Assembly (NCBI GenBank): GCA_937924775.1
Contig: CALDUT010000001.1
Span: forward strand, 682,001 to 746,000
DNA: 64,000 bases
Source: an uncultured Gemmata sp.
Lineage (GTDB): Bacteria; Planctomycetota; Planctomycetia; Gemmatales; Gemmataceae
Reading direction: 5' to 3'
A program made the translations under genes and the position numbers. Within the stretch, counting starts at the first letter, position 1, and each line of letters opens with the position of its first letter. The notes beneath the pieces are model-generated. The model did not search any database. It was not told where the DNA came from and saw only the letters and a list, made by a program, of their open reading frames with translations. This document shows, one piece after another, positions 1 through 64,000 of this stretch.

Positions 1-38
1 GAAGCTCAGCAAGCGGGGTTCGACTCCCCGATCCGCGA
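1..38 (+). tRNA. 3' end of a tRNA (partial, cut by window start)
   Basis: Bases 14-30 form a perfect T arm: a 5-bp stem CGGGG/CCCCG around the loop TTCGACT. It is followed by a 7-base acceptor strand ATCCGCG (31-37) and discriminator A38. The anticodon arm lies outside or at the edge of the window, so the amino acid cannot be assigned. CCA is not encoded. The next tRNA-like unit starts six bases later, which suggests a tandem tRNA array extending to the left. Confidence 0.7.
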
Positions 39-44
39 CTGTTC

Positions 45-118
45 GACCGGGTCAGCCAACCGGCAGAGCCAACAGGTTGAGGGCTTGTTGTATGTGGGTT
101 CGACCTGCCCCTCGGTCA
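45..118 (+). pseudogene. Degenerate tRNA-like unit with a GAG anticodon
   Basis: Bases 45-51 (GACCGGG) pair fully with 111-117 (CTCGGTC, one G-T pair), leaving discriminator A118. An anticodon stem at 72-76/84-88 closes a 7-base loop TTGAGGG with T at the U33 position and GAG as anticodon (79-81). The T arm (94-110) keeps GGGTTCGACC, but its stem has two mismatches (95/109 and 97/107). The D stem is also poor. GAG would mean leucine, yet there is no long variable arm as in tRNA-Leu. It is either a decaying tRNA copy or an atypical tRNA. Confidence 0.45.
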
Positions 119-432
119 CGCCTGGCAGGGTGAAGGTCCGACTGGCTCCTGGGTCGCAGGTGCCTCAGGTTGAGAGGAGGTGCTGCATTTCCCTGCTGTT
201 GTCGGCGTTGGCAGCCAACATCGAACGTGGAGGAATCACTGCCGTAGCGACCCTTCCCGAGGGATTCCTCATCACTGCCGGGGGCATTGCGGTGTGTCCG
301 CAAGAACAACCGGTTCCAATCGGCAAACAGAGCGGGGTATGGATTCTCGGGGCAATTCCGTCGTTGCTTGTGGCGGCGGGTTCGGCTAGATTGTTTTTAT
401 CCCACCTTGTGTCACTTTCCCGAGAAACTCCC
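119..432. other. Intergenic leader after the tRNA array
   Basis: About 310 bases between the tRNA-like units and the first protein gene. The forward reading frame stays open through it but reads as non-protein-like sequence and has no good start, so it is not annotated as coding. A possible further tRNA-sized relic spans 125-196 (GCAGGG pairs with CCCTGC), but its T arm is not recognisable. Confidence 0.4.
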
Positions 433-1914
433 ATGTGTACATGCAGGCTGGCGTGCAATCGGTTTCGGATGGTGTTGACCGCGTGTGCGGTACTCGTCGG
501 TTCGTCGGTCGCGTTCGCTCAAGCCGGTAAGCCAGTCAGTTTCATCAACGATGTCGCCCCGATTCTCAAAGAGAATTGCCTGGCTTGTCACGATGCCAAG
601 AAAAAATCCGGCAAGTACGACATGACGACCTACGAGAAAATTCTCGCTGGCGGCTCGGGGGGGGAGCCGATCGTGCCCGGCGACCCGGAGGGCAGCGAAT
701 TCTATGAACTGATCGTGACTACCGAGCAACGCCGCATGCCTCCCCGCGACAAAGGCGAGGCGGTACCTCAGGAGAAAGCTGCCATCATTGCGCAATGGAT
801 CAAAGAAGGGGCCAAGCTCGATGCGGGCGTTGATCCGAAAGCCGATTTGGTGAAGGAATTGCGGATCCGCTGGAAACCACCGGTTCCGCCCAAAGTGTAC
901 CCGTTCCCGGCGATCGTGAATGCTTTGGCGTTCACTCCTGACAACCAGCATTTAATTGTGGGCGGCCATCACGAACTGACGGTATGGGAAGTGGCGACCG
1001 GCAAGTTGGTCAAGCGTATCTACACGCGAGCGGAACGGGCCTACGGGTTGGCGTTTCTGCCCGATGGCAAGCTCGCGGTCGCCGGCGGCCGCCCGGGCCA
1101 AGAAGGGGATGTCCGCATCTACGACATTCAGGCCAAGGGCGCAAAAGACGCTGAGGTGGAAATTCTCGATGGCGTCAACGATCCGGCGGTTCTGGTCAAG
1201 CACCTGTTTGATGTCGATGACTCGGTCTTGTGTCTGGCCGTCACACCCGATGGCAAAACACTCGCGGCCGGCGGCTGCGACCGGGCAGTGCGGGTGTTTG
1301 ATCTGTCGAACGGTTGGGACAAAGCCAAACTGACGCAAACCGTCGAAAATCACGCCGATTGGGTTCTCGGCTGTGCGCTCACGGCCGACGGGAGGTACCT
1401 GGTCACTGCGGGGCGTGACAAAACCGCCAAGGTGTGGGATTTGCAAGCGAAAGAATCAGTGGTGACGTTCCCCGAACACAAGGAAATCGTCTACGCAGTC
1501 GCGGTCAAAGCCGATGGCAGTGCCGGCTTCTCCGTGGGGGCCGATAAGCAAATTCGCACTTGGAAACCCAATGGCGAAGGCAAGCAAGTCAAAAACGCCG
1601 GTGGCCACAGCGACGAGGTGTTCAAGGTGGTCGCCCATCCCAAGCAACCGCTGCTGGCGACCTCGAGTGCGGATAAAACCGTGCGGCTGTGGGATGCCAA
1701 CAACCTGACCTCAATCAAACAACTGACCGGCTTGGGCGATTATGTGTACGCAGTGGCTTTCAGCACCGATGGCGAACTGGTCGCCGCCGGCAGCTACGAT
1801 GGCACTGTCGCGGTGTGGAAGGTCCGTGACGGCAGCACGGTGAAAGTCTTCAACGCCAGCCCCGGGGTAACCAACCCAGCTGCACCCGTCGAACCAGGCA
1901 AGACGAAAAAGTGA
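433..1914 (+). CDS. Cytochrome c domain / WD40 repeat protein
   Basis: The product is 493 aa from ATG 433. It starts with a cleavable signal peptide ending near SSVAFAQA, so it is exported. Residues about 35-120 match the planctomycete cytochrome c (PSCyt1-type) domain, with one haem-binding CLACH motif and a GSEFYELIVTTEQRRMPP segment that resembles the usual distal part of that domain. About seven WD40-like repeats follow (for example TVRLWDANN and TAKVWDLQ), likely forming one beta-propeller. The frame is open upstream to base 85, but that part is not protein-like and would hide the signal peptide. The role is unknown; an envelope electron-transfer or scaffold protein is plausible. The next gene is convergent. 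Confidence 0.85.
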   Translation: MCTCRLACNRFRMVLTACAVLVGSSVAFAQAGKPVSFINDVAPILKENCLACHDAKKKSGKYDMTTYEKILAGGSGGEPIVPGDPEGSEFYELIVTTEQRRMPPRDKGEAVPQEKAAIIAQWIKEGAKLDAGVDPKADLVKELRIRWKPPVPPKVYPFPAIVNALAFTPDNQHLIVGGHHELTVWEVATGKLVKRIYTRAERAYGLAFLPDGKLAVAGGRPGQEGDVRIYDIQAKGAKDAEVEILDGVNDPAVLVKHLFDVDDSVLCLAVTPDGKTLAAGGCDRAVRVFDLSNGWDKAKLTQTVENHADWVLGCALTADGRYLVTAGRDKTAKVWDLQAKESVVTFPEHKEIVYAVAVKADGSAGFSVGADKQIRTWKPNGEGKQVKNAGGHSDEVFKVVAHPKQPLLATSSADKTVRLWDANNLTSIKQLTGLGDYVYAVAFSTDGELVAAGSYDGTVAVWKVRDGSTVKVFNASPGVTNPAAPVEPGKTKK

Positions 1915-2005
1915 CACGATCAGGTAAGGACGTGCCACACATCCGGTGAGGCACCTGAGCCGGCGACCCGTTTCTTTCAGCAGTGAGAAAGTGCCCCTCC
2001 CTCGA

Positions 2006-2815
2006 TCAGGGCAGCGGCAGGGGGGGGGCCAAGACACGGGCGAAGGCCGCGATGGCAGCCCGACGCACGTCGGCATCGGGATCGGCTCGCAACGCTTCGA
2101 GCGCGGGGGCCACAATCGCCGCCGGGGGGCCTATCTGACCGAGGGTGCGCACCGCGGCCAACCGTCGGTTCGGGTCGGGGTCGCGGAGGTCTTCCGCAAT
2201 GGCCCGGATCAGGGCTTCCGACGGGGCCGCATTCGGTTCAATCGCGCGGAGGGCCGTGATGGCGGCTCGACGCACGTCGGCGTCTGGATCTTTCAGGGCT
2301 TGGGTCAAGCCGGGAACCGCCGTTCGGGCGACGGCACCCAAATCCCCCAGGGCTTTGGCGGCCCGTAACCGCAAACTCGCATCGCGGCTGGTCAACTGAA
2401 ACGTCAGGGCGTCAATATCCTGAGAGTCTGAAGCCGCCAGAATGGCCGCTGTGCTATTTTTGATGGCCAAATCCAAATCGGCGGTGCGGTGAACGGCCCG
2501 GGCCAGAGCCGGCAACGCCGCCTTCGCCTTCGATCCCATTTGCCCTAACGCTTCGACGATGGCTTCTTGCAGGGGTTCTTGCTCGGTTCCGCGGAGTCGG
2601 TCGAGAACCGCGATCAAATCGTTCACGGCGACAGCTCCGCGCGGACCGAGCTTCTCCAAGGTCCGGGCGGCTTCCACCCGTGTAGCCAATGGTTGCCGGA
2701 AATCCCGAACGATGGCGGCCATACGTTGGGCCAGCAGGTCGTCGGCTTCGTCGGCACGCAGGGGCGGAGAAATCCCTAGCGGCAGTACAACGGTCAGCCA
2801 AAACCATGCACGCAT
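2006..2815 (-). CDS. Exported HEAT-repeat protein
   Basis: The product is 269 aa. ATG at 2815 is chosen because it follows a good ribosome site (GGAGGT, nine bases upstream) and gives a signal peptide (MRAWFWLTVVLPLGISPPLRA). After it come about six HEAT-like helical repeats of 30-37 residues, with typical units such as DPDADVRRAAITALRAI and DPNRRLAAVRTLGQIG. HEAT arrays are protein-binding scaffolds and the partner is not evident. The longer open frame upstream (to 3013) lacks protein character. The gene is divergent from motA and shares the intergenic region that holds a perfect palindrome. Confidence 0.85.
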   Translation of the reverse strand: MRAWFWLTVVLPLGISPPLRADEADDLLAQRMAAIVRDFRQPLATRVEAARTLEKLGPRGAVAVNDLIAVLDRLRGTEQEPLQEAIVEALGQMGSKAKAALPALARAVHRTADLDLAIKNSTAAILAASDSQDIDALTFQLTSRDASLRLRAAKALGDLGAVARTAVPGLTQALKDPDADVRRAAITALRAIEPNAAPSEALIRAIAEDLRDPDPNRRLAAVRTLGQIGPPAAIVAPALEALRADPDADVRRAAIAAFARVLAPPLPLP

Positions 2816-2970
2816 CGGCACAACCTCCAGGGTCCAAGGCCGGGCGCGGGGAGCTGGTGTTGTCATCGACCCCCGACCGACGCGAATCCGCGTTGCGAGC
2901 TTCGCTGTTCTGCTTGGAGAAGAAAATTCCCAGCGTTCATTCACTCTAACCGGCAGAATCAGGATTTTTT

Positions 2971-2984
2971 CCCACAATTGTGGG
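2971..2984. promoter_or_regulatory. 14-bp perfect palindrome between divergent genes
   Basis: CCCACAATTGTGGG is perfectly self-complementary. It is flanked by six T on the left and CAAAAAA on the right, so the symmetry nearly continues outward. It lies between the start of the HEAT-repeat gene (2815, -) and motA (3058, +). With no loop bases it is more like an operator for a dimeric DNA-binding protein than a transcription terminator, but that is inference. Confidence 0.45.
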
Positions 2985-3057
2985 CAAAAAACGGGCGATC
3001 GCTTCGATGACAATCGATGTCGCAGAAGGTCCGTGAATCCTCAACCGGTGGTTGCGC

Positions 3058-3903
3058 GTGATTGTCATCGTCGGCGGTTTGATTGTTCTGGGGGCGGTGC
3101 TGGTCGGCTTCAGCATGGCCGGGGGAAAGGTGGGTTCGCTGATCCACCTCTCCGAATTCGTGACCATTGGTGGAGCGGCCTTCGGAGCCTTGATTGTCAT
3201 GTCGCCGATGAAGGTCATCAAAGACCTCATCCGCGGTGTTCTGCAAACCCTGAAAGGTTCAGCTTACGGTAAACCGGCCTGCATTGAACTGTTCAAGCTG
3301 CTGTATGCTTTGGCACGCTTGGTGCGGCAGGAAGGGCTGTTGGCCTTAGATGCCCATGTGACCAAGCCCGAAGAAAGCCCGTTGTTGCAGCAGTTTCCCA
3401 AAATCAGCAAAAATCACCACGTTTGCCATTTTCTGTGCGATTCCTTGTCCATGATTATCGACGGAACGGTGGAAAGTGGCCAACTGCAAGAGTGGCTGGA
3501 CGAGGAGATCAAGGTGGTCGAGCGGGAACACCACGCCGCGGTGACGGCGTTGGCAAAAACCGCCGACGCCCTACCGGGCTTTGGGATTGTGGCCGCAGTG
3601 CTAGGGATCGTGGTGACGATGCAGGCCATCGGTGGCCCGGTGGATGAAATCGGTTACAAGGTGGGGGCGGCGTTGGTGGGGACTTTCTTGGGTATTCTGA
3701 TGGCTTACGGCTTCTTCGCCCCCATGGCCGGACGGATGGAAGCCTTGGGCGAACAGGAAATCCAATTTTTCCGGGCCATGGCCGTGGGGGTGATCGCTAT
3801 CAATGATGGCGTCAGCCCCAAGGATGTGGTGATCCGGGCGCGGCGCATCGTCGGCACCGATTGCCGACCCAGCCAGGCCGAGCTGAAAGAGCTGTTCGGC
3901 TGA
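3058..3903 (+). CDS. motA: Flagellar motor stator protein MotA
   Basis: MotA forms the ion channel of the flagellar stator with MotB in the inner membrane. The 281-aa protein has the family N-terminus (VIVGGLIVLGAVLVGFSMAGG), a second membrane segment near residues 30-50, and the typical TM3-TM4 block LPGFGIVAAVLGIVVTMQAIGGP...VGAALVGTFLGILMAYGFFAPMA. GTG 3058 is preferred over TTG 3052 because a GGTGG ribosome site at 3047-3051 fits only the GTG, and the protein then begins like other MotA proteins. It is the first gene of a + strand flagellar cluster and is followed by motB 28 bases later. Confidence 0.95.
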   Translation: MIVIVGGLIVLGAVLVGFSMAGGKVGSLIHLSEFVTIGGAAFGALIVMSPMKVIKDLIRGVLQTLKGSAYGKPACIELFKLLYALARLVRQEGLLALDAHVTKPEESPLLQQFPKISKNHHVCHFLCDSLSMIIDGTVESGQLQEWLDEEIKVVEREHHAAVTALAKTADALPGFGIVAAVLGIVVTMQAIGGPVDEIGYKVGAALVGTFLGILMAYGFFAPMAGRMEALGEQEIQFFRAMAVGVIAINDGVSPKDVVIRARRIVGTDCRPSQAELKELFG

Positions 3904-3931
3904 CAACGGTCATGGTGCTAGGGGGTGAAGT

Positions 3932-4483
3932 GTGGCGGGCAAAGGGGGCGGTTCGTGGAAAGTGGCCTACGCGGACTTTGTCACCGCGATGATGGCCTTT
4001 TTCCTCGTGATGTGGATCGGGGCCCAGGATGTGAAAGTGCGGCAATCGGTCGCCAACTACTTCGTCGATCCGTCGGGGGTGAGCAAAACCTCACGTTCCG
4101 GGGGGGTGATGGAAACCCCGTCGCCGGGGGTTGTCCCTGAGGAAGCCAAAGTCTCCAGTAGCCAGGGTACGCGGGCCCCGGGTAGCAACACCCCCAGCCC
4201 CGCCACAGCCGCGGTCATGAACTGGATTCGCCAGGACCCCAAACGCCTGCAATACTGGCGGGACCAGGCCAAACGCTGCCGCGAGGAAGCCGCGGCCGAA
4301 CAAGCCGTCAATCAGTCCAAAACACCCGATGAGCTCGCTACGGAGAAACTCGGCCAACTGCTCCATGCGGAAATCGCTGGATCGATCCCCAAAGACACTC
4401 CGGACGTTTACAAGGACCTCATTTTTGGTTCCTTCAAAGATGTGGATTGGAAACAAGTGGCCGAAGACATCTTCCGCTCATAA
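3932..4483 (+). CDS. motB: MotB-like stator protein lacking the OmpA domain
   Basis: Residues 1-30 (GGGSWKVAYADFVTAMMAFFLVMWI) are a near-perfect MotB N-terminus, with the membrane helix and Asp15 at the position of the proton-binding aspartate. The rest of the 183-aa product is a Pro/Ser linker and a charged helical region (QYWRDQAKRCREEAAAEQAV). No OmpA-like peptidoglycan-binding domain can be seen; usual MotB proteins are about 250-310 aa. The start is GTG 3932 after AGGGGGTGAA. It sits directly behind motA. It may anchor through another protein, or be a shortened form. Confidence 0.85.
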   Translation: MAGKGGGSWKVAYADFVTAMMAFFLVMWIGAQDVKVRQSVANYFVDPSGVSKTSRSGGVMETPSPGVVPEEAKVSSSQGTRAPGSNTPSPATAAVMNWIRQDPKRLQYWRDQAKRCREEAAAEQAVNQSKTPDELATEKLGQLLHAEIAGSIPKDTPDVYKDLIFGSFKDVDWKQVAEDIFRS

Positions 4484-4589
4484 CTCCGCCCCATCCGGGG
4501 GGTTGAGCCGAACTTGTATCACCCGCCCCCGCGTGGTATAGGCCCCGTTGAGGCGGTTATCGAGATCAAGATACCAAGGGCGAACTGTG

Positions 4590-5165
4590 ATGTACCGGGG
4601 AATCTCGAAATGGCTGGTCGTCGCGGGTCTGGTCCCGGTCTTCGTCGTTTTCTCGGCCACGGCGGCCCCGCCGACGCTTCCCGAAGCGGTCACAAAAGCC
4701 CCAGAGGAAACCAGCCCAAGCGACAGACGGGAAAAACTGCAAGCCGAAGTGCTGAAATTGCTCAAAAAACTCGGCGAACAACCCACGCTGCCCTACCCCC
4801 CGCCCAGCCCCACACCCCCGCCCAAGAAAGTGGAAACGACCCCGGCCATTGTGGTGGACGAAATCCAAGCGGCCATGAACCGTTTCCGCGACAACGATAT
4901 TGAAACTGCCAAACGCACGTTTCAATTGATCGACCCGACCACCCTCAGCAACGAAGACCGGGCCTTTGTCCGCTATATGCTCGCCTGTTGCCATCGGCGG
5001 CTCGGTAACATCAGCGAAGCCGAAACACTTTACCGAGAGGTCGCCAACAGCCCCGACGATGAATTCTTCGCCAACTGCGCCATTTGGCAGCTTTCGTTAC
5101 TCCGTTCGGAAAAAGAGCTTCAAACTCAGCTCGAACAACTTCGTTCCCGCCTGAAATCGAAGTGA
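4590..5165 (+). CDS. Exported TPR-like protein in the flagellar cluster
   Basis: The product is 191 aa from ATG 4590 with a signal peptide (MYRGISKWLVVAGLVPVFVVFSATAA). A Pro-rich linker (LPYPPPSPTPPPKK) follows, then a helical region near residues 105-185 with a TPR-like pattern (FRDNDIETAKRTFQLID, ACCHRRLGNISEAETLYREVA). Tetratricopeptide units usually mediate protein contacts in the periplasm. An upstream TTG start at 4548 would hide the signal peptide. It lies between motB and the fliK region, so a role in motor or envelope assembly is possible but unproven. Confidence 0.75.
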   Translation: MYRGISKWLVVAGLVPVFVVFSATAAPPTLPEAVTKAPEETSPSDRREKLQAEVLKLLKKLGEQPTLPYPPPSPTPPPKKVETTPAIVVDEIQAAMNRFRDNDIETAKRTFQLIDPTTLSNEDRAFVRYMLACCHRRLGNISEAETLYREVANSPDDEFFANCAIWQLSLLRSEKELQTQLEQLRSRLKSK

Positions 5166-5223
5166 AAACGCGGGCCCGTTTTAGTGAATTCTTCCATTTC
5201 CACTCCCCGGAGGGGCGATTTCG

Positions 5224-5589
5224 GTGGTACAAGAAATGCGGGAGGCACTGTCGGAGGCCACGACGCTCCTGGAAGAAATCGCCATTCGCTTTCAAGCGGG
5301 GGACCCCGCCGAGGAACTGACCACCCGCTTGGGTGATTTGCTTGCGACGCTGGGTCGCGTGACGCTGCTTCCCGAGTTGAATCGCGAGTTCCACGTACTG
5401 GCACACGGCCTCGAGCAAGCCATCGCCACCGGGCAGCAATGGCTCGACCAGGCCAGTGAGCAACTCGCCACACACCAGTTACGCCAACGGCTCCAGCGGG
5501 CCTACGGCTTGCCCAAAGCTTCTCACGGATACACCGATGGCGGATTCGACTCTCAATGTGACGGCTCTCCTTCCCCCGCTGGGGGTTGA
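5224..5589 (+). CDS. Small helical protein upstream of fliK, unknown
   Basis: The product is 121 aa from GTG 5224, with a strong ribosome site GGAGGGG at 5209-5215. Residues 1-95 are rich in helix formers (ATTLLEEIAIRFQAGDPAEEL, HVLAHGLEQAIATGQQWLDQ). The last about 20 residues overlap the start of fliK in another frame and look like overrun. No family is recognised. The position between motB and fliK and the all-helical make-up would suit a flagellar export chaperone, but there is no direct evidence. Confidence 0.6.
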   Translation: MVQEMREALSEATTLLEEIAIRFQAGDPAEELTTRLGDLLATLGRVTLLPELNREFHVLAHGLEQAIATGQQWLDQASEQLATHQLRQRLQRAYGLPKASHGYTDGGFDSQCDGSPSPAGG

Positions 5590-7129
5590 CCCAGGCAGCG
5601 GTGAGGCGGTTCGTTCGACAACCGCCGCTTCGTCCACCGCATTCCAAACGGCCCTGGCCGCCGCCCAAAGCGAGAGTGCCAATCCCACCGCCGATTCCAC
5701 CAACCCGGCGAATACCGATCCCAGGCCAGGCGGACTGTTAACCTTGGTCACGCAGCTCCAATTTTGGACTCCGCCAGCCAATGCTGCGATCGCTCAAGCC
5801 AACAGTCTGATACCCGCCGCCGTGCCCGCCGAGCCGCCGCCATTGGCCGAAGCGACCCTGCGTTCCCCGGCCGATCAAGCGTTGCTCAATCGCCCTGGTG
5901 GCCCCGTTGCCTTACTAAGGGCTGTTCCCCCGGCCATGGTGGCCCCCTTCGTTTCCCCGGCGACTGACGAAGCAGCCCCAGCTTCCGCGACCATGCCCAC
6001 CCGCGGTGAGGAACTGTCGGAAATTCCGACACCCCCTGCCAGTCCCGGGGAAGTCGCGACCCGGGCGGCGATTCGGGTCGCGGTCCGCGGCGGGTTGGCC
6101 AACATTCCTCCCCCGGCTCCGGTGGTGGCGAATCTGTTTCCAGAAGGGGCTTTACCAGCCGACCTGAGCGCCCGCGAACCCGTCGTCAACGAGCTTGCTC
6201 CGATCGCGGCGGTGTCGCCGTTACCAGCGACGGACCTTGGCGACCGTCCCGCGCTGGCCGGGGAGAAATTCGTCGCGGCAGCTTCAGCGGGGGCTTTGTT
6301 GGTCGCGCATTCCGCCGAACCGCCGTCAGGCCTATTCGCCAACGAACTCGATTCCCTCACCGTGGCCGCCGCTGTGGCCCGCGGACCCGCGGCGAGCGTC
6401 GCCCCGCCCACGGCTGGCGGCGAACGTTCCGCCAACCCAGCTACTGCCGGTTCATTCCCCGCCGGCTGGGGTGGCTCTGGAACCGCCCTGTTTCCGGGCA
6501 CCACGGACTTCGCCATTGGGAACGAATTCCCTACGGTTCAGGAAGGCACGGTTTTCAACCCTCGTTCGGTCACGCTGAACCCCACCGTCGGAGCGGCTTC
6601 CGACCGCCTCCCCGACGATAACACCCCCGCCTTGGCAACGGCTGCCCCAGCAAAGGATATGAGCCTCATGCCGTCGCGGCCCGCGGGGCCGACTTCGGCC
6701 TCGCCCAGTACCCTGCCTGCCGTGAGTAGACCGGTAGCGGACGCGATCGTGGCGCAAGCACGGGTTCTGGAACGCCCTGGCGCGGTGGAATTCCAATTGC
6801 GACTGGATCCACCGGAACTCGGTCGCCTGCACATCCGGCTTGTCGCCAGCGGCGACGATCTGCGTGCGCAGGTTCTCGTTCCCGACGAAGCCGTCCGCCG
6901 TTTGCTGGAGAGCCAACTGCCCGAACTGCGGCAAAGGTTGGAAGCTGCGGGAGTCAGTGTCCAGGAATTGAACATCGCCACCGATAGCGCGAGTGGCCGT
7001 AATCGCCCCGACACCCCGGACGAACCGCCGGGGTTCGCGACCTTCCCGCCGCGGAGTGAACTGCCGAGCAACCCGGTCCGCGTCCGCTTCAGCCGTAGCG
7101 ACGCCAGTACCGTGGATATCATGGTGTAA
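5537..7129 (+). CDS. fliK: Flagellar hook-length control protein FliK
   Basis: FliK sets hook length and switches export specificity. The 530-aa product has a long Ala/Pro-rich low-complexity N-terminal part, typical of the molecular ruler. It ends in the FliK C-terminal domain (about residues 395-490) with the hallmark segment FQLRLDPPELGRLHIRL followed by ALVPDEAVRRLLESQLPELRQRLEAAG-like helices. ATG 5537 is the first plausible start and overlaps the preceding gene by 53 bases. FlgD follows 99 bases later, the usual neighbour, since FlgD and FliK both act in hook assembly. Confidence 0.9.
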   Translation: MADSTLNVTALLPPLGVDPGSGEAVRSTTAASSTAFQTALAAAQSESANPTADSTNPANTDPRPGGLLTLVTQLQFWTPPANAAIAQANSLIPAAVPAEPPPLAEATLRSPADQALLNRPGGPVALLRAVPPAMVAPFVSPATDEAAPASATMPTRGEELSEIPTPPASPGEVATRAAIRVAVRGGLANIPPPAPVVANLFPEGALPADLSAREPVVNELAPIAAVSPLPATDLGDRPALAGEKFVAAASAGALLVAHSAEPPSGLFANELDSLTVAAAVARGPAASVAPPTAGGERSANPATAGSFPAGWGGSGTALFPGTTDFAIGNEFPTVQEGTVFNPRSVTLNPTVGAASDRLPDDNTPALATAAPAKDMSLMPSRPAGPTSASPSTLPAVSRPVADAIVAQARVLERPGAVEFQLRLDPPELGRLHIRLVASGDDLRAQVLVPDEAVRRLLESQLPELRQRLEAAGVSVQELNIATDSASGRNRPDTPDEPPGFATFPPRSELPSNPVRVRFSRSDASTVDIMV

Positions 7130-7228
7130 TGCCGTATTCATCGCGGCCAGATGAGAACGCCTGAAGATCCGCCGTGTGGAAATCGCGCGTGTAACGAACC
7201 CCTCATTGCCCGTCCGGAGGATGCGACG

Positions 7229-7585
7229 ATGGCCACTGAAGCCGTTTCCGCGATTGGTTCCCAACAGTTTTTGCAACTGTTGGTGGCGCAGTTGCAGAAT
7301 CAAGACCCGCTCAATCCCGTGAGCGACAAAGAATTCATCTCGCAACTGACCGCCCTGAACACGCTGGAGAGTTTGAACAATTTGAACGTCAGCTTCGCCC
7401 AGATGCTGCGGCTGCAACAACTGACACAAGGGGCGAGTTTGTTGGGCAAAACCGTGGAATACACCCCCCCTGGCGGAGCTTTGACGACCGGCACCGTCGA
7501 TGCGATCAGCGTGCAAAATGGCCAGTTTGTGCTGACGGTCGGCTCCGCGCAGGTACCGCTGGATCAAGTCCAAACCGTCCGTTGA
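7229..7585 (+). CDS. flgD: Flagellar hook capping protein FlgD
   Basis: FlgD is the scaffold cap for hook assembly. The 118-aa protein holds the conserved N-terminal block QQFLQLLVAQLQNQDPLNPVSDKEFISQLTALNTLE, and a short C-terminal beta part (LLGKTVEYTPPGG...VDAISVQNGQFVLTV). It lacks the longer C-terminal domain of enterobacterial FlgD (about 230 aa) and is close to the short Gram-positive form. ATG 7229 is chosen for its exact ribosome site CCGGAGG eight bases upstream; the open frame before it is not FlgD-like. flgE follows after 63 bases. Confidence 0.93.
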   Translation: MATEAVSAIGSQQFLQLLVAQLQNQDPLNPVSDKEFISQLTALNTLESLNNLNVSFAQMLRLQQLTQGASLLGKTVEYTPPGGALTTGTVDAISVQNGQFVLTVGSAQVPLDQVQTVR

Positions 7586-7648
7586 CAGGCGGTGGATGGT
7601 TTGTCCGCTTCTTCCTTCATCCCTGATGGGCTTCTAAGAGGATCGTTT

Positions 7649-8902
7649 ATGGCTTTGACGGCACTATTTACAGGTTCTTCCGCGTTGCAAGCGAACTCGT
7701 TCGCCCTCGACGTGGTCGGTAACAACCTGGCGAACCTGAACACAACCGGATTCAAAACCCAGCGGACGTTGTTCAAGGATATGATGTATCAGACGCTCAA
7801 CCCTGGCTCTGCACCCAACGGAACCAGCGGAGGAACCAACCCGTCACAAAACGGTTTTGGGGTCACGGTGGGAGCCATCGATACGATCTTCCGACAAGGT
7901 TCCGTCTCGCCCACTGGGCGGCCCCTCGATGTGGCCATTCAAGGCCGCGGGTTTTTCACCCTCACCAACGGGCAGATCACGGTCTTCAGCCGCGCCGGTT
8001 CCTTCGCCATCGATGCGGCCGGGTTTTTGGTCGATCCGAATACGGGGTTCCGCGTCCAGCGAACCGGGACCCTTGGTGAACCTACGCCGCTTCTGCCGGG
8101 CTTCCAAATCCCCGGCAATCCGGATATTCGCGTTCCCTTGGGGGCCGGTGCCCCGGGCACACAAACGAGTTTTGTCAATTTCCAGGGGAATCTGAGTAGC
8201 TCATTGGCTATTGGCGATTCGATCACCACGGCGATTCAGATTTACGATTCGCAATTCAATCCGCGGGCGCTGACCATCACTTTCACCAAAACCGCGGTCA
8301 ACACCTTTGACATCAGCGGTAGCGTCTCGGGGGGAACCGTGACCTTCGCCATGACAACGATCAACTTCGACACCGCCGGCTTGCTCGTCGGCCCGGCCAG
8401 TATCGACATGGACATCACCGGTATTCCCGGTGTCGACCCCCAAACCGTCACCTTGAATCTGGGCACTCCCGGTCAAACCACCGGTCTGACGCAGTTCGGT
8501 GGTGTCAGCACCGCTACCGCAGTGACGCAAGACGGCACCGGTTTTGGCACGCTGGTGAGTGTATCGTTCGATAATCAGGGGATTTTGCAGGGACAATTCA
8601 GCAACGGCCGCACCATTCCGCTGGCGCAACTGGCCATCGCCGGCTTCCCCAACGATGGCGGCCTGTTGCGGTTTGGCGACAACTACTTCATCACCTCCGC
8701 GGCTTCGGGGGAAGCGGTGATTGGTGTGGCGGGGGCTGGTGGTTTGGGCAGCACACAAGGCTCAGCCCTCGAAGGAGCCAATGTGGACATCGCCATTGAA
8801 TTTTCCCGGCTGATCGTGGCCCAACGCGGTTTCCAAGTCAATGCCCGCACGATCAGTGCCGCCAACGACACCTTGCAAGAACTGGCGAACATCGTGCGGT
8901 AA
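7649..8902 (+). CDS. flgE: Flagellar hook protein FlgE
   Basis: This is the 417-aa structural subunit of the hook. The N-terminus (ALFTGSSALQANSFALDVVGNNLANLNTTGFKTQR) is the conserved rod/hook D0 helix with the NNLANLNTTGFK signature. The C-terminus (EGANVDIAIEFSRLIVAQRGFQVNARTISAANDTLQELANIVR) is the matching D0 helix. The middle domain has the FlgE pattern (FQGNLSSSLAIGDSITTAIQIYDSQ). Length and gene order fit FlgE better than FlgG or FlgF. The start at ATG 7649 follows AAGAGGA. It is the last gene of the + cluster and meets fliO head-on 12 bases later. Confidence 0.93.
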   Translation: MALTALFTGSSALQANSFALDVVGNNLANLNTTGFKTQRTLFKDMMYQTLNPGSAPNGTSGGTNPSQNGFGVTVGAIDTIFRQGSVSPTGRPLDVAIQGRGFFTLTNGQITVFSRAGSFAIDAAGFLVDPNTGFRVQRTGTLGEPTPLLPGFQIPGNPDIRVPLGAGAPGTQTSFVNFQGNLSSSLAIGDSITTAIQIYDSQFNPRALTITFTKTAVNTFDISGSVSGGTVTFAMTTINFDTAGLLVGPASIDMDITGIPGVDPQTVTLNLGTPGQTTGLTQFGGVSTATAVTQDGTGFGTLVSVSFDNQGILQGQFSNGRTIPLAQLAIAGFPNDGGLLRFGDNYFITSAASGEAVIGVAGAGGLGSTQGSALEGANVDIAIEFSRLIVAQRGFQVNARTISAANDTLQELANIVR

Positions 8903-8914
8903 TCGCACGGGGAA

Positions 8915-9367
8915 TCACCTCGGTAAACCGGAAGCGGGAGGAACCGCTTCCGGTTGTTCGGGGGGCGGGCTGACACCGGCCAACACATCGTCGAAAGTTT
9001 CGGACAATAACACCATCGACCGCAGCCCGGTAGCATCGGTAGTGACTGCGATGGTGTATTCGTCGGCGGCGATCAGGTGGAGGGAGCTGCGCCGATCAAG
9101 CGGTAACGAGGCCGTCCGGCGAAGCCGGGGGCTGCGTTTCAGCGCCCGAGGTTGCGCAACGCGGCGTGCACACCACAATACCACCCCACAGAGGGCCAGT
9201 AGACCCAGGGTGATGGTGACTAAGCGGGCCAGCAAGCCCGCTCCATCGGGGGGCGGCGGAGCCTGGGGCGGAGAATACTCTAGGCCAGCCGGCGGCCCGG
9301 CGAACGCAACGGACGCTGCGGTTCCCAGCAGAAGGAGAACGCTCACCACCATCCGAAGAGAGTTCAT
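8915..9367 (-). CDS. fliO: FliO-like flagellar export protein
   Basis: FliO helps assemble the flagellar type III export gate. The 150-aa product has a signal-like N-terminus, a Pro-rich linker and a membrane segment near residues 50-70 (LVTITLGLLALCGVVLWCA). A cytoplasmic beta domain follows (ASLPLDRRSSLHLIAADEYTIAVTTDATGLRSMVLL) that matches the FliO pattern of a short SH3-like domain after one helix. ATG 9367 gives the cleaner signal sequence; ATG 9388 is the alternative. FliO is poorly conserved, so the call rests also on its place after fliL, fliM and fliN. Confidence 0.75.
   Translation of the reverse strand: MNSLRMVVSVLLLLGTAASVAFAGPPAGLEYSPPQAPPPPDGAGLLARLVTITLGLLALCGVVLWCARRVAQPRALKRSPRLRRTASLPLDRRSSLHLIAADEYTIAVTTDATGLRSMVLLSETFDDVLAGVSPPPEQPEAVPPASGLPR
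8926..8955 (+). terminator. Hairpin downstream of flgE, inside the 3' end of fliO
   Basis: A perfect 12-bp stem AACCGGAAGCGG/CCGCTTCCGGTT encloses the loop GAGGAA. It starts 23 bases after the flgE stop. It also encodes the last residues of the opposing fliO. There is no strong T tract, so it may act as a bidirectional block between convergent transcripts or as a 3' end stabiliser. Confidence 0.55.
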
Positions 9368-9496
9368 GTTGTGTTGGTTCCCATCCATGGGGCAGTGGCC
9401 CGGATTTCGGGTCGGGTTTCCGTTGGGGCGGTTCCCCGGTTGTGGGGTTCTGGGCTTTTGGCTCTGGTTTAGGCTATTCCCAAGGTCTTGATCGGT

Positions 9497-9868
9497 TTAC
9501 GTTTCGGTCGTTCCGGCACGGGGGGCGAGCAAGCGTGTGATCCGCACGGCGAAGTGATCGTTGACAACAATCACTTCACCCGCGGCAAACGGTACGCCGC
9601 GGACGGTCAGTTCGACCGGGGTCGTGATTTCCTCGTCCAATTCCACCACCGAGCCGGGGCCCAGTTTCAGAATCGCCCCGATGGGCAGCGTGGTATGGCC
9701 CAAGCGAGCCGTGATGGTGATGGGCACGTCGCGGATGGAATCGAGGGGCGTACCGTGGCGGGCGGTGGCGTGCGGATCGAGTTCGGGGAACTCGGGCCGA
9801 CGGGCTTCCACCGTGGCGGTGTCGGCCGTGTCTGGTGTTTCGGGAAGGGTTGCGGCAGTTTCCGACAT
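9497..9868 (-). CDS. fliN: Flagellar motor switch protein FliN
   Basis: FliN is part of the C ring that sets rotation direction. In the 123-aa product, residues about 40-118 form the SpoA (surface presentation) domain: DSIRDVPITITARLGHTTLPIGAILKLGPGSVVELDEEITTPVELTVRGVPFAAGEVIVVNDHFAVRITRL. This is the standard FliN pattern, including G-x-VVxLD and GEVIVVNDxFAVRI. The N-terminal 40 residues are an acidic linker. It lies 25 bases after fliM on the same strand and is followed by fliO. Confidence 0.95.
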   Translation of the reverse strand: MSETAATLPETPDTADTATVEARRPEFPELDPHATARHGTPLDSIRDVPITITARLGHTTLPIGAILKLGPGSVVELDEEITTPVELTVRGVPFAAGEVIVVNDHFAVRITRLLAPRAGTTET

Positions 9869-9893
9869 AGCAAGTATCTCGTGGATGCAGTGG

Positions 9894-10760
9894 CTAGAGT
9901 TCGTCGGCGGCCGAGTCGATGACCACGGCGGCCCGTTGGCCGATCACACCCGGCCAAACCCGGAATTTCCGCAGGCCCGAGAGCAAACCGTCGAGCGGTT
10001 GGTCGATCTTTTGCCGGAGAATGACGACATCCCCGGTTTGCAGTCGGGCCACGTCTTCCATGCTCAATTCCGCCGTCCCGAGAACGACCGTCAGGTCGAC
10101 GGGCATCGCCTGAACCACTTCCTCGATCGGAGCCGATTCTTCGGCCATCGGAGGGGGCGAAGAGGTTTCCCCCTGCGCGAAAACAGCCCCGATGCCGCTA
10201 CGCGGGATGAGCAAATACACTGGACATTCGCCAAAGGGCAATTTCAGACTCAGCCGGGCCAGCAGGATCAAATCCTCAAGCGGCCCTCGCCAAGCCCGCC
10301 GGGGCGACGTCAGCCCCCCCGGTTGCAGTTGCGGGGGGTGTTCCTGAGGCCAACTTTTGACCAGCGGTTCGATGAACAACTCGTGGGCCAGAAAACCGAG
10401 GAGGGATTGTTCGAGATCGGTGGGTTCACGATCAGTGGGTAAGGCTTGCGGAACTTCGCCCACCAATCCCGCCAATAGCGTCAGCAAAACCGGTCGCGGA
10501 AAGGCCAACACGAGGGTTCCCTCCGCGGGTGCAATGGCAACCAGTGGCAGAGCGACGGTGTTTTCAGGCAGTGTCTGAAAAGCCGACAGGAGGTCGGTCA
10601 GTTCGACATTAGCCAAGCTCAGTTCCGCGGGGAAAGGGAGCGTCCGCGACCAGGATCCGACCGCCCGACGGCACGCGGCGGTCAGCCATTGGCTGGCGCG
10701 GCGACCGAGTTCCCCCGGGGGTGGTTTGCGGAAATCGAACACAACCGGTGTTGCGGTCAT
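9894..10760 (-). CDS. fliM: Flagellar motor switch protein FliM (divergent)
   Basis: FliM links the MS ring to the C ring. The 288-aa product has a middle domain with weak CheC-like similarity (ENTVALPLVAIAPAEGTLVLAFPRPVLLTLLAGLVG) and a C-terminal SpoA domain (MPVDLTVVLGTAELSMEDVARLQTGDVVILRQKIDQPLDGLLSGLRKFRVWPGVIGQRAAVVI). It is shorter than usual FliM (about 330 aa). The N-terminal CheY-binding motif (LSQxEIDALL-like) is not seen; the protein starts directly with MTATPVVFDFRKPPPGELG. Its ATG overlaps the fliL stop by four bases, so the two are translationally coupled. Confidence 0.85.
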   Translation of the reverse strand: MTATPVVFDFRKPPPGELGRRASQWLTAACRRAVGSWSRTLPFPAELSLANVELTDLLSAFQTLPENTVALPLVAIAPAEGTLVLAFPRPVLLTLLAGLVGEVPQALPTDREPTDLEQSLLGFLAHELFIEPLVKSWPQEHPPQLQPGGLTSPRRAWRGPLEDLILLARLSLKLPFGECPVYLLIPRSGIGAVFAQGETSSPPPMAEESAPIEEVVQAMPVDLTVVLGTAELSMEDVARLQTGDVVILRQKIDQPLDGLLSGLRKFRVWPGVIGQRAAVVIDSAADEL

Positions 10761-11245
10761 TGCACCACATATTCCTCAAACAACACCGACTTGATCCGGC
10801 TGTCGCCATCCGGGTACAGCACTTCGTCGGTGCGTTCTAATAATTCCCGTTGCGTGCGGGCCACCCCAGCCGAACCACTGACCGAATCGAGGGTTTTCCC
10901 GGCCAAATGGGAGATCATCGCACTTTTGATGGCCGCTTTCTTTTTATTCACCAAGTCGGTGACCTCCTTCTCGGCCTCCAAATCGACCAAGAAGGCAATC
11001 TTCACTCGAAGATACCGTTGCGCCCGGCCTTCCGACAAGTTCACTACGACATCGCCAAAGGGAACAATCGCCGTTTTGATGTCTTTTTTCTCTTTCGACT
11101 TCTCGGTTTTCGACTTGGCGAACAAGGATTGAACATCCACCACCATCGGCAGAGCCGCCCCAGCGGCGGTAAAGACAAGACAAACAATCAAAAACAACAG
11201 CTTTTTCCCCTTCTTGGGAGCCGGGGGAGCAGCAGTGGCAGACAT
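10757..11245 (-). CDS. fliL: Flagellar basal body protein FliL
   Basis: FliL is a single-pass inner-membrane protein that surrounds the stator. The 162-aa product has a short Lys-rich cytoplasmic tail, one membrane helix (residues about 16-36, LLFLIVCLVFTAAGAALPMVV) and a periplasmic domain with the FliL pattern (VVNLSEGRAQRYLRVKIAFLVD...VNKKKAAIKSAMISHLAGKTLDSVSG). The start at 11245 follows GGAGA. It is the first recognised flagellar gene of the - cluster, coupled to fliM by an ATGA overlap, and lies 76 bases after a lipoprotein gene. Confidence 0.93.
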   Translation of the reverse strand: MSATAAPPAPKKGKKLLFLIVCLVFTAAGAALPMVVDVQSLFAKSKTEKSKEKKDIKTAIVPFGDVVVNLSEGRAQRYLRVKIAFLVDLEAEKEVTDLVNKKKAAIKSAMISHLAGKTLDSVSGSAGVARTQRELLERTDEVLYPDGDSRIKSVLFEEYVVQ

Positions 11246-11321
11246 TGCGGCGATCTCCGAGTGTGCGAAACCCCAGGTTCGACTCTGCCGCGCCCTGAAG
11301 GTACGCGGATTCGGAGTAAGC

Positions 11322-12125
11322 CTACTTCACAATCCCCCCCGGTGCGGCCGACGCGACCCCCGGGCAATCAGAAGGCGAGGCGGGAAGCCCGCCGGTTATG
11401 GTCGCAGTCGCAAAATTCGCATCGGGCATCAACACCCCCGCAACGGGCAGCCCCAACAACGTCAACGTGGCTTCGTGGCACACCCAACGTTGGAACAGCG
11501 CCGGGGAATCCAGAGCCAGTTCTTCCGCAAAGCTATCGTCGTTGACAATCACATTGTTGCGCAGCCACGGGGGCCGTGGGCGAGGTCGCTGCCGGTAGTA
11601 GGTCCGGCACCGGTCCGCGAGGGCCGTATCGGTCGTATCCCACATCCCATCGACCGAAGCGACCACCTTGCCCCGTGCTGGGCTGACCGCTTGCACAATA
11701 AGCCCCATCCGCGGTCGCGGATAGGGCGAATAATGGGTCACAATGCCATGGACGACCACATCCGCCTTGGTCTGCCGGGCGATCTCCAGCATGGCCAGTT
11801 CGTCGAAGCGGCCGCCGCGGTGAACCTGCGCCGCCAAGGCCGCGCGATCATCGGCCGGCGCACTGACCACTTCAAAGCGGCCCAGGCGTTGCAATTCACC
11901 GGCCAAAGCCGCCTGGACTTCCTCGCCCGCGTGTGTGTACTCGGATTCGTTGAGAAACGGTAACACCAGCACGCGATGGACGTTGCGCCAATCCCAATCT
12001 GCCAGCTGATAGCGGCTGAAGGTGGGCGGTTCGAAGTGCGGACGCCGACTCCACCGGCCATTGCCCCACCCGCAACAGCAGCCGGCCGCAGTGGCGACGA
12101 TCAAAGCCACAGCCGCTCCCCTCAT
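11322..12125 (-). CDS. Lipoprotein with a CsgG/LpoB-like domain
   Basis: The 267-aa product starts with a lipoprotein signal (MRGAAVALIVATAAGCC, probable lipid-bearing Cys16). The body has the layout of CsgG/LpoB/FlgT-like periplasmic domains: a first strand HRVLVLPFLNESEYTHAGEEVQAALAGELQ, then LGRFEVVSAPADDRAAL, then an EIARQTKADVVVHGIVTHYSPY segment. Such proteins are envelope adaptors. Its first codon overlaps the stop of the preceding lipoprotein gene (12122-12125), and fliL follows, so it may belong to the motor's envelope structures. The match is by pattern only. Confidence 0.65.
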   Translation of the reverse strand: MRGAAVALIVATAAGCCCGWGNGRWSRRPHFEPPTFSRYQLADWDWRNVHRVLVLPFLNESEYTHAGEEVQAALAGELQRLGRFEVVSAPADDRAALAAQVHRGGRFDELAMLEIARQTKADVVVHGIVTHYSPYPRPRMGLIVQAVSPARGKVVASVDGMWDTTDTALADRCRTYYRQRPRPRPPWLRNNVIVNDDSFAEELALDSPALFQRWVCHEATLTLLGLPVAGVLMPDANFATATITGGLPASPSDCPGVASAAPGGIVK

Positions 12126-13012
12126 GGTTTTTTCTCCGGCGGCAACAGTTTTCGTAAACCTTCCAAAACCGCTTCCAGAAAACGAATCTCATCTTCTTCT
12201 CGTTGTTGCAGCCGCTTTTGTAACGCCGTGACTTGAGCCAACAGTGTCGCTTTCTCCTGGGCCGCGGCGGCGTTGACCGAATCGATTTCCCGCATGGCCT
12301 CCAGTAGGGCTTGCTCGCGGCTGGCCCCGAGAGTTTCCAGCTCCTTGGCCCGGGCCAATAAGGCCGTGTTCTGCGCCAAAACCGTTTCGAGTTTGGCCGT
12401 CAGTTCCACCAGCCGGTCGGTCGGAGTTTCCCACGGGGCCAATTCCCAATGCTTCCCGGTAACAGTGGGAACGCCACGCAGATGCGGATCGGCAAACGGT
12501 GTGGGCCCGGGGGGAAGCAGAGCCGGCGACGCCGGACTCCGATTCGGCCAAGGCCGCGGTTGGGGCAGCGGCTGGGAGTTGGCCGGGGTGTGAGAATGAT
12601 TGGTGGGCGAAGGTGCCACCGGTGGCTGCGTTACGGGCGACTGCGGAGCGGGCGTGAGGCCAGGCGGAGGCAACATCGTCGGCGGACTGGACGATTCAAC
12701 AGGCGGTGTGGTGGCTTGAGCCGATATCAACTGCGAGGCCGTATTCGTGGCGGATTCGGCAGGAATCCCCCCCCCTGTGGCCACAACCGTTCCTCCCGGC
12801 AAGGGGTTGGAGGTCAAGAATCCGCCCGCGCCGGTACCGACACTCGGCTGGTCGTGCGAAGGATGCCATTGCGGGGTTGGTGATGATGGACTATCGACTG
12901 AAATGCCCGGCGGCGGCCTCAGCGGCGATGAAAAATCGCGCCATAGGCCGCACCCCGAGGCCCCGACCACGAGGAGGCTGAATATCGCGCTGTGGAAACG
13001 GAGTGTCTTCAC
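12122..13012 (-). CDS. Pro/Ser-rich coiled-coil lipoprotein
   Basis: The 296-aa product begins with a lipoprotein signal (LLVVGASGCGLW, lipid-bearing Cys21). Residues about 30-195 are a low-complexity Pro/Ser/Thr region, likely an extended linker. Residues about 200-290 form a heptad-rich coiled coil (VELTAKLETVLAQNTALLARAKELE, EKATLLAQVTALQKRLQQREEDEIRFLEAVLEGL). No family is recognised. It is coupled to the CsgG-like lipoprotein by a four-base overlap and sits at the head of the fliL-fliM-fliN-fliO run. A role as an envelope spacer or motor anchor is only a guess. Confidence 0.7.
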   Translation of the reverse strand: MKTLRFHSAIFSLLVVGASGCGLWRDFSSPLRPPPGISVDSPSSPTPQWHPSHDQPSVGTGAGGFLTSNPLPGGTVVATGGGIPAESATNTASQLISAQATTPPVESSSPPTMLPPPGLTPAPQSPVTQPPVAPSPTNHSHTPANSQPLPQPRPWPNRSPASPALLPPGPTPFADPHLRGVPTVTGKHWELAPWETPTDRLVELTAKLETVLAQNTALLARAKELETLGASREQALLEAMREIDSVNAAAAQEKATLLAQVTALQKRLQQREEDEIRFLEAVLEGLRKLLPPEKKP

Positions 13013-13109
13013 GGCCGCTCCTTGGCCCTTGTCTGTCCATCCTGGTGAGACCTTCTGGCGATGGCGTGCCCTGCGGTTGCCACAGGGTCTGTTCCGTCAT
13101 CTGGGGCGA

Positions 13110-13328
13110 TCATTCATAGTCGCACTCGATGATGATCTGTTGGCCGCAGGTGCAGGTGATGTGAATCGCCTGCACCACATCGCCGTTGCGGATCAATTGC
13201 AGTTGCGGTTCCTGTCCGCCGGAGGCGGCTGGCGGGGCCGGCCCGACGCGAACGGATTCTCGCGATAGCCGCACGCGTGAAGCCGGAACGACAAGCCCCC
13301 CCCTAGCACCGGACTCACGTTCGTCCAT
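13110..13328 (-). CDS. Small CxC protein at the head of the fli cluster
   Basis: The 72-aa product has a disordered Arg-rich N-terminal half. Its compact C-terminus is LQLIRNGDVVQAIHITCTCGQQIIIECDYE, with cysteines at 59, 61 and 69. The beta-like pattern and CxC...C could bind a metal or form a small strand pair. ATG 13328 has a ribosome site GGGAG eight bases upstream, which supports translation. It lies 97 bases before the coiled-coil lipoprotein on the same strand. No family is recognised with certainty. Confidence 0.6.
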   Translation of the reverse strand: MDERESGARGGLVVPASRVRLSRESVRVGPAPPAASGGQEPQLQLIRNGDVVQAIHITCTCGQQIIIECDYE

Positions 13329-13968
13329 GCCAGAAACTCCCTGCCGACCCGGTCGTCACTCCACACGCGGGGTAGCCGGTATAGCTTCCCCGCCCACGGT
13401 GTCAACGCGGGCTCACAAGCCAGACGGGAATAAGCCCACCGGAACCCCCGCCCCCCGGTGATCCGAGCCAGTCCCGCCATTTTTTGTTGTGGGGAAACTG
13501 ATAGCAGCTTTTCTCGCATGTTTCCAGACGCGAGAAGCTCTGTTGATGTTAAAGTCAAATTTTGATGTATAAGCCTAATTTTGCGGCCGGTTACAACCGA
13601 TTGGTGGTCATTCCACTGGGCACGGTTGTTGAACGCACCCGCCCTCCCAACCAGGGCTGATGGCAGCATCGACAGTGACCACGGCCGGCATACCGCATGG
13701 CGACATTCGAGAGTCCAGGAATCTAACGATCGGGGCGGTCGATTCACGTCACACCGGAAGACCCAGCCAACGGGGAATCGTTTTTTTCGGCATCTTCCTC
13801 CGCCGCGGTTGCTTTCCCCCGATTTGTAAACTTTCTTTGAGCAACGTAACACGGCTGCAACTTTTCCGCATCAGGCGTTTTTTGGCGATGAAGGGAAAAG
13901 TGAGGCTCTGGTGATCATGCGGGCCGGCTGTGTGCCGCTCGCGGGGGCTGCGAGAGTTTGGAAAAGGC
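13329..13968. other. 640-base intergenic region without a clear gene
   Basis: This region separates the - strand fli cluster from the + strand sigma-54 type regulator, so it should hold both promoters. The overlapping open frames look like shadow frames with no family pattern. A patch at about 13530-13585 is clearly richer in A+T than its surroundings and is a candidate promoter or UTR zone. No convincing -24/-12 (TGGCAC-TTGC) element was seen. Confidence 0.5.
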
Positions 13969-15405
13969 ATGTTTTCGTCGCGTCGCCTGGTTGTTGTGGC
14001 TCACGATTACCGGTTCGCCACTCTCCTCCAAGGGCATTTTCAAAAAGCGATTCAACTGACCGTGCCGATGGTCCGCTATGAGGACGTTCCGCAACTGCTG
14101 ACGCCAGAAACCGATGGAGATTTACTCCTGATCGCGGCCGACCCAAGCGACCTGACGGCACTGGAAACCCTGATTCGTGAAACGAAAGTACAACTACTGC
14201 CGCCGAGTTTGTCGGTTGTGGAAACCGAAGCCGTTCGGGCCAGCGGCCAGCTCGACACTCTGGCTCCGTATCTGGCTCAGCGGTTCCTCTGGCCCCAGCA
14301 AGGCCGCGACTTAGCGATCTGGGCACAGCGAGCGTTCCAACCTGGCGAACCCTTCGCCGATCCATCCCACGAAACGATCGCACAGACCATCCGCCGCCGG
14401 CTCATCAATCATACCCCGTCGCTGACAGCTCTGGTAGAGCGGTTGTGTATCGCCGCCGCCCACGATGTCCCGGTGTTGCTCGAAGGTGAAACCGGGACTG
14501 GAAAGACGTTTCTCGCCAAGTTGATTCACGATTGCTCGCCGCGGCAGGCCCAGCGGTTTGTGGTCGTTTCTTGTGGGAGTGGGGCCGAAAATGCAATCGC
14601 CAGCGAATTTTTTGGCCACGTTCCCGGAGCCTTCAGGGGGGCCGAAACGGCCAAAGTCGGGAAGTTCGTCGCCGCGGGCGAAGGGACGATCGTTCTGGAT
14701 GAAATCGACACCCTCGGTTTCGAGCATCAAGCCCAGCTACTGCGGGTGATCGAAACCGGGGAGTTTGAACCGGTTGGCAGTCACGAGACACAATTTTGCA
14801 AAGCCCGCATTATCGCGGCGAGTACCCGCAACCTCAGCGAAGCCCTCGAACGCGGTAGTTTCCGGCACGATCTGTATTACCGCTTGCATGTGGTGAGTTT
14901 CCAACTGCCGCCCCTCCGCCAACGCCCCGAAGACATCGCCCCGCTTGTGCGTGGAATGGTCGCCCGTTATGGCAGCAAGTATTCCAAGCGTCTGTACAGT
15001 GTTTGTTCCGAAACCCTTCAGGTTTTGGAAACTCACCCGTGGCCGGGGAACATCCGGCAATTGGAAAACGTTGTGCAACAAGCGGTTCTCACCAGCCGCG
15101 GCAGTGAACTGAAACTGCATCATCTACCGCCCCACGTCTTGACACGAACCGATGCCCCACCCTTGGCGCCCCCTGCTCCCAGTCCCTTCGACGGCACCCT
15201 CAAACAAACCCGGGAAGCCACAGAACGGGCCAACATTCTGCGGGCGTTGGAAAAGGCCAACCACAGCCGCACCCGCGCGGCCCAATTGCTGGGAGTCAGT
15301 CGCGTCACGCTCTACAAAAAGATGAAACTTTACAAACTGCTGACGAACAAAGAATCCCCCCGCCATCCCCCGGACTACTCCCCGAATGGAGTGAAATACT
15401 CCTAG
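13969..15405 (+). CDS. Sigma-54 type AAA+ transcription activator with altered GAFTGA loop
   Basis: The 478-aa product starts at ATG 13969 after GGAAAAGG. The N-terminal 130 residues have receiver-like spacing (DGDLLLIAADPSD), but the phospho-acceptor Asp appears replaced by Ala. The central AAA+ domain has Walker A GETGTGKT, Walker B TIVLDEID and the arginine region FRHDLYYRLHVVSFQLPPLRQRPEDI. The sigma-54 contact loop reads GAFRGA instead of GAFTGA. The C-terminus is a Fis-type helix-turn-helix (TRAAQLLGVSRVTLYKKMKLYKL). Its place beside the flagellar genes suggests a FleQ/FlrC-like role, but the target is not shown. Confidence 0.88.
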   Translation: MFSSRRLVVVAHDYRFATLLQGHFQKAIQLTVPMVRYEDVPQLLTPETDGDLLLIAADPSDLTALETLIRETKVQLLPPSLSVVETEAVRASGQLDTLAPYLAQRFLWPQQGRDLAIWAQRAFQPGEPFADPSHETIAQTIRRRLINHTPSLTALVERLCIAAAHDVPVLLEGETGTGKTFLAKLIHDCSPRQAQRFVVVSCGSGAENAIASEFFGHVPGAFRGAETAKVGKFVAAGEGTIVLDEIDTLGFEHQAQLLRVIETGEFEPVGSHETQFCKARIIAASTRNLSEALERGSFRHDLYYRLHVVSFQLPPLRQRPEDIAPLVRGMVARYGSKYSKRLYSVCSETLQVLETHPWPGNIRQLENVVQQAVLTSRGSELKLHHLPPHVLTRTDAPPLAPPAPSPFDGTLKQTREATERANILRALEKANHSRTRAAQLLGVSRVTLYKKMKLYKLLTNKESPRHPPDYSPNGVKYS

Positions 15406-15483
15406 CTCGGGGCGCTCGAAAGTACCCTCGGCCCCCCTCAGCGGCCCACGGTCCGTTGCGGGTGTCTCAGCCGGGGTTTGTTT

Positions 15484-15826
15484 TCAGCCGCAAGTCGTTT
15501 TCACATCAAGAATTGTGTCGAGGCGTGTGAGGTGAAAGACCTCGTAAATCGTCGGCGCGGCATTGATCAGGGCCAAGTGTCCGCCGGCGGCCCGGATTTT
15601 GGCGTTGAGCGCAATCAACTTCGCCAAAATCACACTCGTAAGCAGGGTGACATTCCCCAGATCGATCACAAGGTGCGGCGGTTGGTGTTGGGCCGCGAGC
15701 GTGGCGAGCTTGTGGCTGAACTCTTCCGCGTTCACTTCGATCAACGATGTTTGGGGGGGAAGCGAATGACTATTGCGTTCGCGTCGTTAACCACGTCCAG
15801 TTGCAGTTCGCTGGGAGGCAAAGGCA
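15484..15826 (-). pseudogene. STAS-domain anti-sigma factor antagonist, frameshifted
   Basis: Read from ATG 15826, the frame gives MPLPPSELQLDVVNDANAI then VIRFPP and goes out of phase at a run of six C (six G on +, 15753-15758). Removing one C joins it to the downstream frame (TSLIEVNAEEFSHKLATL...) and yields a 113-aa STAS protein of normal SpoIIAA length. The second part has the STAS core HLVIDLGNVTLLTSVILAKLIALNAKIRAAGGHLALINA, with Ser at the usual phosphorylation position. As written, only an 86-aa form from ATG 15744 could be made, without the first strand. It is convergent with the AAA+ activator. Confidence 0.75.
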
Positions 15827-15880
15827 TGAGAAGGCCCCCTTCTGCGCAGAAATCCGGACGGCTCAAAACTTCCAACAAGA

Positions 15881-16939
15881 CTAAACCATCTCAGATAAAC
15901 TTTGATTATAACTAGTGACGGGAACCGAAACAATCCTCCGTTGGTTATCCAAACGCTGAGCAGTGTGTGCTGAATCTTTCAGCATCCGGAACACATCTTC
16001 GAGGGTTGTCGCGTGTTTAATTTGATCGAAGTGCGGGAATTGACCGACCCAAGCGGCAATCCGCAGCCACTGTTTTAAGCGAGCAACCATTTTTTCTGCT
16101 CGCAAAGGCTGCATATGCTGCGTCCAATCGATCAACCGCTGTAGCCGTCCCGCCCAGCCTTCGTCGTGTTCACCCCACTCCGTCGGCAACGAGATCAGCC
16201 CCAAGTCCGCAGCCACCTGCCACGCCAAGAGTGGGTTGCCAATAGCTCCCCGGCCAAGCATGAAGTGACGGCAGCCAGTGATGTCGCGGCAGCGGCGGAA
16301 ATCGTCGCGGGTCCAGATGTCGCCGTTGGCCACCACCGGCAAAGGCAACCGTCGCCGCACGCGGCCAATCGGTTCCCAATAGATAGGCGGTTGATAGCCC
16401 GCCACACGAGTTCGCCCGTGAATGGTGATCCAGGTGGCCCCACCTTCGGCGGCCATCGTCGCGTTCTCATCAATGGCCGCGCAGCTATCCCACCCGAGCC
16501 GGAGTTTGGCAGAAACCGGGACATTGCGGGGCACCGCGGCGCGAACGGCGGCCACGATGTCGCGAATCCGCCGCGGATGCCGCAGCAGGGCGGCCCCGCC
16601 ATCATGCCGGTTGACGGTCTTGGCCGGACAGCCAAAGTTGATGTCGATCGCGCTTGCGCCCAGTTCACAGGCCCGGGCGGCACTGTCCGCCATCCGGGCC
16701 GCATCGCCTCCCAACAATTGCAACTGAACGGGCAAACCGGTCAGTGTCCGGCACCCGTGGGCCAACTCCGGCATATGCTCGAAGAAGGTGTGCCGCGGCG
16801 GAACCCACTGCGTGATCCGCAAGAATTCCGTGACCGCAAACGAAAACGGCCCCAATTCACCCTGCACCGCCCGCATCGGCGCATCGGTGACGCCCTCCAT
16901 CGGGGCCAGAATCACGGCGGGTCGGCATGGGTCGAGCAT
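15881..16939 (-). CDS. dus: tRNA-dihydrouridine synthase
   Basis: The enzyme reduces uridine to dihydrouridine in tRNA using FMN and NADPH. The 352-aa product has the Dus TIM-barrel pattern: LAPMEGVTDAPMR at the N-terminus, DINFGCPAKTVNRHDGGAALL with the catalytic Cys, ITIHGRTRVAGY, VVANGDIWTRDD and FMLGRGAIGNPLL. The C-terminal helical domain is present. ATG 16939 is chosen; a TTG 15 bases upstream is possible. The sequence is closest in feel to DusC, but the subfamily cannot be fixed by eye. It lies after the histidine kinase on the same strand. Confidence 0.92.
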   Translation of the reverse strand: MLDPCRPAVILAPMEGVTDAPMRAVQGELGPFSFAVTEFLRITQWVPPRHTFFEHMPELAHGCRTLTGLPVQLQLLGGDAARMADSAARACELGASAIDINFGCPAKTVNRHDGGAALLRHPRRIRDIVAAVRAAVPRNVPVSAKLRLGWDSCAAIDENATMAAEGGATWITIHGRTRVAGYQPPIYWEPIGRVRRRLPLPVVANGDIWTRDDFRRCRDITGCRHFMLGRGAIGNPLLAWQVAADLGLISLPTEWGEHDEGWAGRLQRLIDWTQHMQPLRAEKMVARLKQWLRIAAWVGQFPHFDQIKHATTLEDVFRMLKDSAHTAQRLDNQRRIVSVPVTSYNQSLSEMV

Positions 16940-17080
16940 AACGGTTAACAGCAAAAAAGAAAAAAAGCACGGTCCCAGCTGCGGTTAGGGCACGCATAGG
17001 GTACGCACCCGCGGTTTCTCGGGCCTGATTCCGGGTTGGGAGGGGATCCCTGCTGCCGCCTTTGACTGTCGGGTTCCAGT

Positions 17081-17815
17081 TCAGGTAGCGGGGGGCGTCT
17101 CAGCCCGGGGCAAGGCGATGGTGAACTTCGTTCCTCGTCCTGGCTCGCTTTGGACATCAATTGTACCGCCGTGGGCCAGCACGATCTTGCGGACGGTGGC
17201 CAGCCCCAGCCCACTGCCATCGGCTTTGGTGGTATAGAATGGGCGAAACAGCTTGGGTAGCTGATCGGCCGGAATACCCACCCCGGTGTCGATGACATCC
17301 AGATAAACCCGTTCTGCGTCGCTACGGCCGATCAGGGTGAGTGTGCCGCCATCGGGCATGGCTTGTTCCGCGTTGAGCATCAGGTTCAGGAGGGCCTGTT
17401 CGAACAGATCGGCATCGAGTCGGACCAGGGGCAATTCCGAGGTTGCAAACCAGTTGATGTCGATATTGCGCTGCTTAGCGGTCGGGCCGAGGAAGTCGAT
17501 AAGCCGGGAAACCACCGCTTCCAAGGGGGTGGGTTGGGTATGCAGCTCTCGCAGCCGGGCGAAACGCAAAAAATCGTTGGAAAGCCCGACCAACTTCCGG
17601 CATTCGTCCGACAAGCGGCCGATGCGTTCTAAGGCCCGGCGCTCGCGCGGAGTTTCCGCAGCTTCAAATTCCTCGGCCAACAGTTGCAGATTCAGCGACA
17701 AAGTACTGAGATGATTTTTGATTTCGTGAATAAAACCGGCCGCAAGTTCCGCGATGTCCGCTGGAAGCGTACTGTCGGGCCGTGCTGGTTGCGGCATGGG
17801 AATGATCCTGCTCAC
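17081..17815 (-). CDS. Short soluble histidine kinase (NtrB-like core)
   Basis: The 244-aa product is almost only the kinase core. The phospho-acceptor box is AGFIHEIKNHLSTLSLNLQLL with His30. The ATPase domain has the N box (NLMLNAEQAMP), G1 (DTGVGIP), F box (LFRPFYTTKADGSG) and G2 (GLGLATVRKIVLAHGG). It has no membrane segments and no sensor domain apart from about 20 N-terminal residues, so input must come from a partner. Kinases of this type often pair with sigma-54 activators. Such an activator lies 1.7 kb away, although its receiver appears degenerate. Confidence 0.9.
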   Translation of the reverse strand: MSRIIPMPQPARPDSTLPADIAELAAGFIHEIKNHLSTLSLNLQLLAEEFEAAETPRERRALERIGRLSDECRKLVGLSNDFLRFARLRELHTQPTPLEAVVSRLIDFLGPTAKQRNIDINWFATSELPLVRLDADLFEQALLNLMLNAEQAMPDGGTLTLIGRSDAERVYLDVIDTGVGIPADQLPKLFRPFYTTKADGSGLGLATVRKIVLAHGGTIDVQSEPGRGTKFTIALPRAETPPAT

Positions 17816-18125
17816 CCGCGCCGGCCACCAGCCAACACACAGGCGTGCCGGGCGGGGATGGAATTGGCTCGATCGGTGCGCGAATCGTGCGTTCTTTTAC
17901 TGTACAGCCTCGCCCTCTTGAAAACACCCGCCGGGTTCTAATGCTATCTGAAAGCGGTCCGGTTCGTGGCCCCTGGCAGCCAGCCACGACCGCTCGGGTG
18001 AATAGCGCTGGTGGCAGCCTCCGTGCCTCGGCCTGGTCGCCAGCGATGCCAGACTCCTTCAGGCGGCCCGGCCTCTCCGCGGTTGTACTCCGGGTCTTGG
18101 ACGCATCCTTTTTTGAGATCGTGCT
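17816..18125. other. Divergent intergenic region (kinase / pfk)
   Basis: 310 bases between the histidine kinase start (-) and the phosphofructokinase start (+), so promoters in both directions are expected. A weak ribosome site (GAGAT) precedes ATG 18126. No RNA gene, repeat or convincing promoter pair was recognised. Confidence 0.4.
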
Positions 18126-19412
18126 ATGGCGAATTCCACACGCGGAAAACTCGGTATTGTGGTCGGCGGCGGCCCCGCCCCGGGTATCAATGGCGTCATT
18201 AGTTCCGTGACGATTGAAGCGATCAACCGGAATCTGGAAGTGATTGGCATTCGCGATGGCTTCAAGCATTTGGCCGTGGGGGACTATACCCAGGTTCGCC
18301 CGCTGACGATTCCCGATGTGGCTCCGTATTATCAACGCGGCGGTTCGCTCTTGGGCACCAGCCGCACCAATCCCGCCAAAGACCCCGCCCACATGGCCGC
18401 GGTCATCGAAGGCCTTAACCAATTGGGAATTAAGTACTTAGTCACCATCGGCGGCGACGACACCGCCTACAGCGGCTCGCAGGTGTACGCCCACGCCAAA
18501 GGGGCCATCAAGGTCGCCCACGTTCCGAAAACCATCGACAACGACCTGCCCCTACCGCCGGGCATCCCGACCTTCGGGTTCGAAACCGCTCGGCACTATG
18601 GCGTACAAATGGCCCGCAACCTCCATGAAGACGCCAAAACCACCTCCCGCTGGTATATCGTCGTCAGTATGGGCCGCGCCGCGGGCCATCTGGCGCTGGG
18701 TATCGGCAAAGCTTCCGCCGCCACCGTCACTCTCATCGCCGAAGAGCTGAAAAACAAAGATGTTACGCTCGAACTGATCTGCGACATCATCATCGGCTCG
18801 ATGATCAAACGCAAAGCCCAAGGCAAAGGTTATGGCGTGGCCGTGTTGGCCGAAGGGTTGATGGAACAAATCGGCGAAGACAAACTCCGCATCATTTTAG
18901 AGAAAAACCCCGGGAAATTCGGCAATATCGAGGTCGATGCCTTCGGACATCTCCGCTTGGGCGAAATCGAATTCGGCCGCATGATCCGCACCATGATTGC
19001 CGCCCGGCTCAAAGACTTGGGCCTGAAATTCGACATGATCGACAAAGACTTGGGCTACGAACTGCGCTGTGCCGACCCCATCCCATTCGACGCGGAGTAT
19101 ACACGGAACCTGGGCTATGGGGCCGTCAAGTTTCTGCTGTCGCCCGAGGCCGAACAACATGGAGTGGTCATCACCTTCGTCGGCGGGAGCATGGTGCCGC
19201 GACCATTCCCGGAGATGATCGACCCGGTGACCAAGAAGATGCGCACCCGTTTGGTGGACATCAGCGGCGAAAACTATGAAGTCGCTCGCCGCTACATGAT
19301 CCGCCTGGAACAAAGCGACTTTGAAGACCCGGTGCGGCTCGAACGGCTGGCCGCGGTCGTGAAAATGGAACCGGCGCAGTTCCGCCAACGTTTCGAGTAC
19401 ATCGTCCGCTGA
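18126..19412 (+). CDS. pfp: Pyrophosphate-type 6-phosphofructokinase
   Basis: The enzyme phosphorylates fructose 6-phosphate in glycolysis. The 428-aa product has the PFK fold: GIVVGGGPAPGINGVIS (residues 10-26), GGSLLGTSRTNP, IGGDDT (108-113), PKTIDND (134-140) and MGRAAGHLALG. Two diagnostic positions, Asp in GGDD and Lys in PKTIDND, are those of pyrophosphate-dependent enzymes; ATP enzymes have GGDG and PGTIDND. The reaction would then be reversible and use PPi. This is inference from motifs. Gene start ATG 18126. A G+C-rich hairpin follows the stop. Confidence 0.9.
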   Translation: MANSTRGKLGIVVGGGPAPGINGVISSVTIEAINRNLEVIGIRDGFKHLAVGDYTQVRPLTIPDVAPYYQRGGSLLGTSRTNPAKDPAHMAAVIEGLNQLGIKYLVTIGGDDTAYSGSQVYAHAKGAIKVAHVPKTIDNDLPLPPGIPTFGFETARHYGVQMARNLHEDAKTTSRWYIVVSMGRAAGHLALGIGKASAATVTLIAEELKNKDVTLELICDIIIGSMIKRKAQGKGYGVAVLAEGLMEQIGEDKLRIILEKNPGKFGNIEVDAFGHLRLGEIEFGRMIRTMIAARLKDLGLKFDMIDKDLGYELRCADPIPFDAEYTRNLGYGAVKFLLSPEAEQHGVVITFVGGSMVPRPFPEMIDPVTKKMRTRLVDISGENYEVARRYMIRLEQSDFEDPVRLERLAAVVKMEPAQFRQRFEYIVR

Positions 19413-19431
19413 ACCGCCATCCGCTCACTCA

Positions 19432-19464
19432 CCCCCGGCGGGCACCCTGAAGCTGCGCCGGGGG
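19432..19464 (+). terminator. G+C-rich hairpin after pfp
   Basis: A nine-base stem CCCCCGGCG/CGCCGGGGG surrounds a 15-base loop, starting 20 bases after the stop codon. There is no T tract behind it, so it could be a weak terminator or a 3' end stabiliser. Confidence 0.45.
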
Positions 19465-19564
19465 ACCGATCCAACAGTCTCCCACACGCCACCATCTTCC
19501 CTCAACCACGGCCCCCCGGGGACGATTGAGGATTCGTGATGGTTTGCCGCTGACAAAGCGGCGA

Positions 19565-19724
19565 ATGTCTACTTTTGTCTAGTTAGACTAGCGTGCCAAT
19601 TCCGAGGGAAAAATCATGAAAAAACGATGATTATTCATATGTTCATAAATAATTAGCACTTCAGTGCGACGTTCTAACCAACGCCGACGTTCCACGAGGA
19701 ACATTTTTCAACAAAAGTAGACAT
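19565..19724 (+). repeat. 160-bp inverted-repeat element, copy A
   Basis: The element starts ATGTCTACTTTTGT and ends with its exact reverse complement ACAAAAGTAGACAT. In copy A the symmetry extends about four bases further out with one mismatch (GCGA/GCGG). Inside are a hairpin AATCAT-(9)-ATGATT (19612-19632), GCAC-TTCA-GTGC (19656-19667), and GTTCC-ACGA-GGAAC followed by ATTTTT (19689-19708). It has no coding capacity. It lies between convergent genes (pfp and the TIM-barrel gene). Copies B, D and a decayed copy C lie elsewhere in the window. It could be a MITE or a structured intergenic element. Confidence 0.9.
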
Positions 19725-19863
19725 CCGCCACCACGGGAAGACCAAGAAACTGTAAGCTCGCCAGCGCCAACACGACGAGCCGCGACCGCCAACAGGGGCA
19801 ACGAGAGATTCTCTGTAGCCGTTGGATCGCAGGGGAAGCCGGGCGCTTCCAGTCCTCCGCGGT

Positions 19864-20823
19864 TCACTTCGCTTGAAGGCCGGCGATAACGTACTCCAAG
19901 AATTCCTTGGCTCGCTTGGCCAGCGCATCGACCGCTTCGGGTTTATCGGGTCGCGGTAACAGAGGAGCGGAGATGTTCTCGCAGGCCAACGGCATCGTCA
20001 GGCCCCTGAAGGCGACTGGGTGCAGCAGTTTGTAGTGGTCGATTTCGCCAAATCCGGGTCCGCAGTCTTCATCTTTGGGCCAATTCCGATGATCCTTGAT
20101 GCAGAAACTGCGCACCTCACGGGCACACCGTTGGATGTCGGGGATCGGGTCTTGATCGAGATAATCGAGGACATTGCCCGCGTCGTAATTCACCTTCACA
20201 TTCGGATGATCCACTTCCTGGGTGATCGCGGCACAGGCTTCGCCGGTGCCGGTTTCACCACCGTGTTGCTTGACCACAATCAGCACATTATGGTCTTTGG
20301 CGATCGGGCCGAGTTGTTTGAAGCGTTCGATCCAGAGCTTGCGATTGCCACCTTTGGTGTGGCCGAAGGTGAGCAACTGCGGGATGCCCGCGGCGGAGGC
20401 TTGCTTGATCCGCTGAATGTGAACTTCGAGACCGTCTTTGGCTTCCGGATAGACGCCGCTGAACATCATGATCGGCTCCAGTCCGCGTTCGCGGCATTGC
20501 TTGGCCACCTCCTTCGCTTGCTCAAGCGGGGCATCTTTCGCGATCACGGGAACAGTTTTGCCATTCTCGTTGTGAGTGGTTCCCCACGCCACAAACTTGT
20601 AACCGGCGGAGCGAATCCCCTCGAGGGCGCGGATGAAGGAGAAGCGGGCATACGGCAGCGTCATGCAGGCGATTTGGAACTGTGTCGGCTTCGCGTCGGC
20701 TTGGGCCGCATCCGTGAATTCCGGACGAACGATAGGCGATTGTGGACGAGTCGCGGTGGCCGGGTGGGGGTGAATCGCAAGCGGGGCGGCAGCCGCAGTA
20801 CCCAAAAACAGTCGTCGGTTCAT
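19864..20823 (-). CDS. Tat-exported sugar phosphate isomerase/epimerase-like TIM barrel
   Basis: The 319-aa product starts at ATG 20823 with a Tat-type leader (MNRRLFLGTAAAAPLAIHPH). The mature part is a xylose-isomerase-like TIM barrel (AP_endonuc_2 type), with segments IACMTLPYARFSFIRALEGIRSAGYKFVAWG, GIPQLLTFGHTKGG, VVKQHGGETGTG, VKVNYDAGNVLDYLDQDPIPDIQ and VRSFCIKDHR. These match planctomycete sugar phosphate isomerase/epimerase proteins. The substrate is unknown. The longer frame to 20916 is not supported because it hides the leader. It is divergent from dprA and convergent with pfp across repeat copy A. Confidence 0.85.
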   Translation of the reverse strand: MNRRLFLGTAAAAPLAIHPHPATATRPQSPIVRPEFTDAAQADAKPTQFQIACMTLPYARFSFIRALEGIRSAGYKFVAWGTTHNENGKTVPVIAKDAPLEQAKEVAKQCRERGLEPIMMFSGVYPEAKDGLEVHIQRIKQASAAGIPQLLTFGHTKGGNRKLWIERFKQLGPIAKDHNVLIVVKQHGGETGTGEACAAITQEVDHPNVKVNYDAGNVLDYLDQDPIPDIQRCAREVRSFCIKDHRNWPKDEDCGPGFGEIDHYKLLHPVAFRGLTMPLACENISAPLLPRPDKPEAVDALAKRAKEFLEYVIAGLQAK

Positions 20824-21008
20824 CGGAAGAATCTCAACGGGGAAAGGTTGGGAAGACGTCACAATCGCGGTTCGGCATGGCCGATAGGGCGGATCGTCCC
20901 CCTTGTGGGTCTTCACAACGGAAGGTCGGATTCTGCTCCAATTGTAACGGCTCTCTGCGAGTGGTTGAAATCTTCTTCAGGGAAGTTCTCCTTCGGCCGC
21001 GAGGGCAC

Positions 21009-21037
21009 TTGGACTACGGCCCATTGTTGGTTATGGT
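21009..21037 (+). promoter_or_regulatory. Candidate sigma-70 promoter for dprA
   Basis: TTGGAC (21009-21014) and TATGGT (21032-21037) are separated by 17 bases. Transcription would begin near 21044, just after the ATG at 21041, which favours the second ATG at 21071 as the true start. Matches to the consensus are partial. Confidence 0.35.
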
Positions 21038-21070
21038 ATTATGACCGTTCGACCAATTCTGGCGGCAGGC

Positions 21071-22255
21071 ATGAACGAACTCTCGGACTACGCCGACCAT
21101 CTGGCGTTGGCTCTGGTGCCAGGGCTGGGGCCGAAATTGACCGCGGCTTTACTCCAGCGTTTCGGTTCTGCGGCAGCCGCGTTGCGGGCCACCCCGGCGG
21201 AGTTGATGGAAATTCCCCACATCGGCGAGAAACTGGCACACAGCTTCGCGGCGGCCCTGCGGCGAGTCGATATTCGCCGGGAACTGGAGCTGCTGAAACA
21301 ACACGGTGTGCGTCTGGTGCCGCTGGGTTCACCCGGGTATCCGCCCCCGTTGGCCGCGATTCCCACCCCGCCGCCGCTGTTGTACGTCCGCGGCCAGTGG
21401 ATTGATGCGGACCTCCACGCGATCGGAATTGTCGGCTCCCGCAACTGCACCCCCTATGGTCGCCGCATGACCGAACAACTCAGCCGCGATCTGTGCCGCG
21501 CCGGATTCTGCCTCGTTTCGGGGCTGGCCCGGGGCATCGATGGCATCGCGCACCGGGCGGCTCTCGAGGCCGGCGGCCGAACCATCGCGGTACTCGCCGG
21601 CGGACTATCCGCGATTTATCCCCCCGAACACACCGAATTGGCCCACGCCATCGCGCAACACGGAGCCCTCATCAGTGAAACCCCAATGACCCTCGCCCCG
21701 CAACCGGGGATGTTTCCGGCCCGCAACCGCATCATCAGCGGCCTGAGCCGGGCAGTGATTGTGGTGGAAGCCAACAGCAAAAGCGGGGCCCTCATCACGG
21801 CCACGCACGCCGGCGAGCAAGGGCGGGAGGTGTTCGCTGTACCTGGCCCCGCCGATAGTCCCGCCAGCGCCGGCTGCCACGAACTGATCCGCAAAGGCGC
21901 ACGCTTGATTCGCAATGCGGAGGATGTCATCGACGACCTCAAAAGCCTTCCCTTGGGGGATTTCTCCGCGATTCCCGCACCGCCGATGGCCCCTCGCCCG
22001 AATCCACCGCCTCTTTTTGCGGATGCCACCACAACGGCTGCAGCGGAAGCTTCCACTCCCGCAGCAGCGCCGCCGCGACCAGCACTCGATCCCACTCACC
22101 AGCGATTGTATGATGCCTTGGCGAACCGCCGCCATACCGATGAATTGGTCCGGGAATTGGGTGTTTCGGTCAGTGAGTTGACCGGTCTATTGTTTCAATT
22201 GGAATTGAAAAAACTCATCCGCAAACTGCCGGGTAACTTCTACGAACGACGGTGA
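21071..22255 (+). CDS. dprA: DNA-processing protein DprA
   Basis: DprA loads RecA on incoming single-stranded DNA in transformation. The 394-aa product has an N-terminal helix-hairpin-helix part (LALVPGLGPKLTAALLQRFGS), and then the Rossmann-like core with IGIVGSRNCTPYGRRMTEQLS, VSGLARGIDGIAHRAALEAGGRTIAVLAGGL, YPPEH, SETPMTLAPQPGMFPARNRIISGLSRAVIVVEA and SGALITATHAGEQGREVFAVPG. After a Pro/Ala linker it ends in a winged-helix domain (HTDELVRELGVSVSELTGLLFQLELKKLIRKLPGNFYE). ATG 21071 is preferred over 21041, matching family N-termini and the promoter position. Confidence 0.95.
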   Translation: MNELSDYADHLALALVPGLGPKLTAALLQRFGSAAAALRATPAELMEIPHIGEKLAHSFAAALRRVDIRRELELLKQHGVRLVPLGSPGYPPPLAAIPTPPPLLYVRGQWIDADLHAIGIVGSRNCTPYGRRMTEQLSRDLCRAGFCLVSGLARGIDGIAHRAALEAGGRTIAVLAGGLSAIYPPEHTELAHAIAQHGALISETPMTLAPQPGMFPARNRIISGLSRAVIVVEANSKSGALITATHAGEQGREVFAVPGPADSPASAGCHELIRKGARLIRNAEDVIDDLKSLPLGDFSAIPAPPMAPRPNPPPLFADATTTAAAEASTPAAAPPRPALDPTHQRLYDALANRRHTDELVRELGVSVSELTGLLFQLELKKLIRKLPGNFYERR

Positions 22256-22258
22256 CCC

Positions 22259-22378
22259 ATGCCCGACCACCACGCGCTCTTAGCCGGCCTCCAAAGCCCA
22301 GCGGTCCGCCGTGTGCTGCAAGCCCGATTCCGCACCCTCGCGACAATTCTGGTAGCGGCGCGTATAACTACAGCATGA
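22259..22378 (+). CDS. Possible 39-aa small protein between dprA and a membrane gene
   Basis: An ATG three bases after the dprA stop opens 39 codons. Its stop overlaps the next gene's start as ATGA (22375-22378), an arrangement typical of translational coupling. The product is basic and helix-prone (LLAGLQSPAVRRVLQARFRTLATILVAARITTA). No family is recognised. It may also be a chance frame that only helps ribosomes reach the next start. Confidence 0.35.
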   Translation: MPDHHALLAGLQSPAVRRVLQARFRTLATILVAARITTA

Positions 22379-23952
22379 GGTTCTGGCTGTTGTTCGAAGC
22401 GGTTGTCTTCGCCGCCGCGTTTGCTCTGGCCCACACGCAATCGCCTCTGTATTATTCCAATCAAAATCAGTATTTTCTGCACGGGGCCGCCCAGGCGGGG
22501 CATGGCCATCTGGCGAACGATTGGTTGGCCAACACCCGTGACCCGACACCGCTTTTTTCGTGGTTGGTCGCGGTAGCCTACCGGTGGGATCCCTGGTGGC
22601 TTCAACCCGCGTACTTTGTGTTGTTGATGGTGTACTTCGGGGCGGCCTGGGTCGTGGCGTCGGCGGTGCCAGGGTTTGTGCCGAGACGTTCGGCCCGATG
22701 GGCTTTCGCCGCACTCTTCACTTTCGCTCATGCCGCGATTGTACGGGTGGCCTCCATTCAGCTGACAGGGGTTGATTATCCGTGGTACTGGCAAGCCGGA
22801 CTGGCCGCACAGTATCTGCTGGGGCCGGGCCTTCAGCCATCGGCCTTCGGGGTACTGTTGTTGGTGGCGGTCGCGGTGTATGCCAAGGGAGGGTCGCCGG
22901 TGGTAGCGGCCGCGCTGGCCGCCGCGGCTTGCACTTTTCATGCCACTTACCTGCTGCCCGCAGCCCTTTTGATCTGCGGATTCCTCGTGGCTTCGTGGTT
23001 GGCGACGCGGGATTCGCGACGGGTCGTCGGCATGGCCGCGGTGGCATCGCTGTTCGGTTCTGTGGGGTGTGTCCAAGCGCTGAGCGTATTGCATTCCCCT
23101 GGGGCCGATTCCGCTGAAGCATTGCGGATTTTGGCCGACGTGCGCATTCCGCATCATTGTGTGGTGTCGCGGTGGTTTGATGGCATTGCGGCGTTGCAAA
23201 TCGGTTGGGTTGTGCTCGGTTGGTATTTCCTCCGCGGTCAGCCATGGGGTTGGGCGATACTCATCGCGGCTTTTGGCGGATTCCTTCTGACGATAGCTCA
23301 ACTGATAACCGGGAGCCACACCCTGGCATTGGCATTTCCGTGGCGCATTTCGGTGTTGCTGGTGCCGGTGGCGACGATTGTTGTAGCCGCGAAAATCGCG
23401 ATGTGGTGGCCGCGGGGCTGGGTGAGCGAAGCAATGGCAGCGATGGTTGTTGTGGGGTTGGCGGGGGCTGGGGTCGGGGTGATGGTCTGGGGTTGGGGTT
23501 ATCGGATGGCGGAGGAAGAAGAACCGCTGTATGCCTATCTGTGGCAAACCGCCGGACCACAGGATGTGTACTTGGTTCCGGTGAGTTTCCCGAAAGTGGG
23601 CCGTGGCCGCGGGGCGGTGTCGAACACGTTCCGGCCCCCCCCGCGTGCCGCATCGGGTACCAACCAAATCCCGGTCGATCTGCAACGCTTCCGTCTGGCG
23701 TCCGGGGCGTGTTTGTACGTCGATTTCAAGTCGATTCCCTATTCCGCGGCAGAAGTGTTGGAATGGTATCGCCGGATGCAATTCGCCAGTTCCTTCACGA
23801 GCCGCGACCGCTGGAATTCCCCTGGAATCGCTGCGGAACTGAAACGCGAAGGTATTACGCATGTGGTCTGGCCACAGTCGAAGCCCCTCGCCGTTGATTA
23901 TCTGGAACTGATCTATGCCGATGAGGCTTACGCGGTCTATCGCGTCCGGTGA
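22375..23952 (+). CDS. Multi-pass membrane protein, unknown
   Basis: The 525-aa product starts at ATG 22375 (MRFWLLFEAVVFAAAFALAH). About ten to twelve hydrophobic segments span residues 1-410, with a luminal-type loop HTQSPLYYSNQNQYFLHGAAQAG after the first. The last about 110 residues are soluble (YLWQTAGPQDVYLVPVSFPKVG...WYRRMQFASSFTSRDRWNSPG...THVVWPQSKPLAVDYLELIYADEAYAVYRV). This layout resembles lipid-linked glycosyltransferases and O-antigen-type membrane enzymes with a C-terminal globular domain, but no motif confirms it. Confidence 0.75.
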   Translation: MRFWLLFEAVVFAAAFALAHTQSPLYYSNQNQYFLHGAAQAGHGHLANDWLANTRDPTPLFSWLVAVAYRWDPWWLQPAYFVLLMVYFGAAWVVASAVPGFVPRRSARWAFAALFTFAHAAIVRVASIQLTGVDYPWYWQAGLAAQYLLGPGLQPSAFGVLLLVAVAVYAKGGSPVVAAALAAAACTFHATYLLPAALLICGFLVASWLATRDSRRVVGMAAVASLFGSVGCVQALSVLHSPGADSAEALRILADVRIPHHCVVSRWFDGIAALQIGWVVLGWYFLRGQPWGWAILIAAFGGFLLTIAQLITGSHTLALAFPWRISVLLVPVATIVVAAKIAMWWPRGWVSEAMAAMVVVGLAGAGVGVMVWGWGYRMAEEEEPLYAYLWQTAGPQDVYLVPVSFPKVGRGRGAVSNTFRPPPRAASGTNQIPVDLQRFRLASGACLYVDFKSIPYSAAEVLEWYRRMQFASSFTSRDRWNSPGIAAELKREGITHVVWPQSKPLAVDYLELIYADEAYAVYRVR

Positions 23953-24030
23953 GAGCCATCGTGAACCCAATGACCGGCCGAGTCGTAAAGCTAATAAGTC
24001 ACTTCTTCCTAGCGGAATCGACGGTGAGGA

Positions 24031-24867
24031 ATGAATCAGCGGGTGACGTTTCTGGGTCTGGTGGTGCTGTTGACCGTGGGGGGGGTGATCCTGGTCACGG
24101 CCATTCCGAAATGGCGTTTGGAAGCGAACATGAAAAAATCCCAGAACAACCTGCGGGAATTGGCGCTCTTCGGGGCCCACCACGTCAAGCCGGAGGAAAC
24201 CCCCAAAGCCCGCCACCGCGATGTGTCCAAAATTCCGACAGAAATTCCTGCCGGTACGATTGTCCTCCCTGATACAGCTCCCGCCGAGCGGCTCAGTTGG
24301 CTTCCCACCATCCTGCCGGTTCTTGATCAGCAACGGCAAGACCTCGCCAGGCTCTATTCGCACATCGACCAACGCCAGCCCTGGGCGGCCGCCACCAATC
24401 AACACGCCGCCATCACCCCGCTGGTGGTGCTTTTGTGCCCTGAGAAGACCCCGATTGTGCCACCTAGTCAACCCGCGATCAGTTGCTACGTCGGTATCAG
24501 CGGCATTGGCTTCGATTCGGGGAGTCTGCCGGAGAATTCGCCCCGCCGTGGGGCTTTCCGCTACGATGGCCCCACCCCGTTCCGCGAAATTCGGGATGGC
24601 CTCAGCCAAACCCTGCTGTTGGGTGAAACGAACTACGAACTCGGCCCGTGGCTGCGGGGCGGCACGTCCACCGTTCGCGGCTTCAATCCCGAACCCAACG
24701 CCTTACCGCTTATCGGCGGTCAATTCGGTGGCTACTTCCCGGATGTGGCGAACTTCGCGCTGTGCGATGGCAGCGTGCGGCCGTTCACCGTGAACACAAC
24801 CGCCGGGGTGCTGCTCGGCTACGCCACCATCGCCGGGTACGGCAGCGACCCGTTGCCGGGAGAATGA
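24031..24867 (+). CDS. DUF1559-type protein without a pilin signal
   Basis: The 278-aa product shows the DUF1559 pattern common in planctomycetes: an N-terminal hydrophobic helix, a KKSQNNLRELALFGAHH segment, and the late motifs FREIRDGLSQTLLLGETNY and FALCDGSVRPFTVNT. Most family members begin with a type IV pilin signal (GFTLIELLVVIAII); here that is replaced by a plain helix (VTFLGLVVLLTVGGVILVTAIP), so prepilin processing is unlikely. ATG 24031 follows GTGAGGA. The function of the family is unknown. It is convergent with the zinc-ribbon WD40 gene. Confidence 0.8.
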   Translation: MNQRVTFLGLVVLLTVGGVILVTAIPKWRLEANMKKSQNNLRELALFGAHHVKPEETPKARHRDVSKIPTEIPAGTIVLPDTAPAERLSWLPTILPVLDQQRQDLARLYSHIDQRQPWAAATNQHAAITPLVVLLCPEKTPIVPPSQPAISCYVGISGIGFDSGSLPENSPRRGAFRYDGPTPFREIRDGLSQTLLLGETNYELGPWLRGGTSTVRGFNPEPNALPLIGGQFGGYFPDVANFALCDGSVRPFTVNTTAGVLLGYATIAGYGSDPLPGE

Positions 24868-25042
24868 CGCCGCGGCTTGCGGCACAGTCGCATGTTGCGG
24901 TCTCAAACCGGGGGACGAGAGGGCATCCTTGTGGTGAATTCGCGAAACCAATCGCAACTGACAGGTCGCTTTATCGCGGGCGTTCCCCGAAAACCGGTCG
25001 TGCCATAAACGCCGTCGGCACGCCCCCTTTAGGACTTAACCG

Positions 25043-26980
25043 TTATTTCACCAATTCGGGCAGCGACCACACTTCCACGGTCTGCCGGGCCGCCAGGAGC
25101 AGCAGATCGTCGCTGGGGCCAAAGGTGATGGCCCGAACCGGCGTGGGGCGTTTGATACGGTGCCGCATACGGCCCGCGGAAATGTCCCAAATCGCCAGCC
25201 AACCGGTGCTATCGGTGATGACCAACTGTGAGCCTGTACGGTTGAACGACAGGCCCGTGACGGCGACGCCATCGAACACTGGCCAGAGCGTCGGTTTGCC
25301 ACCGCGAGCCGACCACAGGGCGACAGTGCCTTTTTCGTCGCCGGTGGCGAAGTCGCCATTGGGGCTGGCGGCCCACGCTCGCACCGCCGCGCGATGGTCG
25401 CGGGCCGGGGCCTCCGGTCGCATCGCCAAATTGTAAATGGTGATGGTACCGTCGGGCTGACCCGCGTAGAGGCGATCACCGCCCCAACCCAGAAACGTCA
25501 GCCCGGGTGGCTTGGGCGGATCACGCGGGATGTTGATGGGGATGATTTCATCCGTTTTGCCGGGAATGGCGAGGTCGCGGGTTTTCGTGGGCGGATGGAG
25601 AACAAACGACACCGGCAGCACACGGTGTTGCAGGGTATTGCCGCGTGCCGCGGCCAAACGGATGCGGTCGTCGGCCAGTGCCGGGGCAAGGGCCACGGGC
25701 GTTCCAGGAATTTTCACCGGCACTGCCGACGGCCCGGTCCGGGGAGCGACGAAAACACCCGTGGCCGTATGGGCGAAGACCAACGAACTTGAGGCATCAA
25801 ACTGCATCCGGGTGATGGCCCCGTCACCTTTAGGCCCCAGGAGCCAGGATTCGAACGTCGGTTGGTCGAGCAGCCACAACCGCGACTGACCATCGGCGAA
25901 GCCCACCCCCAGGGTATTGCCATCGGGGGCCAGAGCCAGCGCGGTGACGTCTGCCGGTCCGTCTTCCAAAGCGCTGGCCCCGTATTTTTGGGCCCGGTCC
26001 AGGTGGGAGGGGGGGTGGGGCCGCGGTTCGTCCGCAGGTGGAGAGGAAAGTTCTGGTGCGGGAAGCGCTGGTGGTACTGGTACTGCGGGCGGCTCCCCCG
26101 CCCATGCGTGGTTCCGACCCATCCGATAAGCCGAAACACCGTAAAGGAATAAGCCGGTACCCAACACCGCCACAGCGGCCATCGTCAGCACTTGAAGGGG
26201 TACTGGCCAGCGGTTCCACAGCACCACCGCCACATTCACCAACAACCCCACGAACGCCAACCCGCCCCCCACTGCTAACCCAAAACCAGTACTCACTTCT
26301 TCGGCTTGCGTTAACATCCATGGACCCACTGCCAACCCCACCGCGAAAATCGCCGCGATCCACAAAAGCCACCATTTCCGCCGGTAGTCGGCTTCCACCG
26401 GAGCGGCTCGCTCACCGCGGAGAAACGCCTGTGCGTCGTGAGCCAATGCCGGAGCCGCGGAACCATCGAAACGCACAACCAAGACCCGTCCATCGGGCAA
26501 CGTGACCACAATACTTTCGCGGTTCAGCTTTTCGGTCGGCGTTCCGACAGGCCAGTACAGCCACGGCTTCAATGGTTCGTGTTCCAAAAACAGGCCATGC
26601 GGGACGAACACCGCGAAGCATGGTCCCGAGAATTGCTGGCGTGAATCGGCCAGAATGCGTACCGGAGTTCGGAAAGGGTTGACCTCGGGAGAATTTTTGG
26701 CGGCAGACGGTTTGTCGTCCAGCGCCAGCGGTTTCTCCTGAGACGGAGCCGGGGGAGCGGCGGGTGGGGGAGCGGATCGTGTTTGGGCGTCACGAGCGGT
26801 GGTCTTTGGAGCGGGTTTCATGCCTGTGCCAACGGTGGAGCCAGCGACCGCAGCGGTTGAAGCCGCGGGGAAGTCCACCGCGGTGGAACACTGGGGACAT
26901 TTCCCCGTGCGGGAATGGCCCTTTCCGGGGGGAATCCGTAGGGATTGTCCGCATTTTGGACACACCCGCCACGTGGTCAT
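25043..26980 (-). CDS. Zinc-ribbon / membrane / WD40 protein
   Basis: The 645-aa product begins with a four-cysteine zinc ribbon (CPKCGQSLRIPPGKGHSRTGKCPQC, residues 7-31). A Pro-rich linker and a soluble domain follow, then three hydrophobic segments near residues 205-300 (KWWLLWIAAIFAVGLAVGPWML, LAVGGGLAFVGLLVNVAVVLW, LTMAAVAVLGTGLFLYGVSAY). The C-terminal 300 residues are WD40-like repeats (VTALALAPDGNTLGVGFADGQSRLWLL, VRAWAASPNGDFATGDEKGTVALWSA). ATG 26980 has a GGAGG site upstream. It is divergent from a kinase that also has a zinc ribbon and WD40 repeats, so the two may work together. The function is unknown. Confidence 0.8.
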   Translation of the reverse strand: MTTWRVCPKCGQSLRIPPGKGHSRTGKCPQCSTAVDFPAASTAAVAGSTVGTGMKPAPKTTARDAQTRSAPPPAAPPAPSQEKPLALDDKPSAAKNSPEVNPFRTPVRILADSRQQFSGPCFAVFVPHGLFLEHEPLKPWLYWPVGTPTEKLNRESIVVTLPDGRVLVVRFDGSAAPALAHDAQAFLRGERAAPVEADYRRKWWLLWIAAIFAVGLAVGPWMLTQAEEVSTGFGLAVGGGLAFVGLLVNVAVVLWNRWPVPLQVLTMAAVAVLGTGLFLYGVSAYRMGRNHAWAGEPPAVPVPPALPAPELSSPPADEPRPHPPSHLDRAQKYGASALEDGPADVTALALAPDGNTLGVGFADGQSRLWLLDQPTFESWLLGPKGDGAITRMQFDASSSLVFAHTATGVFVAPRTGPSAVPVKIPGTPVALAPALADDRIRLAAARGNTLQHRVLPVSFVLHPPTKTRDLAIPGKTDEIIPINIPRDPPKPPGLTFLGWGGDRLYAGQPDGTITIYNLAMRPEAPARDHRAAVRAWAASPNGDFATGDEKGTVALWSARGGKPTLWPVFDGVAVTGLSFNRTGSQLVITDSTGWLAIWDISAGRMRHRIKRPTPVRAITFGPSDDLLLLAARQTVEVWSLPELVK

Positions 26981-27254
26981 AGGAGCCGTCCTCCGGGCCA
27001 ACCGGTCCTGCCGACGCAATCGCTCTGACGTGATTGTATCGCAAAACTTCTGGTCCGAAGGTGGGCAATCCTTCCCGGCTGGGGTTCGGTTGATACGGTA
27101 CAATGGGATTACGGGTATCCCGAGTTGATATCGGGTTCGCGGGTGTATGTGAGCCGGTACATGGGAAGGTGGCCGGTTTGTCGCGGCCACCCGCCACCCC
27201 TCTTCGTCGTGACGACGCGGCACCGGAATACCGGCGGAATTCTTGGAAACGCGA
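26981..27254. promoter_or_regulatory. Divergent promoter region of the two WD40 genes
   Basis: The 274 bases between the two starts hold a TACAAT box on each strand: 27099-27104 on + and 27033-27038 on - (reading TACAAT in reverse). Neither has a strong -35 hexamer at 16-18 bases. These are candidate -10 boxes only. Confidence 0.3.
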
Positions 27255-29258
27255 ATGTCCACACGTCGGCTGACTTGCCCCTGTGGTGTAACCTGGGATC
27301 ATCCGGTGTCGGCACCGGTTCCGGATAACGTCCGTCTGATCTGCCCCGTGTGTTCCCAGGCTCCGACCGACTTTCTCGACACTCCCGCCGTGGCGACCAC
27401 CGCCCCGCGGGGTCCTCAGCCGGAAACAGCCGCGTCCCAGCACACCCATCCCACACTGGTGGGGCCGGGTTCGGTCATTGCCGGTTATGAAATTCTCGAA
27501 GAGATCAACCGCGGCGGCATGGGCGTGATTTACAAAGCCCGGCAACCAGGCGTCAACCGCCTTGTGGCCTTGAAAATCATCTCACCGGCGAAACTCAACC
27601 AGCCCGGAACACGCGGGCGTTTCAAACGGGAAGTGCGGGCTTCCGGTCGCATGAACGACCCGTGCATCGTCACCATTTACCAAACCGAACTCGATGGCCC
27701 CATTCCGTTTGTGGCGATGGAGTATGTGCCCGGGATCGACTTGCTGCGGTTGGTGAAACAAACAGGGCCATTGCCCGTGGATGATGTGGTCTACTATGCC
27801 CGGCAGGTTCTCGAGGGGCTGCAACATGCCTATGAAGCCAAGCTTGTTCATCGCGACATCAAGCCCTCCAACCTGATGATCAGCCCCTCGCCGCTAGCCC
27901 CCACCGCAGGCCACAGTGGCAAACTGCCGAGGGTAAAAATCCTAGATATGGGTTTGGCCCGTCTGCTCGATGCCGAACCCGACCCCGAAATCGACGATCT
28001 GACGCCGCCGGGGGTGTTTGTCGGCACTCCCGATTATGCTGCACCTGAACAAGCGGAGAATCCCCGCGCCGCCGACATCCGCTCCGATCTGTACTCGCTC
28101 GGCGCCACGATGTACTTCTGTCTGACCGGGGAAGTTCCCTTCTCCGGCAAAACCCTGGCGGCGAAGCTCCGCAAACAACTCACCGAACCCCCGCCCAGCG
28201 CCGCGGCCAAGCGTTCAGATGTCCCGGTGGCGGTCGATGCCTTCATCCGCAAACTGATGGCGCTGGAACCTGCCGACCGCTATCAGACCCCCGCGGAAGC
28301 GATGGTCGCACTCGATGACCTGCGGAAATCAGCCCCGCCAAAAGCCAGTACGAAAACTTCGCCCGTGGTGTCGTCGGTGTTTGCCCACGCCCACGACGGC
28401 GGCGTGCAGGTGCTGGTGGTTGTCCCAGATGGTTCAGCTCTCATCAGTGGCGGCGGGGATAGTATCCTGCGGTTCTGGCAACCATCCACACTCAAACAAC
28501 TGCGGACCATTTCCGGCGATGTGGGCGTGGTGGAAACCATGGCCATTGCTCCGAGTGGCAAGTGGCTGGCCACCAGTGCCATCCGTCTCAGCGCCTCGGA
28601 TATGGGCATTCAACTGTGGGACTTGGCCAGCGGGCAGGAACGCAAACGCCTGCGCGGCCCCACCGACAATATCTATAGTGTCGCCATTTCGCCCGATGGT
28701 CAGGCGATCGCCGCCGGAAGTGCCGACAAGCTCGTGTGGTTGTGGCTCCGCGATGCCAGCGGGCCGACGACCGCCTGTGTGCGCGGGCACACGGGGACCG
28801 TCAGTGCGGTCGCCTTCGTCGCGACGGATTCGCTTCTGTCGGCCAGCCACGATGGCACCGTTCGGCAGTGGGATTTGCAAACCGGCAAAACCAAAGGCCA
28901 TCTGCTGGGCGGTGTAGGCCCGATTTACGCCCTGGCTTATGGGGCCAAGCGCGTGGCCGTGGCGGGACGCGACGGCGTGGCCGTGCGTGCCCCGGGGGCT
29001 GCCAACTTCCACAAACTGAGTGGCCACGAAGGCCCGGTGTTGTGCTGTGCCATCAGCCCCGATGGCAAACTCATCGCCAGCGGTGGAACTGATGGTACGG
29101 TCCGCCTTTATCGCGCAGAGGATGGCCTGGCCGTAGCCTGCTATCCGGGCCATCACCGCAGCGTGCGGGCAGTCGCTTTTGCGACCAGCAGCGATGTGGT
29201 TTATTCCGGCAGTGAAGATGGCACCCTCCGCCGCTGGTTGGTTCCCAAAACCATCTGA
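27255..29258 (+). CDS. Ser/Thr protein kinase with WD40 repeats
   Basis: The 667-aa product opens with a zinc-ribbon-like part (RRLTCPCGVTWDHP...VRLICPVCSQ). The kinase domain spans residues about 78-365: glycine loop INRGGMGVIYKA, VALKII with the ATP-binding Lys, catalytic HRDIKPSNLM, and DMG in place of DFG (KILDMGLARLLD). It continues with GTPDYAAPEQ and DIRSDLYSLGATMYFCLTGEVPF. Residues about 375-667 are WD40 repeats (RFWQPSTLKQLRTI, TVRQWDLQTGKTKGHLLGG, TVRLYRAEDG). No membrane segment is seen. The fusion suggests a kinase recruited by its propeller. ATG 27255 is chosen over TTG 27243. Confidence 0.9.
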   Translation: MSTRRLTCPCGVTWDHPVSAPVPDNVRLICPVCSQAPTDFLDTPAVATTAPRGPQPETAASQHTHPTLVGPGSVIAGYEILEEINRGGMGVIYKARQPGVNRLVALKIISPAKLNQPGTRGRFKREVRASGRMNDPCIVTIYQTELDGPIPFVAMEYVPGIDLLRLVKQTGPLPVDDVVYYARQVLEGLQHAYEAKLVHRDIKPSNLMISPSPLAPTAGHSGKLPRVKILDMGLARLLDAEPDPEIDDLTPPGVFVGTPDYAAPEQAENPRAADIRSDLYSLGATMYFCLTGEVPFSGKTLAAKLRKQLTEPPPSAAAKRSDVPVAVDAFIRKLMALEPADRYQTPAEAMVALDDLRKSAPPKASTKTSPVVSSVFAHAHDGGVQVLVVVPDGSALISGGGDSILRFWQPSTLKQLRTISGDVGVVETMAIAPSGKWLATSAIRLSASDMGIQLWDLASGQERKRLRGPTDNIYSVAISPDGQAIAAGSADKLVWLWLRDASGPTTACVRGHTGTVSAVAFVATDSLLSASHDGTVRQWDLQTGKTKGHLLGGVGPIYALAYGAKRVAVAGRDGVAVRAPGAANFHKLSGHEGPVLCCAISPDGKLIASGGTDGTVRLYRAEDGLAVACYPGHHRSVRAVAFATSSDVVYSGSEDGTLRRWLVPKTI

Positions 29259-29411
29259 CGAACCCGCTGAGCAATACTGTCCCCCCCCAACCAACAGGCT
29301 CGCCGCGTGATTGAAATCGTCTCGGCGGGTGCCGCGGTCGTGCTGGTCGGATGCCCCCTTCCACCGCGGAATGAACGACCATACGATAACGGCACCTTGC
29401 GGAGATTCACC

Positions 29412-29945
29412 ATGACCCCGGCGGATGTTGCCACCCTTTTGGAAGAGAAATTCGGCCCGGCCATCACGGGGAAGAAACTGGATGCGATCGATCCATTTGT
29501 CACGGTGGATCCGTCGCAATTGGTCGCCATTGCGATCTTTCTGCGGGATGATCCGCGGCTGAAGTTCGAGATTCTCAACGACATCAGCGGCGTGGATTAC
29601 CTGGAACCTGATCCGAAGAAGGCCACTAAAGCCGGTTTTGAACCGCATGTGGAGGTGGTGTACCACCTGTCTAGTTTTCGTTTCCCCGGTCGGCGTTTCA
29701 CGCTGAAGGTGCTGCTACCGCGGTGGAAAGACGACGTTCCAGGACAACTTCCGGAGGTGCCGACGGTCAGCGGAGTATGGAAGACCGCCGACTGGCACGA
29801 GCGGGAGGTCTACGATCTGGTCGGGGTGCGGTTTGTTGGCCATCCGCATTTGGTGCGAATCCTGCTCAACGACGATTGGGTCGGTCACCCGTTGCGAAAG
29901 GATTACGAATACCCGTTGGAATATCACGGGATCCGGTGTCGCTGA
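29412..29945 (+). CDS. nuoC: NADH-quinone oxidoreductase subunit C
   Basis: NuoC is a 30-kDa-type peripheral-arm subunit of respiratory complex I. The 177-aa product has the family core [37 protein letters not shown] and the signature [47 protein letters not shown] 29412 follows GGAG. No other nuo gene is in the window: a kinase lies upstream and an ABC permease downstream. It may belong to a scattered complex I gene set or be an extra copy. Confidence 0.93.
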
Positions 29946-30164
29946 AAGTGGCCGCTCGGGGTTCCGCCAGCCCATCCGAGCCTGCGTTCGCCGGTGGAAT
30001 CACGCCCCCGGCCACAGTGACCTTCTGTTTCTAAGTTACTTTTTATCCGGCATTCCAGGTCGCTGGGGGGGTCCGACGGCCCGGCGCGAACCGGTGGCGG
30101 AGCCGGAACGTATAGCCGGATAGCGTGGCTAACGTGATTCGCACACTTTCCACGGTTGTAAGCT

Positions 30165-31448
30165 ATGTTGCCGACTTGGATCACCGATCCGACATTGATT
30201 CTGGCCGGGGTGGTTCTGGCCGCAGCGCAGTTTATCGCCGCGTTGCCGTGGCTGTGGGCGATTGATCCCCGCGGCTTCAAGAAGGCCCTGCAAACCCCCC
30301 TGACCTTGCTTTACGTCGGCGGGGGACTCGTCGTCGCCGGGGTGGCCATCGCGGCGTATCTGGCGTACCGGGCCGACCCTACCAATCTCACCTGGGAGGG
30401 TCGGTACATCTACGGGGCCATCCTGCACTTGCAGCTCATCATCGATCTGTTCTTGCTGATGCCGCCGCTGTTGACGTTGGTATGGCCCAAGGGCGGCGCG
30501 GTGGCCTCGGCGGCCTTCCGCGAGAGCTGCCGGCAGCCCATGTTCTGGCTGATCACGCTGGGGGCCAACACCGTCATTTGGATTTCCGTCGCCGTTCCCT
30601 ACTTCACCTTCGGTGACGACTACAAGATGATGAAGCAAATCGGCTTCGATATTGTCATGCTGGCGGCGGTGTTGTTTGGGGTGCTGGCAGCGAGTACCTC
30701 AATCAGCGAGGAGATCGAAGGCCGCACTGCGGTGACACTCATGAGCAAACCGGTGAACCGGCGGCAATTCCTGATCGGTAAATACCTCGGTATTCTGATG
30801 GCCTGCCTGATCATGGCCTTGTTGTTGAGTTGGTCGCTGACCTATGCTTTGCGAGCGATGCGGGAGTTCGACCAGATCAACAACGCCCCCGACCCGGTCG
30901 ATCCGCTGGGCACGCCCACGGAGAAACTCGTGGATCCTATGACGTTCGAGGCCCAGCGCACGATGGTGCCTCCGTTTGAGAAGGCGGTTCCCGGGGGCCC
31001 GGGGCGGTACATGGCCCGCGGCGCGGGGCTGTGGTTCTCCGATACGCTGGCCCATTCCTTCGGCGTCTTATTGGGCTTTGGCCGGGTGATGATTCTGGTG
31101 GCCATCGCCTCGGCTCTGGCCACCCGGTTGACGTTCGTCGTCAACATCATGATGTGTTTGGTGATCTACTTCCTCGGGCACCTAGCCCCGGTGGTCGTGC
31201 AAGCGACGCAGCAGGCCAAAGGCGGCGGTGTGGGGGTCGATTTGATCGGCTTTTTGGGGCGTCTGTTCGATGTGCTTTTGCCGTCGCTGGAATCGTTCAA
31301 TATGAGCCGAGCGATTATTCGCGAAAATGAACTGCCGTTGTGGGAATTCGGGGGCTACGTTCTGACCGTGTTTGGCTATTCGCTCATTTATACGACAATT
31401 GCTCTCCTGGTCGGTTTGTTGCTGTTTGAAGACCGCGACTTGGCCTGA
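30165..31448 (+). CDS. ABC-2 type transporter permease
   Basis: The 427-aa product has about seven to eight hydrophobic segments. It includes the ABC-2 hallmark ASTSISEEIEGRTAVTLMSKPVNRRQFLIGKYLGILMACLIMALLL, where the acidic-Gly-Arg-Thr and LMSKPV-R pattern is shared by this permease family. A soluble periplasmic insert (about residues 235-285) separates the later helices. It needs an ATP-binding partner, and none is adjacent. The next gene is an ABC exporter whose own ATPase appears eroded. The substrate is unknown. The start at ATG 30165 has only a weak ribosome site. Confidence 0.85.
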   Translation: MLPTWITDPTLILAGVVLAAAQFIAALPWLWAIDPRGFKKALQTPLTLLYVGGGLVVAGVAIAAYLAYRADPTNLTWEGRYIYGAILHLQLIIDLFLLMPPLLTLVWPKGGAVASAAFRESCRQPMFWLITLGANTVIWISVAVPYFTFGDDYKMMKQIGFDIVMLAAVLFGVLAASTSISEEIEGRTAVTLMSKPVNRRQFLIGKYLGILMACLIMALLLSWSLTYALRAMREFDQINNAPDPVDPLGTPTEKLVDPMTFEAQRTMVPPFEKAVPGGPGRYMARGAGLWFSDTLAHSFGVLLGFGRVMILVAIASALATRLTFVVNIMMCLVIYFLGHLAPVVVQATQQAKGGGVGVDLIGFLGRLFDVLLPSLESFNMSRAIIRENELPLWEFGGYVLTVFGYSLIYTTIALLVGLLLFEDRDLA

Positions 31449-31631
31449 TGGCTGCGGGGGGGGTGCGTTGGGCGCAGGGGATGGCCCCGGTTGGAGCCGG
31501 GCCCTCCCAAACTGTCCGGCGAGCCGCCGCTGGGGCTCCGAAACCGATGGTTTCGGGTAGCTTGGCGGCGGTTGTTTTTGTTAATCTCAGGGCAGAGCTG
31601 GGTTCTTGTCGGTCCGTGTTGTGAGGGCACC

Positions 31632-33872
31632 GTGGACAGTAGCGCCTTCGACCGCCTTCGTACCGATTTTGTCAAATCTCCCTTGGGTCAATGGGGAGCG
31701 TTCCTCAGTTCCATTGCCGCTGCGGTCGTTTACTTGCTGCTGTTATTGCTGCTCTATTTGTTTGTCGATCTGTTGGTTTGGCGGGGGGAAATTCCTCCTT
31801 TTGCGCAACTGACCGCGGCCCGCCAAAGCGAATTTGCCCGGGAGTGGGCCCGCACCAGCGAAGCCGATCGCCGCGAAGCCGTTGAGCGGATTGGTGCCCC
31901 GGGGTGGCGCACGCAACGCCTGGCGGCCGCCGACGATGAGGAACTCCAGAAACTCGCCCAAAAGCCCGACGAACAACATCTGTTTGCGGATGAATGGGAA
32001 GATCGCTGGCGGGCCGGAGTCTACCTGGCCCTCCGCCGGCGGGTTAACCAACAGGCCGCGGATGCCTATTTGCCGCCGCGGACTTCAGCGCCAGAGGCCG
32101 TGCCCTCCCGGGCCACCACGGCCGCCGATGCCACCGCCGACGGTGATTCCCACCCCCGCTATGGCATTCTCAGCCTTGTGGTGCGTGAACGCAACCGCTG
32201 GACGGCCTCGCTCATCGGCACCTTCGCGGCGTGGAACCCGTGGACGTGGACCCCCGGGCCGGATCTGTCCGCGAACGTCACCTACCTCACCGGTCTGTTC
32301 ATTCTGGGGTTGACGCTGGCATTGATTCTGGGGGTGTTGGTGAATGCCTACACTTACCTCTCCACAGCATCGACGCTCGATACCCTCATCCGCTTGCGCC
32401 GGGCGATTTACTTCCACACGTACCGGCTGGGGGCTTTGACCCTGCAAGCTGTTGGTATCGGGGAGGCCACCAAGCTGCTCACCCGCCGCGTCGATGAGGT
32501 AGGCACAGCCCTCGAATACCGCCTGACGGCGATTCGCTACCCCATTCTGATTGTGCTTTTGATCGTGCTGATTCTCCTGGTGAACTTTTGGGTGGCTTTG
32601 AGTTTTCTGGCCCTGGCCGGGTTGGTTTGGCTCATTGGCGGGCAAGTCGCAGCGCACTTCCGCCGCGAACAACGCCTGGGCGAACGGCAAGCCGCGGGCG
32701 CATTGGCCTTGCTCAAAGAAAGTCTGGCCATGTTCCGGCTGGTGAAATGTTATCAGATGGAACGTTTCAACCAGAACCGAGTGGAACGGCAACTCAACGA
32801 GTCCGCGAAAGCCTACTGGCGACGGCTGCGTGGTAATGCCATGGCCGGCCCATTGCTGGCCTCGGTCGCACTCGTTGCCGGCGTGGCCTTGGCGTATTTG
32901 GCTGGTCGCGGTGTGCTAGCGGGCGAATTCACTGTCGCGGGATTGGTGACCATGGCCGTGGCTCTGGTGTCCTTGGCCATTCCGATTGCCGGTATCTTCG
33001 ATTACTCGGCGAAGATGCGTCGCGGCCGCGAAGCTGCCGAAGCGATTTACGAATTCCTCGACCGCAAAGGCGAAGCCGCGGAAGTCGCCGATGCCGAATT
33101 CTTGCCGCCGCTGACCACCCGCATCGAATTCCGCAGTGTGACCCTCAAAGACCCCGTCAGCGGCGAGACGATTCTTGATAACATCAACTTCGCCATCCCC
33201 GCGACAGCGAAAATCGCCATCGTCGGCCCCAGCACAGTTGAGAAACATTCGTTGGTCTATCTCATTCCTCGTTTTCTTGATCCGACGTCAGGTGAAATCC
33301 GCATCGAAGATAAAAATATCCGCTGGGTGACGCACGAATCGCTCCGCGCCCAAGTCGCCCTAGTGATGCTCGAAGACCTCACCTTCTCTGATACGGTGGC
33401 CAACAATATCGGTGTCGGCAGCCCCGAATACACGCTGCCCCAGATCATCGAAGCGGCCAAAATCGCCCACGCCCACCAATTCATCGAACGCCTGCCATAT
33501 GGCTACGAAACCGTGATTGGCCCGGCCGGCTATTCATTGACGCTGGGCGAACGGTTCCGCATCGCCCTGGCCCGAGCGCTCCTTCGCGATCCCTCGATTC
33601 TCATCATCGAAGAACCGGCCGGGCCGATCGACGAAGATACATTGGCCTTGCTCGATGATACGATGGTGCGTATCGCCCCGGGGCGTACCATCATCTTCCT
33701 GGCCCAGCGGCTCTCGACACTGCGGAACGTCAATCGTGTCTTTTTACTGCGCAATGGTCGGATTGAAGCCTCGGGGTCGCACCATGATCTGTTACGGGAA
33801 AGTGAACACTACCGCCGCTTGCAGATTCTCGCCGATGCGCCCTCGACGGAACACATAGCCCTGAAGGATTGA
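31632..33872 (+). CDS. ABC exporter with eroded ATPase motifs
   Basis: The 746-aa product has an ABC-exporter layout: a membrane domain with an extra hydrophilic stretch of about 150 residues after the first helix, and then an ATP-binding domain from about residue 500. The key motifs are changed. Walker A reads GPSTVEKHS (532-540, Lys538 kept), the Q-loop Gln is absent (VALVMLEDLTF), the signature reads LTLGE (636-640) instead of LSGGQ, and the H-loop His is Gln692 (FLAQRLSTLRN). Walker B survives as ILIIEEP. The start is GTG 31632 after GAGGG. It may be a non-hydrolytic scaffold or half of a heterodimer. Confidence 0.85.
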   Translation: MDSSAFDRLRTDFVKSPLGQWGAFLSSIAAAVVYLLLLLLLYLFVDLLVWRGEIPPFAQLTAARQSEFAREWARTSEADRREAVERIGAPGWRTQRLAAADDEELQKLAQKPDEQHLFADEWEDRWRAGVYLALRRRVNQQAADAYLPPRTSAPEAVPSRATTAADATADGDSHPRYGILSLVVRERNRWTASLIGTFAAWNPWTWTPGPDLSANVTYLTGLFILGLTLALILGVLVNAYTYLSTASTLDTLIRLRRAIYFHTYRLGALTLQAVGIGEATKLLTRRVDEVGTALEYRLTAIRYPILIVLLIVLILLVNFWVALSFLALAGLVWLIGGQVAAHFRREQRLGERQAAGALALLKESLAMFRLVKCYQMERFNQNRVERQLNESAKAYWRRLRGNAMAGPLLASVALVAGVALAYLAGRGVLAGEFTVAGLVTMAVALVSLAIPIAGIFDYSAKMRRGREAAEAIYEFLDRKGEAAEVADAEFLPPLTTRIEFRSVTLKDPVSGETILDNINFAIPATAKIAIVGPSTVEKHSLVYLIPRFLDPTSGEIRIEDKNIRWVTHESLRAQVALVMLEDLTFSDTVANNIGVGSPEYTLPQIIEAAKIAHAHQFIERLPYGYETVIGPAGYSLTLGERFRIALARALLRDPSILIIEEPAGPIDEDTLALLDDTMVRIAPGRTIIFLAQRLSTLRNVNRVFLLRNGRIEASGSHHDLLRESEHYRRLQILADAPSTEHIALKD

Positions 33873-33874
33873 GG

Positions 33875-34684
33875 ATGAATCCATTTGCCAATGAATTGAC
33901 CGTGGCCCGCGAAGCGGCGGCCAACGCCAGTGACTTCCTCCGCCGCGAATATGAGGCGTTTATACCCATTCCCGATGCCCCGGTGACCATCAGTACCCAC
34001 GCCGATAAAGCCGCGCAGGAACTGATTCTGGCGTATTTGCACGAACGCTTCCCCGACGATGCCCTGTGTGCCGAAGAAGCGACACCAGCGTTCGATGCTG
34101 TACCGCGAGTCGGCCGGCGGACCTGGGTGGTCGACCCCATCGACGGCACCCGCGGCTTCGCCAAGAAGATGGGCCAATTCTCGGTGATGATCGGCCTATT
34201 GGTCGATGGCCAGCCGGTGGTGGGTGTCGTGGCCGAGCCAGCCCAACAGCGGGTCACCTTCGCTATCCGCGGCGGCGGCTGTTGGACCCACACCGGCAGT
34301 GCCGAACCGCAACGCTGTCATGTGTCGTCGCGGCGGTTCGAGGAGCTGATTCTTGCGCAAAGTTGGTCGAAAACCGGCATGTCGCCCAAACCGGTGCGGG
34401 CGTTTCAACCGCACCGGGTGATTGAAACCTACTCCGGCGGCGTGAAATTGGCTCTGGTCGCTCGCGGCGAAGCCGACATTTACGCGAACATGTACGACAC
34501 TTTCCGCGATTGGGACATCTGCGCTGGTCATGTGCTGGTCGCGGAAGCCGGTGGTACCGTCACCGATTTAGGTGGTGGGCCAATCACCTACCAGAACCCG
34601 GATTTCGCCCAAACCCGTGGTCTGATTGCGTCCAACGGCCTGGTTCACACGGAAGCGGTGATGCGTCTTGCGGGGCTGTCGTAG
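33875..34684 (+). CDS. Inositol-monophosphatase-family enzyme
   Basis: The 269-aa product is a lithium-sensitive-phosphatase-type, Mg-dependent enzyme. It has the metal-binding motifs EEATP, WVVDPIDGTRGFAKKMGQFSVMIGL (DPIDGT) and the late FRDWDICAGHVLVAEAGGTVTDLGG (WD...AGG). The GTRGF context resembles 3'(2'),5'-bisphosphate nucleotidase (CysQ-like) and HisN-type enzymes more than inositol phosphatase. The exact substrate cannot be decided by eye. ATG 33875 lies two bases after the ABC gene stop with GGATTGAGG upstream, so the two are probably co-transcribed. Confidence 0.88.
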   Translation: MNPFANELTVAREAAANASDFLRREYEAFIPIPDAPVTISTHADKAAQELILAYLHERFPDDALCAEEATPAFDAVPRVGRRTWVVDPIDGTRGFAKKMGQFSVMIGLLVDGQPVVGVVAEPAQQRVTFAIRGGGCWTHTGSAEPQRCHVSSRRFEELILAQSWSKTGMSPKPVRAFQPHRVIETYSGGVKLALVARGEADIYANMYDTFRDWDICAGHVLVAEAGGTVTDLGGGPITYQNPDFAQTRGLIASNGLVHTEAVMRLAGLS

Positions 34685-34747
34685 CGGCGATAACCCGACT
34701 GTAGCCTCTCGGCTCAGCATCGGTTACCAGGGCGTGGCTTGCTCCCT

Positions 34748-36169
34748 TCACCGAGAATGGCCTTTCGACTCAGCCCCATCAGAGGGGGTGGGGCGCACGT
34801 CGAGACAAACGACGTGCTGTTCATCGCGCAGATAAATTCGCCCCTCGACCAAGACCGGGCTGGCCCAGTTGTTGTTACCGCTGAGAATTTTCGGGGTTTT
34901 GGCGATCAGGTGGAATTCCTGAGGATTCGCTTCCACCAAATACAAGTGCCCATTGGCCGATTGCAGAATCAAGTGATCGCCGGCCAGAATCAAACTCGCC
35001 TGACCGATCGAGCGCTCGCCCCAATCCGGTACTTCCTTGCCGGTACTGAATTCGAGGCATTTGAGCCCATTGAGGCCGTTTTGCCCATCGATACCGAAAA
35101 TGTGCCGGTCTTTGTACACACTGGTGGAGTGGTGATTCTGATAGCCGCGGCCCCGGCGCTCGTACACCTTCACCAGTTTCACTGTATCAGCGGATCGTTC
35201 GGCCCGCAGCAGGGCACTGCCCGAACTGTAGGCCGCGGAAATGAATACATAGGTGTTGGCGTCGTCATCGCTGACCACCAAAGGTGTCGCGATGTTGGCA
35301 TGGTGTAACGTGGACCACTTGAAGCGATCCGTAATCGTTCCGTCGCTGGGGCGGATGGCCAACAACGCATCGCCTAAGAAGGCGAAGATCGTATCTTGAC
35401 CCGCGACGGAAGCCACTACCGGCGAACTGTAACTGGGGGGATGCGAACCGCTTTGCCATTTCACCTGACCGGTGATTTTGTCGAAGGCAACGACCGCGGC
35501 CGCGTCTCCCCCCGGCTGCACAATCACCATATCGCGGTAGACCAACGGCGACCCGGCAACACCCCATTCCGGCAGTTTGGCGTTGAATTCAGTCACCAGA
35601 TCGTGCGACCAGCGGACGTGCGGCCCATCGGCCAGCACCTCGATGGCGAGCAATCGTCCCGATACCCCCACCGTGAAAACCCAATTCCCATCGATCGCGG
35701 GGGTCGCCCGCGGGCCAGAATCGTAGCCGATGCGGCCCAACCGCGGTGGATCGTAGCGGTATTCCCACAGTTGCTGACCGGTTTCGGCATCGAGGCAGAC
35801 GACGCGTTCCTGTTGATCCTGCTTATCTTGAACGTAGAGTTTCCCCGCGACGACCGAACAGGAACCGAACCCACCGCCGATGGGGACCCGCCAGAGTTCC
35901 TGGGGCGGTTTTTTGTCCCAATCGGTGCGGAAACTCCCAGCGGCGGCCACTCCCTGGCGTGCGGGTCCGCGCCACTGCGGCGAACCGGCCGCGGCTTCTG
36001 GCTGTGGGGCGTTTTTGAGGTTGGCGGTGCCGGCCCGGTCAATTTCCGCGGCATTTTCACTATCGGCCAATAACCATGATCGCACCCACGACGATTGCCA
36101 CGCGGCATAGCCGCCAATGGCTAGCACCGCAACTATCCCCAAGATCAGCACCAGTGAGCGGGTTTTCAT
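34748..36169 (-). CDS. Membrane-anchored PQQ-like beta-propeller protein
   Basis: The 473-aa product starts at ATG 36169 with one N-terminal membrane helix (SLVLILGIVAVLAIGGYAAWQS) and is otherwise periplasmic. It contains PQQ-like propeller blades (YVQDKQDQQERVVCLDAETGQQLWEYRYD, VVAFDKITGQVKWQSGSHPPSYSSPVV, HLYLVEANPQEFHLI). PQWRGPARQGV near residue 60 is a common opening in planctomycete outer-membrane-assembly-like PQQ proteins. No catalytic PQQ site was identified, so it is likely a binding or structural propeller. It is convergent with the phosphatase gene. Confidence 0.85.
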   Translation of the reverse strand: MKTRSLVLILGIVAVLAIGGYAAWQSSWVRSWLLADSENAAEIDRAGTANLKNAPQPEAAAGSPQWRGPARQGVAAAGSFRTDWDKKPPQELWRVPIGGGFGSCSVVAGKLYVQDKQDQQERVVCLDAETGQQLWEYRYDPPRLGRIGYDSGPRATPAIDGNWVFTVGVSGRLLAIEVLADGPHVRWSHDLVTEFNAKLPEWGVAGSPLVYRDMVIVQPGGDAAAVVAFDKITGQVKWQSGSHPPSYSSPVVASVAGQDTIFAFLGDALLAIRPSDGTITDRFKWSTLHHANIATPLVVSDDDANTYVFISAAYSSGSALLRAERSADTVKLVKVYERRGRGYQNHHSTSVYKDRHIFGIDGQNGLNGLKCLEFSTGKEVPDWGERSIGQASLILAGDHLILQSANGHLYLVEANPQEFHLIAKTPKILSGNNNWASPVLVEGRIYLRDEQHVVCLDVRPTPSDGAESKGHSR

Positions 36170-36286
36170 CGAGATAGCCCCAACAGATGTGAGAAGGAGC
36201 AAGCCGCGTGAGCGAGTGCCACATCGTTCAACGTAGTGCGCACTCGCCGTGGGATGACGATTTGTCGTCCGTTCGCGGCGATGGGC

Positions 36287-36446
36287 ATGTCTACTTTTGT
36301 TGAAAAGTGTTCCCCGTGGAACGTCGGCGAACGTTAGAATGTCGCACCGAAGGGCTGTTGCTTTATGAACATATGGATAATCATCGTTTTTTCATGATTT
36401 TTCCTCGGAATTTGGCACACTTTTCTAAGTAGACGAAAGTAGACAT
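36287..36446 (-). repeat. 160-bp inverted-repeat element, copy B (reverse orientation)
   Basis: It has the same 160-base length as copies A and D, and the same 14-base ends ATGTCTACTTTTGT and, with one change, AC(G)AAAGTAGACAT. Relative to copy A it is inverted. The long hairpin is at 36379-36399 (AATCAT/ATGATT, 9-base loop) and the GTTCC/GGAAC hairpin at 36309-36322 with loop CCGT on +. It lies between two - strand genes, upstream of the PQQ-like protein and downstream of the Gfo/Idh/MocA gene. By eye it is about 85-90 percent identical to copy A. Confidence 0.9.
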
Positions 36447-36589
36447 GCTGCCGAGTCTGGGTACGTGCTGCCACATAATCAGCTTAATCAGCGCGGGGGT
36501 AAAGGTTTGCGGCATCCCCCACGGGGCGATGTTCGTTCGGGGGGCAACACGGGCCGCTGGTGGGTTGTCGAATCGCTCAGGCTTGTGGT

Positions 36590-38398
36590 TTAAGCCCGTT
36601 TTTTGAAGTCGATCTCCGGGGCATCCGGGGTGTTGGGGTCGAACCATTCGTCGCGGAACTTGATGCGTTGGCCGGTTTCCATGGCGATGTTGGCGGTCAG
36701 AGCCAGAATCGCGTCGGCCATGGCCACTTCGCCGTGGCAGCGGGGGAGAATGTCCGCGTATTTGAGGTGGCCGTTGCCATCGGTTTCATAGCTGACTTTT
36801 TCGCCACGTTTTTGCCATTCGCGAATGCAGTAGGCGAAGTGTTCCATTTCGGTGCGGTAACCGCGAACGGCGCTATTCCAATCGGAGCCGCCGGCGGCTT
36901 TACCCATGGAGGCACTACTGCCTCCGCCGCCCCAGGTGCTGGTCGATTCCATCACCGGTTTGCCGCCGCCGGCGGTCGTCACGGTGATTTTCGTGTCGCG
37001 GCCACCCGTATCGCCTTTCTTGGATTTGTCGCGCTCACGCCACAGGTAAACGTCGGCTTCTTTTTCCAAAAACATCGTGCCTTGGGTGCCCATCACCCAT
37101 TCACCGTAGTTTTCGAACTCGTTGGTGTTGATGGAACTGAATGTGACAATAACGATATCGTCTTTGCCCTTGGGGTTGATGATGGGTTTGCCATTTTTGA
37201 GCACAACACGGCCCCGATCGTCGCGTTCGTAGTAGGTTCGGCCGGGAAATTCGTAGGTCACAAAGACGGTATCGGCCCCTTCGCGGTCGTTGCCGCGGCT
37301 GGGATCGTCGCCCCGGCCATAGAAGAACTTGCCGCCCACGCCGCTGACCGTCAGGGGCCGGACATGGCCGAGGATGATCGACGAGGCATCCAGTTGGTGG
37401 CTGCCCAATTCGGCCATCAGCCCACCACCGGTGCGGTTGAAACAACGCCAGCGCACCAACTCGGCAACATCGCGGAAACCATATTTCTCAGGGTCGGCAA
37501 AGGCCAACTCCTTGAGCTTCTCGGGGGTCAGTTCTTTGGCGTCTTCAATCGGGACTTCTTTCCACCAGGAATCGACATAGGCCGGGATGCCGTAGGTTTT
37601 GTCGAACTTCTTGTCATTGAAGGCTTTCGGATCGTAGGGCCACGAGTTGTTGCGGTGCCACAAGGCCCGGATGTAGCGGATGTCGCCAAGGATGCCGTTT
37701 TCGATCAGTTCAATCGCTTGGGCGTAGAGGGTGCTGTAGTGCCGTTGGTGGCCGATCGACAGCAGAACGCCTTTGTCTTTGGCGTAGCGGATCATGTCCT
37801 TGCAGCGGGAAACGTCGTGCGCCATGAGCTTTTCGCACAGCACATGCAGCCCGGCGTCCATGCACTTCTTGGCAATGATGTCGTGCGTGTTGAGGGGGGT
37901 GGCGATAATGACCGCTTCGAGGCCGAGTTTGTCCTTATCCGCCAACAGCGCCTCGACGGTGTGATAGGTGCGTTTTTCGGCAATTTCCCGGGCCACTGCG
38001 TCGCCATAGTGGCGGCGCAAGCCTTTGCGCGGTCCGCGTTCTTCGCCGTCAATGATCCGCTTGCGGTTGGTCGGACGAATATCGCAAATGGCGATAATTT
38101 CGTTAAACTCCGGGTTATGATCGCCCACCAGAACACCGCCTTCATCCCCGGTACCAATCAAGGCGGTGCGAACGGCTTTGTTCCCCTTCCACGACTGATA
38201 GCCGAAGTAAACCGCCGCCGAAACAGGCACGACTGCCCCCGCGGCCAGAGCGGCTTTGAGAATGTCACGGCGATCGGGATCGTCGGGGCCGCCGACGGCG
38301 AGCGTCCGCATGCGGCCTTGGCGGGCCAAATCCCCAGACGCCTGATCGAAATTCGCTTTGCCGAGGGCTTTTTGTTCGGGGCTTAAATCGAGAGACAT
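36590..38398 (-). CDS. Tat-exported Gfo/Idh/MocA family oxidoreductase
   Basis: The 602-aa product has an internal Tat-type leader (RRDILKAALAAGAVVPVSAAVYFG, residues about 42-65). Its NAD(P)-binding Rossmann domain includes VRTALIGTGDEGGVLVGDH, IIAICDIRPTNRKR, VIIATPLNTHDIIAKKCMDAGLHVLCEKLMAHDV with the EK motif, and IGHQRHYS. The C-terminal alpha/beta domain has GGGLMAELGSHQLDASSIILG, the typical His-containing motif. At 602 aa it is longer than the usual 330-450, mainly through a C-terminal extension. The substrate, likely a sugar derivative, is unknown. The start is ATG 38398; the longer frame upstream is Arg/Pro-rich and unsupported. Confidence 0.9.
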   Translation of the reverse strand: MSLDLSPEQKALGKANFDQASGDLARQGRMRTLAVGGPDDPDRRDILKAALAAGAVVPVSAAVYFGYQSWKGNKAVRTALIGTGDEGGVLVGDHNPEFNEIIAICDIRPTNRKRIIDGEERGPRKGLRRHYGDAVAREIAEKRTYHTVEALLADKDKLGLEAVIIATPLNTHDIIAKKCMDAGLHVLCEKLMAHDVSRCKDMIRYAKDKGVLLSIGHQRHYSTLYAQAIELIENGILGDIRYIRALWHRNNSWPYDPKAFNDKKFDKTYGIPAYVDSWWKEVPIEDAKELTPEKLKELAFADPEKYGFRDVAELVRWRCFNRTGGGLMAELGSHQLDASSIILGHVRPLTVSGVGGKFFYGRGDDPSRGNDREGADTVFVTYEFPGRTYYERDDRGRVVLKNGKPIINPKGKDDIVIVTFSSINTNEFENYGEWVMGTQGTMFLEKEADVYLWRERDKSKKGDTGGRDTKITVTTAGGGKPVMESTSTWGGGGSSASMGKAAGGSDWNSAVRGYRTEMEHFAYCIREWQKRGEKVSYETDGNGHLKYADILPRCHGEVAMADAILALTANIAMETGQRIKFRDEWFDPNTPDAPEIDFKKRA

Positions 38399-38570
38399 CG
38401 CTTGACTCCGGGGAGAATGACGTAGTGGCCGATTGACCCATGCGTTGGGGTTGTTGGTATTATTCGCAAACAATCGCGACTGCCAAGGCAAGATTCCCCG
38501 AATCCCGCGGGCGACTGGGGCGGGCTTCGGGGCGTGTGCTTGGGGGGCGATGGGGACGAGAGCGTAACGG

Positions 38571-40694
38571 CTACTCGGCGGGGTTGGGCGGGGGGGCCGC
38601 GGGGCTACCCGGGGGGCCATCGGGAGAGCCCCCGTTGGGGCGTTTGCCGGTCCCTTTACTGCCCTTGCTCCCAGGCTGTCCGCTGCCTTTGGGGGGTGAG
38701 GAACTGCCGTCGCCTTTGAAGTAATCGTCTTTGCCGTTTTTGCCTTCGCCACCGGAGCCGCCTTTATTTTCTCCGTCGCGGGTGCGGGTCTTGTCGTCAG
38801 GAGCTAGCAGCACACGCGGATTGAGAACCACCTGTTCCCCCTCGGTAATCCCTTCCCGAATCTCGACGACCTTTTCGTTGGCTAAACCCAGCTTCACGGG
38901 GCGGCGTTCGAAGCCGGTGGGGGTCTTAACGAAGACTTCGCGGACTGCACCCATGTCGGTCCCGCCCAGAATCGCCTGCACCGGCACGGTCAGCACCGGT
39001 TGGTTGGTGGTATCGACGGTGATCGTGACTTCGGCGGTCATGTCCGGTTTGAGTTGTTCACCCAGAACCGGCTTGCGGCTGCCATCAGGCAACACCTCAA
39101 AGTCAATCGTGACAATGGTTTGATACAGCTTGACATCGGAAGTCCAGGAGTCGACCTGACTGGCGACGTTGGCCACGGTCCGCACGCGGCCCTCATAGAT
39201 GCGATCCGGCAGAGCATCGACGCGGATTGTGGCTTTCTGCCCGTCGGACACTTTCACATACTCCGCGTGCCGGTAGACCTTGTGCAGGTGATTCACATTG
39301 TCCTGGTGTTGGCTGACGATGCGGGTGAAAGGGTCGGTATTGAGCATCATCAGCTTCTGCAGGCTGTCGACGAAATGGGTGGGGATCCACACATCGCCGC
39401 GGATGCGGGCCACCATCGCCTCGTGGACTTTGGTGTTGACCTGCATTTTGCGCAAATTGGGGATGCGCAGAAGTTTTTGTCCTTCCTTGACTTGCGCACC
39501 GACTTCGATCATGCCCTCGGTAGTGGCCCGGAACCGGCTCGATTCTTGTTTGTAGTAAACCACCATCGAATCCGGTTCGATATTGTCGGGGGCCCGGATT
39601 TCACATTCTTTGCGCTGTTGTTGAATTTCCCGCAATAGTTCATCGGCCTGAGCGTAGAGCAGGTCGCATTTGCGTTTTTCGGCCACAAATTTGGCCAGAT
39701 TCGCTTCGGCTTCGAGCTTGGCCTTCTCCAAACTGAGGGCGGCGTTGTCGCGAGCGAGGATGAGGTTGGTGAGGGTTTGATCGCGTTCGCTGGTGAGGAG
39801 TTGTTGGAGTTTGGCTTTGAGGCTGCGGAGGGTTTCCACCGAGCTATCAAGGCGGGATTTCTCGGCCTGCGCCTGCGCGGGGCTCATGTAGGAGAGCTTC
39901 ACCATCCGCTCGGCCCAAGCGGCCCGTTCGCGATTCTGCTCCACGGTGGCTTCGGCCAGCCGCACCTGGCCGGTCAGGTCGTCGACCGACTGGCGGAAGG
40001 TCCCAGCTTCGACCAGGGCCACCGGTCCGCCAGCCAGAGCCGCCCACACCGCCCGATTGGGGTCGTAGGTCATGCCGATATAGGTTTTCAGAGCATATTC
40101 GGCGGCCGTCAGAGCCGATTGCGCGTTGGAGATGTTCAGTTCGTTCTCTTTGATGGCAATTTCGACGTCTTTCTCCGCTTTGATTTTGTTAGCCAACGCG
40201 GTTTGCACCACGATCAGTTGGTTGTCTTCTTGGTCTTTGAGGGCAGAATCATCGAGAATCATCAACAGTTGGCCGGGTTTGACGCGGGAACCATCGTCGA
40301 TCACCCATTTGATGGTGCTGGAGAAGCTTTTATTGCCCGCCCGCACCCGGCAAACAATGTCGCGATTGTCGATCGATTCGAGGGTGCCCTTTTCGGTGAC
40401 ACTGACAATCAGCGGTTCGCGTTGGACGGTGTGCAGTAGCACATCCGCCCGTTGGGGCGCCGGCCGCAGCACCAGATACCAGCCGCCGGCGGCCACAGCC
40501 CCCAGAACGAGCAGGCCGGCGGCGGCGAAAAGGAACAGTTTGCCGTTAGCGGCGATCCGCGATGGCAGGGCTTTCGGCCCGCTGCTGCGGGAACTGAGGA
40601 GGCCCAAGGCCGATAGGTCGGGGGGCGGGAAGCCGTTCGCCGCCGGGCTGGACGGAGGGTTGGGTTGGGTTGTCGATTCGGTTGAAAGGTTCAT
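38571..40694 (-). CDS. Periplasmic adaptor protein (HlyD/MFP family)
   Basis: The 707-aa product bridges an inner-membrane pump and a TolC-type channel. It has a Pro/Ser-rich cytoplasmic tail and a membrane helix near residues 53-76 (KLFLFAAAGLLVLGAVAAGGWYLVL). A barrel start follows (VSVTEKGTLESIDNRDIVCRV), then a long coiled coil around residues 150-370, a lipoyl-like return (GAQVKEGQKLLRIPNLRKMQV), and beta-barrel parts (LKPDMTAEVTITVDTTNQPVLTVPVQAIL). The C-terminus is Gly/Pro-rich. The first about 49 codons overlap the end of the TolC gene; ATG 40694 is preferred over 40715. The cognate pump is not in the window. Confidence 0.88.
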   Translation of the reverse strand: MNLSTESTTQPNPPSSPAANGFPPPDLSALGLLSSRSSGPKALPSRIAANGKLFLFAAAGLLVLGAVAAGGWYLVLRPAPQRADVLLHTVQREPLIVSVTEKGTLESIDNRDIVCRVRAGNKSFSSTIKWVIDDGSRVKPGQLLMILDDSALKDQEDNQLIVVQTALANKIKAEKDVEIAIKENELNISNAQSALTAAEYALKTYIGMTYDPNRAVWAALAGGPVALVEAGTFRQSVDDLTGQVRLAEATVEQNRERAAWAERMVKLSYMSPAQAQAEKSRLDSSVETLRSLKAKLQQLLTSERDQTLTNLILARDNAALSLEKAKLEAEANLAKFVAEKRKCDLLYAQADELLREIQQQRKECEIRAPDNIEPDSMVVYYKQESSRFRATTEGMIEVGAQVKEGQKLLRIPNLRKMQVNTKVHEAMVARIRGDVWIPTHFVDSLQKLMMLNTDPFTRIVSQHQDNVNHLHKVYRHAEYVKVSDGQKATIRVDALPDRIYEGRVRTVANVASQVDSWTSDVKLYQTIVTIDFEVLPDGSRKPVLGEQLKPDMTAEVTITVDTTNQPVLTVPVQAILGGTDMGAVREVFVKTPTGFERRPVKLGLANEKVVEIREGITEGEQVVLNPRVLLAPDDKTRTRDGENKGGSGGEGKNGKDDYFKGDGSSSPPKGSGQPGSKGSKGTGKRPNGGSPDGPPGSPAAPPPNPAE

Positions 40695-43600
40695 CACTCC
40701 ATACCCCGCGATCATCGAGCGTCATCAGCTCGAGGTCTAAGTAAAGACGCATCCGCGCGATCAGATAATTGACCCAGTGCGCATAGAGCGTGTTCTGGGC
40801 GCTGAGCAAACCGCTTTGCGCTTGCAGCACCTGTTGCGTCAGAGCTGCCGCGCTGCCGGCATCCGAGCCCGCCCCCGGTACCGGCGGGGCGAACAGGATG
40901 GCTTCGGCATTGTCCACCTGCGCATAGCCGAGTTCGACCGACCGTTGCTGAATCCGGTACAGTTCGGCCAAGGTGCGCAGTTGTCGGATGTCGCTGCGAA
41001 CATCGTTGGCGATGTTGTCTTCGAACGCCATGAGGGTTCGGCGTTGGCGTTGGTAGGCTACAAGGGCCGCACGGTAATTGTTCCGCTCGGCGCGACGTAC
41101 GAGAGGCAGATCCGCTCGAAACGTCAGTTGATGGCTGGTGCGGTCGCCGGAAAAAGCGACCGGATTGTTTCCACCGGGGGGGGTCGTACTATTTAAATCA
41201 TAGCGAATATCGAAGACACCTTGTAATGAATTTGCGGTGACAGTTATTTGTCGCCACGCATCCACCACCTGGGCCCGGGCGTTCATCAGGTCAAACCGGT
41301 TGGCTAAGGCGGCTTGCGTGCCCGCAGCGTAAGCCTCATCCAGCGACGCGGTCAGCAAATCCAAACCGTCCACCAGCAACGGGGGCAACACTGGCCATTT
41401 TTTGTACAGCGCGGCGAGTCGTTCGTTTTGCGCACTGAGAACGACCAGGTAGAACGCATTAAACGCCCGCGTGAAAATATTTTCTTGCAGCAGTTGCCGT
41501 TCCCGGCCTTCTTTTTTGACCCACGGCTGGGTTTCGTACTCCCGAACCGCGAGTTCAAATTCGCCCAGATCGATTTCCGCGCTCAGGTCTGCGAGTTTTT
41601 CGGCTGTACCCGGGGGATCAGGGAGTTTTTTCAGTTCGCGATCGACCCGTTCGTCGAGGATTTTCCGCCGTTGCGCTCGGAGGTCCGCGAGTCGCGTCCG
41701 GGCTTGCTCTTCGGTGAGTTGGGCCGGTCCCCACGCGGCCCATCGCTTCTCTATATCTTGTGCAAACTGCGTTCCTTTCACAAGAGGGGATTCGGTCAAC
41801 AAACTCAACCACCGCTTGCGGAAGGCTGCGACAGGCTCGGCCGGGTCGAAACGAGCCGCTTCCAATTCCATGGCCCGGGCTTGGGCAAACAGCTCATCGA
41901 AGCGGGCCAATTGTTCCCGGATCGGCCGTAAGGGGGTATCGTCCAATTCCAAATGGACTGTCATCGGTAAACCCAGTTGTAGCTTGAAGTTATCGAGCGC
42001 GTCGAGATATTCGCGGATCCCCGGATTATTCCCGCCGCCGGTCAGCAGGTTCCCCCGGCTGAGAAGCAATTGCACCTCCACCTGCCCCACTTGCAGGGGC
42101 GATTGCTGCCCGCCTTCACGGAAGGCTTGGTAAAGTCGTAACAATCGTTCCAACGCGGCGACGTTGCGCCGTTGGTTGTTGATTTGGGCTTCGAGGCGTA
42201 GCAGCGTGAGGTATCCAATGTTCGGAGCCGTCAGGTTGCCGCCAATGCCGCGCCCCAGATTCGGCGACAGCCCCTGCAAGCCATAGGGGTTGTTCGTGTA
42301 AGCGCCTCCCGCGGCGATCGCGACAAAGAAGATTTTGCGGAACCGGGCATAGGAACGAATGGCGTAGAGCAAGTTGCGTTCGGCTAGCGTCAGCGGTTCG
42401 AGGGTGACGGCCTTACCCCCATCACGCAAAAGTGGTTGAAACAGCGTGAGCGTGAGGTTGCTGACAGTAGTCGTGGGGTTATCGCCCGAAAGATCAATGA
42501 CCACCTGATTGGCCAGCCGAGCCAGCAGTTGCGCCCCGGTGGGGAACAGTTTGCGGATACTACCGTCGCTGGTGAATTGCCAGCGTTCCCCGCCGTTGGC
42601 TAATTCCCGACCGGTTGAACGGCGGATCACTTCTTCGCCAAAAAACGCCAACGCGGCGAAGTTGAAGCGGGCCAGCGACACGGGCAGGGCCGCCAAATAG
42701 AGGTCTTCGCGGCGATCCTGGAATTCGCGGCTGTTGAATAACCCAAGTTCCACGGCCTGTTCGAGGCGAATGCGGTAGGCGGGTTGCTCGGTGGTGAGGG
42801 CACGGAGATAATCGGCCGCGGGATCGTCCTTGGATGGCAGGTCGTCGCCACCCGGACCGACTGGATCGTTGCCCGCCGCCGCCGCCGGATCAACCGGCTT
42901 CGGTTGCGGCAAGCGTTCGGGCGGATTGGTGGCCGAATCCCGGGCCAGCGGTACGACGGCCACCGCGGGAACCGGCTGGCCGTCGTGTTCCACTTCCCCG
43001 GCCACCACCATGACTGGTTCGCGATCTTCAACGACTGTCGGCGGTCGGAGTCGCCCCCCGGACCACGGGCTGAATTCATCGTGTCCGCGGCGAGAAATGA
43101 TCACCCCGGCCGGCGTGGTTTCCTCCTTCATCTGTTCGGCCGGGTGGGATCGCGTAGCAGCCGGGGCTTGTCCGAGCAATCCAGGATGTACCGCGGGCCC
43201 TTTGGTCTGCTTGTCGGGAACGATGGACGGCTCTGACAGCGAGGGCCGCAAGGTGGGATGGGCGGCCGATCGCGTGAACTTGTTCTCCTGCAGTTGGTAG
43301 GCCCAGCGGACTTCGTCGGCGGTGACGACCGGTGGCTGAGCCACGCGATCGGCCGCGCGGTTTTCCGCGTCCCACTGTTGGAGCTTCGCCAAGTATTCGT
43401 AACCCTCGACGCGGCCAACCCCGGAACGCTTTGTGGGCTTCTGCGGATTGGGCGAGAGGGTTCGGGCAGCGAAATCATCAGGCGGGTAGGGGGGCCGGTC
43501 GGGATTGGTCGGATCGGCGAAGCGGGATCGCGGATCGGGGTAAACGTGCCAGTTCTTCACCTGCCAATCTGGGAAAATGTTCTTCTGGGTGATGATCCCT

Positions 43601-43716
43601 TCAACGTCCTTATCCGCCCGCTCACGCCAGTGGTGGCGTGTACAACCTGGGCCAACCAACAGTATCACCAGCGCCGCCGAGGCAACCGAGGGAAGGCAGC
43701 AAGCCGATCTGGGCAT
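40546..43716 (-). CDS. Very large TolC-family outer-membrane lipoprotein
   Basis: The 1056-aa product begins with a lipoprotein signal (VILLVGPGCTRHH). Residues about 20-330 are a Pro-rich region absent from ordinary TolC (about 450-500 aa). The efflux-channel part follows, with helical hairpins such as EAYAAGTQAALANRFDLMNARAQVVDAWRQITVTANSLQGVFDIRYDL and YRAALVAYQRQRRTLMAFEDNIANDVRSDIRQLRTLAELYRIQQRSVELGYAQVDNAEAI, the TolC repeat pattern. The last 49 codons overlap the adaptor gene in another frame and look like low-complexity overrun. ATG 43716 gives the signal peptide; the upstream extension is not protein-like. Confidence 0.85.
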   Translation of the reverse strand: MPRSACCLPSVASAALVILLVGPGCTRHHWRERADKDVEGIITQKNIFPDWQVKNWHVYPDPRSRFADPTNPDRPPYPPDDFAARTLSPNPQKPTKRSGVGRVEGYEYLAKLQQWDAENRAADRVAQPPVVTADEVRWAYQLQENKFTRSAAHPTLRPSLSEPSIVPDKQTKGPAVHPGLLGQAPAATRSHPAEQMKEETTPAGVIISRRGHDEFSPWSGGRLRPPTVVEDREPVMVVAGEVEHDGQPVPAVAVVPLARDSATNPPERLPQPKPVDPAAAAGNDPVGPGGDDLPSKDDPAADYLRALTTEQPAYRIRLEQAVELGLFNSREFQDRREDLYLAALPVSLARFNFAALAFFGEEVIRRSTGRELANGGERWQFTSDGSIRKLFPTGAQLLARLANQVVIDLSGDNPTTTVSNLTLTLFQPLLRDGGKAVTLEPLTLAERNLLYAIRSYARFRKIFFVAIAAGGAYTNNPYGLQGLSPNLGRGIGGNLTAPNIGYLTLLRLEAQINNQRRNVAALERLLRLYQAFREGGQQSPLQVGQVEVQLLLSRGNLLTGGGNNPGIREYLDALDNFKLQLGLPMTVHLELDDTPLRPIREQLARFDELFAQARAMELEAARFDPAEPVAAFRKRWLSLLTESPLVKGTQFAQDIEKRWAAWGPAQLTEEQARTRLADLRAQRRKILDERVDRELKKLPDPPGTAEKLADLSAEIDLGEFELAVREYETQPWVKKEGRERQLLQENIFTRAFNAFYLVVLSAQNERLAALYKKWPVLPPLLVDGLDLLTASLDEAYAAGTQAALANRFDLMNARAQVVDAWRQITVTANSLQGVFDIRYDLNSTTPPGGNNPVAFSGDRTSHQLTFRADLPLVRRAERNNYRAALVAYQRQRRTLMAFEDNIANDVRSDIRQLRTLAELYRIQQRSVELGYAQVDNAEAILFAPPVPGAGSDAGSAAALTQQVLQAQSGLLSAQNTLYAHWVNYLIARMRLYLDLELMTLDDRGVWSDEPFNRIDNPTQPSVQPGGERLPAPRPIGLGPPQFPQQRAESPAIADRR

Positions 43717-44171
43717 AGCGCACCTGTGCAGAACCCGTAAAACGGAGAATCCAGCACGTTCGATATCGGCCGCACAGTTTGGGCGAGTTGAAGAGAAGAC
43801 AAGGAAGTTTCCACCCGGATTTCTGGCACGCTTGCCCAGTTTTCGTTGCTTGCGCCGTTGCCTGGCCCGGACCCGCAAATCCGCCTCCTTCCCACGCCAG
43901 CTCTTCCCCGGGACGGTGAAGGCCCCCATTCACCTTCATCCACGGGGAATTGACGGTCCGGGGGCGTTTCCCGCAGATGATCGGGCCACTGCACCATCGG
44001 TGGGGCCTTCCGAATGTCGAAGGCCAAGGATCGCCGGGGTTTCGTGACCGCAAACACCGGTAACAGGGTGGACCGACCTGGAACAAACCCACGCCGCGAT
44101 TCTTCTTCTCAGGGAGTGGCCGGGTTGCGAATAGCCAACGCCGCGCTTGGGGGAGGGATGCTGCTACCGCG
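43717..44171. other. Intergenic region, 455 bases, no gene seen
   Basis: The region lies upstream of the TolC gene and downstream of the small membrane gene, both on -. Open frames here are shadows without family character. The promoter of the TolC-adaptor pair is expected here, but no convincing -35/-10 pair or RNA structure was found. Confidence 0.4.
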
Positions 44172-44282
44172 TTACGGCAGGCTGTGCCGCGGTGGCTGCT
44201 GCTTGCGGAGCAAAACAGCCGTCAGGCCATACATTCCCACGAACAGCACCACACCGAACGCAATCATGTTGACCGTCATCAT
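44172..44282 (-). CDS. 36-aa single-pass membrane protein
   Basis: The small product (MMTVNMIAFGVVLFVGMYGLTAVLL then RKQQPPRHSLP) has one clear membrane helix and a short basic tail, so the C-terminus is probably cytoplasmic. ATG 44282 is preceded by GAGGA at a good distance, which supports translation. It is divergent from dps. The longer frame upstream to 44690 reads through dps antisense and is rejected. No family is known. Confidence 0.6.
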   Translation of the reverse strand: MMTVNMIAFGVVLFVGMYGLTAVLLRKQQPPRHSLP

Positions 44283-44503
44283 GGTTCGTCCTCGCAGCGG
44301 TTTCGCGTGGCGACTGCGGGTATCCCCGGAGTCTCTTCTAATTAACCATAAAAAGATCAACTTGTCCACAATAATTCCGTGCCCCCCCGGCTCCATGACG
44401 TTTCCGAACGCTCCCCCGCTCAAGCCCGTTTGGAAACGCAGGATTCCGCCAGCATATCCTGGCATCGCGAACCGGTTTGAGTGACTGTAGAATTTCGCAA
44501 ATC

Positions 44504-44512
44504 TGTTAGAAT
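44504..44512 (+). promoter_or_regulatory. Extended -10 promoter candidate for dps
   Basis: TGTTAGAAT matches the extended -10 form (TGn followed by TAGAAT at 44507-44512), 39 bases before ATG 44551. No good -35 hexamer lies at 16-18 bases, as expected for an extended -10 promoter. A second TAGAAT lies at 44488-44493. Confidence 0.45.
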
Positions 44513-44550
44513 AGCACCGGTGGCTGGTAAAACTCTGGGGAGGATCCATT

Positions 44551-45105
44551 ATGACGACACGAACTGCAACCAAAACCAATTCGAAAGCCGAAACCAGCGT
44601 AGCCACGGTCAAACCCGGCGCGACAACTCCGTTTGCTACCCGCAACGACATCGACGCCAGCCACCGGGGGCAACTGGTGGCAATTCTCAATCAGATCCTT
44701 GCGGACCTCAGCGACCTCCATTCGCAAACCAAGTTTGCCCATTGGAATGTGAAAGGGCCGAATTTCATTGCCCTCCACAAGCTCTTCGACGAACTGGCCG
44801 GCGAATTGGCCGAGCATGTCGATGATGTGGCCGAGCGGGTCACAGCCCTCGGCGGAGTGGCTCACGGCACGGTACGGCAAGCCGCAAGCGTCAGCCGCCT
44901 GCCCGAATTTCCAGCCCACACCTTCCACGGCTTGGACGTGGTCGCGGCTTTGGCCGACCGCTTCGCTGCAGTGGGAAAGACCGTGCGGGCCGCCATCGAT
45001 GCAACCGACAAACTGGGTGATGCGGGCAGCGCCGATCTTTTCACCGGTATTTCCCGAGATCTGGATAAAGCCCTCTACTTCCTCGAAGCCCACTTACAAG
45101 GATGA
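44551..45105 (+). CDS. dps: DNA starvation/stationary-phase protection protein Dps
   Basis: Dps is a ferritin-like dodecamer that binds DNA and stores iron, protecting against peroxide. The 184-aa product has the family block QTKFAHWNVKGPNFIALHKLFDELAGELAEHVDDVAERVTALGG with the ferroxidase His, Asp and Glu residues at the usual spacing. The N-terminal about 30 residues are basic and Thr/Ser/Lys-rich, the type of tail used for DNA contact. ATG 44551 follows a strong ribosome site GGGGAGGA. The 3' end overlaps the opposing gene by 12 bases. Confidence 0.96.
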   Translation: MTTRTATKTNSKAETSVATVKPGATTPFATRNDIDASHRGQLVAILNQILADLSDLHSQTKFAHWNVKGPNFIALHKLFDELAGELAEHVDDVAERVTALGGVAHGTVRQAASVSRLPEFPAHTFHGLDVVAALADRFAAVGKTVRAAIDATDKLGDAGSADLFTGISRDLDKALYFLEAHLQG

Positions 45106-45453
45106 ATGCTCGACCCACAGCGCGATAGCCACCACGACGATGAAAAGCACCACCAGCCCCAGGCAGCCGCGGTTGACCACCCGCGGCGGGGCCAGTTGGG
45201 CCCGCAACGCCGCGACGGCTTCGTCGCAGGCGCGGAGGAATCCGTCGCGGTCGTCGAGCTGGGGATAATTCCCGTCGTGGACCAGCTTATTGCGGACAGT
45301 GGCGATAAACCGGAGCTTCTTCACCAACTCCGGGGATAGTCGATCTTGTACGCTGCTCGTCTTCTCATGCAGGCCTTTGCCCGTCGCTCCCAGTTGTTCC
45401 AAGAGCGATTCCAGAGCCTTCACCCGCGTGATCGCCAGGGCAATATCACTCAT
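45094..45453 (-). CDS. HEPN-like protein with a C-terminal membrane anchor
   Basis: The 119-aa product starts at ATG 45453. It is mainly helical (DIALAITRVKALESLLEQLGA, LSPELVKKLRFIATVRNKLVHDGNYPQLDDRDGFLRACDEAVAAL) and ends in a membrane helix (CLGLVVLFIVVVAIALWV). RNKLVH (residues 54-59) fits the Rx4H pattern of HEPN and DUF4145-type proteins, which include ribonucleases in toxin and stress systems. The motif alone does not prove nuclease activity. It is convergent with dps and overlaps its end by 12 bases. Confidence 0.6.
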   Translation of the reverse strand: MSDIALAITRVKALESLLEQLGATGKGLHEKTSSVQDRLSPELVKKLRFIATVRNKLVHDGNYPQLDDRDGFLRACDEAVAALRAQLAPPRVVNRGCLGLVVLFIVVVAIALWVEHSSL

Positions 45454-45562
45454 CAAAAACTCAGAATCCAAGAATTCCCCACAGGACGGGGAGAAAGCAC
45501 ACTTCGACCAAGATCCCCTGAGCCGTGGCGGCCAAGGGGGGTACTGTTCGACGACAATCGCC

Positions 45563-45853
45563 TCAGGCCGTGGTGGCTAGGTGGGGGTTGAAGAAAACCA
45601 TCTTCCACGGCCGGAGCGTCCAGCGGAGAAAAACCCCGGCTTGAAAGAACGGGTCGGCGCGAATCAGAGCTTCGACCGCTTCGGGAGAATCGGCTTCGTA
45701 AATGATCAGGGCGCCAAAGCCATCGTCGGTGGGGCCTGACGCGAACAATTGGTTCTTCTCGATCAAACTGGCCAGATAGGCACGGTGGGCCGGCCGGTGC
45801 GTGTTCACCAACTGCTGATCCTGGCTGTATTCGATGATGGCCGCGTACTTCAT
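45563..45853 (-). CDS. YciI-family protein
   Basis: The 96-aa product is a small ferredoxin-like alpha+beta protein of the YciI/YCII type: IIEYSQDQQLVNTHRPAHRAYLASLIEKNQLFASGPTDDGFGALIIYEADSPEAVEALIRADPFFQAGVFLRWTLRPW. His18 and Asp43 sit where the conserved His-Asp pair of this family is found. The biochemical role is unknown. Its start overlaps the stop of the DUF6580-like gene by four bases (45850-45853), so the two are coupled. Confidence 0.88.
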   Translation of the reverse strand: MKYAAIIEYSQDQQLVNTHRPAHRAYLASLIEKNQLFASGPTDDGFGALIIYEADSPEAVEALIRADPFFQAGVFLRWTLRPWKMVFFNPHLATTA

Positions 45854-46449
45854 AACCGCCCCTCTTCTGGCACCAGTGCCCGTTCGCGGCGATGATATAC
45901 CGCACTCAGGGCCGCATGCGTTCCAAAGAACACCGCACTGAAACCCACATCACCCAACAGCGTACCGCGATAAAACGGAATCGCCGCGATGTAACAGTTC
46001 CATAATCCCTCCCCGGAGTAGCCGTAGGGCAAGGCTTGGTGGAGCCAACTGACAAAATTACTCACCAAGAAGAAAATTATGCTCGTACCAAAACCGATTG
46101 CCACGGCTCGGCTCACCGAGGGCGAAGGCCGCAACAGCCACCAACCCAGGACGACATAGGAACCCATGTACAGATACGTCAGCGGGTATGGTTCCCACCA
46201 CGGCGTGGTGAGGGACAAGCACAGGTCTTTGAGAGCGATCGCGACGGTGATAATCACCAGCCCTCTCCATACACCCAGCCGGGCCCCGCTGAACAGCGCC
46301 AAGGCCCCAATCACCGACGCATTCCACAGCCGGTATTCCGGGGCGAGTTGCGTGAACGTGACCGTCATGGCCACAACCAGACCCCAACCGGCCACCACCA
46401 ACCCCCACGTTATCAGCTGGCCTGACGGCCCCCCACACGGCGATAGCAT
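45850..46449 (-). CDS. DUF6580-like membrane protein
   Basis: The 199-aa product has about five to six membrane segments (ITWGLVVAGWGLVVAMTVTF, ASVIGALALFSGARLGVWRGLVIITVAIALKDL, YLYMGSYVVLGWWLL, VAIGFGTSIIFFLVSNFVSWL). FYRGTLLGDVGFSAVFFGTHAALSAV near the end resembles DUF6580 / ECF-type substrate-binding proteins. A vitamin or metal uptake role is possible for that fold but not shown. ATG 46449 is the best start. It is coupled to the YciI gene. Confidence 0.7.
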   Translation of the reverse strand: MLSPCGGPSGQLITWGLVVAGWGLVVAMTVTFTQLAPEYRLWNASVIGALALFSGARLGVWRGLVIITVAIALKDLCLSLTTPWWEPYPLTYLYMGSYVVLGWWLLRPSPSVSRAVAIGFGTSIIFFLVSNFVSWLHQALPYGYSGEGLWNCYIAAIPFYRGTLLGDVGFSAVFFGTHAALSAVYHRRERALVPEEGRL

Positions 46450-46580
46450 GCCCTCATTCTCCGACCCACAACATCGAGGAGATGTTAGAGATACGAACAA
46501 CTGCCTGCAAGTCGGCTCTCTTGTGGGCTTCTGGCCGTACGCGAAGTACGCCCAGTCGATCGATTTCCCGTCGTGCTCAG

Positions 46581-46738
46581 AGGTCGCCGTTTGCCAAGTC
46601 AGAAAAGCGTGCCCATTGGCCGGAAAAAACCGTGAAAAAGCGATGAGTATTCATATGTTCAATAATGGCCAGGACTTCTGTTCGACATTCTAACAATCGC
46701 CGACGTTCTCCGGGAAACATTGTTCGCCACAAGTCGAC
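46581..46738 (+). repeat. Decayed copy C of the 160-bp element
   Basis: This stretch aligns end to end with copies A, B and D with many changes. Both terminal repeats are eroded (the right end reads AAGTCGAC instead of AAGTAGAC). The inner blocks GCGATGAGTATTCATATGTTC, GACATTCTAAC and CGCCGACGTTC are still clear. The GTTCC/GGAAC hairpin is damaged, but the middle hairpin is still pairable (GGAC-TTCT-GTTC). It lies between two - strand genes. Confidence 0.7.
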
Positions 46739-46788
46739 GCCCCAGCAGTGGTTGTGGCCATGGCTGACCACTGTCGCGATCCGGCCTG

Positions 46789-47982
46789 CTAACGCAACTG
46801 CTGCAGGGCCATTTCGGCGATGTGGCGGCCGATAGCCAACGACGCGGTCGCCGCTGGGGAGGGGGCGTTGAGAACGTGGATCATCCGGTCGGTCTGTTTG
46901 ATGAAGAAATCGTCGACCAACTGGCCATCAGGAGCGATCGCTTGAGCCCGCACACCGGCCCCAGCCGGGACCAAATCGTGGAACGACACTTCTGGAATCA
47001 ACTGCCGTAGCGACTGCCAGAAGGCGCGGCGGCTCAGCGACCGGTACATTTCCGCCAGCCCCGCCCGCCAGAACTTTCCGCTCATTTTCCAAAAGCCGGG
47101 GTAAGTCAGATAGTCGCAGATATCACGCCAACAAACATCGCGAAAGCGATACCCTTCGCGGCAGAAGGCGAGGACGGCGTTGGGGCCACATTCCACGCCG
47201 CCGTCGATCATCCGGGTGAAGTGGACACCCAGAAACGGTAGCCGCGGATCGGGTACCGGGTAGATCAAATGCCGGCACAGATGTGCGGCCTGCGGTTTGA
47301 GCTGAAAGTATTCGCCGCGAAAGGGCACGATCCGCACGCCGGGTTCGACCCCGCATTGCCGAGCGACACGATCCGACTGCAACCCCGCGCAGTTCACCAA
47401 CAACCTGGCTTGGATCGGGCCACTCGTCGTTTCCGCTTCGATCCCATTGGCTATCCGCCGGCCGGTCAGGAATCGGCTTTGCAGGCGCACGCGGCTGCCG
47501 CTGGCTTGGATCCGCTGGGCGTACACTTCGGCCACGGTTTTGTAGTTGACGATGCCCGTTTCGGTCACGCGCAGGGCCGCGACACCGGCGACATGCGGTT
47601 CAATGTCTCGCATCTGTTGGGGTGTGAGCCAGCGCAGATCGCGCAGGCCGTTGGCCGTGCCACGGCGTTCGAGTTCGGCCAATGCGGGCAGCTCGCGGGG
47701 ATGTGTGGCGACCACGAGCTTCCCACAGCGTTCGTGCGGAATGCCGTTATCTTCACAGAAGCGGTAAAGCCACTGCCGACCTTCAACACACGTCCGGGCC
47801 TTGGCCGAGCCGGGCTTGTAGTAGAGGCCGGAGTGAATCACCCCGCTGTTGTGCCCGGTTTGATGCTGGGCGAGATACTTTTCCGCTTCGATCACCGTGA
47901 CCGCGATACGTTCAGCGAGGGCCAAGCCGGTGGCCAGCCCGACAATCCCCCCGCCGACGATGAGAACATCCGTTGTGTGCAT
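46789..47982 (-). CDS. lhgO: L-2-hydroxyglutarate oxidase
   Basis: The enzyme is FAD-dependent and oxidises L-2-hydroxyglutarate to 2-oxoglutarate. The 397-aa product starts with the FAD-binding Rossmann motif TDVLIVGGGIVGLATGLALAE. It then has the family block AQHQTGHNSGVIHSGLYYKPGSAKARTCVEGRQWLYRFCEDNGIPHERCGKLVVA, LLVNCAGLQSDRVA, VPFRGEYFQLKP and FLGVHFTRMIDGGVECGPNAVLAF, and ends with FIKQTDRMIHVLNAPSPAATASLAIG. All match LhgO. ATG 47982 is chosen, giving the flavin motif at the N-terminus. Confidence 0.93.
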   Translation of the reverse strand: MHTTDVLIVGGGIVGLATGLALAERIAVTVIEAEKYLAQHQTGHNSGVIHSGLYYKPGSAKARTCVEGRQWLYRFCEDNGIPHERCGKLVVATHPRELPALAELERRGTANGLRDLRWLTPQQMRDIEPHVAGVAALRVTETGIVNYKTVAEVYAQRIQASGSRVRLQSRFLTGRRIANGIEAETTSGPIQARLLVNCAGLQSDRVARQCGVEPGVRIVPFRGEYFQLKPQAAHLCRHLIYPVPDPRLPFLGVHFTRMIDGGVECGPNAVLAFCREGYRFRDVCWRDICDYLTYPGFWKMSGKFWRAGLAEMYRSLSRRAFWQSLRQLIPEVSFHDLVPAGAGVRAQAIAPDGQLVDDFFIKQTDRMIHVLNAPSPAATASLAIGRHIAEMALQQLR

Positions 47983-48029
47983 GCAATTCCAAACCGCTTC
48001 GCCGCGATCCCCGTGTTCCATCGATTCTG

Positions 48030-49736
48030 TCACCGCGGACCGCCGATAACTTCAACCATTTTTTCGGTCTGCATCGGGCGATCACTGAGGCAATCGGCGG
48101 CCATTTGTACGCGGAACCACGCCTGATCGGGTTTTTTGCCCTCGAAAGTGATGGTGTAGGTTGTTTCGCCGTAAGCGGGAATCGTTTCGGCGGCAAAGAG
48201 GATGAGGTTATTCTCGACGCGAACATTGGGCGTAGTCTGAACCACGCTGACGGCCTCCGGAATTTCGATACGCACGCGAACATCGCGAGCGGCTTCCCCC
48301 CCGGTGTTCTTCACTTTCACGGTGAAAACACCCTGTTTACCTACCGGAATTGTCAGGGGTTGGAATTTCGTTTCCCAGACCAGAGCCGCCGTCCCGGCGA
48401 AGACGGTGGCAAGTTCCTGGCTGGCCCGTTGGCCCCGGGCGTCGCTGGCACTAGCGACGACCACCCGCCGCCCGGTGGTGTTGGCTTTGATCGCAAAACG
48501 GTACGATTGGGCTTCGCCCGGTTCCAGGCGAGGTAATTGCCACACGATCGAATCGCGGTACAGTTGCCCGCCGTGGGTTTTCATCGTCGGTGTACAGTCG
48601 CTGGGAATGGTACCGGTGATCTTCAGATGGGTACACGGCAGTGTGCCGGTATTGCGCACAACGATCTCGTAGCGGGCACTCTCGCCGGCATTGACCACGC
48701 CGGTCGGTCCGGTCAGTTTCACGTCCAGACCGGGCACCAGCACTTGGGTTCGCGCCTCGGCGGGTTTGTCGGGCACCACACGCGAACCGGTGACGCTCGT
48801 GAGTGTGTAGACATCCTTCGATTCCCGCGGTGTGACGCGGTATTCGATCACCTTGCGCTCCCGTGGTTGCAGTTTGGCAATCTCCCACATCCACTGCTGC
48901 CCTTCGGGCGTGGTCAACTTTTTCCCACCGGTGGTGATCGCCTCCACTTCCGCCGATGGCGGTAGATTTTCCAGCACGCGGACATTCTCGGCTGGCACAC
49001 GGCCCGTGTTCTCGACCAGCACTCGCACCGTGAACGGTTCATCGCGAACGGTTTGGGGAGGGGCCGATTTGGTGATCTTGATGGTGGGCTTGGCGATTTT
49101 CGTTGTCACCGCTTGGCCGTGTTCAAAGCGGACGTAGGCGATGTTCTTCAACTCCGTGGCATTGGGTTTGTGTCGCAGTACCAGTTCGATGGTTTGGCTC
49201 TGCCCGGCTTTGAGAGTGCCGAACGACCAAACCAACTGCCGCTTTTTATCGGCCGGGTCGGGCTTGTCAGGTTCCGGTTCGGCTTTCACCACCTGTTCGA
49301 CGTCTGCTGAGAGGGGATTGCGTACGGTGACCGAGTGAGCATCGGCGGAAGAAACATTGGCCACAGTGATGAGGTATTTGATGTCGTCGCCAGGGGCGGC
49401 ATCGGCCGGTACACGCACGCGGATAGTGACGATCGGATAGGGTGGATCGGGGACATCGGCTCCGCGCGTCGGCCCGGCCACTGTGCGGGCCGGAAATCCT
49501 CCCCCCGGCTGCCGGAATTGCGCCGGTTCGACGTTCGGATCGTCGATGGGTGGAACGTCGAGCCGGGGCAGGGTTTCGGCGGGGCTGGAGGGCGGCGTGG
49601 GGAGGTGGAACTTCAGCTCAGCCGGCGGGGGGGTCGTCGGGTACTGTGCGGGTGCGGCCAACGCCACCCATGCCCACACCGCCGCCACTGCCGCGCCGCC
49701 GGTGACGACCGACCGTGCTTGTTTGCCAACGCTCAT
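48030..49736 (-). CDS. Exported DUF11-repeat protein
   Basis: The 568-aa product starts at ATG 49736 after an exact GGAGGA site, with a signal peptide (VVTGGAAVAAVWAWVALAAPA). After a Pro-rich stretch, at least three DUF11-type Ig-like domains follow, each with the NTG core pattern (EPFTVRVLVENTGRVPAENVRVLENLPPSAEV, GESARYEIVVRNTGTLPCTHLKITGTIPSD, GKQGVFTVKVKNTGGEAARDVRVRIEIPEAV). These domains are common in large planctomycete surface proteins and likely serve adhesion or scaffolding. It lies 47 bases before lhgO on the same strand. Confidence 0.88.
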   Translation of the reverse strand: MSVGKQARSVVTGGAAVAAVWAWVALAAPAQYPTTPPPAELKFHLPTPPSSPAETLPRLDVPPIDDPNVEPAQFRQPGGGFPARTVAGPTRGADVPDPPYPIVTIRVRVPADAAPGDDIKYLITVANVSSADAHSVTVRNPLSADVEQVVKAEPEPDKPDPADKKRQLVWSFGTLKAGQSQTIELVLRHKPNATELKNIAYVRFEHGQAVTTKIAKPTIKITKSAPPQTVRDEPFTVRVLVENTGRVPAENVRVLENLPPSAEVEAITTGGKKLTTPEGQQWMWEIAKLQPRERKVIEYRVTPRESKDVYTLTSVTGSRVVPDKPAEARTQVLVPGLDVKLTGPTGVVNAGESARYEIVVRNTGTLPCTHLKITGTIPSDCTPTMKTHGGQLYRDSIVWQLPRLEPGEAQSYRFAIKANTTGRRVVVASASDARGQRASQELATVFAGTAALVWETKFQPLTIPVGKQGVFTVKVKNTGGEAARDVRVRIEIPEAVSVVQTTPNVRVENNLILFAAETIPAYGETTYTITFEGKKPDQAWFRVQMAADCLSDRPMQTEKMVEVIGGPR

Positions 49737-50036
49737 CGCGTATCCTCCGCGATTCACCCACTCTCCGCGGGGATATAGCGTCGGGAGGAAATTTGCGAAA
49801 GATCAACTGATGCGGAAAACTGGAAACTTCACATCCGTTGCCAGCGACCGACTTCTCCCACCGCGTTGCCTGCGTACCCAGATGCATACACTGTCGCCGC
49901 GGGGCCACTGCCGAGGCGGTGATTGTCGCCAGAGTGTCCTAGTTTCAGCACTTTCGCGCTGCCAGCCCACCTTGAGAAGTCAGCCGGAGCTTCTGGCGGA
50001 AAGTGTTTTCGTGCATCCGCGGCGCGAGGCGGGGTG

Positions 50037-50516
50037 TTACCCATGCTCGGGGAGCCGCTGCAATTCGGGGAAAGCCGCGATGGCTTGTTCGGGCGTATGG
50101 TTGAAGATCACGCGGCCTGCGGTGTGCCAGGCCCCTTTGTGGAAGGTGAACACCGCCGTACACAGCCGCGGTTCTCGGGCCGCGGGCACATCGACCATGC
50201 CGCCCTCTTCGGTGGGTTCGAATTCGATCTGCACCGGCACCAGGGCCATAATGCTTCCGGTCGCGGTATCGCGGACCAACACGGCATCGCCGGTGATGCG
50301 GCAGGCCACCCACTTCAAACCCCGGGGTAACCCGGTGCCGGCCGCGGCGTGGAGCAACTGCTCTTCAAACCGCTCGTGCTGCAGGCGAAACAGTTCGCGG
50401 CAGCGCTCGACGTGGACTGCCCGACCCAACAGCCACAATCCGCGAACCAATAATACGAGCAAACCGATCACTACCAAGGCCCCGGCGATCCACCACACCA
50501 TACCGATCTGTTCCAT
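50037..50516 (-). CDS. Single-pass membrane protein, unknown
   Basis: The 159-aa product has one N-terminal membrane helix (MVWWIAGALVVIGLLVLLVRGLWLLG). A helical segment (RCRELFRLQHERFEEQLLHAA) and a beta-rich soluble part (VACRITGDAVLVRDTATGSIMALVPVQIEFEP, LCTAVFTFHKGAWHTAGRVIFNHTPEQAIAAFPEL) follow. No family is recognised. It begins three bases after the stop of the upstream membrane gene on the same strand, so the two are likely co-translated. Confidence 0.7.
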   Translation of the reverse strand: MEQIGMVWWIAGALVVIGLLVLLVRGLWLLGRAVHVERCRELFRLQHERFEEQLLHAAAGTGLPRGLKWVACRITGDAVLVRDTATGSIMALVPVQIEFEPTEEGGMVDVPAAREPRLCTAVFTFHKGAWHTAGRVIFNHTPEQAIAAFPELQRLPEHG

Positions 50517-50519
50517 CGT

Positions 50520-51863
50520 TCACTTCCCCGCGAAGATGCCGATACGAGCTGCCCGCAGCAGGGGAATGGCTCGGTGGGCCCAGTCTTCGTATCCGGTTTG
50601 ATGGCTACGGGCAAAGTTCCGCCGGGTGATCTCCTCGGCACTTCGCCCCACAGCGGCGTCGGCGGCGATCGCGGAATAGGTGGCGTGGCAAGCGGCCCCG
50701 TTGCCAAGGCCAAAGCCGACATTGCCCGGAAATGCCAGCGCCGCCAGCACACACAACCCCACCGGCACCCACTTCCGCCCCTGCCGGACCCACACCAAAT
50801 ACGCCATCCCCACCAGCGGCCACATCAACAGCGAATACCGCGACCACAAACCCATGCCCGCACCCCAGCCGCCGCGGCCAATGCCAATCGCCAGGGCCAC
50901 CCCAACCACTCCCGCCGCCAGGGCCACCAAGCCCCCCACCGACAGGCGTTCATCGGGCTGCGGCCAGCGGTGCCGCCAGAGTAACCCCACAGTCGCCACG
51001 CCCAGCAGCACCAGCACCGGAGCGACCAGCCACCACACCGGCGAAAGCCCCATGCCCACGGCGACCGCCAGCGTTTCCCCGGCAACTCGTAGCACCGCTC
51101 GCGGATCGCTACTCAATTCCGGGTGATGCGCGGGTTTCTCATAATCGTACAGGTAGTTCGCCAGATAAATCACTGGTCCCAGGGTCAGCAGCAGTAGCAG
51201 CACGGCCCGCGCTCGTTGCCCGCGGTACCAAACGGCCGCGGCGACAATCACCAGCCACAGGGTCACCGGCGGAACCACGGCCAGGCCGAAACTCCCCGTC
51301 AGGGCCAGGAGCATCAAGAGCCCGGCCGCCAACGCGCCGGAGCGAAAGGCCGTGACCGGCCGAATCCGTAGGGCCAGAAGCACCAGCCCCATGACCAACA
51401 CCGTAAAGAAGACAAAGCAAATCTGATAGCCCATCACGAAATTTTCCCAATGGCCGATATGCAAGAGGGAGATGGGAAAGAAGGCATCGGTCCAATCGGG
51501 CCGGCCGCGCAAGGAAGCCGCGAAATGCATCAGATGCCACGCCAGAGCCGCCAGCAGGGCGACTTGCAGGAACATCCCGGTGCGAAAATCGTGCGTGAGT
51601 TGAAATAACGCCCAGTACACCAGCCGCGGCAACACCATCCGGTGTTCGTTGTGCCGTTGCCACAGCCAGGGCCCCACCGGTTCTTCACCCACCAGGACTG
51701 GAACAAATTCCCATTCATCGGCGTAGGGGGCGTTGGTGCCAAGGCAGGCCACGAAGGCGACCGCCCCGAGGGTCCAGACCAGCCACACCGCCGCCAGTCC
51801 GCGGCGCAGGGGCAGCCACGGCGTGCTTGTCGTTGGAGCGGGCGATATGTAAGTATGATTCAT
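50520..51863 (-). CDS. Multi-pass membrane protein, unknown
   Basis: The 447-aa product has about nine to eleven hydrophobic segments. The first periplasmic loop holds TNAPYADEWEFVPVLVGEEPVGPWLWQRHNEHRMVLPRL, with conserved-looking acidic and His residues. The layout resembles GT-C type glycosyltransferases, where a DE or DD pair in the first loop is catalytic, but this is inference. The start at 51863 leaves only 41 bases to the divergent DUF6800-like gene, so their promoters must overlap. Confidence 0.7.
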   Translation of the reverse strand: MNHTYISPAPTTSTPWLPLRRGLAAVWLVWTLGAVAFVACLGTNAPYADEWEFVPVLVGEEPVGPWLWQRHNEHRMVLPRLVYWALFQLTHDFRTGMFLQVALLAALAWHLMHFAASLRGRPDWTDAFFPISLLHIGHWENFVMGYQICFVFFTVLVMGLVLLALRIRPVTAFRSGALAAGLLMLLALTGSFGLAVVPPVTLWLVIVAAAVWYRGQRARAVLLLLLTLGPVIYLANYLYDYEKPAHHPELSSDPRAVLRVAGETLAVAVGMGLSPVWWLVAPVLVLLGVATVGLLWRHRWPQPDERLSVGGLVALAAGVVGVALAIGIGRGGWGAGMGLWSRYSLLMWPLVGMAYLVWVRQGRKWVPVGLCVLAALAFPGNVGFGLGNGAACHATYSAIAADAAVGRSAEEITRRNFARSHQTGYEDWAHRAIPLLRAARIGIFAGK

Positions 51864-51904
51864 CGCGACGAATTTGTTTTCGCGGGGTTATTGGAGTGCA
51901 GTAT

Positions 51905-52066
51905 ATGGTCGAGCGGCGTATTGAACTCGATCGACGCTACCGTCGTAAAAAGAAAATGCAGAAGATCAAACAGAAGCTGGAGACCGCTACCGGCGAACAG
52001 CGGGAGAAGCTACTGTACAAGATGCGGCGGCTCAGCCCGTTCTGGACGGAACCCACGAAGAAGTAA
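51905..52066 (+). CDS. Small basic DUF6800-like protein
   Basis: The 53-aa product from ATG 51905 is a highly basic helical protein: MVERRIELDRRYRRKKKM, then QKIKQKLETATGEQREKLLYKMRRLSPFW. This pattern resembles the small planctomycete DUF6800 family, recognised from memory only. It may bind RNA or the ribosome because of its charge, but nothing shows this. It precedes the ABC permease gene by 63 bases on the same strand. Confidence 0.65.
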   Translation: MVERRIELDRRYRRKKKMQKIKQKLETATGEQREKLLYKMRRLSPFWTEPTKK

Positions 52067-52129
52067 GCGACCGTGCTAGCTGCCGTATCCCGCGGAATTT
52101 CCTGATTGCAAGAAACCCCACAAAGCACC

Positions 52130-53947
52130 ATGAGCAGCACACCGCCTGCAGCGACTGATCCTCTTCCAGCAGCCTCGTCCGCCGCGCCGGCGCTGGGGTC
52201 AGCGGCCCCGGTGGAAACCGCCCCTTCGGCGATTATTCCGGAAGGGCCGACGATCGCTCGCATCATTGGCTTTTTGGGCCTGTTCCTGACTGTCCTGGGG
52301 GTTGTCGTGGTCGTCACCACCCGGGCGATTGGTCCGCGGTGGGTGCCGGAGGGCGTGGGCTTTCTTTCAGCGGGCCTGGGGCTGGCCCTGATGCTATACC
52401 ACGCCATTTCGGATAGCGAACAAGAAGTGCGGCGGATGTACGGAACGCTTGCGGGCGTGCTGCTGGTGTTTGCTGTGGCGTTCAGTGTGGTACCTGGGCC
52501 GTTCGATGCCCCGAGCGACAGACGCACCGTCGGCTACTATTTATTGCCTTGGGGCTTTGGCGCTGGCTTGGTTTCCCTGTTGTTTGCCATTCCCTTCACC
52601 CGCTACGAAACTCACGAGAAATTCCGCCATGGGGCCCTGACTGCCCTTCTGATCATCGGCGGAGCCTTGGCGGTGGGGCCTCTGGTCGCAGGGATCGCCA
52701 ACCCGGATTTTCTGGCCGGCACCGGGCTGGCGTTAGCCCTTCTGGGGCTAGGGTTTCTGTCGGCGTATTTGAATCAGACGGATACCAGCGAAGGTTTTGG
52801 CTACGCCGTCGCGGTGATGCTGGGCGTCGTCGGGGCGTTGGCATTGTTTTACGCTTTTGGCCGCACGGTGTTCCCGACAGTACTGTATGATGGCCCCTCG
52901 GAATTGCGGAACCCCAATCAGGCGTTGGATAAGTGGAAGGTGTTGGGCCGTGTCTTGGTGATTCTGGCCGGTTTCGGGGGGGCCGTCTATGCGGTTATCG
53001 CCCGCCTGCCGCTTTTGATACGCGTGGGGTTGGCCGGTGCCGGTTTGGTGACCGCGGGGGTGTTCATCACCGCGAGCTTCACCGCCCCGGTGTCCGTTCC
53101 GCCGCAGCCGTTTTTGGTGCCCGGGGGACTGATTCTCGGCAGTTTGGGCCTTTTGTATCTGGCCATTGCCGTCGGCATTTGTTCTGAAAGCCAATTTGTC
53201 ACGCTCACGCGGCGTGAACTGTCAGCGTATTTCTTTTCGCCGATTGGCTATTTCGTGCTGGGGGGGATGCTCGCGGCCCAGTGGTTTGGCTATCTGACAT
53301 TCTTCGAGACCCTGGTTCTGGCCGGTCGGCAGGGGCAAATGCTGCCCGAGCCGATCATCCCGCGGTACTTCTACAACTTGGTACCGGTGATGTGCGTTGT
53401 GCTGCAAGTGCCGGCGTTAACCATGCGGCTGATGGCAGAAGAATGGCGGACCGGCAGCCTCGAAGTGCTTCTCACCAGCCCGGTGAGCGAAGCGCCAGTC
53501 ATCCTCAGCAAGTTCCTCGCCACCTGGATTTTCTTCCTCATCTGCTGGCTGCCCGCCGGGTTGTTCCTCATTGCCATCCGCATGGAAGCCGGGCAACCAT
53601 TCGACTACCGCCCGCTGTTGAGCTTTTACTTTGCTTTGGCCGTGTGCGGGGCGACCTTCGTCGCGATTGGTCTCTTTTTCTCGACGATCACCTCCAGTCA
53701 GATCGTGGCCGCAGTTCTCACCTTTGCGGTCATGCTGTTTTTGATGTTCTGCCATTTCTTGAAGGACATGAACGTGGGCTTTGGTGTTCTGAGCAAGCAA
53801 TTCTTCACGCGGCTGTCGTACATCGATTTGTGGTTGGAATCATCGAAAGGGCAGTTGCCGATTCGCGAAATCCTGGTGTGGGCGTCAGCTGCCGTTTTCA
53901 TGCTGTTTTTATCCGTCAAAGTGTTGGAAACCCGCAAGTGGAAGTGA
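52130..53947 (+). CDS. GldF-like ABC-2 transporter permease, extended
   Basis: The 605-aa product has an N-terminal extension of about 340 residues with about nine membrane helices. The ABC-2 permease core follows (residues about 360-600): TLTRRELSAYFFSPIGYFVLGGMLAAQWFGYL, MRLMAEEWRTGSLEVLLTSPVSEAPVILSKFLATWIFFLICWLP. This core matches GldF-type permeases, which are about 240 aa alone. A GldG-like partner follows 77 bases later. No ATP-binding subunit lies in the window. ATG 52130 is chosen over TTG 52106. The substrate is unknown. Confidence 0.87.
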   Translation: MSSTPPAATDPLPAASSAAPALGSAAPVETAPSAIIPEGPTIARIIGFLGLFLTVLGVVVVVTTRAIGPRWVPEGVGFLSAGLGLALMLYHAISDSEQEVRRMYGTLAGVLLVFAVAFSVVPGPFDAPSDRRTVGYYLLPWGFGAGLVSLLFAIPFTRYETHEKFRHGALTALLIIGGALAVGPLVAGIANPDFLAGTGLALALLGLGFLSAYLNQTDTSEGFGYAVAVMLGVVGALALFYAFGRTVFPTVLYDGPSELRNPNQALDKWKVLGRVLVILAGFGGAVYAVIARLPLLIRVGLAGAGLVTAGVFITASFTAPVSVPPQPFLVPGGLILGSLGLLYLAIAVGICSESQFVTLTRRELSAYFFSPIGYFVLGGMLAAQWFGYLTFFETLVLAGRQGQMLPEPIIPRYFYNLVPVMCVVLQVPALTMRLMAEEWRTGSLEVLLTSPVSEAPVILSKFLATWIFFLICWLPAGLFLIAIRMEAGQPFDYRPLLSFYFALAVCGATFVAIGLFFSTITSSQIVAAVLTFAVMLFLMFCHFLKDMNVGFGVLSKQFFTRLSYIDLWLESSKGQLPIREILVWASAAVFMLFLSVKVLETRKWK

Positions 53948-54024
53948 TGTGCAAGTGATCCTGCGGACGGCACGACATGCCGTGACCGCCCGAGGTCTGG
54001 AAACCGGAAGTTGAAACAACAACC

Positions 54025-56190
54025 ATGCAAGCGAACACACCATCCCCGGCCCCAGCATCGCCACCTCCGGATGCCCTCAGCGAATTTCTCCGCCAGCAGC
54101 GGCAAAAAAGCGCCTACATTCTTCTCGCCCTCTCCATCCTCTTTCTGGCCCTCTGCGCCTGGAGCGTGGTGAAAGCGGCGCGCAGTACGCCGCCACCGGC
54201 CGAAACGGACACCGAAAAGAAAAGCGACGATCCGTTTGCCCTCGATGATAGCAGCCCCACCTCGCTCAAAGATCCTGCCCGCAACGATTACCGCGTCGCT
54301 GCAATGGCCGCCGGGGCCTGTTGCCTGGTGCTGGTGGGCGGGGCTTTGTGGTTGCTGGCCAGCCTACCGCCAGCAAGCGAGGCCCAACAAAGGGCCCAAG
54401 CCCGGGCGCTGGTCCTGGGTCTTGGCGGCCTCATCGGTGCCGTTCTGATTCTCGCGGGTATTGCCTTTTTGTACCGCTGGAGTGATTCGCTCAGCGAATG
54501 GCTCGACCGGGGCAAGACGAAGGAAGCCAAGTGGGTGCTGTTGCCGCTTCTGATGATCGTTGTCGGCAGCGGGCTGATGTTTTTCGCCACTTTCCCGGCC
54601 CGCGCGGAAGAACGCAATAACCCGCTTTTGCGCCGATTGGTGTACAGTGCCAATTTCGGGCTCACACTGCTGCTGTTGTTTGTTGCGTTGGTGGTGATCA
54701 ATATCTTCCTAGGGCCGAAACTGCCCAACAAACTCGATACCACCGCGGAGAGCTTTTACTCACTCTCGACTGGCAGCAAGGAATTCCTCGCCCGGCTCGA
54801 CCAACCGGTGGTCGCCTACGCGATCCTGCCCGACATCAGCCATCGCCTCTACGACGACATCCGCCGCCTGCTCGAAAATTGTGCCGACAACAGCAACGGC
54901 CAATTCACCTATAAGCCCCTCAGCCCCTCCAGCAACAAAAACGAGTATCTGGCTCTCTCCAAGAAATACCCGGTGCTGGAAGTCAGCGACTATGGGGTGC
55001 TGTTGGTCGTGGGGGCGGATGAAAAGCGGCATGCCTTCATCCGCGACGACGAATTCTTTGAAGGCAGTTCGTTTGCGCCCCGGGGTGAACAGCCGTCACG
55101 GGCGTTCGTCGGCGAAGCCCGGCTGATGAAAGAGCTGCTGTTTTTGGCGGAAAGCGAAGCCAAGGCGGTGGTGTACTTCACACAATCGGCCGGGGAACTC
55201 AACATCGACCCGCCCCCGGGCGATGAGCTGAAACCCTCAGCCACCGCCAACCGGCTGCGGCTGTTTTTGGAACGCAGCAATCTGGCTGTGAAACCCCTCA
55301 AGTTCGATCCGGTCACACCGAAAGTGCCCGACGATGCCGCGGTCGTGGTGGTGGCCGAGCCAGTGTCCACGCTTGCCGAACAGCATGTGCAAGCCATTCG
55401 CCAGTACATGACCGAACCCCGGGGGACCCAGAAGGGGAAACTGATCGTTCTGGCCGGGCCGCAATTTGAACCTGGCGGTGAAGTTCGCAAAACTGGGTTG
55501 GAAGGGCTGCTTTTGGAGTTCAACATCCGTCTGGGGTCGCAAGTGCTTCTGGGTGTGGAAACCCGGGAAGGGCTCGATATTCTCAGCCATGTGATTGGCT
55601 TTGCCGAAAGCGCCCGGCGGGCCCGCAACCCTGTGGCCATGGCCCTTGGCGAGAAAACAGCGTTTGTGACCCCACTGTGGCGACCGGTCGCCCCGGTCCG
55701 CGAGGGTGGGCCGGCCTACCGAGCCGTCACGCTACTGATCACCGAACCGGGCCGATACAATTGGCTCGAAGATCGCCGCCCCACGGATTTTCGTGCGGCC
55801 AAATACTTTGAGGAATTCCGTAAAGACCCGGCCTTGTTACGCACCAAACAGCTCACCGACGAAGCCCGCCCGGTGGGTGTAGCCTCGTCGGAAGGGGAGT
55901 CGGGCCGGGTGGTGGTTATTGGCAACGGGTTGATGGTCAGCGACCTGTACGCGCAGCAATCACGCGATGGGGTCGATCCCATCACCTTCGACCTGATCGG
56001 AGCGACCATCGACTGGCTCCGTGATCGACCCCCGGTCACCTTCACCATCGAGGCCAAGAAGTACAAATCCTTCAGCCTACCCGCCAGCGCGGATGAAACC
56101 CGCGGCCTGTGGTTCCCGCTGCTGTTTGGGCTGGTGGTGGTCGCGGGGTTGGGGGCAAGCGTGTGGATCGTGCGCCGGCGCGCGGCCTGA
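54025..56190 (+). CDS. GldG-like ABC transporter auxiliary protein
   Basis: The 721-aa product has about five N-terminal membrane helices (residues about 28-240). A large periplasmic domain of the GldG / ABC_transp_aux type follows, with LDTTAESFYSLSTGSKEFLARLDQPVVAYAILP, YDDIRRLLENCADNSNGQFTYKPLSP and AKAVVYFTQSAGELNIDPPP. A C-terminal membrane helix (LWFPLLFGLVVVAGLGASVWIV) and a basic tail end it. In gliding bacteria GldF, GldG and the ATPase GldA form one transporter; in planctomycetes related sets have unknown substrates. A DUF4340 gene follows after 87 bases. Confidence 0.88.
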   Translation: MQANTPSPAPASPPPDALSEFLRQQRQKSAYILLALSILFLALCAWSVVKAARSTPPPAETDTEKKSDDPFALDDSSPTSLKDPARNDYRVAAMAAGACCLVLVGGALWLLASLPPASEAQQRAQARALVLGLGGLIGAVLILAGIAFLYRWSDSLSEWLDRGKTKEAKWVLLPLLMIVVGSGLMFFATFPARAEERNNPLLRRLVYSANFGLTLLLLFVALVVINIFLGPKLPNKLDTTAESFYSLSTGSKEFLARLDQPVVAYAILPDISHRLYDDIRRLLENCADNSNGQFTYKPLSPSSNKNEYLALSKKYPVLEVSDYGVLLVVGADEKRHAFIRDDEFFEGSSFAPRGEQPSRAFVGEARLMKELLFLAESEAKAVVYFTQSAGELNIDPPPGDELKPSATANRLRLFLERSNLAVKPLKFDPVTPKVPDDAAVVVVAEPVSTLAEQHVQAIRQYMTEPRGTQKGKLIVLAGPQFEPGGEVRKTGLEGLLLEFNIRLGSQVLLGVETREGLDILSHVIGFAESARRARNPVAMALGEKTAFVTPLWRPVAPVREGGPAYRAVTLLITEPGRYNWLEDRRPTDFRAAKYFEEFRKDPALLRTKQLTDEARPVGVASSEGESGRVVVIGNGLMVSDLYAQQSRDGVDPITFDLIGATIDWLRDRPPVTFTIEAKKYKSFSLPASADETRGLWFPLLFGLVVVAGLGASVWIVRRRAA

Positions 56191-56277
56191 CACAACTGGG
56201 CCACTGGCCCTCGGGGAATCCCATCGTCCACGGCGGAGCCTACTTCCGCCGAGTGCTTGTATTCGGAGCGTTCCTCC

Positions 56278-58791
56278 ATGAACTTCCGCCAGACTGCCGT
56301 ATTGCTCGGGGGAGTGTTTGTCGTTGTCGTGGCTCTGTTGATCGTCAGCTTCGTCAGCGATGACGAATCGCTGGCCACCAGCAGCCTGATCGCCGAAGAG
56401 TTGGCCAGAGTGAAGGCCGACGACATCGACACGCTGGAAATTGAACGCACCACCGGCGGCCGGCTCAAAATCGAACGCATCGACGCCAACACCAAGGCAT
56501 GGCAAATCGTGGAACCCTACCGGGCCGCGGCCGATGGCCAGTTGGTGACCGCGGCCATCAACGCGATTCTGCAAGCCAAGCCGACCTCCTACACCGGATC
56601 CACCGCCCTGGCCGCCCGGGGGCTGGAACCGCCGAATATGAAGGTCACCCTCCGCAAGGGGGCGGAAAAATCGTCCACCATCAATTTTGGCGATGTGGAA
56701 TTGGGCGAGCGTGGAAACGTTTTCGTCACAACGTCGGCTCGCCCCGATCGGCCGCAAGCGGTGCCACGCATGCAATTGGATGCCCTATTTCGTGATAACC
56801 GCAGGCAGGGCAAAGCGGTCGATTTCGTCAAGTGGGCGGCCGATTTCCGCACCAAGTCAGTGTTCCCGGCCGATAGCCGGGCCTTTGGCGAAGACGTCAG
56901 TTCGGTGAAACTGGCACTCCCGAATCAGAAGTTCGAAGTGGCCTTATCGCGCACCGCCTCCGGCGATTGGCAGTTCGATATCCCGGCCGGGTGGGGCGCT
57001 GCCGACCCCCAAGGCGACGTCGCCACCGCGTTGGAAACATTCAACGGGGTGTCTCCACTTGTGCGGATGCTCACCAGCATGGCCGCCACCTCCGCCAGCG
57101 ACTTCATCGAAAATCCCGGCGATCTGAAACAGTATGGCCTGGAGCCGGACAACCCCGACCGCATCCGGGTCGAACTGCGAACCAAAGATGGCCAGGCGGC
57201 CACTGTCTTCATCGGCAAAGACGACAGTCCTACGAAAACCGACGACAAATCCCCGTCGCCCTCGGCCAGTGACAAGGTGTTTGTCATGATCGAAGGGCAA
57301 CCGGGCGTCATCCGGGTCACCGGTCGCGATGTTAACCGCCTGAGAGCCGTCATCAAAGACCCCAGCCCGCTCCGCGATCGCCATCTCATCACCCTCGATC
57401 CGCGGAAAACCATCGACGGATTGGACCTTCAACTGGCCGGCCAGGCCGCTCCCACCAAGCTCCGGCGTATCGGCACCGATTGGAAGCTCTATGGCGGCCC
57501 CAACGACCCCCAACCAGCCCGAACAGCCACGGTGGATGGCATCCTCGACGTCGTGAAAGCGCCGCGGATTGTCCGCGACTTCACTACGCCCAACGACGCA
57601 AACTTCACCCCGCTGTCGGCCACGGTCTGGGTGTATATCAACGGTTTCGATACCCCCGCCGACAACCACGCTGAACCGGTGAAAAAAGCCGAGCCGATCA
57701 AGCTCGAATTTGGCCGCAAGGAAGGCGACAGCGTTCATGTCCGCCGAACGTTGCCCACCGGACAGGTGAACACTTATACCATTGCCGCGACGGTCACGCC
57801 CAGCCCGGCCTCGGCCTCCGTCGATGTCCTCGCCAGCGTGATGAAGTCACGTCTCGATTTGCTCGATCCGGCGTTGCCGTCGTTCAGTGCCACCGCCGCG
57901 ACGAAATTGACCGTCACCGGGGTCAACCCCGCCAACAACTACACCCTTGAAAAAGACTCCAGCGACACCCCGCCGACGTCAGAGCGGTTCTGGCGCTTCG
58001 TAACACCCGAACCCAAAGGCCGTATCGCCGATACAAAATCGGTCAACCAGATTCTCGATCGGCTCAGTACGCTCAATTCGTCAGTGCGGCTGGTGGAGGA
58101 AGACCCCAAGCCTGAGCGGTGGGCCGAACTCGGCTTCACACCCCAGCCGGTGTTGAAGGTCGTCGTCGGTTTGCCGAATAACGAAGAACGGATCTTTGAA
58201 TTTGGCAAAGGAACCCCGGATGCGGCCTCGGTGTACCTCCGCGTCGGGGGCAAAACGGCTCTGTTCACGGTACCGCGCGTGGTATTCACGGAAGTTTCCA
58301 CCGCCGACCTGCGGGATCGCCGCGTCTTCCGCAGCTTGCCCACGACCGATGCCACCCGGATCGAACTCCGGGGCTGGGTCGGGCTGATCAGCCCCAAACC
58401 GATCCGTGTGGCGTTGGAAAAGAACAAAGACGGCGTGTGGGTGATCGCCCCCCCCCAACCGGGAGAACCGCCCAGTGTTCTAACCGATCTGACACCTGAT
58501 ACTGCGAAAATCAACACGCTGTTGCGGCAAATTTCCGAAATCGAAGCCAAAACGTTTGAAACCGGGCCGCCCCAAGAGAAACACGGCTTTGCCGAACCCG
58601 CCCAATTCCTCGAAATCAAAGTGTGGGGCGCGAAAGGGGAATTCGTGTGGCTGAATATCGGGGCCGCCTTCGACGACGGCAAAAGCGCCTATGTTCTGAC
58701 CAATGCCTTACCCGAAGCCAACCCGGTCTTGACCATCGACCCACTGCCGTTCAACGTCTACAAGGAGAAACCCAGCTCCATCCTCAAATGA
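56278..58791 (+). CDS. DUF4340 protein
   Basis: The 837-aa product has one N-terminal membrane helix (TAVLLGGVFVVVVALLIVSFV) and then a long periplasmic part built from repeated DUF4340-type units: VKADDIDTLEIERTTGGRLKIERIDANTKAWQIVEPYRAAAD, INAILQAKPTSYTG, and LRDRRVFRSLPTTDATRIELRGWVG. DUF4340 proteins are usual third partners of GldF/GldG-type transporters. The typical single-domain length is 300-450 aa, so this one is roughly a double. ATG 56278 is chosen over 56257. The function is unknown. Confidence 0.87.
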   Translation: MNFRQTAVLLGGVFVVVVALLIVSFVSDDESLATSSLIAEELARVKADDIDTLEIERTTGGRLKIERIDANTKAWQIVEPYRAAADGQLVTAAINAILQAKPTSYTGSTALAARGLEPPNMKVTLRKGAEKSSTINFGDVELGERGNVFVTTSARPDRPQAVPRMQLDALFRDNRRQGKAVDFVKWAADFRTKSVFPADSRAFGEDVSSVKLALPNQKFEVALSRTASGDWQFDIPAGWGAADPQGDVATALETFNGVSPLVRMLTSMAATSASDFIENPGDLKQYGLEPDNPDRIRVELRTKDGQAATVFIGKDDSPTKTDDKSPSPSASDKVFVMIEGQPGVIRVTGRDVNRLRAVIKDPSPLRDRHLITLDPRKTIDGLDLQLAGQAAPTKLRRIGTDWKLYGGPNDPQPARTATVDGILDVVKAPRIVRDFTTPNDANFTPLSATVWVYINGFDTPADNHAEPVKKAEPIKLEFGRKEGDSVHVRRTLPTGQVNTYTIAATVTPSPASASVDVLASVMKSRLDLLDPALPSFSATAATKLTVTGVNPANNYTLEKDSSDTPPTSERFWRFVTPEPKGRIADTKSVNQILDRLSTLNSSVRLVEEDPKPERWAELGFTPQPVLKVVVGLPNNEERIFEFGKGTPDAASVYLRVGGKTALFTVPRVVFTEVSTADLRDRRVFRSLPTTDATRIELRGWVGLISPKPIRVALEKNKDGVWVIAPPQPGEPPSVLTDLTPDTAKINTLLRQISEIEAKTFETGPPQEKHGFAEPAQFLEIKVWGAKGEFVWLNIGAAFDDGKSAYVLTNALPEANPVLTIDPLPFNVYKEKPSSILK

Positions 58792-58973
58792 GACTGTGCC
58801 ATACAAGCCGTCGGCCACGAGGGTAGCTCCATCCACAGCCCGCGGAATCGCCCTCCCGCGCAACCCCTCCGTCGGTGGGCCTTCGCACGCCCACTCGGGC
58901 CGCGACTGGGAGCCAGCGCTAGGTATCATGGCCCACAGCGGCGACCAACCCCGCTGGCACGCTTCCCGGGGAA

Positions 58974-59133
58974 ATGTCTACTTTTGTCTATTTAGAAAAA
59001 CGTGCCAATTCGCGATCAAAATTCATGAAAAATTGATGAATTTATGTATACTCATCAAAGATCAGCACTTCGGCACGACGTTCTAACATCCGCCGACGTT
59101 CCACGTGGAACGTTTTTCAACAAAAGTAGACAT
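58974..59133 (+). repeat. 160-bp inverted-repeat element, copy D
   Basis: It is exactly 160 bases, with perfect 14-base ends ATGTCTACTTTTGT / ACAAAAGTAGACAT. Hairpin 1 is AATTCAT-(9)-ATGAATT (59020-59042), seven pairs against six in copies A and B, with changed bases on both sides. The last hairpin is CGTTCC-ACGT-GGAACG followed by five T (59097-59117), a good intrinsic-terminator shape. It lies between convergent genes (DUF4340 and the S9 peptidase). Confidence 0.9.
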
Positions 59134-59341
59134 CCGCACCGCCGCGGACAGGTCTCCACGGCACCGAGCCGACCGCGAAAGCCACAAACGCATCGGTCGC
59201 GCCGCGGCCCCCCAGACGCGATCTTCTCGTCTTTCACGAGAGAGGACGACCGGGACTGTGTTGGTCTAGGGGCGTCGTGGCGTCTCAGAGCCGGGGGGGG
59301 GCACGGCTGGGCTGCGGCTCAGCGCTGCGGTATGTTTCGGC

Positions 59342-61471
59342 TTATCGGGGGCCGGGGGGAGCGTACTTCTTCAGCCACGCGAACACTTCCTTGTGCCAAT
59401 GTTCGCTGTTTTTCGGCTTCAGCACCCAGTGCCCCTCATCGGGGAAGTTGACGAAGCGGCTGGGCACACCTTGCCGCTGCAGGGCGCTAAACAGTTCGTG
59501 TCCTTGTCCGATGGGGCAGCGGAAATCGAGATCGTTGTGGATGATCAGCATCGGGGTTTTGTGTTTGCCCAATTCGCCAGCGCGTTTGTGGGGGCTGAAC
59601 TCGGCATACTTGTGCGGTTTCTCCCACGGCAGCCCACCGTGTTCCCATTCGTCGAACCACAATTCATCGGTGGTGCCCCACATGCTCTCGAAGTTCCACA
59701 CCGAGCAGTGGGTGATGAGGCACTGGAAGCGTTTGGCGATGTCGTTGACGGCGAACCAGTTCATCATGTAGCCACCGAAGCTGGCCCCGGCGGCGGCGAA
59801 GCGATTTTTGTCAACATAGGGTAGTTTCTCGACGTAATCGAGGCCGCGAACCAAATCGCGGTAACACTTCCCGCCCCAATCACCGGTGATTTCATCTGTG
59901 AATTTCTGGCCAAAACCGACACTGCCTCGCGGATTGGGCAAGACCACCACATAGCCTTGCGCAGCCCACAACTGGGGATTCCAGCGGAAGCTCCAATTGT
60001 CGCCCCAGACGCTTTGCGGCCCGCCGTGAACTAGATACACCACCGGCCATTTCTTCATTGCATCAAATCCCGGCGGTTTGAGAATCCACATGTGCATTTT
60101 GACATCGCCTTCCACCGGTATTTCCACGGCTTCCGGGGTGGGCCGATCGAGTTCGGCCAACAGTTTTTCGTTGGCCCGGCTGACATTGATCGGCTTGGCC
60201 TCATCGGCGGGCCACCAGTGAACATGCACTTCGGCCGGGTGCGTCAGCCGGGCAACGGTGTAAGCCAGCATGTTGCGCTTCGCCGACGCTGAAAGAGAAC
60301 TGCAAGTACCGCGATCGTACTGAATGTCCAAGCCTTGGCCGTCGATTTGCACAAAGACAATGGGATCGGCCGCATTCCAATGGGCGGTGAAAAGAAAGGC
60401 CCGATCAGAACCGCCGGTCCAGACGAATTCGTTCACGGAAATGTCGTATTTTTCTGTGACGTTGAAGGGTTTTCCCGTGAGCTTACCATCCGGTTGGCAA
60501 TCCGCGACCACGATATCCCATTTGTCGGCTTCGTAGCCAGCGCGTTTTTGGGCCCGCCAGGCCAATTTTTGGCCGTTGGCGGCGAAGCGGGGCCCACTGT
60601 CGGCGGCGAGATTATTCGCGGTCAGAGTTTCCCACTTCGTTGCGGTGTTGTGGATGCTGACACGGCAGAGGTCGTAGTTGGTACTCCAGGCTTCGTTCTT
60701 CTCGGGTACTGCAGTAAACACCAAATACTGGCTATCGGGGGTGAAGGTGAAGTCGTCGCCGCTGCTGAAGGTGCTGCTGGTGGGGTGGGCGTCGCGATCG
60801 CCGGGGGTAACATCCCGGCAGTTGGTGCCATCGGCTTCGATCACGAATAGATGCTGGCGTTTGTCGCCGATGTATTCGTCCCAATGGCGAAAGAAGAGTT
60901 TGGTGAAGGTACGGGCTTTCACCGGGCTATTGGCGATTTCCTCATCTTTTTGTTGGTTCAGTTTGTCGCTTGCGGCGAAGGGTTTTTCGCTGAATTCGGG
61001 ATACACGCTGGAAACAAAGGCAATCCGGTTGCCGTCGGGCGACCAAATGCCGTGACGGGCCCCGGTGGAAATGTGGGTGAGTTGCTTTACCTGGCCATCG
61101 GCGGTCAGAATCCACAACTGCATTGAGCCGGAACGGTTCGATTCAAAGAGAATGCGTTCGCCATCGGGCGACCAGCGGGGGTTGGCGTCACGCTTGCCTT
61201 GAGGATCAGTCAGTTGTTTGGGAGGGGTTTTACCATCGGTGGAAGCGAGCCACAAGGCGGTTGAGGTGCTATTGCGGGCCAGATCGACCGTGGTGACCTG
61301 ATAGACGACCGATTTGCCATCGGGGCTGATTTGGGGTGCGGCCACGCGCTGGAAGGCGAACAAGTCGTCTAACCGCATCGGGCGGGGGTCGGCCGCCTGT
61401 AGCAGCGGGGCCGCATTCCCGGCAATCACGAACGCCGCGAATGCGCCAATCAGAACAAGTAATCTTCGCAT
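59342..61471 (-). CDS. S9 family prolyl oligopeptidase-type serine peptidase
   Basis: The 709-aa product has a signal peptide (MRRLLVLIGAFAAFVIAGNAAPLLQA) and so acts outside the cytoplasm. An N-terminal propeller of TolB/WD40-like repeats follows (ISPDGKSVVYQV, WSPDGERILFESNRSG). The C-terminal hydrolase (residues about 445-709) has VVYLVHGGPQSVWGDNWSFRWNPQLWAAQGYVVVLPNPRGSVGFGQ, the nucleophile box GASFGGYMM with Ser564, NDLDFRCP for the Asp and NFPDEGHWVLKP for the His. This fits S9C acylaminoacyl or dipeptidyl peptidases. ATG 61471 is chosen for its leader; the upstream open frame is not protein-like. Confidence 0.93.
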   Translation of the reverse strand: MRRLLVLIGAFAAFVIAGNAAPLLQAADPRPMRLDDLFAFQRVAAPQISPDGKSVVYQVTTVDLARNSTSTALWLASTDGKTPPKQLTDPQGKRDANPRWSPDGERILFESNRSGSMQLWILTADGQVKQLTHISTGARHGIWSPDGNRIAFVSSVYPEFSEKPFAASDKLNQQKDEEIANSPVKARTFTKLFFRHWDEYIGDKRQHLFVIEADGTNCRDVTPGDRDAHPTSSTFSSGDDFTFTPDSQYLVFTAVPEKNEAWSTNYDLCRVSIHNTATKWETLTANNLAADSGPRFAANGQKLAWRAQKRAGYEADKWDIVVADCQPDGKLTGKPFNVTEKYDISVNEFVWTGGSDRAFLFTAHWNAADPIVFVQIDGQGLDIQYDRGTCSSLSASAKRNMLAYTVARLTHPAEVHVHWWPADEAKPINVSRANEKLLAELDRPTPEAVEIPVEGDVKMHMWILKPPGFDAMKKWPVVYLVHGGPQSVWGDNWSFRWNPQLWAAQGYVVVLPNPRGSVGFGQKFTDEITGDWGGKCYRDLVRGLDYVEKLPYVDKNRFAAAGASFGGYMMNWFAVNDIAKRFQCLITHCSVWNFESMWGTTDELWFDEWEHGGLPWEKPHKYAEFSPHKRAGELGKHKTPMLIIHNDLDFRCPIGQGHELFSALQRQGVPSRFVNFPDEGHWVLKPKNSEHWHKEVFAWLKKYAPPGPR

Positions 61472-61596
61472 GGTAGAGGCCTTTCGATTGCAACCGCGCT
61501 GTCTTCGGTCCGCTGTCAGCAGCGGAACTCCTTCAGCACGTTGTAGGCGAACGGAGCAGTGGGTGAAAGAATCCGCCACGAACGAGGGAGCGTGGG

Positions 61597-64000
61597 TTAG
61601 CGGCGTTGGGGCACGAGTTTCAGCCGGACATCCGGGGGGTTCGGCATGGTGGCCACCCAGTGCCAGGCACCATAGGCACTGGGCGTGGCCTGCCAACCGC
61701 GGCTGCGTTCGATCTCGGCCAACCAGCCCGGCACCACGTTCACCCGCACGTCCTCCTGGGCGGGCCGGCCTCCGCTGATCCGAGGGCGCACAGCGTCGAA
61801 CTCGATGGGTTCTGCCGGTGTTTTGCCCGTGGGCGCCGGCGTCACAGTTCCACGCCACTCGAGAGTTCCTTCTTGGGTGTTCGCGTGCAGCCAGACTTGC
61901 ACCCGCGCGCCCGACTGATGCCAACTGGCTACTTCACTACCGCGGACATCAAGCAAGCGCACTCCTGGAAGTGTCCATTCCAAGAATAACTGCGGTTCCT
62001 TCGTAGTCCACGCGATCGTGCCCGCGGCATCCGCCCGATGCGGGCTGACCTGCCAGGTGGTCGTCGTTTGAACGGTGATCGTTTCCCCCCCGCGTACCGC
62101 TGGACGCAGTTCGGCCCCAGGGCCTGTGGGGCGAAAGACCCGTTGCAGCGGTTGTGTTTCCAGCCGCAAATCCGGCACATTGACAAAATCGCGTAGCGCT
62201 TCCACCGGAAAATCGCTGACCGCACTCAACCCCAGGCTTTCCAGCGTGACGCGTGTCGTCCGCAAACCGTACACCGATTCGCTATCCGCCGTCGGTTGCA
62301 TCCAGGCCATGCGGGGAAACCGTAACACCGGCTGCCGCGACATCGGCCGTCGGGGAACCGCTTGGAACACGACGAGGAACCGACCGGCTGTCGGGTTTTG
62401 AAACTCGGTCCGCAAGAGGCGATGGCGGCCTTTGGTTTCCATCGTGGACCAATCCCGCAGAGATAGCCAGGCCGACGCCAAATCGAGATTGCGGGCCGTC
62501 ACGCGAACCACTTCTAGTTCCGGAGGAATTTCGAAGGTTAAATCCGCCACAGTGCCCTGTTCGACACGGATCAGATACGCCGCGGTCAGTTCGGCCCCGA
62601 CTTCGGTCATGTCCCATATGCACGCTTCGCGGACGCGCACAACTGCGGCTCCTGAAGCTCCTTGCCGCCAACGAAGATGAACAGCTTTGGCGGCCCCGAG
62701 GTCAGCTTCCAACCGGCCACGCGTGTCAGTCGTGACTACTTGTCGGCCCCAGCGGTTGATCACCTGGGGTTGGCGAGCATCCTTGGCCAGCGAGGCCACC
62801 ACCCGGCACCGGGGAACTTCGGGAATACCAAAACGAACTTCTCGCTCCGAACCCGTGGTGACGATCGACGTCGCGAAACGCAATTCCATCTCGTGCCGGC
62901 CTGGTCCTGGCAACGGAATGCTATAGCTCTCAGGGCGGCTCGTTGTGGGAAACGCGACACGACCATTCACTGCAACGCGTTCGAGGCGAACATCACTCAG
63001 GGACAGGGTGACGGTGTTCTCCTGCGGGGCGAAGGCATGAACGATCAAGCGAGCCGTCACGGTGGCTGTAGTATCCTCGGTTTGAATAGCGTATTCCGCC
63101 GAAGTGATCATCGGGGCGGGAGCAGGAGGTTGCGTGAGGGTGGCCAGCCGGTCCAGCACCGCCCGCGGGACAAAGACTTCCTCGGTGCCCTGATCGTTGG
63201 TGACGATCAGCACTGTGGCTCCGCTGGGGCCTTGGGCCCAGAGCGGCCATGTTGGAATCCCCAGCACGAGCATCACGGCGGCAGTTGCAGCTGCGGCCGC
63301 GGCTGTTCGCACACCGCGGCGCGGAAGGAGCTTGGCCACTCCCACCAGCGCCCAGCACATAACGACGGCCCCCACCGGCAGCCCCGCCACGTGGGCCCAC
63401 CAGGGTGGGCCTAGGTAGCCCCCCCCCACCGACATAACCGTCAGCCCTGCCAACAGCAGGACATCACGAAGCCGCTGCCGGAGAAGAACCCATAATCCCC
63501 ACACCGCGATTCCAGCCGCCAAGATCACGGCCAGGGCCCGGGCGACCCGCGAACTGCCCACATGAATCCACGTCTCGTCGGCCCGCGTAGTTAAGACGAT
63601 CATCTCGCCGCTGCTCAGCGGGCCACCTAGAAGCGGTGGCTGTTCTGCTGTTGCCTCCCAGCGGCGTGCTGGCCAACCGGGCAGCATGCCAGCGGCGAAG
63701 GCCCACCACCGCTGCACGGGCAGTTCGCTACCGTTGACACGCGGCGCGGGGCTTGTGATCGTCTGCGTCGGCCAGGTCCTAGACACCGGCAGACGATAGC
63801 GAACTTCGAAGCAAATGTCCGCCCCCACAGGAAGCGGTATTCGCAAGCGATCCGTCGTTGCCCGCTCCAGACACGCGGCTGGGTGCAACCAACGGCCCTG
63901 AACATTCACGCTATGGACCTGCACCCCCGGTGGCAGAGCCACTTGTAAGGCCGAACCGGTCGAATGGGGAACGCTTCCCCCCATCGCGACCATCACGTCG
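61597..64000 (-). CDS. Large membrane-anchored envelope protein (partial, 5' end outside)
   Basis: The frame is open to the right edge, so the N-terminus is missing; at least 799 aa remain. It contains beta-rich soluble parts, three hydrophobic segments near residues 155-260 of the visible part (ALAVILAAGIAVWGLWVLL, VLLLAGLTVMSVGGGYLG, AGLPVGAVVMCWALVGVAKLL), another helix (AAAAAATAAVMLVLGIPTWPLWA), and then about 550 residues of beta-sandwich-like sequence (LTVQTTTTWQVSPHRADAAGTIAWTTKEPQLFLEWTLPGVRLLDV pattern). No family is recognised. It may be a large surface or assembly protein. Confidence 0.65.
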   Translation of the reverse strand, partial: DVMVAMGGSVPHSTGSALQVALPPGVQVHSVNVQGRWLHPAACLERATTDRLRIPLPVGADICFEVRYRLPVSRTWPTQTITSPAPRVNGSELPVQRWWAFAAGMLPGWPARRWEATAEQPPLLGGPLSSGEMIVLTTRADETWIHVGSSRVARALAVILAAGIAVWGLWVLLRQRLRDVLLLAGLTVMSVGGGYLGPPWWAHVAGLPVGAVVMCWALVGVAKLLPRRGVRTAAAAAATAAVMLVLGIPTWPLWAQGPSGATVLIVTNDQGTEEVFVPRAVLDRLATLTQPPAPAPMITSAEYAIQTEDTTATVTARLIVHAFAPQENTVTLSLSDVRLERVAVNGRVAFPTTSRPESYSIPLPGPGRHEMELRFATSIVTTGSEREVRFGIPEVPRCRVVASLAKDARQPQVINRWGRQVVTTDTRGRLEADLGAAKAVHLRWRQGASGAAVVRVREACIWDMTEVGAELTAAYLIRVEQGTVADLTFEIPPELEVVRVTARNLDLASAWLSLRDWSTMETKGRHRLLRTEFQNPTAGRFLVVFQAVPRRPMSRQPVLRFPRMAWMQPTADSESVYGLRTTRVTLESLGLSAVSDFPVEALRDFVNVPDLRLETQPLQRVFRPTGPGAELRPAVRGGETITVQTTTTWQVSPHRADAAGTIAWTTKEPQLFLEWTLPGVRLLDVRGSEVASWHQSGARVQVWLHANTQEGTLEWRGTVTPAPTGKTPAEPIEFDAVRPRISGGRPAQEDVRVNVVPGWLAEIERSRGWQATPSAYGAWHWVATMPNPPDVRLKLVPQRR

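Follow-up and report, generated by a model that had tools for sequence, protein, structure and literature searches.

A short dispersed repeat carrying a parS-like palindrome in a Gemmata genome

The stretch of DNA analyzed here (the window, 64 kb) spans positions 682001 to 746000 of contig C1 of G000, the window's own draft genome (4.79 Mb in 27 contigs). It contains three full copies of a short repeat, all of class 1 and each 160 bp in length: copy A (19565..19724, + strand), copy B (36287..36446, − strand), and copy C (58974..59133, + strand). An earlier note made from the letters alone had described these copies, and their positions, strands, and lengths were confirmed, as was the existence of one relic (46590..46738, + strand; 76% identity over 149 bp), whose ends are unrecognizable. 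As had been noticed, the copies start with the 14-bp sequence ATGTCTACTTTTGT and finish with its reverse complement, with a single change, in copy B. The identity between copies A and B, estimated by eye at about 85-90%, was measured as 88% over 160/160 positions, and copy C is 81% identical to copy A over 160/160. Six matches to the end 14-mer (up to three mismatches) lie in the window, all within copies A to C; shuffled sequences are expected to give 1.53, and 0 of 100 shuffles reached six. With a simple codon-usage gene caller, all four copies were found between called genes, in agreement with the note. Copy A is flanked by convergent genes, a phosphofructokinase-domain gene (+) and a xylose-isomerase-like TIM-barrel gene (−), and the strand of the gene on the right of copy C differed between two runs of the caller. 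An Rfam search of the window at the gathering score gave no match.

The copies share an internal palindrome, GTTCCACGTGGAAC, which was absent from the earlier note. It is exact in copy C (59098..59111, +) and has one mismatch in copy A (GTTCCACGAGGAAC; 19689..19702, +) and one in copy B (GTTCCACGGGGAAC; 36309..36322, −), where the counterpart in the sister species G012 is exact. In the relic it is decayed, with four mismatches (46705..46718, +). A short box, ATTCTAAC, precedes the palindrome at 36333..36340 (−) in copy B and reads GTTCTAAC at 19671..19678 (+) in copy A and at 59080..59087 (+) in copy C. In an ungapped anchoring of 52 copies, the box occupies columns −18 to −11.

How common is this repeat in the genome? 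I found at least 52 dispersed copies in G000, 24 in the (+) and 28 in the (−) orientation, together with three sites upstream of the parB gene. The copies were pooled from two DNA queries of different classes, an end search, and a search for the exact GAC-prefixed palindrome. The number is a lower bound because each DNA query scored 40 of 64 candidates; the second query added no locus, as judged by eye. The whole-genome search of the ends that the note had proposed gave 50 end-like 14-mers (up to one mismatch) in G000 vs none in a reversed control. All of them have a parS-like site no more than 220 bp away, and they mark 35 distinct loci. These loci, picked by the ends alone, all have the parS-like palindrome (35/35), which is exact in 31 of them.

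In the orientation of copy A, the unit consists of phased 10-bp repeats, a spacer, the ATTCTAAC box, the palindrome, and an inverted end. The left end has up to four 10-bp repeats (approximately TTTTGTMTAY), which start mostly at −144, −134, and −124/−123 relative to the palindrome, with a few at −155/−154 and elsewhere. The palindrome is preceded by a stretch close to TTCGGCGCGACATTCTAACNATCGCCGAC, and the inverted right end, close to CAAAANTAGACAT, lies mostly 8 or 10 bp past it. Sixty-three copies of G000 and G012 have both ends; 25 of these units are 179 bp in length, 11 are 160 bp, 6 are 189 bp, and the other 21 range from 156 to 190 bp. The unit is AT-rich, with a GC content of 42% vs 62% in the flank beyond. 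Column counts for the 52 G000 copies revealed that the palindrome and the preceding GAC are nearly invariant (at least 96% in 13 of the 14 columns of the palindrome and 87% in the ninth). In the spacer, most columns stand at 40-85%, and a few A, T, and C columns exceed 90%. Within the genome, the identity between copies reaches 92%. A subfamily (L058, L123, and L128 in G000; L155 and L159 in G012) has the right end CAAAAGCGCCG, or nearly so, in place of CAAAAGTAGACAT.

parS is the docking site of the chromosome-segregation protein ParB and lies mostly near the replication origin in bacteria. GTTCCACGTGGAAC is the parS core published for Myxococcus xanthus (PMC3899335) and Pseudomonas aeruginosa (PMC7022226). 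The dispersed copies have this GTTYCACGTGRAAC-type palindrome, exact in 45 of 52 and non-exact in 7 of 52, and it is also non-exact in 8 of the 28 G012 copies. In total, the exact palindrome occurs 48 times in G000, preceded by GAC in 48/48. Three of these sites sit 0.3-0.5 kb upstream of parB, and 45 lie away from it. The lead-in of the sites upstream of parB is near-identical to that of the elements (GACATTCTAACNNTCGCYGAC); two of the three have GACATTCTAACGATCGCTGAC, and the third differs in the first letters. The product of parB (C6:98206-99192) has ParB_N, HTH_ParB, and ParB_C domains and is the only ParB match at E≤1e-5 in G000; G012 likewise has one, and the two are 91% identical. Since the copies carry parS and the same sequence lies upstream of the sole detected parB gene, the repeat was taken as a dispersed element carrying parS. 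When the G000 ParB was aligned to PDB 6s6h (a Caulobacter protein, judging from the residue numbering), R173 and G201 were found to be retained, and these residues are tied to parS rather than NBS specificity in PMC7383237. K171, S172, and R204, helix-turn-helix residues that the same paper calls conserved, are L, D, and K in the G000 ParB. The dispersed copies look like parS in sequence, yet they differ from ordinary origin-proximal parS: the sites are spread widely over a draft genome whose origin is unmapped, although proximity to the origin is typical of parS and not strictly defining.

The native parS sites by parB (L117:6659-6876; clusters in L118 and L119) also have a ATTCTAAC-like box about two helical turns before parS. 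Its variants, ATTCTAAC, CTCTAAC, and ATTCTGAC, were observed in G000, in G001, and at one G002 site; the box was not seen at either parB-side site of G008 or of G017. It is possible that the box and parS together form an extended parS at the native sites. The best match to a ParA-type ATPase in G000 (C1:251476-252048; L230, L231) does not adjoin parB, which is on C6, and a weaker AAA_31 match lies at C6:102693, about 3.5 kb from parB.

Gene neighbours were assigned with a purpose-written gene caller based on codon usage. Among the 45 copies with both neighbours called, 27 lie between convergent genes, 16 between co-directional genes, and 2 between divergent genes; six further copies have one side uncalled, and one is inside a called ORF. 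Among 67 background gaps of at least 250 bp from 15 sequences, 9 are convergent, and some of these background gaps contain elements themselves. Thus, convergent gaps are enriched (27/45 vs 9/67; Fisher p 3e-7), and the p value for divergent gaps is 0.07. Summed from the first to the last site within contigs, the stretches covered add up to no less than 1.91 Mb of the 4.79-Mb genome, and the 15 contigs that bear them total 3.93 Mb. A bias toward the origin or the terminus was considered and rejected, because the counts per contig fit a uniform distribution (p 0.22) and the longest site-free run, 380 kb (C10:79-459 kb), has p 0.12. A 20-kb piece of this run has its counterpart at 4.4-6.3 Mb in G008 (10.1 Mb), near the expected terminus. 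A terminus placement of the run is not claimed, since the same piece is scattered in G002, G013, and G017.

Are the copies inherited? G012 has 28 loci outside its parB cluster that were identified through an exact palindrome or through their resemblance to copy A, a set from which at least two more matches (C99:18100 and C65:43399) were left out. Of these loci, 24 share flanking DNA with an element locus of G000 (one of them matches two G000 loci), and the orientation is the same in 24/24. The earlier note had named copies at the same loci in distant relatives as evidence against mobility; here, most of the copies examined in a sister genome are shared by descent. In the 24 shared pairs, the identity is 96% for the palindrome, 87% for the preceding 21 bp, and 61% for the spacer, where shuffled spacers give 53%. 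The palindrome is exact in both copies of 16 pairs, in the G000 copy of 20, and in the G012 copy of 18. The spacers of orthologous copies resemble each other slightly more than re-paired spacers do (0.607 vs 0.582; 5 of 5000 re-pairings reach this value), which fits descent; the median rank of the orthologue is 7 of 28. For 23 of the 24 pairs, from either side, the most similar spacer lies in the copy's own genome, but this comparison is biased upward, as the best of 51 or 27 copies is taken. Later copying or conversion may thus have occurred to some extent; if intact copies served as donors, this could help to preserve parS even when selection does not act on every locus, and the case for such locus-by-locus selection would be weaker. 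Concerted evolution is not demonstrated, as orthologous spacers are the slightly closer ones and the average own-genome copy is closer than the orthologue in only 10/24 (G000) and 8/24 (G012) pairs.

Filled and empty loci were compared with G012, as the note had suggested. The locus of copy B is shared with G012 and filled there, while the syntenic G012 gaps of copies A and C and of the relic have no element; thus, individual sites seem to be dispensable. Gain and loss look the same at these three places because the gap DNA of G012 is not alignable. Four sites of G001 and G004 are close to genes that also neighbour G000 copies; the arrangement is the same for one of them, two are flipped, and one is in a neighbouring gap. 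With such mixed arrangements, these four do not demonstrate descent.

Exact palindromes were counted in 17 relatives besides G000, and sites beside parB were tallied with G013 and G019 left out. G000 has 48 exact palindromes (3 beside parB, 45 away from it), G012 has 24 (4 and 20), G004 has 15 (4 and 11), G001 has 13 (3 and 10), G016 has 9 (3 and 6), and G002 has 4 (2 and 2). G008, G010, G011, G013, G017, and G041 have two each, G019 has one, and five of the 17 relatives (G005, G014, G021, G024, and G044) have none. In five of the six two-site genomes, namely G008, G010, G011, G017, and G041 (G013 being left out), both sites adjoin parB, and the number of exact sites away from parB is 0 in G008, G010, G011, and G017. 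The GAC-prefixed palindrome was matched in 9 of 59 genomes. The ends, which the note had proposed to look for in related planctomycetes, occur as tandem end repeats in only two of 59 genomes (G000 and G012), and a transposase accompanying them was not found.

The earlier note had left two readings, MITEs moved by some transposase or a conserved structural element. The latter is now the better supported, although its key feature, parS, had gone unseen. An ordinary non-autonomous transposon would have captured parS upstream of parB, so that ParB binds it and the host gains nothing; the site would serve the element, through shielding, target choice, or partition of a former carrier plasmid, or would be neutral baggage. 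The terminal inverted repeats typical of MITEs are present, the copies are similar within the genome, they prefer intergenic places, and the loci of copies A and C and of the relic are filled in G000 and without an element in G012. In line with the note, however, no target-site duplication was seen: none of the 44 G000 copies with both ends defined has a direct repeat of at least 4 bp just outside ATGTC...GACAT. Shorter direct repeats at the ends are as rare as expected (2 bp, one observed vs 1.5 expected; 3 bp, one vs 0.7). Age could have erased a duplication, and an AT duplication could lie inside the ends. No transposase-bearing copy was detected, and no insertion sequence or other autonomous element was found among the close end matches searched. 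All end matches in G000 belong to parS elements (compared by script; the tandem ends in the 59 genomes were compared by eye). No copy was found on plasmids, phages, or viral contigs by two BLAST searches that used copy A or by one pattern scan. The loci common to G012 are in the same orientation, and in their copies parS is much better preserved than the spacer. A mere captured parS is an unlikely account of the repeat.

Could the palindrome be something other than a ParB site? It might be the hairpin stem of bidirectional terminators or structured RNAs that act between convergent genes independently of ParB. The convergent location fits this, as does the fact that copies A and B differ only at a loop position of GTTCC-ACGN-GGAAC, and folding gave mean z values of −1.78 (whole unit) and −1.31 (core). 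The spacer, however, has z values of only −0.68/−0.55 on the two strands, Rfam offers nothing in the window, the loop is kept as well in 45 of 52 copies, and the same sequence with its lead-in lies upstream of parB. The folding signal was therefore read as that of the palindrome and the ends, not as an RNA, and such terminators or RNAs are very improbable. Insertion into terminator stems was rejected too, since the flanks of 44 G000 copies pair with −10.47 vs −10.26 after reshuffling, and 88 of 300 reshuffles are as low. Integron attC sites had been considered from the sequence alone and were dropped once parB was found. It is still less probable that the palindrome is the operator of another regulator that shares a parS-like site by chance. 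Weaker ParB-family matches do exist in other genomes of the genus, and I know of no role of the ATTCTAAC box in ParB binding. On the other hand, only one ParB match at E≤1e-5 is present in G000 and only one in G012, and the sites adjoin parB in 7/7 genomes examined for it.

It is therefore probable, judging from sequence comparison, that each repeat is a portable parS unit that was mobile long ago and has been kept as one of many ParB loading sites around the genome. The sequence identity with parS, the linkage to the sole detected ParB, the fixed geometry, and the retention at shared loci are established by the data above. The unit may have spread through some form of copying, probably transposition with a transposase that was lost or went unrecognized, and may have been retained because ParB binds it, with some benefit for the host. 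ParB in general nucleates at parS, is loaded as a CTP-dependent clamp, and slides into the flanks. At each copy, ParB would do the same in the flanking DNA, and the chromosome would carry many ParB platforms instead of one origin-proximal centromere. These platforms might serve multi-site condensin loading or the compaction or anchoring of the nucleoid. The phased end repeats and the fixed spacer suggest that a second protein folds the unit into a defined complex. A bolder and quite tentative idea is a polycentric ParB system in this Gemmata lineage, in which the once-mobile unit has put parS platforms of fixed architecture around much of the chromosome, the single ParB acts nucleoid-wide in a Noc-like or condensin-loading manner in a bacterium that is not known to have FtsZ, and a second protein, bound at the phased ends, forms a defined complex with ParB. 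Against a portable parS unit stand the palindrome mismatches in the window (one in copy A, one in copy B, four in the relic). Moreover, a broad dispersal of parS is expected to be costly, since extra parS copies at mid-arm positions lower fitness in Caulobacter (PMC5815017).

Each part of the repeat is of a known kind, namely parS and a short dispersed repeat. Bacterial MITEs such as Correia, RUP, and ERIC are short, geneless, and intergenic, have terminal inverted repeats, and are dispersed in both orientations, and the present repeats share these traits. Unlike those MITEs, they have no target duplication, no cognate IS was found for them, their spacing is fixed and helical, a chromosomal centromere site lies inside, and many positions are common to two species. 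Compared with the chromosomal ParABS systems of M. xanthus and P. aeruginosa, the 14-bp core is identical and the native cluster likewise lies directly upstream of parB. However, known parS sites are mostly near the origin, with 22 in one 3-kb cluster in M. xanthus, whereas in G000 45 of the exact sites are away from parB, each within a repeat that has its own ends and is mostly 160-189 bp long. The Noc/NBS system of Bacillus subtilis also combines a ParB-fold protein with dispersed palindromic sites, about 70 around most of the chromosome (PMC4331003). Noc, however, is a paralogue of ParB that has a different site and residues of the Q173/R201 type (PMC7383237), whereas the sole detected ParB here has R173/G201 and its site is parS; neither an NBS-type site nor Noc residues were found. 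An engineered transposon also carried parS to many chromosomal places in Caulobacter, but it is described in PMC5815017 as a laboratory construct that maps the tolerance of extra parS, in contrast to the natural spread here. In the open-licence literature searched, I recognized no report of parS on a natural dispersed element, none of a genome whose parS sites away from parB number in the dozens, and none of this union of parts. With about 50 parS copies and one detected ParB, this natural genome allows the origin-proximity rule to be tested directly, suggests a possible route by which a repeat amplifies a centromere site, and is an entry point to chromosome organization in planctomycetes.

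Some minor observations were made in the relatives. The many-site genomes (G000, G012, G016, G004, and G001) are small for the genus, 4.7-6.5 Mb, with G016 being 68% complete, and eight genus members of 6.8-10.1 Mb have 0-4 sites. G007 (6.6 Mb, 82% complete) and G018 (5.8 Mb, 65% complete) have 0 by the GAC-prefixed pattern. The two G002 sites away from parB are L174 (2.27 Mb) and L175 (8.99 Mb), one of which is approximately 11 kb short of the record's end. A G012 locus, L218 (C74:33561), has on its reverse strand near 1409 a lone tandem end repeat upstream of a promoter-like TTGACA/TATAAA stretch; its 2.9 kb contain no parS, the best match having four mismatches. In G001 and G004, dispersed parS sites are carried by other kinds of short repeat that lack the ATGTCTACTTTTGT ends; there are at least two of these kinds, one with TTTTACAA (L079, L081, L083, L084, and L086) and one with GTTGGG (L102, L107, L110, L180, and L182).
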